A stretch of 64,000 bases of DNA from Artemia franciscana (lineage: Eukaryota > Arthropoda > Branchiopoda > Anostraca > Artemiidae). Location: assembly GCF_032884065.1 (NCBI RefSeq), contig NC_088866.1, positions 48,147,490-48,211,489 of the forward strand. Direction: 5' to 3'. The number at the start of each line of letters is the position of its first letter. Position 1 is the first letter of the stretch. The notes under the pieces are model-generated. The model ran no database searches and was not told where the DNA came from. It was given only the letters and a program-made list of their open reading frames with translations. Position numbers and translations under genes: made by a program. This document shows positions 1 to 64,000 of this stretch, piece after piece.

Positions 1-650
1 AATCCTGACAATGATTTCACTGTTTCATGAATAATGTTATGACATTCTGAAAATAACCTTCCAAGAAAGATTGAATCATCCTAATAAACAACAGACAAAT
101 ACCCTTTGTCAGGGAGAAAACTGGTTTCATATGTCTTGTAAGAACCCTTGGGAATTCTGACAATGGCATTAAAACCTAGCAACAATCTTCCTCAAACAAA
201 ACCATATTTGATCATCAAGATCAGCAAGACATGAATAGTAAAATCAACAATGTCAATAGAGGTCACATAAAAATATTTTTTTTCATTAAGAGAACCACAG
301 ACTGAAAACTTCTATTTTAAAATGGCTGTGTTTAACATTTTTATTTAACTCATTAAGAGTTAAAAGAGAACAAATTAAGACAAATCTTTTTTCATCAGGA
401 TCATAAAAATAGGAGAACTACAAAGCATTTTCTTTTTTCTGAACTTGGAACTACAACAATAACATTTTTATGCAATAAAGTATCAACTTCTTTTCTTATG
501 TGTAATTCTTCAAAAGTAGGGTAAAACTTATTCTTTGTTTTCAAATCTTTCAATGGTGTTTCCTCAAATTTGATCTTATAACCTGAATCTACAGTATTCA
601 AGATGTTCAAATCACTGGTAATTGGCTGCCTATTTGAGATAAACTTACTA
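1..650 (-). pseudogene. DIRS-like (tyrosine-recombinase retrotransposon) reverse transcriptase relic
   Basis: Read on the minus strand from about 650 to 1, broken frames recall the RT of DIRS/Ngaro-type elements. At 610-401 there is an N-terminal stretch with 'SGYKIKF', then 'LHIRKEVDTLLHKNVI'. Next comes 'HFKIEVFSL', then 'VTSIDIVDF' (the first catalytic block, with Asp). Last is a Y-stop-D-D block at 75-86 followed by 'SIFLGRLF', which corresponds to the YLDD(S) box. At least one stop sits in the catalytic box and the frame changes several times, so it is dead. The window edge cuts the 3' side (RNase H and recombinase would lie to the left). Assignment to DIRS rather than another RT order rests on the GY.I.F and YxDDS..G patterns and is moderately sure. 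Confidence 0.6.
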
Positions 651-752
651 ATTTTTTTCTATTTTAAAGTTATTCTAAATGTTGAAACTGGCTAGTGAAA
701 TTTACAACAAAATCCAAAAAACTCAGGGAAGGGTATGCTAAAAAGTACATAC

Positions 753-896
753 CAGCTATTTGTAATCCTGTATAAACTCTTCAACAACTTTTGAGGGTCA
801 TGCATGACCCTATCTGCATGAGCACAATACTGCCTTCTATGTTTCTCATGATCATAATCATCATCCATGAAATTGTCCAATAAATCAATCCCTATC
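753..896 (-). CDS. possible internal exon of an unrecognised gene
   Basis: A 144-nt open stretch is bounded by a plausible minus-strand acceptor (…TTATGATAG at 897-898) and a strong donor (GTATGT, 752-747). It is a multiple of three, starting with one leftover base and ending with two. It encodes a charged peptide with 'LLDNFMDDDYDHEKHRRQYC' followed by 'AHADRVMHDPQKLLKSLYRI'. The composition is unlike translated AT-rich intergenic DNA. I do not recognise the family. It could belong to a host gene on the minus strand or be part of the neighbouring retroelement relic. No partner exon was found. Confidence 0.33.
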
Positions 897-939
897 CTAT
901 CATAACATATTAGAAGCAATGTATACACTTATACTGTGC

Positions 940-3640
940 ATCACAATCACTCATTAGTTAGTTTAGTCTTAATCCAAGAAAAAGCAAAAATCAACTGATA
1001 TTATTCATGGTCAATTCAAGTAATCATGGATTTCTATCTCAGTTTAACTTTAAAGCATAGCTAAGGTGCTCTATTTTGGAGTAGAACTCCTTATAAACAA
1101 TTCCTAAACCTCTCCCAGCTTGTAGAGTCAATCAATTGTATTTAGCCATCTACTCTAATCATATGGTGCTACCACCTTATCTCCCAATCCTTATCTACCA
1201 CTCTATCTCCAAACTCCTATCCTTATCTACCAACTATCTCCCAAAGTGCACTGACTTGCATTTTGAATGTCAAATTTAAGTTTCTACTTGTGTACCCAAA
1301 GTGAGAGCAAATATAGGTGTTCCTGTAAGGAAGCTCCTGCAACTGATGACTGCAGATCCAAAGAGCTTTGAATCATTAGCATGAAACCATATCTCTTTTC
1401 TTACAGCTTCTGGAGGATCACTAACAAAAATATTGAAAAAAAAATGTTGAACCCAAGATTATCCCCAAGGCATGCCATTGCCAACTTCTAAGAATAATTC
1501 TTGCTGAAAGTTCACATAAACAACTTCTTCTTATTTTCATCCATGCTTCCAAGTCATTTTTTAACAATATAGCTACATTTAGTTACCCTGAAACACAGCT
1601 ATTAGATTTGGCTAATAATACTATTTGACTAACATAATTGTAATTTGTATTTCAAAATGCTTTAGTAATGTGTCTTTTCCAGGTCAGTCACAAATATCAT
1701 AGGTTTATATTTCTTAAATATAGCACTTCTGTTGAGTGAATAGGGTCATTTTTTTGAATTTAATAGCTGTGTGTCAGTTAAATTGACTGGAATTAAATTT
1801 TCAAAAAATGATTTAAAAAGATAGATAAAAAAGGATTGTATGTGATATTATTAGGAGGAGGGATAAATTTTCAAAATTGTGAAAAAAAGCATAAAATTGA
1901 TAATCTTAAAATATCTCTCTTTTTGTTTTAGCATGTTGTCATCAGGAGAGCCATCATTCAACAGGTTTACTAGGTAATATCTAGGTAATTACCAGATATA
2001 TATATATAAAAAAAAACAATTTTATTGTACTTCATTCAAGCAGAAGATCTAGCAGGTTTCACTTTTATGACACATATATTTTTAAAGGTCAGGGTCCTCT
2101 AGAGGCAGAGGGAGTGAAGATAGGTACTTCAAAATACCTTCCTGGGACATAGCCTACTTTGACCTGTAGACCCATTCCTGAAAGTTTCATTTTCCTAACC
2201 AAACCCCTTTCTAAGATAGCACAAAGTCACTAAACTAGAATTTTACCTATTTTTGACCTTGAATTCATTCCTGAACCAAAAGGGTCAAATAATATTTTCA
2301 CCTTGTCCCTATTTCAGCTAGCCTATATAATCTTGTATATAGGCTACTATCCCTTGCAACAACTGATAACAATATTAATCATGTCAAGACATCCGTGTTC
2401 ATTAGAATTCTTATTGTCTTAGTTTCATCTGAAGCTTTTTTTCTCATTTATTAATTGTGATTCTGGATTTGGCATCTGTCTCTAGGCTAACCTAAATCCA
2501 TTCCCAAAAATTTCAGTAGCTTCAAGTCCCTGATCTGAACTTTATCCAAGAAATTAATTCACACATGAATAAATTATATGAATTGGCCTTAAGGGTGATA
2601 ACTTACTTATTTTAGCCGTTTGAACAAATTTCCAATTTTTCTACTTAAGCGCAACACTATTGCCAATGTTTCAAGAAACTCAGATAATAGAATTTTGAAA
2701 TAATATCCTACCAGCAAGTCAAATTACAATTATTGCCAAGTACAAATTGAGAAAAGTGTTTTAAATCGTCCGATAAAACGTCCCTACTTTCTTTACTTTT
2801 GTTTCTTCTCGAATCTCTTTATGCTGAAAATACTTCCACCAATTTGCAAGTCTTGCATTAGCCCTTAGGATTCAAGTCACTGGATTACAAAACTTGAATA
2901 TTTTGAGAAAACTTGAATTATTTTGAATAATCTCTGCTCAGCCAGGCTTTTTGCTGAAATTGAGAGGCTGTGATATTTGAGGCAATTTGAGAGTTTATTT
3001 TGAATATCTTTCTTGGGTAGTTTCAGGACATTACATTCAATTGGGCTATCCTTTTATTTTTAAAAGTGCAAAACCTGCAATATGGGGAGGAGGTTGTAAG
3101 CGATATTGATTAGGGGATCGATAAATTTTTCGCGTAACGAGAAATTCTTATCTGAAGGGATTCAATAATTTATTTTTTTATTGAATTTTGGAAGAAAAAA
3201 GAGAGAAATTAAGCTTATGATTATTTGTTCCATGGATATCTGAAAATCCTCCAGGAAAATATCTTTCTGTGGCAGGGGGAGGCGAATTTTACAGCTGGCT
3301 GGAATAAAATCTGACAAGCTTGCATAATTTTATTACCAGAAAAACCAACTAAAATACCAGAGTGGCAAGTAATAATTTAGGCATGCATAGATACAACTTT
3401 TCAAGCAAGTGCTTTTAAAACCAATACAGAATGGTAAATATCTATAAGAGATATATGATGTGAGGCATATACGGTTGTTTTTTTTTAGTCAAGCGGACGT
3501 CAACTATCCTTTGCTAAAGCCTAATATAAAAAAAAGAAAAAAGATCAATTTTAAGCATAGGACGGACCTCTCCCAATTCCAATCCAGTGAAACCAAAGGC
3601 ATGAGTTAAAACTTTTTATCTACTATACTTTTTTTTAGAT
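940..3640. other. non-coding stretch, no gene seen
   Basis: AT-rich sequence without an ORF that resembles a protein. It holds short imperfect internal repeats of the motif 'CTTATCTACCA' near 1180-1250. It also holds one member (2035-2250) of a dispersed repeat described separately. Nothing else was recognised. Confidence 0.5.
2035..2250 (-). repeat. dispersed repeat F, single copy
   Basis: This segment carries the phrases 'CCTGAAAGTTTCATTTTCC' and 'ACTAGAATTTTACC', together with the reverse complement of 'GTGAAACCTTGC'. The same combination recurs at 34880-35300, 35480-35640, 35670-36090 and 36085-36185, some in the opposite orientation. That defines a dispersed family shared between this left flank and ATP6V0B intron 1. 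No coding potential or termini were recognised. Confidence 0.6.
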
Positions 3641-3644
3641 ACAA

Positions 3645-3711
3645 CCTGAAATGGTGAAATCATTTCAGGCACCTGTTCTCACCATCTGAAATGGTGAGAA
3701 CAGTATTTCAC
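3645..3711. repeat. cluster of nested perfect hairpins
   Basis: CCTGAAATG pairs with CATTTCAGG (3645-3669). CTGTTCTCACCAT pairs with ATGGTGAGAACAG around a 5-nt loop (3673-3703, 13-bp perfect stem). GGTGAAAT (3653-3660) can pair with ATTTCACC (3704-3711), enclosing the second hairpin. The word 'CTGAAATGGTGA' occurs twice, so alternative pairings exist. Function is unknown; it may be the folded end of a transposon. Confidence 0.7.
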
Positions 3712-3970
3712 CGATTTTCCACAGACAAAACCTAGCATGAACGGAAAAGAATTACAAAAACTAGCATCTAAGTCCAGCATAAAACGGACTAGAAAAGACG
3801 AAAGAAAACGGAATTCAAAAAACATATTAACAAAATTCGCATCTTCGTCTATTTTACCTGCTAAAAAACAAAGTAGATAATCAGTTTAGGATTCTCTTTA
3901 AAAATACAAATGTTAGGTTTTTACAGGGAACACGAGTTTAATTGAGCCTTTCAATCTACTACTGCAACTA

Positions 3971-4335
3971 CTAACAACTCACCACAGCACCAACCCATCT
4001 GAGGTCAACGCAGCTAGGCACGCTCCTCCTCCATCTAAATCTATTCGAAGCCTTCGTCTTTACATACTCCCAGGAAGTTTCCATTTCCCTTAAATCTTCC
4101 TTTACGACATCCTCCCACCCCGATCGTGGACGACCTGCTTTCCGTTTAGCCCTAGACGGTTGGTTGAAAAGGACAGCCTTCGGTAATCTATCATTCTTCA
4201 TCCACACAATGTGCCCTAGACATCTCAACCTTTCTCTAATTATAGAACTAGAAGGCAGAATTGAGCTACACTTTTCGTACAGCCTACTGCTTGAAATACG
4301 GTTCGTCAGCCAGGTACCCAGAACATTCTACTATT
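3971..4335 (-). pseudogene. LINE reverse transcriptase C-terminal fragment (5'-truncated)
   Basis: The minus-strand reading from about 4330 to the stop at 3971 gives the tail that follows the RT domain in many non-LTR retrotransposons. It includes 'LTNRISSSRLYEKC', 'RLRCLGHIVWMKNDRLPK', 'GRPRSGWEDVVKEDL' and 'FRWRRSV'. The G-H-(I/V)-x-R/W-M and GRPR..W.D motifs are diagnostic of this tail. Only about 120 residues remain, with no RT palm, so this is a 5'-truncated insertion; the stretch itself is open. The clade (RTE/Jockey-like) cannot be fixed from this piece. A weaker relative may lie at 10571-10700. Confidence 0.75.
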
Positions 4336-5015
4336 GATATGAAATATCACAATATTTGAACAAATGAATAATTTTAAAACCACAAACATGCTGGCTAACA
4401 ATTTGATTCCAGAACCCCTAAGCCCAAAATAGGATATCACATCAATACAGCCAACGACATGAAACCCGGCCAACGAAGCTAAAGTAACTCCAATCAGAAC
4501 CTAGGATTGAAAAAGAGTTAAAAATATTGGTGGCATAAAATTTGGCCTTTTATTCTACAGCTGTTTTGAAATGTTACAATAGATACACCGATATTTTAAA
4601 ACAAAAAAAAGACAGGTCTAGGATTTCCAGAATCCCCTCGACCCAAAATAGGATTCACACCAACAAAGCCGACGACGTGAAAAATGGCTAGCGAAGAGAA
4701 ATTCGACTTCTATCCAAACCTAGCACTAGAATGGACTTGAAAGTATTGGTAGACAACAATCGGGCCTTCAATTCTACAATTGATAAGAAATATTATAATA
4801 GATAAATATCTCGATAATTAATTATAAAATAAAACAGACTGGTTCAGAATTTGAACCAAAACCCCCTGGAGCCAAATGGGAATCAAATCAATAAAGCCGA
4901 CTGAGGTACGGCTGAAGAAGCAAAACTAGACTCCTATTAGAACCTATTATTAAAATAAGGTTAAAACTACTGAAGATACCATAAGAATAACTGAAAGCTC
5001 TGAAGACAGAAATAA
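4328..5015. repeat. three degenerate tandem copies of a ~225-bp unit
   Basis: Three successive blocks starting near 4328, 4552 and 4769 share the same phrase order. This is 'ATTCTAC..TTGATA.GAAAT', then an A-rich run, then 'CC..AAGCCCAAAATAGGAT', then 'ACGA.GTGAAA', then 'CTCC.ATCAGAACCTA' and 'GGTTAAAA.TA.TGG'. Identity is low (my eye estimate, not computed). The block abuts the 5' broken end of the LINE fragment. Confidence 0.5.
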
Positions 5016-5369
5016 GAAACATGGCGGCAAGACCATAAATACAGAAAAAAAAATTATCTATGCTTAATTTAATATATTCGTTATTTGTATTTTCAACTTT
5101 CTTGTAAGCATTCTATTAAAAAAATTTGCTTTTCTTTATTGTTTGATGCGACCTTCAATAATTGGTGCTTGCTTGAAATAATTTATTTCAATATGTCACC
5201 TATCCTGAAAATAGAAGGGTTGGCCTAAGTTAATTCCCTCGCTAATTGTTCAACTTTTTTCAACTACGGTCGACTATTGAGACCTCCACCTCTTGCGAAT
5301 GAGGGTGCATCCTTTAGAGTGATGGATCTTTGAGGGACATTTTTTTTTTCAGTAATGCATTAGGAAACC

Positions 5370-6480
5370 AAGTATTTATATATTTAATCAAACAGTTCGT
5401 GGTAACGAAATGTAGTAAGGAGCGACCCGGCTCAATAGCAAACGAAACTCTAAAAAACGGAATTTCGATGCTAAAAGATATATCAAAAGAACCGGATGTT
5501 TATGCTGATTTTAAATATTTAAGTTTCATCAGATTTAGTCTTTGTCATCAAAAGTTACGAGCCTGAGAAAATTTGCCTTATTTTGGAAAATAGGAGAAAA
5601 CACCCCCTAAAAGTCATAAGATCTTAACGAAAATCACACCATCGCATTCAACGTATCAGAGAACCCTCTGGAAAAAATTTCAAGGTCCAATCTACAAAAA
5701 TGTGGGATTTCGTATTTTTTGCCAGAAGACAAATCACGGGTGCGTGTTTATTTGTTTGTTTTTTTTCCCAGGAGTCATCGTATCGAAAAAGTGGTCCTAG
5801 AGTGTTACAAGGAGGGCACCTAGGCCCTCTCCCACGCTCATTTTTTCCCAAAGTCAACGAATTAAAATTTTGAGATAGCCATTTTGTTCCACATAGTCGA
5901 AAACCATAATAACTATGTCCTGAGAGATGACATACCACCCCCCCCCGCCACAGCCCCTGGGGGAGGGGCTGCAAGTTACAAACTTTGACCAATATTTACA
6001 TACAGTAATGGTTATTGGGAAGTGTACCGTCGTTTTCAGGGGGAATTTTTGGTTTGGGTGTGGGATTCAGGGGAGGGGGCTATATGGGAGGATATTTCCT
6101 TGGAGGAATGTTTCATGGGGGAAGAGAAATTCAATGAACAGGGCGCAGGATTTTCTAGCATTACTGTTAAAAAAAAAAAAAAAACAATAAAATATAAACA
6201 TGAAAAAGATTTTTTTCAATTGCAAGTAAGGAGAAGCATTAAAACTTAAAACGAAGAGAGATTATTGCGTATATGAGGGGTTCTAAAAATACTTTAGCAT
6301 AAAGAGCGACGTATTTAGGAGGAGATAAATACTTCGCTCTTTATGCTAAATAATTTTTAGTAATTTCAACTATTTGTTCTACGGCCTTTCTGATTCAGGG
6401 GTCATTCTTAAAGAACAGGGACAAAACTTGAAGATTTAGTGTGAAGAGCGAGGTATTAACGAGGTGACAAACCCCCTCAT
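5370..6480 (+). repeat. repeat family A, copy 1 (AGTAAGGAGCGAC family)
   Basis: Begins with 'AACAGTTCGTGGTAACGAAA' and 'AGTAAGGAGCGACCCGGCTC', then shows the family phrases 'ACGAGCCTGAGAAAATTTGC', 'ACACCCCCTAAAAGTCATAA' and 'GCCAGAAGACAAATCACGG'. The same order recurs at 10938-11750, 36960-38175 and in part at 55862-56300. The distal part contains paired inverted modules such as 'AGCATAAAGAGCGA' and its reverse complement. It looks like a non-autonomous foldback-type DNA element; no transposase ORF was seen. Short ORFs here are incidental. Confidence 0.7.
6283..6360. repeat. long hairpin within repeat family A
   Basis: CTAAAAATACTTTAGCATAA followed by AGAGCGACGTATTTA pairs almost perfectly with TAAATACTTCGCTCTTTATG followed by CTAAATAATTTTTAG across a short purine loop (AGGAGGAGA). 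The arms are about 34 nt with few mismatches. The AAGAGCGA/TCGCTCTT core recurs inverted in other family A copies. Confidence 0.75.
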
Positions 6481-6771
6481 ATATATAATCAAAAATATAA
6501 GAATATAAAAGTTTATTACGTAAGTTAATTCTTAAGTTACGTATATTTTTTACTAATAAAACGTTCATTAAAAATTGAAAGTTCTAGTTGCCTTTTTAAG
6601 TAACCGAAAAATTGGAGGGCAACTAGGCCTCCTTCCCCATCCCTCATTTCTCAAAATCGTCTGATCAAAACTAAGAGAAAGCCATTTAGCCAAAAAAAGA
6701 ATTAATATGCAAATTTCATTTTAATAATTTATGTACGGAGAGCCAAAATCAGACATGCATTAATTCAAAAA

Positions 6772-6995
6772 CTTTCAGAAATTAAATAAAAAAACAAGGT
6801 TTTTGAAATGAAAGTAAGGAGCGACATTAAAACTTAAAACGAACAGAAATTACTCCGTATTAGAAGGGGCTTTTCCTCCTCAACATCCCGCTCCTTGCGC
6901 TAAAGTTTGATTCTTTCTGGCAACTGTACTTTTTAAAACAATAAAAAACTTTAGCGTTTAGCGTCCTTACTTTCATTTCAAAAAACTTGTTTTTT
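6772..6995. mobile_element. compact foldback / MITE-like element
   Basis: The ends form inverted repeats of about 28 nt: 'AACAAGGTTTTTGAAATGAA' plus 'AGTAAGGA' at 6774-6801, against 'TCCTTACTTTC' and 'ATTTCAAAAAACTTGTT' at 6962-6990. The interior (about 160 bp) carries the family A phrase 'CATTAAAACTTAAAACGAAC' and is itself partly palindromic ('GCTAAAGTTT' against 'AAACTTTAGCG'). No ORF. It is probably a minimal derivative of family A. Confidence 0.6.
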
Positions 6996-6999
6996 TATT

Positions 7000-8900
7000 T
7001 AATATACTTACAGAGCTAACCAAGAGTTATTGTCGAGTAAATTACGTGCCCACAAAACGATATTAAAAGACGAATTTTCTTCCCTGCAAAAACCTCAATG
7101 ACATTTTTGTGCAGTCTCCGTGGACGTCGAACTGCTCTAAACCGCTCGATCTTTCTTTTACCGTCTCCCACCTCTTGTTCTTCAACGAGTCATTTTAAGC
7201 CCTAAAGTAGATGCAAAAGACTGAGCGTTGTCAAAAATAAGAGTGAAAGCAGGGGCAGCATCTAGTCACATTGTCATTGTTCTGAAAAGAACAGTATTTG
7301 CGTGTCTACAAGCGCTAATCAAGTCACAGTCAACTGACTGAAGTCTTGCACAAGGCAACGCCAGGCTGAAAAGTTCCTTTACAACATAGAGACACATAAT
7401 AGACTAATACTGGTTCACGACATCCAGCATTTGCAGCAATTTTGCAGACATTTTTGCGTTACTGCTTCCCTCTAAAATTCTAGAGAACGCAAAAGTGGTT
7501 GATAGAGCTCAAACAGACGCATAACTGAATCATGGCACTCGCCCTATCTTGTTTCGCAGAATCCAATCAGGTTCTATTTTCACGGATTCGACAAGTTCGT
7601 TGATTTATTTTTTCTTTCAGGTTTCGGGTTCCAAGTCGCTAAGTACCCTAGAAATCATAGACTTGCGATAGAGTTACGAAGAAATGCTCATAAAGCTGGA
7701 ACAGAAGAGATAGACAAAATGACAAGGTTGAGACTACGTGCGCTACAGTGGACATAAACTGCCTCCGGATAGTGGCCCGAACACCCTTTAGATGGCTGCT
7801 CATCGCTATCACACCACCATATCCCATGGATAACCATCTTGTTTAGGTCATATCCCAAGACTCTCAAGAAAATGCAGAATTGACGAAGCGAAACCTCCTC
7901 TCGTTAGATTCGTAACTGGAACAAAACCAAGAAAATACTGCCGAAGTTTTCAAGCAGAGATGTAGGGGAAATAATTTGCTGCTATATATTGGAAACATTT
8001 GCCGTTTCATCAGCAAGTACAGAAAAGCAAAGAATTGCGTTTACTTTCTCGATGAAGGACTGTTAGGGAATTTCTATGCAAGCGCCAATAATACTATTTG
8101 GGGAATTGGAGAAATACACGTTTCATTTGCAGCTGCAGAAAGAACATGATTTGCCAGACTTTCGAAATCATGCCATGCCCTTTGTCACAAAAGAGGTCGA
8201 AATGACCATCATTTTGAGACGGTTCTGGATCCGTGATTCAAATAAGACCAGAACCGTTTATACCCAACAGAGATAAAGTTATCTCAGTTTTCTTTTCAGT
8301 TTTGTGAAACAATGTTTGCTGGTAACTTGCGTAGCCTCCAATTGGATCATTTCAGTTTCTTCGCTGATAAAGTAGCCTAAGCGTTGTTGACTGCCTTTGC
8401 CAGCTGTTCCGGACGAAAAGAGAAGACAGAATCAACAACAAGCGTTGTTCTCAGAAGAAGAAAATGACATTTAGCTGAAAGGAATCAGCCCATCCAACAA
8501 AAACCTAGACTTCTTTTTCCCAGGTGCTTGGAAAAGTGTATGAAATATCTTGAGTCCTTCTTTAGCAGACGAAGTTTGGACACTCCTTCAAACAACGATA
8601 ATTTAGAGATAAATCGTTCAATGCGTTTGGAACCGAAGAAGACTGTGTAATAGTGTGCTGTGAAGTGAATTAATCGAGTTGACTGGAACATGAATCAAGT
8701 TTAGAAACATCAGAAAACACTTCTGTGTTACTTAGGCCCACAGGGGTAGTTGAACAATCCACAGACGCCCAGCGATGTCACCATCAGAAAAATCTATTCT
8801 TGAATGTTTAGGTGCAAAATACAAAGTTATATTTTTGACACTCAGAAACTAAACTGACTGAACAAAATGTCTTACAACCACTTTGGTGTGACAATTTACG
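7000..8900. other. non-coding stretch, nothing recognised
   Basis: Of more balanced base composition than its surroundings, but no ORF resembles a known protein and none has convincing exon borders. Short ORFs at 8076-8276 (+) and 8485-8691 (-) look incidental. It lies downstream of ATP6V0B on the minus strand. Confidence 0.4.
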
Positions 8901-8909
8901 GATTCAGAA

Positions 8910-9110
8910 TTACAAGCGGCGCAACGTATGGCCCATTGACAACAGTGGATTAGTGATTATCAAGGTTCCTCTAAGCGAAAATTTGTTTACATGCATTTTT
9001 GTTACTTTCTTACAAGCAGGACATTTTTTTTTAGGGGGGTGGGGAAGAGGTATTAAACCAGCAACCCCTACCCCCTGGATACGACCTTGCAAAAGCTATT
9101 TAGAGTTAAG
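8910..9110. repeat. G/C-tract dispersed repeat fragment
   Basis: Contains a run 'TTTAGGGGGGTGGGGAAGAG' followed by 'ACCCCTACCCCCTGGATACG'. This is the G-run/C-run arrangement with a 'TGGATACG' end seen in short non-autonomous transposons of arthropods. Similar arrangements occur at 10420-10560, 44082-44260 and 48050-48260. Boundaries are uncertain. Confidence 0.35.
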
Positions 9111-9561
9111 CCTACAATCCACCACTGGAAATTTGAAGTTTTTGCCTAGATGAAGTTCATTTGAATTTTTACATTAAACCGTAACCTTCCAAATATTATA
9201 ACTTTTGCAGTTTTACTTTGTTCTCCCCTTTGCCGTATGGAATATACACCTCCCCACCCTATCCTGTAGCCAGTCTTGTCAAGACACCTAAAACAGGAAG
9301 AAAAGTAGATTTTTTTTTTAATTTATTGCGCGACATCACAAAATTAAAAAAAAAAGTTTGACAGCTCTCGACCATGTGATCGAAACACTTTTGACTGGAA
9401 CAATAAATTTTTTGCCCAAAAATATCAATTTCACTGAGTTATAAACATTTAAAACCACAATTAATCAACATTGGCATGTAATTGCGAAACATCCAACTAA
9501 TATTCGAAAAAAATTACAAACGCATGGAATGAGATAAACAACCATGTTGTCAGGCTAGAGC

Positions 9562-36527
<26,966 letters not shown>

Positions 36528-36954
36528 TCTTTAAGAAATGAATAGAACAACCGTTTACAATTTAGTAGGTTGCCCTTTAAGAATTCCTGTCCGAAAATCC
36601 CGTGACAGAAATTTATTCTATCTCTTCTTAAATAAGTTCAACGGCGTGATCTAAATTTTAGAAAATGATTTCGTTATCAATTTCAAAAGGTATAACTAAA
36701 TAGTGGCGATTTGATTGTTGGCTGAATTAAATTTCATTGGAATAAACTCGTTTCTTCAATATATATTCTAATATCAATTGAAGTAAAAATACATATTTTG
36801 CCTCTTAAGCCTTAAAATATTTCTGTCAGTAGTCCTTAATAAAATGTTTCGCTTAGACTTTAAATTGACAATTTATGGTAAAGAACGAACTCTAGTCCCA
36901 AGTAACTAATTTAATCACGAAGAGAAAGAGCTAAGGCATAAACTTACATGGTAG

Positions 36955-38175
36955 CATAAATAATCAAACAGTTCGTGATAATGAACTGTAGTAAGAAGCG
37001 ACCCAGCTCAATAGTAACCAAACTCTAAAAAACGAAATTTGATACCAATAGTTACGTCAAAACAATTGCATTTTTATGCTAATTTTAAATACATAAGTTT
37101 TATCAAGTTTAGTCTTACCCATCAAAAGTGAAGAGCCTGGGAAAAATTGCCTTATTTTAGAAAATTAGGGGAAACACCCCCTAAAAGTCATAAAATCTTA
37201 ACGAAAATCACACCATCAGATTCAGTGTATCAGAGAACCCTGCTGTGGAAGTTTCAAGCTCCTATCTACAAAAATGTGGCATCCTGTATTTTTTTTTCCG
37301 GAAGACAGATCACGGATGCGTTTTATTGTTTTGTGTGTGTTTGTGTTTTTTTTCCATGGGTAATCTCATTGACCCAGTAGCCCTATATTGTCGCAAGAGG
37401 GCTCATTCTAACCGAAATAAGTTCTACTGCCCTTTTTAAGTGACCATAAAACTGGAGAGCATCAAAGCCCCCTCCCGCGTATATTTTCCCCCAAAGTCAC
37501 CAGACAAAATTTTTGAGATAACCATTCTGTTCAAATAAGTCAAAGACATATTTATGTCTTTGGGGACGAAATATTCCGCATAGTCCACGGCGGAGGGGCC
37601 TCAAGTTACAAATTTGACCATTGTTTACATATAGTAATGGTTATTACGAAGTGTACAGACGTTTTCAGGGAGACTTTTTCGCGTTGGATTGGGGTTGGGT
37701 CGGGGGGAGGGGATACGTGGGAGTATCTTTACATGGAGGGATTTATCAAGAGGGAAGATAAATTCCATGAAGGGGGCGCAGGATTTTCTAGCACTATTTG
37801 AAAAAACAAAAAACAATGAGAAACCAGAAGTAATGAGTAGCATTAAAATTTAAAACGAATATGAAATATTACCTATATAAGAGGGGTTTGTCTCCTCCAC
37901 AATACCATGCTCTTTACGCCAAAGTATTTTTAGTAATTTCAACTGTTTTTTCTACAGCCTTTGTGATTCATGGGTCATTCTTAAAGATTTGGTATAAAAT
38001 TCTTTATTCTTTGAGAAAGTCAAGTTGTGACAAAGAGTCAAACTTTAACGTAAAGAGCAAGGTGCTGCGAAGGGGAGAACCCCTTACATATTCGGAATAA
38101 CTTCTGTTCGTTTCAAGTTTTGATGTTGCTCCTTACTTTTAGTTAAAAAAAACTTGTTTTTTTTTATTTAATTTA
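36955..38175 (+). repeat. repeat family A, copy 3
   Basis: The most complete copy: opens 'AACAGTTCGTGATAATGAAC', 'AGTAAGAAGCGACCCAGCTC', and closes 'TAACTTCTGTTCGTTTCAAG', 'GTTGCTCCTTACTTTTAG'. The outer AGTAAG.AGCGAC and GTTGCTCCTTACT words are inverted relatives, which suggests a TIR. The distal third carries the inverted modules 'CTCTTTACGCCAAAGTATTT' and 'AACTTTAACGTAAAGAGCA'. Starts 430 bp upstream of the ATP6V0B start codon. Confidence 0.7.
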
Positions 38176-38639
38176 TGAAAAGGCTTCGCCGTGATTTGAA
38201 AGCAATTTGCAGGATTTAAACTCTTAGGTCGTAACAGTTACACAAAGGCACGCTCATACAGCAGAAAATTCTAATCAATTCTAAATTCTGATTCTAAATT
38301 ATTCTGAATTAAAATATAGAATAGTTGTGGGCATCAAGTCATGGCTAATTGTAGACAAAGCCAAGACAGATAGTCCAATTGAATGAGAAGAAAAACCAGG
38401 CGTTAATTCCCCCTCATTGTCGTCGTTACCATCTCCCATTTATGCTACACCTCTCATGTCACTCCACAATGCCGATCTAGAGTCAAGCTGTTAAGGTTCT
38501 GTCAGGGGATTCACTGTTCATCACGCTCAGTTCTTGCATTAAAATGGAAAGCTTTCCATTATATTTGATAGTTGAAAAATATATTGGATAGTGCGTTGGG
38601 AGAGTGGCAAATATATTGGAAAGTTGTACATTTACTGAA

Positions 38640-38930
38640 AAATGGATTAAAATAGGTAGCACTGGGTTACGGCTAGAGCAACGGCCTAACTAGCCACAGT
38701 TTGAAGGCATCCATGCTTTAAGTAGTGAACATGGGCATGGAAAAGGACTCTATTGTTGGTATATGTTTAGCGATTGATTACCGCTACAGAAATAGTCTAA
38801 TCCTTCAACGGATTTCAGCATCCTTACTTTAAGTGGTGGGCATAAGGGAGATGGGATTTGGTTTGTGTGTAGCGCATGAGTTACCGCTGATGCAACAGTC
38901 TAACCATTCACGGCTTAGGTGATATATATA
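38640..38930 (+). repeat. three degenerate ~105-bp direct repeats
   Basis: Diverged copies near 38658, 38768 and 38872 share 'AGCG(A/C)(T/A)TGA(T/G)TTACCGCT', 'CA(A/G)TCTAA.C.TTCA.GG' and 'CATCC.TACTTTAAGT'. Non-coding. Confidence 0.45.
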
Positions 38931-39403
38931 TTTGCCATTTCAGTTGAATTAACACCATTTTAAATGCAAATTTTCTAACGCTTTTTTCATTTTTCCGTCT
39001 TGAGGTTTTGGATCTAAACAGGTCTTTTGAAATATAAAATTGATGCGTATATTCAATATTTTATATATCCTATTGATGATATGTAATAATTTGATATGTT
39101 TCAATATTTAATGGAGAGTTTCACATCAATATATAGATAATCACTATTATCTTTCTCTTTTCTTTCAATAGCCTTTAAAATCTTACCTTTATCTAATTTT
39201 TTTACATTTCTTTTCACAATCAGGTGCATAATTTTATATGTCACTCCAACGTCTAAATCTTCTTTCCTAATATTTTGATTATATTTATTTTCCATTTTCA
39301 TTTCGCTTAAAAATTTCCCCATTAGCTGATTATTTTACTTCACAAAATTATAAATCGGAAATAACTTATCTAAAAAAATAGTCTCTGTCTAACTTTTAAC
39401 AAG

Positions 39404-39760
39404 TCTCCGGTAGTGCAAATGGTTAGAGCCCTTTACTCGGAAGAGAAAGGTTTGAGGTTCAATTTTGGAAGCCTGCAACATTTTAGTGGTTCTACATGTC
39501 AAATGAAACATAAAAAGATTGGATAAAATGTACTTACTGGCCAGCATGGCCGAATTAGTAAAGCGTTTGATTGATCATTGGTTGCAACCCAGCAGTCCGA
39601 CTCTGACTGTTACCTCGTTTAGCAGTCGATGATGTCAATACGATCTTGGCCCCAGATCAAGGAGTAAGAAGTAACCAGCTTCCGTCTAAACATAATACCC
39701 TGCGGGGTTTCCTCAGAACCCAGGCTGATGTGAGATCACCAACAAAAAAACATAAGAAAA
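39404..39760 (+). mobile_element. tRNA-derived SINE candidate with two tRNA-like heads
   Basis: First head (39404-39475): 'AGTGCAAATGGTTAGAGC' (box A-like) and 'GAGGTTCAATTTT' (box B-like). Second head (39540-39600): 'TGGCCGAATTAGTAAAGCG' and 'GGTTGCAACCCAGC'. Then a non-tRNA body with 'CCCTGCGGGGTTTCCTCAGA' and an A-rich tail (39740-39760). Both box B motifs deviate from GGTTCGANNCC, so neither is likely a working tRNA. Confidence 0.5.
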
Positions 39761-39779
39761 TAAGTATGGATAACAGTCT

Positions 39780-42350
39780 GAGGGAGGGGTTTTGAAATAA
39801 AAAAAAAAAAATATTTTCATTTAATTTTTAGTTTATGTATATATTATATTAATCTTATCTATTGAACATTAAAAATTTATTGAATCCAGTAATTTTAAAG
39901 TATTCTTTGAATAAATATTTGGATAACTCAGTAAAGAAATATTTTTCTAACCCTATCTAATAATTCAATTGCTTTTTAATTCTTTATTCTATTGTATATA
40001 AATTGTTATTCTATTGGATATGAGATATACATTTATTAAGAAAAGAAAACAAACACGCATAAATTATTTATACTATTCTTATTAAATAATTTTTGGGGTC
40101 TTATCTATAAAATTAATAATTAAATGATAAGCAAAAAAAAAAAAATCATTCTTTTGCTGTACTAAGTTTCTCCGGGTTGAATACAGACTGAATCTTCGAG
40201 AAACTCACGAAAAATTGGTGTGTCATTTTCTGCAGAGATGCAGGCTGTATGCGTCATCTTTGTTCGAATTGTGAAAAGAAACTATATGACCTTTTTAATA
40301 AAAGGATGAAGCGAACAGAAAATGAGCACAAATAGAGCAATTATTAAACAATCAAAATTAAAGGATGGAAGGTAAGAGGGGTTTTATTTATGTCTTGACT
40401 TTTACAGACATTATGTAATATTTTTAACCATTTAATTTCATTTGTTTCATAAATTTTTCACAAGGAAAAACTGTAATGTCTTGTTTAACTCATTTTTCGT
40501 TCAATCATTTTTTCTTTAGTCAATTCATCCAATTTATACATAGCAAGAATTTCTGAATAGAATGAATAAGCAGTTTTATACGTTGCCTTTCTTTCTGCTA
40601 TTCCTAGATATTTTCAATTATTTCAATCAGACTTAAAGACTTAAATCCTAATACTTTAAGAAGCAAGGGGCAATAGAGCAAAATCAGATAAGCCTGCAGC
40701 GCTAAATATAAATTTAGTAAAAATGTGCTTTCAGCACCCGTGCGTTACTTTAGAATGTACTGTACTGAATATGGAAATCAGCCACCCTGACTTCTAAGCT
40801 TAATTATAGCAATGAAGATTACAGTCAACGTACTAAAACTTTACATTTTTGAATTGTATTGAAACATGTTTTAATTTCTTATTTTTATATTATGATACAA
40901 TTATATATTAGCATATATTTTAATATCAACGACTTCCATGATTGCTTTTCCTTCTGAAAATGTAACTCAGTGGATGTTGTATGGATTCGCAGGTGCTTGA
41001 TCTAATAAAAGTTTAGTTTCCATATCAGCAGTGGGTCTACATTGATAAATATTCGATTCATGCTTTGAAACATCAAAACAAAATAAAGAATATACTGTTT
41101 AAAAATAACTGTAACTTACAATTGTTCTACTGTACACATTTTTATGTTGTAATTTTCATTTTTATGTCCTAAAATTCAGTGAGAATGGAATTGCCCAAAA
41201 TAATGTTTTGACGGGAGTGTATTTTATGAGGAAGGATTTTTTAAAGGGGAGCTTCTCATTAGGGGAGGGGCCTGTACACAAGAAATTATGGGAAGGGCAT
41301 ATACTCACGAAGGGATAAGAGTAGGATAGACTGGCATAGGAAATGTTTTAAAGAATTTCGAGAATTTAAAGAATAACTTGTAAACTTTAGGTCAGCCTCG
41401 TTCAGTATGCTTGCATAAATATTTTGATTCGTTAAAAGGCTAAGTCTGCCAAAAAGTGATTAAATAATATCGTTTTCTATGCTTAATAAGGTAGTCTATG
41501 CTTCTCAGTTTAATTATGTTTGAAAAATTGTTATATACTACGATCAGCAACCGTGAAACTTTCTCTTGAGGAGCTATAATAGAGGCATTATCAAAGGAAA
41601 TTAAAAAAAATCCATCTTAATTTTGGATTACGGAAAAAGACCTTTTGTGCTAAAAAAAGATGAAAATACTCCCCCCAAGATTTGAAATATGTGTTTTTTT
41701 TTTGTCTTGAGTATTCCTTTAATCCTTGTTTCACTTTTTGAGAGTTCAAATCGACAAAAGAGTTAGTCACCTCGATGTTGGTTCAAGGATCCTATTTGAT
41801 GCAGTAGCAAAGCAGTCTGTTTGATCATTTGATCATGATCTGATCAAATCATGATCATGATCATTTGATCTGATTTGATCAGCATCCCAACGTGATCTGA
41901 GTTCAGACCGACGTTAACCATGTTAGTTTCTATCCCCAAGACAAATTTACTGGACCAAAGAGAGAAGACTAAATGAAATCGAAGTTTTATAAAATCAATC
42001 TAGCACCATTACTCATTTGAGTGAGAGAAAATAGCCCCCTTGGCTGTAGTAAGGTTGCTACAAAATAAAAAAATACCCAAGTAAGAGACATAATAAATTG
42101 ATGTTAAAAAAATATGACGGAGAAAATAGGAGCATTTCTTGGTGTATTCTTTCCAGAAGTTTATCCTAATAATTTATTTTCTTTAAACCTTCATTGTCTC
42201 CCCTGTCCTTTCTTCAAGAGGACACCTATCCTTTCTCCCTTTTACGAAGGAGAAAATAGGAGCATTAAATTGTAACTCTTGCCATGGATTAAAACTTCAT
42301 TTTTCTTTTCGTCAATTTGCAAATTTTCAGCGAGACCTATCTGATTGATT
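39780..42350. other. AT-rich intergenic stretch
   Basis: No ORF resembling a protein. Contains poly-A runs, a cluster of GATC words (41820-41882) and the short direct repeat 'GGAGAAAATAGGAGCATT' at 42119 and 42249. Nothing else recognised. Confidence 0.4.
41820..41882. repeat. GATC/TGATCA-rich palindromic patch
   Basis: Eight GATC words in about 60 bp, several as TGATCA or ATGATCAT, making multiple overlapping palindromes. Probably a slipped simple repeat. Confidence 0.7.
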
Positions 42351-42356
42351 ATATAC

Positions 42357-42457
<101 letters not shown>

Positions 42458-42459
42458 CA

Positions 42460-44080
42460 TACATATATATTCTCGAAAACATTACTATAATTTTTCCTGA
42501 AAATTTACATACAGCTATTTTCCGTTGTGAAAAAAGACCGAAATAGGTCATAACTTTAAAAAAAATTGTTAAGGGGCTTTAGTTAATTTGGAAATATTTT
42601 TGTGTGTGTGAATGACGTTAATAAAACATTGACATCTAATTCCCTAATGGTTTTACTTTCTACAGCAAACAAAATAGAATGGAATTGAAGTTGTTTTACG
42701 ACAGAGATAACAAGCTGTATTTGTTTTCAACGAGCGAATCTAGGTCCCTGGTACTTTTTATATATAAAGTAATAATTTTGCCGAGTGACCCAAAACAGCA
42801 TTGGCTCTTTTTGTCAAAAACATCATTATCAGTTCATCAGTTTCAATTCTTTTCGACCCATTCTTTACGTAAAAGAGGATTAGATGGAGGGTCTTAAGCC
42901 CAACAGCCTTTCAACTGTACTCCTAAAATAACCCTGAACGACCACTAATCGAAAGAGATGCAACATGCACGCATCTAATGTTAGGCAGAGACCTGGGAAG
43001 GAATTTATACCCTAGTCCTGCTTTAGTGTCTTTAATTAGGCAGATAATAATTTATATTCCCCAAAGAATGGCCTGATTCTTCTATCAATTCATATGATCA
43101 AACACCCATGCAGAAAATACAATAAGAAGAGAAAGTTCATCTTCAGGCATGAATACATTTGTTTTCATTCTACACCTATTTTGTAATATATTTATTTGTC
43201 ACCAAAATGTTACAATACAATCATTATTACAATTCAAATTAATTACCAATTCAAAACACACGCTCAAAAATAGCTGCTGCAACAGGAATGATTTGTTTTC
43301 TGGTTAGATGAAAAAAAGCTTAAGACACAAAGTTTAAAACAGTAAAATAGATGGCAGGACGACAAAGATGCTATTTAGTAGTTGTGAAGACGAATTTTTT
43401 TTCCGTAAAAAGCTATCTTAATCCTTACAAAAGGAATAATTTTGTTAATTTAAGGCTATTTCACCGGAAGGGGGGGGGGGGGAGGCTTGAGGCTAGTAAA
43501 AAAAAAACATACATCCAACACTCTTTAACACAGAAAAAAAAGTTTTGGGTACTTGGATGTTAATGCATGCGCTGGAGAGAAAGTTGGGTCAGAGCAATAC
43601 TCATATTTTAGTAATGAGCATATAAAGCATACCCATATTTAAGAGATTCCCAAGTGTTATCCCAATATTTCCGCTTAATTCACCTGCTTTTAGAATAAGA
43701 AATAAACCAGTACTCTCTCCAATACAAATAATTTAGACCCCCACCCATTCTATAATGATTTCCTACGTACAATTCAGACAGAATGAAAACATTGAAACCC
43801 TCTCCAGCACTAATTACTGGGCATTACATTTGGTAGAATTTCATCTAACTGAGCCATTTACAGTATTTATTTAGTGTCTTCATTAGAATACATGAAGTGT
43901 AACTACTTCACTAACAGAACCACCCAGTACCGAGGAGCCTTAATTCACTCCCCCTCTGTTATTTCACAATGAAGCCTTTTAAAAATAAAAAGGGCATTTA
44001 CTCTTCAGTTTGCATCCCAAATGGCACCTCTGCAGTAAAACCCTTCAAAATCAAAACATAAAGCGAAAAACTACTATTCC
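42460..44080. other. intergenic stretch, no gene seen
   Basis: Small ORFs at 42679-42897 and 43351-43563 have no recognisable motifs. Contains a polypurine run at 43470-43483. Confidence 0.35.
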
Positions 44081-44081
44081 A

Positions 44082-44260
44082 GGCAAGGGCATATCCAGGA
44101 TTTTTGTTCTGGGCCAGGGGAGGGGGACTTTGTTTCTATGATTTGTTCAAAAAGTCCTTTGAATGGATTTTGTTACTTTTTGGAGAATCATATCATTGTT
44201 TTTTTGGCAGAGGGGGGGTGTTCAAACTTGGTAACCCCTTGTATACGGCTTGACTCCGGG
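44082..44260 (+). repeat. MITE-like G-tract repeat
   Basis: 'CAAGGGCATATCCAGGATTT' and a G-rich run near 44115, then 'GGGGGGGTGTTCAAACTTGG' and 'CCCCTTGTATACGGCTTG'. This is the '…ATCCAGGA…GGGG…GAACCCC…GTATACG' plan of short non-autonomous DNA elements. No TSD verified. Confidence 0.4.
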
Positions 44261-44329
44261 AAATTACAGCTTGAAATAATTTGTAATCACAGATTCTTGT
44301 CAAATTCCTGCACTATCAAGAAAAGATAG

Positions 44330-46850
44330 TAATTTTCGGATTAGTAATTTAGTAAAACCCAGTTATTTGACTTAAACAACTTGGAATGCACTCAGATGGG
44401 CCATATAAATTTTATACCGTCGCACCCTACACTTCTAGGGGGGTAAATTAACTGAATAATGTTGAAATAATCGAAACTGATTCAGCAATTACTGAGGTTT
44501 TACCAATATAAGACTGTAAGGTCATTTGGTAGGAGGGGAGACATTTCTCACCAAGAAGTAAAAAATACTTGTAATTGAAGTAAAAGAGAGACAAAATTCA
44601 TTAGAAACCGGCAAAAATGTTCTTTAGTTTGTACCAGGAAAATCTAGAGGCAAATTTACTACTCATGGTTCATGACCACTTCCTTGGGTCAACCAAAAGT
44701 TGTAAAACCATCAAAAAAGCACATAAAGGGTTTTGATTACAAAGGGTTGTTTATATTAACATTGAATTTATATAACATAAGAAATAAAACTCCGAAAAAG
44801 TAAGCATGCACTCATTTTAAGGACAATCAAACGAACACTTATAGTTTTTAAGGGATAAAAAGTAAGATTGATAAAAGTAAGAAATCTCTTCAGGTTGGAT
44901 TAATTAACTTATTAAATGATTATTTCAATTTAGATTCATTTAAATTTTTGAACTATAATTTGTGAAATAGTAAACTAATTTACTAAGTAATTAAAACTTT
45001 ACTAGTTAATCCTAAGTTTGGCCGCTGAGTTTCAAAAATGTTATAAGACATTTTTCGTGAAACTGAGAATTTTTATTCTCAGCGCCATCTATCAATTGGC
45101 TGAATCACTTTGCCTTTATTTTACTGGATTCCCAAGATAGTTGTATGTTTCTAAGGAAAATGTTAAGTAATTATATTACTACGTGAATAAAAACACAGGT
45201 AATATTCCTGCAATAATAATAATTTAATTTTAATCCAAAGAAGAAAATAAACCCATTTTTTAATAACATATATCACATGATAAATGAAATAAAACTAATT
45301 AACCATTCGTAGAGGATTAATCAACCTTTTTTCAATCACATAATTACATTTAATTACTTTCTTTTCTAAATATTTACTTCTGTGGAATCTTGTACTAATT
45401 AATAAATATAAGCGTTATATCCTTTCTTACTCTCAAATATAGTTATAAATTTCAGATTCTAATATTCATTTTTTGCTACCTATTTTATGAAACAAAAAAT
45501 CTTAATAAAAAGGTCGCAATTAACCGTCGAAAAGCCCACAACACATTTTTTAGTTATTATGCCTTGAAACATAACACCTTTTGAGATACTGAGCTATGTT
45601 TGCCGTAAATTTGATGTAAAAAAAAAACAAAAAAAAAAAAACGTTTGCATAAACAAATGCCCATAAATAAATTTTTGGTATATTGCCTGTAAAACTGTTG
45701 TCAATATTTAGTTTTTTTTTGTAATTTCATAAAGATTTATGTCGCGAAACATAACACCTTTTGAATTATTGAGCTATGTTTACCACATACTTAATTAGAA
45801 TTCTACTATTTAATAAGAACCAGAATTATACAGATTTAATAACTAATTACATTTAATTAATACTAGAAAATGGCTTTTTTTTAGAAACAATTAAGAGCAT
45901 GTAAAGTTATTAAAAAACACTGCCCAGCGTTTCAGATATTAAAAAAAAAATCCAAGCTCTGATCGCAGATTTATTTACATTTTTCCCATTAAAAAATACT
46001 GTTAGACTACAAAAAACATAAAAAAAGAAAAATATAAAAAAATTAGTAATTAACTAGTAGGCTATTCAAATTAATATATAAATTTAAGTATGCACTGAAT
46101 TGAGTTCCATTAAATTATTCGCATTTTTGATAAGTAAGACTTATTAAATATTACTTTGACAAATAAAAAGTATTTAAAGTCGTTCGATATGATAAAGGAT
46201 AACCCTAGGTTGTCCATTTTTTTTGGTCAAACTGCTCAGATTTGATAAGGCAGTCTTACCATAGCTTATACAGCTTTAATAACAGATCCGAATAAATAAC
46301 TGAAAACTGAAAGCCAGCCCCTACTTTCCCAAAAATATTAAAAAAAACTTTAAACTACCCATTTTCAACCGGAGAAAGATATATTCGGTTTTAATAAAAC
46401 TTGAATCATAAGAAAGTGTGAATTTGTTTTTTGATTGAACAGAGCGGAATTTTCTTTTTGAAATTCAAGAAAGGACAGACCCTAAAATATTCTAGTATAC
46501 CTTCCTGGAAAACACTAAAAATTAGATCAAAAGAAGTATTATCGAATAAATTGACTGGTTTCGAAGTTTCTAGTTGTGCTAAACATATTGATTGTAATTT
46601 GCGTACACAGGATGCACACCATTTATGCTGTATGTATATTGGAAAAACGGCGTTTAGCATTTTTTACGTAAAAAAGGTTGTCTACTGTAAGAGGGCGTTG
46701 TCACCATAGCACCTATATTAAAGGCGTAGTCCAAAATACTCTCTGGAGTAATTGAATGATACAATTTTTGCCTCCCCCAAACTTCCATTAATATTTGTTT
46801 GAAGGCTCACAGAGAATTAGGAAATTTATGTATGCACTGTCCTTCCACCT
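44330..46850. other. AT-rich intergenic stretch
   Basis: A diverged direct repeat 'GAAACATAACACCTTTTGA' plus 'CTGAGCTATGTTT' occurs at 45565 and 45747. The ORF pair at 46406-46709 has no recognisable motif; its 'TTTATGCTGTATG.A.ATTGGA' phrase recurs at 47228, so it is repeat sequence. Confidence 0.4.
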
Positions 46851-47110
46851 ACGTAAAGATCTACTGGCCCTCCTTCACAATGGGTGATGTGCAAAGGCGT
46901 GGAGGGGGGAGTAGTTGCCCTCCGATCACTTTTGATTCTTAAAAAGCACTAGAACTTCCGATTTCCAATCAAATGATCCCTCTGAAGTTTATAAAGCGAC
47001 CTCTTCCATATGAACAACCCTGCGAAAAAAAGATAAATAAATAATAAAAAATTGGAGCCATATTGCCTTTACTATAGGCATTGCCTCTGAAATATGCTTC
47101 ACATATTTCA
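46850..47110 (+). repeat. family C fragment
   Basis: 'GAGTAGTTGCCCTCCGATCA', 'CTTCCGATTTCCAATCAAAT' and 'CTCTGAAGTTTATAAAGCGA' match one unit of the left arm of the 20.9-24.2 kb array. It ends in 'TTACTATAGGCATTGCCTC', comparable to the axis region 'GCACTGCCTATGGTATT'. Confidence 0.6.
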
Positions 47111-47119
47111 GTGTTTTTT

Positions 47120-48040
47120 CGATATTATACCCTCTCCCTAAATATCAGTCCCCTATTTAAAGGATTTCTGTATATTTTCCTGTCTCTAGCTATCTTCTGA
47201 ATTAACTATTTTCTGAGTATACGAGATTTATGCTGTATGCACATTGGATAGACAGCTTTTAGCTTAACAATTAGTAAAAGATTATAGGTTCCTTTAGTTT
47301 AAACTACCTTCTCATTAGCTTTTCAAATAGTTGACATATTTAAGAGCCCCTATCAATTTTTACCAAAATTGCTTTGGAAGCATCCTATGGTGCTGGGAAA
47401 ATTTACTAAGGTTTGCTTTCTCTTTGAGACGGTCAGCCGACACTGACATCCGTAAACTAACCCTTACAGTATCGAGCGTCATTAAGTCATTTAACAAAAG
47501 CAGTTTCCGCTCTTTGAGCGCTTTGTTTATAATAACATTCTATAACTCTTTTTTTCCCTCAAGTTATAATGAGCTTCTACTAATGAATGCCTTAAAGGGG
47601 TTAAATTTGGTTAATTAAGTGAAAGAAGTTAATATTTTAGAGATTAATTGAACATTAAATTCTTGAAGCCTGAATCTAACAAAGTTTTGATCCAAGAGTA
47701 AAGAAGGTAATAATTTAATAAGATATCAGAGAAATGGAATAAAGCACATTTTTAAACTGAAAAATGCTGAGAAAAAAATCATTTATTTAAATCGTTTTTT
47801 CGATTAAGTGGTGCACCATTAAGAAACTTCTGTGACCTAGCCTCATATCTAAGATCAACAATTTTTCTCCCGTATTTTCTGTAGTATTTTTTACGGCAGG
47901 TGCTATGGTAATGCTAACAAATGCTACTTTCATTTGCCAAAAAAAACTCGACGTCAGGGACGAATCCAGGGGGTAGTTTTAGAGGATATGCCCCCTTCCC
48001 TCAGTCGAAAGTTGCACTAATTATAGGGCGGAGTAGCGAA
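47120..48040. other. intergenic stretch, no gene seen
   Basis: One open frame (47331-47618) has no recognisable motif. A fragment 'GGACGAATCCAGGGGGTAGT' near 47956 resembles the G-tract MITE ends. Confidence 0.35.
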
Positions 48041-48049
48041 AAATACCAG

Positions 48050-48260
48050 TGGAGCAGCCAAGGTCATATTTAGAGGGGGGAGGTTTAGGGGGTTTGAACC
48101 CCCCCCCCCCCCGACAGTTTTGTCTAACACGTAAAAAACGTAACAAAAAAGGATATAAACAATTTTTTATGCGTTTTTTAGTTTTTCTGTGTCTCCTCCC
48201 CCCGAAAAAACCCTTGAGTGAAAAAATACCCCCAAGAAAAATCCTTGATACAGCCTTGGG
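48050..48260 (+). repeat. MITE-like G-tract/C-tract repeat
   Basis: 'AGCCAAGGTCATATTTAGAG', 'GGGGGGAGGTTTAGGGGG', 'TTTGAACCCCCCCC', then 'GTAACAAAAAAGGATATAAA' and 'ATCCTTGATACAGCCTTGG'. The same plan and the 'AAAAAGTAACAAAAATACAT' interior occur at 10420-10560. The ends AGCCAAGG and CCTTGG… suggest short TIRs. Confidence 0.5.
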
Positions 48261-48564
48261 AGTATCCCAAGTAAAGTTGGTGCCCCTCCCAAACATTAAT
48301 CCTTTTTGACCCTTGTTCGACGCATTCTACTCAAACAGTAGTTAGTTATTTCAAACTCCCGAAAAATTATTAATTTCAGACGATGGTCACCAGAAATGAT
48401 TGAGTTCAATTAAATAAATTAACTATTCAACTGCCATCTTAATATTCAAGTTTTGGGGGGCACTGGGAGCCACTGCATATGGAAGTCGTTATCCTTACAA
48501 ACTGAATTCATTTTTGCTATTTTTTGTAAGATATATGGATGCAGAAGTTTCCACTTGATCAATT

Positions 48565-48925
48565 CAAAGTACTTCTATTAAAAGTACCAAATGTCAATCT
48601 ATCTATTAAAATTAATCTTTAGTATAGATTTTATTTATAGATTTTGGTATAGATTAAATTTGGTTACAGAATTTTGATTTGGGGAAAACTGAGCGTGGGA
48701 CGGGGCCTAGGTGCCCTCCAATTTTTTTGGTCAATTAAAAAGGGCACTAGAACTTTTCATTTCCATTAGAATGAGCCCTCTTGGGTTCATTCGGAAATTT
48801 AATTTAATTCGGAAATTTGGGCTCATTTGGAATTTAAATAAATCTATACCAAAAATTAATCTTATTAATCTTTACCAAAAAATCTATACCAAATTTAATC
48901 TATCTATTAAAAGTACCAAATGTCC
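48565..48925. repeat. local direct and inverted repeats plus a family A piece
   Basis: 'TATTAAAAGTACCAAATGTC' occurs at 48577-48596 and 48905-48924. 'TATAGATTAAATTTGG' (48650) is the reverse complement of 'CCAAATTTAATCTAT' (48889). Between them, 48705-48785 is an inverted family A/C fragment ('GTGCCCTCCAATTTTTTTGG', 'AAAAGGGCACTAGAACTTTT'). Confidence 0.7.
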
Positions 48926-49555
48926 TTGGTACGTTTTATTGGCCTATGGTATGAACTGCAAAAAAAAAAAAAAAAATCATTTACACCCTTTAGATCAACC
49001 AAATACACTGTAGCAAGAGTTCTTCAGATGATGCCCGTGGAAATAGCTACACACACCCTTCTCCCACTACCTGGAAGGCAAGAGATAGTAATTTTTTTTT
49101 TTTTTAGCTCTTTTCCTATTGAAAGTGTAATTTAAAGTTTTCTATGGACAGGTTTAAGTGGCTGAAGGTTTTCTCATTATTTAGGTGAAGGTTTTCTCGT
49201 TATATCAAACTATACTAAAATTCATTCAAAGTTAAATCAAAATCATGTACGATACAATAATCCAAATAATGTGTGGGAAAAACATAAACTCTTTCTTTTT
49301 TTACAAAGGGAAATCAAATTGTTAAACCAAGTTGAACTAAAACTTTACACCGATTCTCAAAGGACGAAATAAAATGAAATATCACATTTTCAGTGATTAG
49401 AAATTTAACAATATAAAAGAAATTCTAACAATCAAAACAATAAAGAACTCAAAATTTGGATGGATAATGTTCTAAGAAAAAAGAAGAAGAAAAACCCAAC
49501 ACTAAAGACATACTGGCAAAATGATGACAAAAATTCGCCCTTAAACCGTCTCTAA

Positions 49556-49745
49556 GTTATAATTAAAATAATTATAATTAAAATTCTATAATTATAATTA
49601 ATTATAATAATTATAATTAATTAATATTTTAATATTAATTATAATTATTAATAATTAATTAATTAATTAATTAATATTAATTATAATTAATAATTATTAA
49701 TTATAATTAATAATTATAATTAATAAATAATTATAATTAAAATTC
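49556..49745. repeat. AATTATAATTAATTA palindromic simple-sequence tract
   Basis: About 190 bp made almost only of AATTATAATT, TTAATTAATT and ATTAATTATT words, each self-complementary; it can form many alternative hairpins. Lies just downstream of the calsyntenin stop on the gene strand. Confidence 0.9.
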
Positions 49746-49826
49746 AAGCTTAACACTGCCACCAAATGATCAAAGAACACAATAAAATGAAAATACTGAT
49801 TTGTCAAAATATGATTGTTATAAAAA

Positions 49827-50012
49827 TTAGAGGGATTGATCCCACTCTAAATCCTTAGATTGTGTGATATGGTCAACGCGAAAATCGTCATCGTCGTCAT
49901 CATCAAAGTCATAATCATCACTGCTATCATTACTGTCTGATGCCGAATCATCAGCAACTTCTGGTACTTGAGCAACTACCGTCATGGTTGCTTTCTCATT
50001 AGAATCTAATGC
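49827..50012 (-). CDS. Cals: calsyntenin terminal exon
   Basis: 186 nt, 61 codons plus TAA (49829-49827). Acceptor 'CCTTATTTTTAG' (50014-50013). Acidic run DYDFDDDDDDDF, C-terminus LEWDQSL. Its first ~55 nt ('GCATTAGATTCTAATGAG…GTACCAGAAGT') are repeated in degenerate form many times in the upstream intron. Confidence 0.88.
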   Translation of the reverse strand, partial: ALDSNEKATMTVVAQVPEVADDSASDSNDSSDDYDFDDDDDDDFRVDHITQSKDLEWDQSL

Positions 50013-53000
50013 CTAAAAATAAGGGAATCATAAACAAACAGACAAAGATGAATGCATAGACAGAAAAAGAGAGAATAATAAATAGGCAAAGTGAGAAGGA
50101 ATAAATAGAGGAGAAAGAAAGCATATTAAAAAGAAAAATAATTTCTGGTACTATAGCTAACACTATCTCGATTGCTTTATCGGTATAATCTAATGCGTAA
50201 AAAACAAACGAATCATAAATAGATAAAGAAGGACGAAAGAATAAATAGAGACAAAGATGGGGCAATACAAAGTGGAAATAAGAAGAAATAAATACATGAG
50301 AATGATATCAGAAGATTCGGAAGTTGTACAATTTAAGATTTCAGGTTTTGTGCTTTTCTTTCATTTTTAGGAAAAGAACGACGTAAATATGGCGATTTAT
50401 TTTAGTGAAGGCGTGCTGGTTGACCCGAGTATTTGTCAGATTAATGTCCCCTTTCCCTAAATTTCTTATGATCACATGGCAGACAATTATAAATTGCAAA
50501 AGTAATTCACCTTTAACCTGACTTGACTGTGTGATTAAAATTAGGCATTTTGACTGCAAAGAATAAGTCAACTTTCCTCAGTTGCTCAGAACAAATTATT
50601 AACAGACTAAAATTAGACCCTGCGTTCTCTTCCACCAATCACTATTTTGGTAGATTATGCAAACAGGTCGTGGAAATTCCCGATTGGTCGCTAGCACCAT
50701 GTTATGGCAATTGGAGTGCGTTATTTTTCGCATTACTGCATATTTTTAACCCTGTTTCCTGGCCAGGGTCGTAGATACCGTAAGATTACAATTTGGTTTA
50801 ATTTCGGATTACTGAACCCCAAGTTTTATTATCCTTTGGCAGGGATGATACCAAGGAGCTACCATATCAGGGATCAAAGGGGGGAGGTCACCTCCAGGCA
50901 TAATTTCCGCTCAGTTATAACCATGTACGTACACCTCTACTCTAGCCTGACTACAGAGCGAAGTAGTCGAAGATAGTTTTTAAGACATGCCAAGAGGCGG
51001 TAGTAACTATCGGGAACAATCTCAATCCCAAGATTTTCCCGATAGTTTCAGGCTTTAGATACTAGCCTACAATTATAGCCTATAGCTATTCTCGTTTGGA
51101 TAGTGTGTAAGTCCATTGGTAAGTTTGTATATTTATCCAACAATGAAGCAAGCAGTGGTTTTAGCAGTCAAAAACTGCATTTCAAGAGCTTTGTTTCACC
51201 TATTTAGTGAAACAGTACCCTGTTTCACCACTACCAGGAGCTTACCCTCCTAATGATAGTGCTGCACCTACTACGCCGAAAGAAAAAAAAAATGATAGAA
51301 TAAAAAATATAAACAAACAACGAATAACAAATAGAGCAAGCAAAAAGAAATCAACATGGAGAATAATATTAATTTACAAGGAGATAGAATATTAGCTAGT
51401 ACTAAAGCTACGGCTGTCAATTTTACTTTGTCCTTGCGTTTGGAAACACAAAATAAAGGAATAATGAATAGAAATAAAAATAGAAGAGAAAAAGAAGGAT
51501 AGCTTCCGATACTAGAGCTATCACTTTCACGAATACCGCGTTATTAGATTCTACAGCCGAAAAATCGATGAGTCATACACAAAAAAAAAACGATAAACAA
51601 AAATAGAAAAAAAGATGGAAGAATAATCTGCGAGAGAAAAAAGAATTAAAAACGGCAATCTGATAAATGGAATAGATATAGAATAGCTTCTCGTACTAGA
51701 ACTACGACTGTCATGGTTGCTAAGTCTATGGTTGCTAAGCTTTGTCCATGGTTGCTAACTCTAAAGCCCAAAAATAAAATAGTCATAAACAAACAGAAAA
51801 TGATGGAGGAATATATATAGATAAAGATAGAAAAATGAACAGCGAAATACAAAGGAGTAAAAACAAGAGAATTACAACAGATCAAAAACATAAGAAGAAA
51901 CATTTCTGGGTACTAGGACTATACCTATCATGGTAAGATTCTAAAGCCTAAAAATCAAGGCATCCTAAACAAGCAGACAACAATAAAGGAAGGGATAGAA
52001 TCAAGGATAGAAAATAAATAGTGTGAGGAGAAGGGACAAAAACGAGACAACTACACAAAACTAAACATATATACAAGAGTAGTTTCTGGTACTAAAGCTA
52101 CAACTGTCAAAGTCACTTTGTCATAAGGTTCTAAAAACTAGCAATCAACAGATCTAATAAAAGCAGAGAAAAATAGAAGAAGGAAGAGAAATAATGATAG
52201 AAGAATAAATAGCGAGACAAGAAACGAAGAAAAACGGGAAAATGATGGTAGACAAGTTTGAATCCAGGATATTGTTTGGGAAGTTTTTATAAAAAAAATC
52301 ATTAAAACACATAAAAAATTTGTTTAAATGCATTTTTACAAGTCGGATAAAATGTTTTTGGACGGGGGGGGGGGGGTAGGTTAATCCCAGTAAACCTCAT
52401 ACGGCCTTGATGGTAGATTAAATAAGTGTAAAATAACTTCAGCTACTAGAGCTACAACTGTCATGGTCGCTTTTTTTATTAGATTATTAAGCCTAGAAAT
52501 AAAGGAATTGTAAGCAAATAGAGAATGATAGAGAAATAACAGGAAATAAGGATAGAACAACAAATTTTGAGAGCAAAGGGAGTCAACACATGTGAGAATG
52601 AGAGCAAATACGAAGATATAGAAGATTAATTTCTGGTACTAGAGCAATAACAACCGTGGTTGGCTGATGCTAAAAAAAAATATTTGGCATAAATACTGAG
52701 AGTAAAAAGGGATAAAATCATCTTCATCTAGAGATTTTTGGCCATAAGTTCCTAACTGTCCTGTTTTTAGTCGATTTCTGGGCTCCCTAACACTCTTCCC
52801 ATCTCCAAAAATATATAGTTGCCTTGGCATTTTAGTCCCCCGAAAATGTAAACAATGGACAATTTGCAAAACGACTGCTATGGTGGGATGGACCATTTTA
52901 TCCTTGTATACGTATCCACATCTGGAAATTATGATCCAATGTCATGGAGAGTTCCAACAGGTACCAAGGGGCAAAAATGGTCCGAGAGAGACGAGGGGGC

Positions 53001-53858
53001 GCTGGTTGCTCTAAAAACACTGTTAAACCATGAAAAGAACACCAGAAATTTCAATTTTGAATGAGATGAGCCCCCTCCCAAGTTTCTATGACTTCTTTAG
53101 TAGAAAGTAGCCCCGACAAATGCATGGGAGGCGCTTCACTCTTCTAACGAACCGTCGAAAAGCAACCAGGTTTTTCTCGTTTTAAAAAAAAACTATCACT
53201 ATATTTTATTGAAAGAAGAATAAAAAAAGAAGTACAATAATTGAACGTCTCGTCGCTTAAGGTTTTTCCAAGAGATTCCGTTTGAACAAACCGTCTGAAT
53301 TTATTACAGTCAAACTACCTTCTGCTTTGAATACTTGCTTCTTCTATTGAAGGTAAAATCATCCAATTTGTCATCTTGACAGGAATGAATCATAAAGGGA
53401 TGTTACAATATTCAAATATAAAACTTTGAAAAATGTTTTTTTGAATGTTTTATGAAAATAATTCCAATAAAATAGAGTTATTTTAACAATAAAGTTTTGA
53501 AAATGTGGCTTACTAGAGATGGAGCTTGTTTATTTTACCAGCTCCTACTCTAATTTCTAAGCACTCCCTTAATAACGTTTAGGAGCAACACCAACTCCAG
53601 AACTAGCATTTTTTTTGGGCTTGGACACTTTAATATTGGGTCAATTTAAATAAACTTTCTTCACGTAAGTTTAGAAAGAACCAACCTCTAAGGGATTCAC
53701 AGTGATATTTAGTGCCATGTCATCCCATGCCATTTCAGACTCTGCATTGGCTTCATCTTTAGCCCTCTTCTGGGCGGCCCGAACACGGACAACCCCGAGT
53801 GTTATCATCAATATGAGGAAACTGGCACAAACAATTACTACAATGGTAACCGCATGAC
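49827..53858 (-). CDS. Cals: calsyntenin, 3' end (two exons; 5' part not in window)
   Basis: Calsyntenins are type I cadherin-domain membrane proteins of neurons; their cytoplasmic tail links vesicles to kinesin-1 through W-D motifs. Exon 53858-53686 encodes 'GHAVTIVVIVCASFLILMIT' (membrane helix), 'LGVVRVRAAQKRAKDEANA', 'ESEMAWDDMALNITVNPLE'. Exon 50012-49827 encodes 'ALDSNEKATMTVVAQVPEVA', 'DDSASDSNDSSDDYDFDDDD' and ends 'SKDLEWDQSL' stop. The membrane anchor, 'EMAWDD.AL.ITVNP', the acidic run and terminal 'LEWD.S' match the calsyntenin C-terminus in order. Both M-A-W-D-D and L-E-W-D are kinesin light chain-binding-type motifs. The junction is phase 0. Upstream exons were not found. Coordinates include the intron. 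Confidence 0.9.
50141..52675 (-). repeat. intronic array of ~185-bp units derived from the calsyntenin terminal-exon acceptor
   Basis: On the minus strand at least eight degenerate copies of the exon start 'GCAACCATGACGGTAGTTGC' + 'TCAAGTACCAGAAGT' lie at 50141-50204, 51391-51450, 51501-51567, 51685-51776, 51900-51955, 52083-52145, 52434-52503 and 52629-52675. Several keep the acceptor (at 52490: 'TTTATTTCTAGGCTTAATAA'). Conceptual readings include 'IKKATMTVVALVAEV' and 'LATMTVVVLVREA' beside the real 'EKATMTVVAQVPEV'. Start-to-start spacing is 183 (from the real exon), then 110, 184, 215, 183, 351 and 195 after a 1.25-kb interruption. Each unit also carries a purine-rich intron part ('ATAAACAAACAGACAAAGAT'). 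Confidence 0.8.
50300..51385. other. insertion-like interruption of the exon-derived array
   Basis: About 1.1 kb of less purine-rich sequence separates the first relic unit from the others. Open frames at 50550-50774 and 50704-50976 have no recognised motifs. The phrase 'GAACAATCTCAATCCCAAGA' near 51014 is flanked by the inverted words 'ACTATCGGGA' and 'TCCCGATAGT' (51007-51050), a short stem. Confidence 0.4.
52860..53660. other. calsyntenin intron proximal to the TM exon
   Basis: Has a family C/A-like piece at 52970-53120 ('GATGAGCCCCCTCCCAAGTT', 'TCTATGACTTCTTTAGTAGA'). Otherwise no recognised feature. Confidence 0.4.
53686..53858 (-). CDS. Cals: calsyntenin transmembrane / proximal cytoplasmic exon
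   Basis: 173 nt. Acceptor 'GATCTTGTAG' (53860-53859), donor GTTGGT (53685-53680). Begins with two bases completing a Gly codon and ends in phase 0 after 'NPLE'. The membrane helix 'AVTIVVIVCASFLILMITLGV' is followed by the basic stop-transfer 'RVRAAQKRAK' and the first tryptophan-acidic motif 'MAWDDMAL'. Strong family match. Confidence 0.92.
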
Positions 53859-53909
53859 CTACAAGATCAAATATCTTTAATTTTTAGGTAAAAGATGGGA
53901 AAGCAAGCG

Positions 53910-53931
53910 CGAGAGAGAGAGAAAGAGAGAA

Positions 53932-53993
<62 letters not shown>
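53910..53993. repeat. (GA)n microsatellite
   Basis: GA repeats with GAAA interruptions at the start, then about 26 uninterrupted GA units. It lies about 50 nt upstream of the acceptor of the calsyntenin TM exon (CT-rich on the gene strand), possibly extending its pyrimidine tract region. Confidence 0.95.
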
Positions 53994-53995
<2 letters not shown>

Positions 53996-54259
53996 AGCGA
54001 TACTAAACCACGTTAGTTAAGGATTTATTCTAATCCAGGCATTTATTTAAATGATACCGGATCCGTATCTATAACATGAAAATAAAAGCTCCAGCTTAAC
54101 TCAATTGTTTCATTGACTGCTGTGAAAACTGTATTCATTTTTCAATTTTCTTTAATGCTTCAAAACTATCTTCATAAACATGTCTTCGAAAATAAATATA
54201 ATTGTAAAATAATATCTTAAATTGTAACATATCTATCCTAAGGTTACCTTGGCTGGTGG

Positions 54260-54570
54260 TGGATAGGTCTGATAACAGCCAAGACAGTAGACTATACAAT
54301 ATAGACATCTGTAACCCTTTTCGCTCATAATCTTACTACAGTTTCAGTGTTTGTTTTGAGGTTGGTTTTTATATTGTCCTTTGGACTTTTATCTCTATTT
54401 TCCGTTATTCTGCACTGAGGACAGTTGAGCCAAGGTCTCGACCGAAACGTTTGAATACTTTTTCTGCTTTTTTTTAACAGACTGTTATTGTCCTCGTTTC
54501 TCTCATTTTTGCGATTTTTTCATTTTTTCATGATTAGCCAGTGTGGTTTGTCAATAGCTATATGATTTAT
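54260..54570 (+). repeat. Penelope-like terminal region (relic)
   Basis: 'CTGAGGACAGTTGAGCCAAG' followed by 'GTCTCGACCGAAACGTTTGA' resembles the 'ctgaggacag…cgaaacgtt' motif near the ends of many Penelope-like elements. Then 'TATTGTCCTCGTTTCTC' and 'TCATGATTAGCCAGTGTGGT' (54530), which is shared with 26409 downstream of the PLE coding relic. Confidence 0.5.
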
Positions 54571-55490
54571 CTCAAATAATTTTTTATTCTTTTATTATCA
54601 TTATCATTTACTTACATTATTAATCTTTTTAGTTTTTATTTGATTAAATTTTTTATTAAAACGAAAATTCTTTCATTATTGAAATATGAAGTTCCTTTTT
54701 TAACCCTTTTTACGTGGTTACCACTATTTACGTCTTTTATTATTATTACTGATTTCTTTTATTATTCATCTTTTCGATTTTTTCGTTTTATTAAATTTAA
54801 CTATATTTCATTTTCACTGTCCTTGGTACTTCAAATTTAAGAGCATAATTCAAAAGCAGAGGATTATTCAGTTATAATAATAATAAAGTGGTAAAGATAA
54901 TAAAAGGCAATGACTTTACGAGTGGAAACACAAAACAATAGAAGAAGAGAGAATATGGATCTTTTCTTATTCTAGGTAATAGAATAGCTTCGATCTAATA
55001 ACTAAACAGGGTTCAAGAGATGTGTGAACATATTCCAATTAATTTATTATCATTTACTCTCATTTTATCATATTTTTACTTCCTTCTTTTTAAGCGTCGG
55101 AATATTTACTCTCCTTAACATATTCCCTTCATTGTTATTTTTATTCATTTTTTTTCCCAAGGTGTTACGTCCTGTTTAACACAAAAGCATGCGGCCATAA
55201 AATTACTGAAGCCATTTTATGATTTTAAGAGCACAAGGGCCTATAGTGCTACCTCCTTTTAAATCTAAGCACAGAAGGGACTGGCTTTCTTGTAAAGCAT
55301 CGTTTAGAATGAAACTAATAGCAATCAATTAATGATACTATCGATGATACTAGGATTCTGGAGTGCACCCAGAATGAAAATGGCAAATAGAAAATGGAAC
55401 AATATTTTTCTTTTTAGACAGCAAGTAATCTCAGAGAGATCCTATTTACACGAAAAATGCGATCCTTGACATTTACTGCTCAATATCTTC
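54570..55490. other. AT-rich stretch, no gene seen
   Basis: T/A-rich with ATTATT words. The open frame at 54640-54840 is low-complexity and not credible. Confidence 0.4.
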
Positions 55491-55860
55491 ACAGCCATTT
55501 CAAAGCAAAAAGTGATAGTAGAAGAAAAACATAAAAAATACGAATGTGAAAAGCAAGTTAAAAAGAGTTAAAACGCAAAAGCACAGTGCAATAATTGAGG
55601 AGCTAAGAGGTTAAACGTAAAAGGCAAGTAGAAAAATTAAAAAGCATAGAGACATAAGCATAAAAAGGCCAAATATAAAAGGCAAGTAGAAAAGTCAAAT
55701 TAGTTAAAGCAAAAGTACATAGATAGAGGAGCAAAATGGTTAAAAATAAAAGCATAGATCAATAGTAGAAGAGCATAGAGGTAAAAGAATATAAGGCCTG
55801 AGTGTAAAAGGTACGTGCATAAGTTAAAATATGATTAAAGGCAAAAGCAAGAGTTGGTGG
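55490..55860 (+). repeat. purine-rich minisatellite, arm 1
   Basis: Degenerate units with 'AAAAGGCAAGTAGAAAA', 'AAAGCATAGA', 'GAGGAGC.AA.AGGTTAAA'. The reverse complement family occupies 57190-58015. Confidence 0.65.
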
Positions 55861-55861
55861 C

Positions 55862-56300
55862 AACGAACTGTAAGTAAGGAGCGACCCGCCTTAATAGTAA
55901 TCAAAACTCTAAAAAATTGAATTTTGATACCAATAGATACATCAAAAGGATCTGATTTTTATGCTGATTCTAACATATTTTAAATATGTACCCTACTGTA
56001 GAGGTTTCAAGTTCCTATCTAAAAAAAAATGAAGAATTTTATATTTTTGCCAGAAGAAAGCTCACGGATGCGTGTTTATTTTTTTTTGTTTTCTTTTTGG
56101 GTTTTTCCCAGGGGTGGTCGTATTGACCAGGGTTGAGCGTATGGTCCTAGAATGTCATTCTTAAAATCTGGAATAAAATTCGAACTTTAGCATAAAAAGC
56201 GAGGTATTGACGAGGGACGAACCCCCTCATATACATAATAATTTCTGTTCGTTTTAAGTTTTAATACTGCTCCTAACTTTCAGTTGAAAAAACTTTAATT
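55862..56300 (+). repeat. repeat family A, copy 4 (internally deleted)
   Basis: Starts 'AACTGTAAGTAAGGAGCGAC', passes 'GCCAGAAGAAAGCTCACGGA', then jumps to the 3' module 'AGCATAAAAAGCGAGGTATT', 'ACCCCCTCATATACATAATA', 'ATTTCTGTTCGTTTTAAG', 'ACTGCTCCTAACTTTCAG'. Confidence 0.7.
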
Positions 56301-57180
56301 TGTTTTTGTTTTTTATAATTTTTTTTGTTTCTCTATTTTTTGTTTCTTATAACAAATCAAAAGAGTGTTGGCTATTTTCTACGAGGGGAGGTTTGTCCAT
56401 GGGGAGTATATTACGGGGGTTAGGGGGTAAACACCAGCCACCATCAAATATCATAGAAAGAATATTTTATTTTTCAGGTCAACTTGAGCAGGTATGGACT
56501 AAATTCAAGAATATTATTTGTGTCAGGATTGAAATTTGATGAAAAAAAATTCGCTGACGTACAAATAGCAAGCCAAATTGTGGATTCTCATAGAAAAGAC
56601 CGTATAAGTATAAAAAAAATGCACGAATTGGTTTCTGTCAACAGAAAACGATCAGGAATTAATTTATGAAAACTTTTTCCATGAAACAAGTTTGTCAAAG
56701 AAAAGTAAAGAACTCTATTAAACCAGAAATGAGCAGAAATAAATTAAAATAACCTTCAACATAAGAATATAATTTGCGCTTTATTGAAAAAACAAACAAT
56801 GGATTGTGGAATGTCTATTTAATGTAATATACATATATTTATTCCTTAAAGTTTCAAGAGTTTTTTTTTTACAGTCAAAAAGTGAAAACATTTAAAATAT
56901 ATTTTTTTCAGTAAAGTGCAAATTGTGTTCTTGTCTTTTTGCTCGTTTTGAGTTTGATTCGGTTATTTATAATAATTTATGTTAGTTTCGCGTTTCATTT
57001 ATGATGGTGTTCTGTGGAATTGTTCTGTGGGATGGTGTTCATTTATGATGGTGTTTATGTGGTGTTCTGCACTTGGAAGATTATTTGACTTTACTTTCCT
57101 TTGAAAAGCCCTTTTTTGGGGAAAAAGTTTTTTTAATTAATTAATAATAAAAATTTTCCGACTTCTACTCATAGTATACT
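56300..57180. other. stretch between minisatellite arms
   Basis: Contains a 45-bp local duplication around 'GATGGTGTTCTGTGGAATTG' / 'GATGGTGTTCATTTATGATG' (57003-57060) and the minor dispersed repeat at 56660-56760. No gene recognised. Confidence 0.4.
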
Positions 57181-57189
57181 GCTATAGGT

Positions 57190-58015
57190 TCTTTTCCATT
57201 AACCTTATCACACCTTTAACTTCTGTGCTCTTCTACTGTTAGTCTATGTTTTATAGCTTTAAATGTTATTAACCTACATTTAACGTTTCTACTTACCTTT
57301 TACATTTGACCTTGTTGTACTTTTACCTCATCGGTATTCAGTTATAATTATAGTAATTTAATTAGAATAGTTTTACAAATCTTTTAGATCCTATTGCGAT
57401 ATTAAATAGGAGTTTTTTTCTTCTAATTTTTAATGAAAATTATTTTAGTCTCTACTCTTTGTATATGGATGTATGCTTTTTTTCTTTTACCTCTTTACAC
57501 TTTTTCATCTGTGCTCTACTAACGTTAGTTTATGGTTTTATCTCTAACCTCTTTACTCCTGCATTATTGCATTTTGCTTTTGCTTTTAACTTCTTATTAA
57601 CTTTTCTACTTGCCTTTCACATTTAACTTTTTTTTTGCATTTTCCTCAGTGCTGGTGTATTATTACTTCCTTTGACCTCTTTGCTCCTCAGTTGCTCCTA
57701 TATATGCTTTTGCCGTTGATTGGTATTAACTGACTTTTTACAATCGACCTTTTTTCCATTTTCCTCTTTGCTCTTCTATAATTGCTCTATAATTTTACTT
57801 TCAACCGCTTTGCTCCTCTATTGCTCCTATCTGTTTGTTTTAGTCTTGCAACCTATATTTAACTTTTCTACTTGCCTTTTACATTTGGCCTTCTTATGCT
57901 TATATCTCTATGTTCTTCTGCTATTACTCTATACTTTTGCGTTTTAATCTCTATACACCTGAATAATTACATTGTGCTTTTGCCTTTAATCTCATTAGCT
58001 TTTTTACTTGCCTAT
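57190..58015 (-). repeat. pyrimidine-rich minisatellite, arm 2 (inverted to arm 1)
   Basis: Units of very roughly 90-130 bp with 'CTTTTCTACTTGCCTTTTAC', 'ATTT..CCT', 'TTTACCTC', 'TTTGCTCCTCTATTGCTCC' and 'TGCTTTTGC.TTTAA' are the complement of arm 1 words. Leucine-rich frames translated here are artefacts. Confidence 0.65.
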
Positions 58016-58445
58016 AACCGCCGTTTACCCCCTCCCGTAATATCCCCCAACCCCGCGGAAAATATCCCCCTCGAGGAAAACAGCCCACACTCTTTTGATA
58101 TCAAATAAAAAACAAAAATTAAATAAAAGTTTTTCTACTGAAAGTAAGGAGCAACAGTAAAACTTAAAACAAACAGAACTTATTATGTATACGAGGAAGT
58201 TCTCCCCTCGTTAATACCTCGCTCTTTATGCTTAAGTTTGAATATAATTCCAGTTTTTTTTAAGAATGACCTTTGAATCTTAAAGGCCGTTTAATTAGAA
58301 TAAAAAACTCTTTTGAAAGTACTAAAAATACTTTAGCGTAAAGAGCAAGGTATTGACGAGGCAAACCCCCAAATATACATAATAGTCTCTGTTTGTTTTA
58401 AGTTTTAATATTGCTCCTTACTTTCAGTTGAAAATTTTTTTTCAT
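58015..58445 (-). repeat. repeat family A, copy 5 (3' half plus inverted modules)
   Basis: 'ACCCCCTCCCGTAATATCCC' matches the complement of the G-rich part of family A. It is followed by 'GAAAGTAAGGAGCAACAGTA', 'CCCTCGTTAATACCTCGCTC', and the inverted partner 'AGCGTAAAGAGCAAGGTATT', 'ATTGCTCCTTACTTTCAG'. The last 320 bp is thus itself a palindrome. Confidence 0.7.
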
Positions 58446-58689
58446 CTAATTTCAGGTTACAGGAGCTTGAAGCCTCTAAAGTAGGGTATAATCTAAAGTA
58501 AAGTACTCTAAAGTAAGGGTATAATCAAAGTAGGGTATAATAGGGTAAAATCAGCATAAAAATCCAATTCTACTATGCTGAGCAAAATAACTGTCAAAAA
58601 AATTTGACTGGCTGTGTTTGGAAAACAAATGGGCTTGGAAGGAGGGCTGCTTGCCCTAAAACCGGTTTAAACTCTTAAAAATGGCGCTA

Positions 58690-59570
58690 CGCTTTTTGAT
58701 TTAGTTCAGCATCTGCCTAAATTTTTCTTAACAGCATCACGTTATTACCCAAAGCTTGCGTAGTAGCAATGGTTGTATAAGGATTTATAACAGTATGCGC
58801 ATAGCACCTTTGATTTCTTCATCATCCCCGTCAACACACGCTAAAGGTTTTAACTTAATACCATCAACCGTTCTTGAAGCATTTCTGATACATTCTCTTA
58901 ACAACCTTTGCGGGTATAGTATGTTTCGACTTAGTTCCATACAGTTTCAATATTTTTCAATTTTTCTAATTAATATCCTTAGTTTTGATATCAGCAATAG
59001 TGGTAGTAGTAATCTATTGTAGCAGTAGCAATAGTATGGGTAGAAACAATCGCAATAAGATTTAAATGTTTATTTTTGAAGCCATGTTAGTTTCAACCTC
59101 ACATTCCGAACTGTTCCTAAGACATTGCTGTTACGCCCTTTTGACAACCTGCATACATATAGTATGTTGTGATTACGTTCATTTCCTTCCCTAAAAAAAA
59201 AATCCTCACGTTCATATCCGTAGGCATAGTTGTAATAGCAGTAATAGTAATAGTATTTGTATTACTATTAGTAGCATCAACAGTAATAGCGATTGTACTA
59301 GCAGCAGCAGCAGCAGTAGTAATACATTTAGTAGTGATAAAAATATTATGGTAGCATGCACATATGGCCTTTTGGTCAGATGATTTCCCCCTGTTAGCAT
59401 TCTCTCAAAGTTCCAACTAAATAAACAAATCAATTTCTGAGATACCTCTATGGACAGTTTGCATGCACATGACATCTTTTGATTTATATCAAATTTGCCC
59501 TTAATAATCTAAATGGAGTAGTGTGGTGGTAGTAGCAGTAGTATCGGTAGTAGTAGTAGTGGTAGTTGTA
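58690..59570 (-). repeat. family D, inverted copy
   Basis: Reverse complement of the 24.4-25.4 kb family: 'AAGACATTGCTGTTACGCCC', 'TTTTGACAACCTGCATACAT', 'ATATGGCCTTTTGGTCAGAT', 'TTAGCATTCTCTCAAAGTTC'. It includes TAG/CAG triplet tracts (59230-59330 and 59520-59565). Confidence 0.65.
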
Positions 59571-59611
59571 GCACAATTGCGCTGCCTATGAAAATAAGAG
59601 CTAAGAGCTCA

Positions 59612-61071
59612 TATGGCACTTGTGACGAGGCAAGAAGAGCTAAGAGCCAAGAGCTCATATGGTATGAGCTCTAACAAAATTCTAAGAATCAATAGATTGA
59701 TTTAAAAGGAAAATCAGAGGCTTAATGCCGGTCAGGATTTAAAATAAGAGCTCTGAGTCAGGATGTCCTTCTAAATATCAAATTTCATTAAGATCCTATC
59801 ACCTATTCGTAAGATAAAAAAAAACGACCAATTTTCACGTTTTCCAAGAATTCTGTTTCCCCCTCCAACTCTCCCCAATATCAAAGGATCTGGTCGGCAT
59901 TTAAAATTAGAGCTTTAAAGCACAAGATTCTTTTAAATATCAAATTTCATTAAGATCTGGTCACCCTTTCGTAAGTTATAAATACCTCATTTTTCCAAAC
60001 TCCCCCCCCCAACTCCACCAAAGAGCGCAGATCCAGTCCGGTTATGTCAGTCGCGTATCTTAGACAGGTTTTCATTCTTCCCATCCAGTTTCATCCTGAT
60101 CTCTCCGCTTTAAGTATTTTCCAAGATTTCCAGTCCCCCCCCCCCCAATGACGTTGGATTCGGTTGATATTTAAAATAAGAGATCTGAGTTACGAGGTCC
60201 TTCTAAATATGAAGTTTCATGAAGATCCGATCACTCCTTCGTAAGTTAAAAATACGTCATTTTTTCTAATTTTTCAGAATTAACCCCCCCCCCCCAATAG
60301 AGCGGATCCGTTCCAATTATTTAAATCACGTATCTAAGACTTCTGCTTATTTCTCCCATCAAGTTTCATCCCGATCCCTCCAATCTAAGCGTTTTCCATG
60401 ATTTTAGGTTTTCCCCAAACTCCCCCCCCCTAATGTCACCAGATCCGGTCGGGATTTAAAATAAGAGCTCAGAGACACGATATCCTCCTAAATATCAAAT
60501 TTCACTGAGATCCGATCACCCGTTCGTAAGTTAAAAATACCTCGTTTTTTCTAATTTTCAGAATTACCCCAACCCCCCCCCCCTAACTACCCCAAAGAGA
60601 GCGGATCTGTTCCGGTTATTTCAATCATGCATCTAGGACTTGTGCTAATTTTTCCGACCAAGTTTCATCCCGATTCCTCCACTCTAAGTGTTTTCCAAGA
60701 TTTTAGGTTTCCCCCTTCCAACTCCCGCCCCCAGTGTCACCAGATCCGGTCGGGATTTAAAATAACAGCTCTGAGACACGACATCCTTCCAACCATCAAA
60801 TTTCATTAAGATCTGGTCAACCGTTCGTAAGTTAAAATTACTTCATTTTTTCTATTTTTTTAACAGGCCCCCCACTCCCCCCCCAGATGGTCAAATAGGG
60901 GAATGATTTCTGTTTCTAATTGAATCTGGTACGGTCCCTGATATGCCTGCCAAATTTCATCGTCCTAGCTTACCTGGAAGTGCCTAAAGTAGCAAAACCG
61001 GGATCGACAGACAGACAGACCGACAGAATTTGCGATTGCAATATGTCACTTGGTTAATACCAAGTGCTATA
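59612..61071 (+). mobile_element. family B unit 3
   Basis: Starts TATGGCACTTG (59612-59622) and ends CAAGTGCTATA (61061-61071). The terminal hairpin CACTTGGTtaatACCAAGTG is at 61047-61066, preceded by a GACA run ('GACAGACAGACAGACCGACA'). Interior subrepeats with 'CGTAAGTTAAAAATAC' and 'AAGTTTCATCCCGATC' alternate with poly-C tracts at about 60000, 60140, 60290, 60425 and 60575. Spacing of the poly-C tracts is about 140-150 bp. Confidence 0.7.
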
Positions 61072-61079
61072 AAAACTGT

Positions 61080-61520
61080 TTAATCTCGGAATATGATTCA
61101 AAAGAAATGTCTTAATCAATCTCTACAATCTTCCTTCCTTAACTAATTCTTCTTTATTTATAATTTTGTATTCCTTTTTTATTGTAGGCCTTCTTGTTCT
61201 TTTTTGAGGCAAGACATCCTCAAACTGCAATTAGTGATAAATTTATATTATTACAAGTGTAGAAGTCAGGGCTTCCACTTACGAATCTTAAAATTCGGGA
61301 TCTTAAAAACTCGGGGAGTTTTCGGGGACAATGTCTTCAAGTTTCAGAGAAAAAAAAATGGAATTTCATTGCGAAAATTGGTTTTAACTTCGTTTTCAAG
61401 CTCAAGTAGGGATGGATCCACATAGTGAATCAATCCTCTGTCAACTTCATATGAGGACGCACTGAATTGTGCAACTTATTTTCCTATTTGAACACGGAAA
61501 TGGATACGTCCACGTGAAGA
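61080..61520. other. short unique stretch before the Helitron insertion
   Basis: No recognised gene; the open frame at 61204-61425 has no motif. Confidence 0.35.
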
Positions 61521-61522
61521 AG

Positions 61523-61602
<80 letters not shown>
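61523..61602. repeat. (TA)n microsatellite at the Helitron 3' flank
   Basis: About 38 TA units directly abutting the Helitron 3' end; the right flank (63638-63648) is also TA, so the insertion is inside a TA tract. Confidence 0.95.
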
Positions 61603-61603
<1 letters not shown>

Positions 61604-61607
61604 TAGC

Positions 61608-61638
61608 TGTTGGGGTGGCGCTTCGCGCCACCCCAACA
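61608..61638. repeat. Helitron 3' terminal hairpin (inner copy at 61649-61667)
   Basis: TGTTGGGGTGGCGC pairs perfectly with GCGCCACCCCAACA across a 3-nt loop (14-bp stem). A second hairpin GGGGGCGC / GCGCCCCC with the same loop is at 61649-61667, followed on the minus strand by ACCAA and another CTAG (61643-61640). Two 'hairpin + CTAG' ends are therefore in tandem. Confidence 0.9.
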
Positions 61639-61779
61639 CCTAGTTGGTGGGGGCGCTTCGCGCCCCCCCCAAGCCCCCCCGCGCGCGTAAGTCGTTACGC
61701 GCCATAATAGTTACGCGCCATTGTAGTTGTGTCCCTATGTCCCACCTGTGAATATAGATATATATATATATATATGGTT

Positions 61780-61976
61780 TTAACTACGTAAAACTTGCGA
61801 ATATACAACATTCTTTGCTGTCCCATTGTCTTTGCATATAAATAGATTGTCAGGTTTACCGACTCTTGAACATGCAACATATAATGGTCCATGGGAAAAC
61901 AATCTGTATTCAGATCTATACCTCATGATTCTAATGATTGCCCTTGAGCTTTGTTGATGGTGATTGCTAATCGACC
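61780..61976 (-). pseudogene. Helitron Pif1-like helicase, C-terminal end
   Basis: Minus strand: 'LAITINKAQGQSLES', stop, 'GIDLNTDC', then with a frame change 'FSHGPLYVACSRVGKPDNLF' and 'ICKDNGTAKNVVYSQVLR' to a TAA at 61782-61780. INKAQGQ(S/T) and F.HGQLYVA.SR.. are helicase motifs V and VI of the Helitron RepHel protein, and NVVY..VL is its usual end. One stop and one shift; non-functional. Confidence 0.85.
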
Positions 61977-61984
61977 ATTCCCTG

Positions 61985-62545
61985 TCCCGGTGTCCCGGTC
62001 GTCATTTACATCCCCCTGTTTCCCCCGGTGTCCCCGTTGTAGTTGTGTCCCTGTGTCCCGGTCGTCATTTATATTCCCTGTGTCCCGGGTCCCGGTCATC
62101 ATTTGTATCCCGGTGTCCCGGTCTGTATATACATTCGTTTTTTAGTTTTGTTTTTCTCCTTTATTTTTTTCCTTTTTTTTTCTTTTTTAGCTTATTTAGA
62201 TTTTTAGATTTTTTAGTTTTTTTTATTAGTTTTTAGTTTTTATTTCTTTTTAGTTTTTTTGTCCCGGTCGTCATTTATATCCCCCTGTTTCCCCCGGTGT
62301 CCCCGTTGTAGTTGTGTCCCTGTGTCCCGGTCGTTATTTATATTCCCTGTGTCCCGGTCGTCATTTGTATCCCGGTGTACCGGTCTGTATATACATTCGT
62401 TTTTTAGTTTTGTTTTTCTCCTTTATTTTTTTCCTTTTTTTTTCTTTTTTAGTTTATTTAGATTTTTAGATTTTTTAGTTTTTTTATTAGTTTTTAGTTT
62501 TTTTTTCTTTTTAGTTTTTTTGTAGTTTTTACCTTCTTTTTAGTT
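61985..62545. repeat. Helitron-internal tandem duplication, ~275 bp units
   Basis: Two copies starting near 61988 and 62264 share 'GTCCCGGTCGTCATTTA', 'CCCCCTGTTTCCCCCGGTGT', 'CCGTTGTAGTTGTGTCCCTG', 'GGTCTGTATATACATTCG' and a T-rich tail. Short 'TGTCCCGGT' words repeat inside. Open frames here are repeat readings. Confidence 0.85.
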
Positions 62546-62559
62546 TTGTTAATTTTTTT

Positions 62560-63637
62560 TTTTACTTGTGTCCTGGTCGTCATTTATACTCCCTGTGTCC
62601 CGGTGCTTTGTTGATTGCTAATCGAACATTCCTTTTGTCCTGGTCGCTTTCTCTTTGAGTGTCGTCATTTATTTTTTTCTTTTTTAGTTCTTTTAGTTTT
62701 TACCTTTTTTAGTTTTTTTTTAGTTTTTAGTTTTTTTAGTTTTTTACCTTTTTTTAGTTTTTTTAGTTTTTTTAGTTTTTTAGCTTTTTTATTTTTTTTA
62801 TTAGTTTTTAGTTTTTTTGTAGTTTTTGCCTTTTTTTTAGTTTTTTTAGTTTTTTAGCTTTTTTATTAGTTTTTAGTTTTTTTTGTAGTTTTTGCCTTTT
62901 TTTAGTTTTTTTAGTTTTTTAGCTTTTTTATTTTTTTTATTAGTTTTTAGTTTTTTTTGTAGTTTTTGCCTTTTTTTAGTTTTTTCAGTTTTGACGTCAC
63001 CTGATCCAGTTTTTTCAGGTGACGTCACCTGATCCACGATCCACAGATCCACAGACAACTTATTTTTATATATATAGATAGTTTTTTTTTTTTACTTATG
63101 TCCTGGTCGTCATTTATACTCCCTGTGTCCCGGTGCTTTGTTGATTGCTAATCGAACATTCCTTTTGTCCTGGTCGCTTTCTCTTTGAGTGTCGTCATTT
63201 ATTAGTTTTTTCCTTTTTTTTTAGTTTTTTATTGGTTTTTACCTTTATTTTAGCTTATTTTTCAGTTTTTTCCTTTTTTTTAGTTTTTTTTTATTTTTTA
63301 TTTTTTTTAGTTTTTTACCTTTTTTTAGTTTTTTTAGTTTTTTTAGTTTTTTAGCTTTTTTACTTTTTTTATTAGTTTTTAGTTTTTTTTTGTAGTTTTT
63401 GCCTTTTTTTAGTTTTTTCAGTTTTTTTTTTAGTTTTTTATTGGTTTTTACCTTTATAGTTTTTTTAGTTTTTTAGCTTTTTTATTTTTTTTATTAGTTT
63501 TTAGTTTTTTTTGTAGTTTTTGCCTTTTTTTAGTTTTTTCAGTTTTGACGTCACCTAATCCAGTTTTTTCAGGTGACGTCACCTGACACATCCATCCATC
63601 CATCCACAGACAGACAACTTATTTTTATATATATAGA
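62560..63637. repeat. Helitron-internal ~530-560 bp duplication, including a second 5' end
   Basis: 'GTCCTGGTCGTCATTTATAC' begins at 62572 and again at 63101; both continue to 'TGCTTTGTTGATTGCTAATC' and 'GAGTGTCGTCATTTATT'. They proceed through TTTTTAG-type repeats to the CAGGTGACGTCACCTG palindrome (63019-63034; 63571-63586). Each then reaches 'CTTATTTTTATATATATAGA', the complement of the Helitron 5' start (63078 and 63637, 559 bp apart). Confidence 0.85.
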
Positions 63638-63649
63638 TATATATATATG

Positions 63650-64000
63650 CTAACATTTAAGGAAAATCTAACCTCTCAGTATGCTGCAGGTGTTGTCAAT
63701 TTTGAGGAGGTTTTTGGGTCTATATTGGTGACATCAGAAAACATACTTTTCTAGGTTCAATTTCTGCTCGGTTAGAGGCACTAACTAACGAAAAACCTTG
63801 GGGGGAGAGAGATCTTCTTAATTTTTTTAACTGACAAAAGATAGTATTTCTTAAAATTTAGGGGGAGGGGAATAATTTTTGCACAATTTCTTTCAATAAA
63901 AATACAAGAAAGGCATTATTCAAATTTTAAGGGGGCAAACCGCGACTGCCAACACAATTGAATACCCTATGTTTGGTCTCCCTGCCTATATGTTTTCCGC
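63650..64000. other. right edge, no gene seen
   Basis: Contains G-rich patches ('CTTGGGGGGAGAGAGATC', 'TTTAGGGGGAGGGGAATA') of the kind found in the dispersed repeats here. No ORF or motif recognised. Confidence 0.35.

Follow-up and report, generated by a model that had tools for sequence, protein, structure and literature searches.

The last intron of the calsyntenin gene in the 64,000-nt window analysed here (G000:C4:48147490-48211489, genome of 1.27 Gb) raises a question of descent. Degenerate copies of the start of the last exon recur within this intron, and the original prediction offered two origins for them: either the exon start was amplified together with its flanking intron, or a satellite unit was exonised. 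We favour, with a probability of roughly 0.8 for the whole account, a history in which an exon-start segment was duplicated and expanded, the relics decayed neutrally and the copies are now inert.

Calsyntenin, a nerve-cell gene, lies on the minus strand of the window. Its penultimate exon (5′ end approximate, both edges placed by eye) matched the Pfam model CLSTN_C (PF19699) with an E-value of 9.3e-20 and 71.3 bits (cut-off 27), and the last exon encodes ALDSNEKATMTVVAQVPEV, then an acidic stretch, and ends with LEWDQSL. The gene therefore has the marks by which a calsyntenin is recognised, namely the CLSTN_C domain with a transmembrane segment, a WDD-type motif and this tail end. In C. elegans, the calsyntenin tail is described in the relevant part of PMC5864096 as an acidic region flanked by two conserved WDDS motifs; the layout of the window gene is similar, with WDDM and WDQS. 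The last intron measures 3,673 bp, and its junctions (GAG/GTAGGT and AG/GCA) keep phase 0 as judged by eye. On its 3′ side the last repeat unit ends with the opening 57 nt of the last exon (49956-50012), and the tail segment ALDSNEKATMTVV is the stretch of calsyntenin at stake when copying from exon to array is set against exonisation. The Pfam CLSTN_C model stops short of this repeated segment and leaves it uncovered.

The last intron (3.67 kb) carries eight degenerate copies, all in one orientation, at window positions 50140-52669. In each repeat unit roughly 125 nt of intron lead up to the acceptor, and 57 nt from the start of the last exon follow it. For local alignment the query was the exon start extended by 15 nt of intron, and the target was the upstream intron (+ 50028-53700); the eight best scores were 39.5, 32, 26, 23, 21, 19, 17.5 and 15.5, one per copy. 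Among 200 dinucleotide shuffles the top score had a mean of 12.2 and a maximum of 17, and the eighth score reached 10.5 at most, while the best score was 15.5 in the antisense intron and 17 in the remaining window (60 kb, both strands). Seven of the eight copies scored above the top of all shuffles (17); c4, c5 and c8 exceeded it as pieces (35 nt of exon in c4 and c8, 25 nt of the acceptor region in c5), and c2, at 15.5, was not significant by itself. It had been proposed that the exon start and its acceptor are repeated in degenerate form at least eight times in the preceding intron, in the same orientation and mostly about 185 bp apart. The scores bear out the number, the orientation and the excess over shuffled intron, and the direct-repeat families D1, D2, D3 and D5 span the array. 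The spacing agreed as well, since five of the eight start-to-start distances (184, 1249, 112, 184, 214, 182, 354 and 193) fell within 182-214 and the largest, 1249, contains a repeat-like insertion of about 950 bp.

The intron-like parts of the units could also be aligned; their mean identity was 0.59, and 30 mononucleotide-shuffled sets gave no value above 0.47, which indicates that the whole unit of about 185 bp was copied, beyond the exon piece. The sense strand of the array is pyrimidine-rich (0.64-0.70 versus 0.51 in window 1-49000), as expected for amplified 3′ intron sequence. Identity among units ranged over 0.47-0.77 in the exon-like part and 0.43-0.69 in the intron part, and TRF gave no array call because the copies are too dissimilar. 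Adjacent units were hardly more alike than non-adjacent ones (0.64 versus 0.63 in the exon-like part, 0.61 versus 0.57 in the intron-like part), suggesting little or no homogenisation. Folding of RNA at the exon/c1 boundary was no better than that of shuffles (z 0.37).

A second copy of the locus, the twin, was found in inverted orientation on the same scaffold, at a distance of about 237 kb. The twin sequence begins at a 100-N scaffold gap (47961020-47961119) and the window contig at another (48104240-48104339); the contigs 47961120-48104239 and 48104340-48200553 (window 1-53064) form an inverted dovetail of 93-96 kb, in which the larger aligned pieces are 93-99.5% identical and some stretches do not align. 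Because the contigs dovetail at 100-N scaffold gaps, the second locus is probably the other haplotype, as judged from assembly structure, and the scaffold would then carry an unpurged haplotype and a probable mis-oriented join. A true inverted segmental duplication could likewise place a twin of this identity at such a distance on one scaffold, and the penultimate-exon region has no second copy save a 65-bp end piece, which would fit that reading. However, the homologous ends fall at the scaffold gaps, where unmerged haplotype contigs would be expected to end, and an inverted duplication cut at both gaps would be a coincidence; we consider such a duplication improbable and treat the twin below as the other haplotype. 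A unit HMM matched the exon's unit and eight copies in the window locus and the exon's unit and seven copies in the twin, a result that is circular for the copies used to build the model, and elsewhere in the 266 kb searched no match had an E-value of 1 or below.

Features of the calsyntenin last intron and its flanking exons in the window (AG, dinucleotide at the acceptor position; twin, the second locus)
Feature	Position	Strand	Remarks
Last exon, coding part	49827..50012	-	61 aa and stop
True splice acceptor AG	50013..50014	-	
c1	50140..50196	-	acceptor AC; aligned frame open
Insertion of about 950 bp in the array	50340..51285	.	old dispersed repeat
c2	51389..51446	-	most decayed; without AG; insertion present in twin only
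c3	51501..51557	-	acceptor CG in window, AG in twin
c4	51685..51767	-	local expansion, net 26 nt, in window haplotype only; acceptor GG (AG in twin)
c5	51899..51947	-	AG kept; internal deletion
191-bp stretch, unit-sized	52022..52212	-	absent from twin; CTATTTATT at both ends
c6	52081..52137	-	AG kept
c7	52435..52492	-	best exon match ('KATMTVVALVAEV'); AG kept; two stops upstream of that segment
c8	52628..52669	-	truncated 5′-most unit; AG kept
Penultimate exon	53686..53862	-	transmembrane segment and first kinesin-type motif EMAWDDMALNITVNPLE; then donor GTAGGT

Relic AG acceptors, which the original prediction had also noted, were indeed kept at the correct place, as read by eye, in four of the eight window copies and in five of the seven in the other haplotype. 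The aligned frame is open in seven of eight copies, a count that is uninformative given a neutral expectation of 0.74-0.91 for each. Besides both copies at the locus itself, the insertion of about 950 bp has 12 partial relatives elsewhere in the genome, with 67-76% identity. Between c6 and c7 (window 52256-52434) lies a stretch of about 180 nt with a run of 13 G, which is present in both haplotypes and unmatched by the unit HMM.

The window has eight relic units and the twin seven, which can be read as a difference in copy number if the twin is the other haplotype. The unit missing from the twin has its break points at about equivalent places of the neighbouring units. In its exon-like part c6 reaches no more than 0.67-0.72 identity with the neighbouring units, and the 191-bp difference is therefore a loss in the twin and not a fresh duplication in the window. 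Between haplotypes, the exon-like copies differed at 14/364 sites and the intron portions of the units at 43/977 (P 0.76), and thus the copies behave like intron. The insertion differed at 39/943 positions, the rest of the compared intron at 13/531 and a stretch of 3′ UTR at 1/84; four indels fell in the exon-like copies and six in the intron parts, and the coding exon had none. Divergence among copies in the exon-like parts is about 12 times that between haplotypes in the array, so that the array is old and would be expected in related species too.

The coding exon differed at 2/186 positions between haplotypes, both changes being synonymous (2/2) and the protein identical. Its low divergence was at one point taken as proof of constraint (exon versus array, P 0.039), an argument that was withdrawn because the neighbouring intron with c1 is equally low (5/327 versus 2/186, P 1.0), as is the 3′ UTR stretch. 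Divergence is in general lower near the last exon and c1 (window 49743-50339, intron 5/327) than in c2-c8 (window 51286-52720, 53/1036; P 0.004). Exchange between the relics and the live exon by gene conversion was also suspected, as the exon of one allele has ACAGTC like c4. Of 34 informative haplotype differences, the match to the unit consensus was 17 versus 17, with 20 others set aside (nine without consensus, seven matching neither, four of low coverage); as there was no asymmetry, gene conversion was dropped.

The direction of copying was approached through the consensus of the copies. By majority, the copies give the consensus ALESNDKATMTVVALVPEI, with V tied at the last codon; it has an open frame and comes close to the exon peptide. 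The true exon departs from it at 1/1/6 sites in codon positions 1/2/3, whereas the copies depart from it at 27/27/22. The contrast gave a one-sided Fisher P of 0.015, or 0.034 with the twin's exon, on eight exon differences of which one depends on the tied consensus base. When the window-haplotype c3 and c7 were swapped in, the counts became 29/27/23 and the P values 0.015 and 0.035. Counts of synonymous and nonsynonymous changes alone were not significant (4 nonsynonymous changes against expectations of 5.8 and 5.0; P 0.13 and 0.28). The differences of the exon being mainly at third positions and those of the copies even, the exon appears to have changed under coding constraint and the copies without it; the exon was probably already coding when it seeded the array, and its copies would be decaying neutrally. 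The copies were also considered as once-coding cassette exons, an idea that was rejected since they show no third-position excess and no obvious donor follows them (by eye).

The opposite course, in which a pre-existing intronic tandem repeat of about 185 bp gave the last exon its acceptor and its first 19 codons, is compatible with the position of the repeated segment outside the Pfam calsyntenin model, and a chance open frame over 19 codons is possible for a satellite unit. Three DNA probes taken from different parts of the array, searched against the 1.27-Gb genome with very common words skipped, nevertheless gave 4, 4 and 7 matches, all of them at this locus or its inverted twin, where a dispersed satellite would have its unit at other genomic sites. 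Most of the divergence between exon and consensus, being concentrated at third positions, moreover seems to have accumulated while the segment was coding. An exonised satellite is thus unlikely, and of the two origins first offered the amplification of the exon start with its flanking intron is the one that we retain. The last-exon protein likewise gave two matches in the genome, at the same two loci and 100% identical. A search for tail orthologues returned 103 matches of the penultimate-exon pattern in a collection of genome contigs and ten of the last exon in a collection of viral contigs, none confirmed in either; both are collections not meant for animals.

Under amplification from the exon, the founding event would have been the tandem duplication of a segment with roughly 125 nt from the 3′ end of the intron, the acceptor and 57 nt of exon. 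Expansion to at least nine units, possibly by head-to-tail unequal exchange or replication slippage, would have turned it into a minisatellite whose 3′-most unit is the live exon start. The relic units would then have decayed without the coding constraint under which the live exon changes, as the codon positions suggest in small numbers, and a dispersed repeat of about 950 bp would have entered the array by insertion. The array may still be able to lose units, as one is missing from the twin and, if the twin is the other haplotype, has gone from that haplotype.

As to function, the copies are most likely inert, and splicing would use the real exon's acceptor; this is the simplest reading because a comparison of haplotypes shows the exon-like parts to be conserved no better than the intron parts. 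It is conceivable instead that relic acceptors serve as alternative 3′ ends that depend on the haplotype and uncouple calsyntenin from kinesin-1, the acidic tail and LEWDQSL being replaced by a short, mostly hydrophobic read-through tail. The AG dinucleotides noted above would allow this, and 9-13 pyrimidines occur in the 16 nt upstream of the eight copies versus 12 at the true exon (the frames of some copies being off by up to 5 nt). In addition, c4 of the twin has both an AG and an open frame over 19 codons, and frames through c1 and c4, as derived from sequence, continue into mostly hydrophobic residues and then a stop. Yet haplotype divergence is as high in the copies as in the intron parts of the units, the AG of c3 and c4 occurs in the twin only, and the tandem boundary duplications of amphioxus discussed below are, in the account given in PMC3087553, reported without disturbance of regular splicing; functional alternative ends are therefore highly unlikely. 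Still more far-fetched is the idea that array length tunes the loading of calsyntenin on kinesin-1 through haplotype-variable alternative last exons that would truncate the tail and take away its C-terminal kinesin-type motif.

Inert copies of a live exon start have a known parallel. In the passages of PMC3087553 on the amphioxus globins BflGb6 and BflGb9, minisatellite-like tandem duplications of an intron-exon boundary are described as mirages, and further cases (PGBD5, Adh or Adh3, and TnC) are named in the corresponding part of PMC3902484. The calsyntenin array resembles them in its tandem copies of one orientation, which span an exon-intron boundary and lie beside the authentic one. The BflGb6 mirage takes in the 3′ end of an intron and the 5′ part of an exon, in units of 150-160 bp with 81-100% identity; splice signals are present in many of its copies but not all, and haplotypes carry six versus three (PMC3087553, as described for that gene). 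In calsyntenin, too, an AG is present in many but not all copies (4/8 and 5/7), and copy number varies by haplotype (eight versus seven relics, if the twin is the other haplotype). In contrast to BflGb6, the calsyntenin units are about 185 bp long, with identities of 0.47-0.77 in the exon-like and 0.43-0.69 in the intron part. The high identity and concerted evolution reported for BflGb6 are not seen here, and this feature is not common to all described mirages, as the PGBD5 copies are termed imperfect (PMC3087553 and PMC3902484, in the sections concerned). Unlike in amphioxus, a terminal coding exon is affected, and the genome is that of an arthropod, not a cephalochordate. A model of intron gain by internal gene duplication or tandem genomic duplication, mentioned in PMC3087553, shares with our case a tandem duplication across splice signals and differs from it in that, judging by sequence, no new exon or intron was created here.

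A search on amphioxus, boundaries and intron gain named no arthropod mirage in the titles among the matches listed, and no priority is claimed for one. What the locus offers is a boundary minisatellite of the mirage type, described from amphioxus and now met in an arthropod in an old, decayed state, in which a live exon start beside its dead copies provides an internal test of the direction of copying. Such arrays supply material from which cryptic acceptors can arise and introns or exons can be gained, and they are a trap for gene annotation; otherwise the array is an ordinary kind of intronic repeat.

Some observations on the genome at large were made alongside. The assembly contains 75 matches to COX1, of which 11 are near full length and interrupted by TGA only (e.g. 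G000:C4:9980752-9982092), and recent nuclear copies of mitochondrial DNA thus appear to be numerous in the genome. One nuclear COX1 copy, on a 63-Mb contig, reads through with TGA as Trp and shows the order nad2-cox1-cox2-atp6 (by eye), with a stretch resembling a leucine tRNA between cox1 and cox2 (by eye); at this locus ARAGORN found zero tRNAs, and Rfam found three others, not the leucine-tRNA-like stretch. The gene order and the code would fit Pancrustacea, which makes the crustacean origin presumed in the original prediction plausible. Within the window itself, positions 62000-63600 hold low-complexity lysine-rich frames and frames of the PGRHL/VSRSSF type (by eye), which are probably satellite-like repeats.
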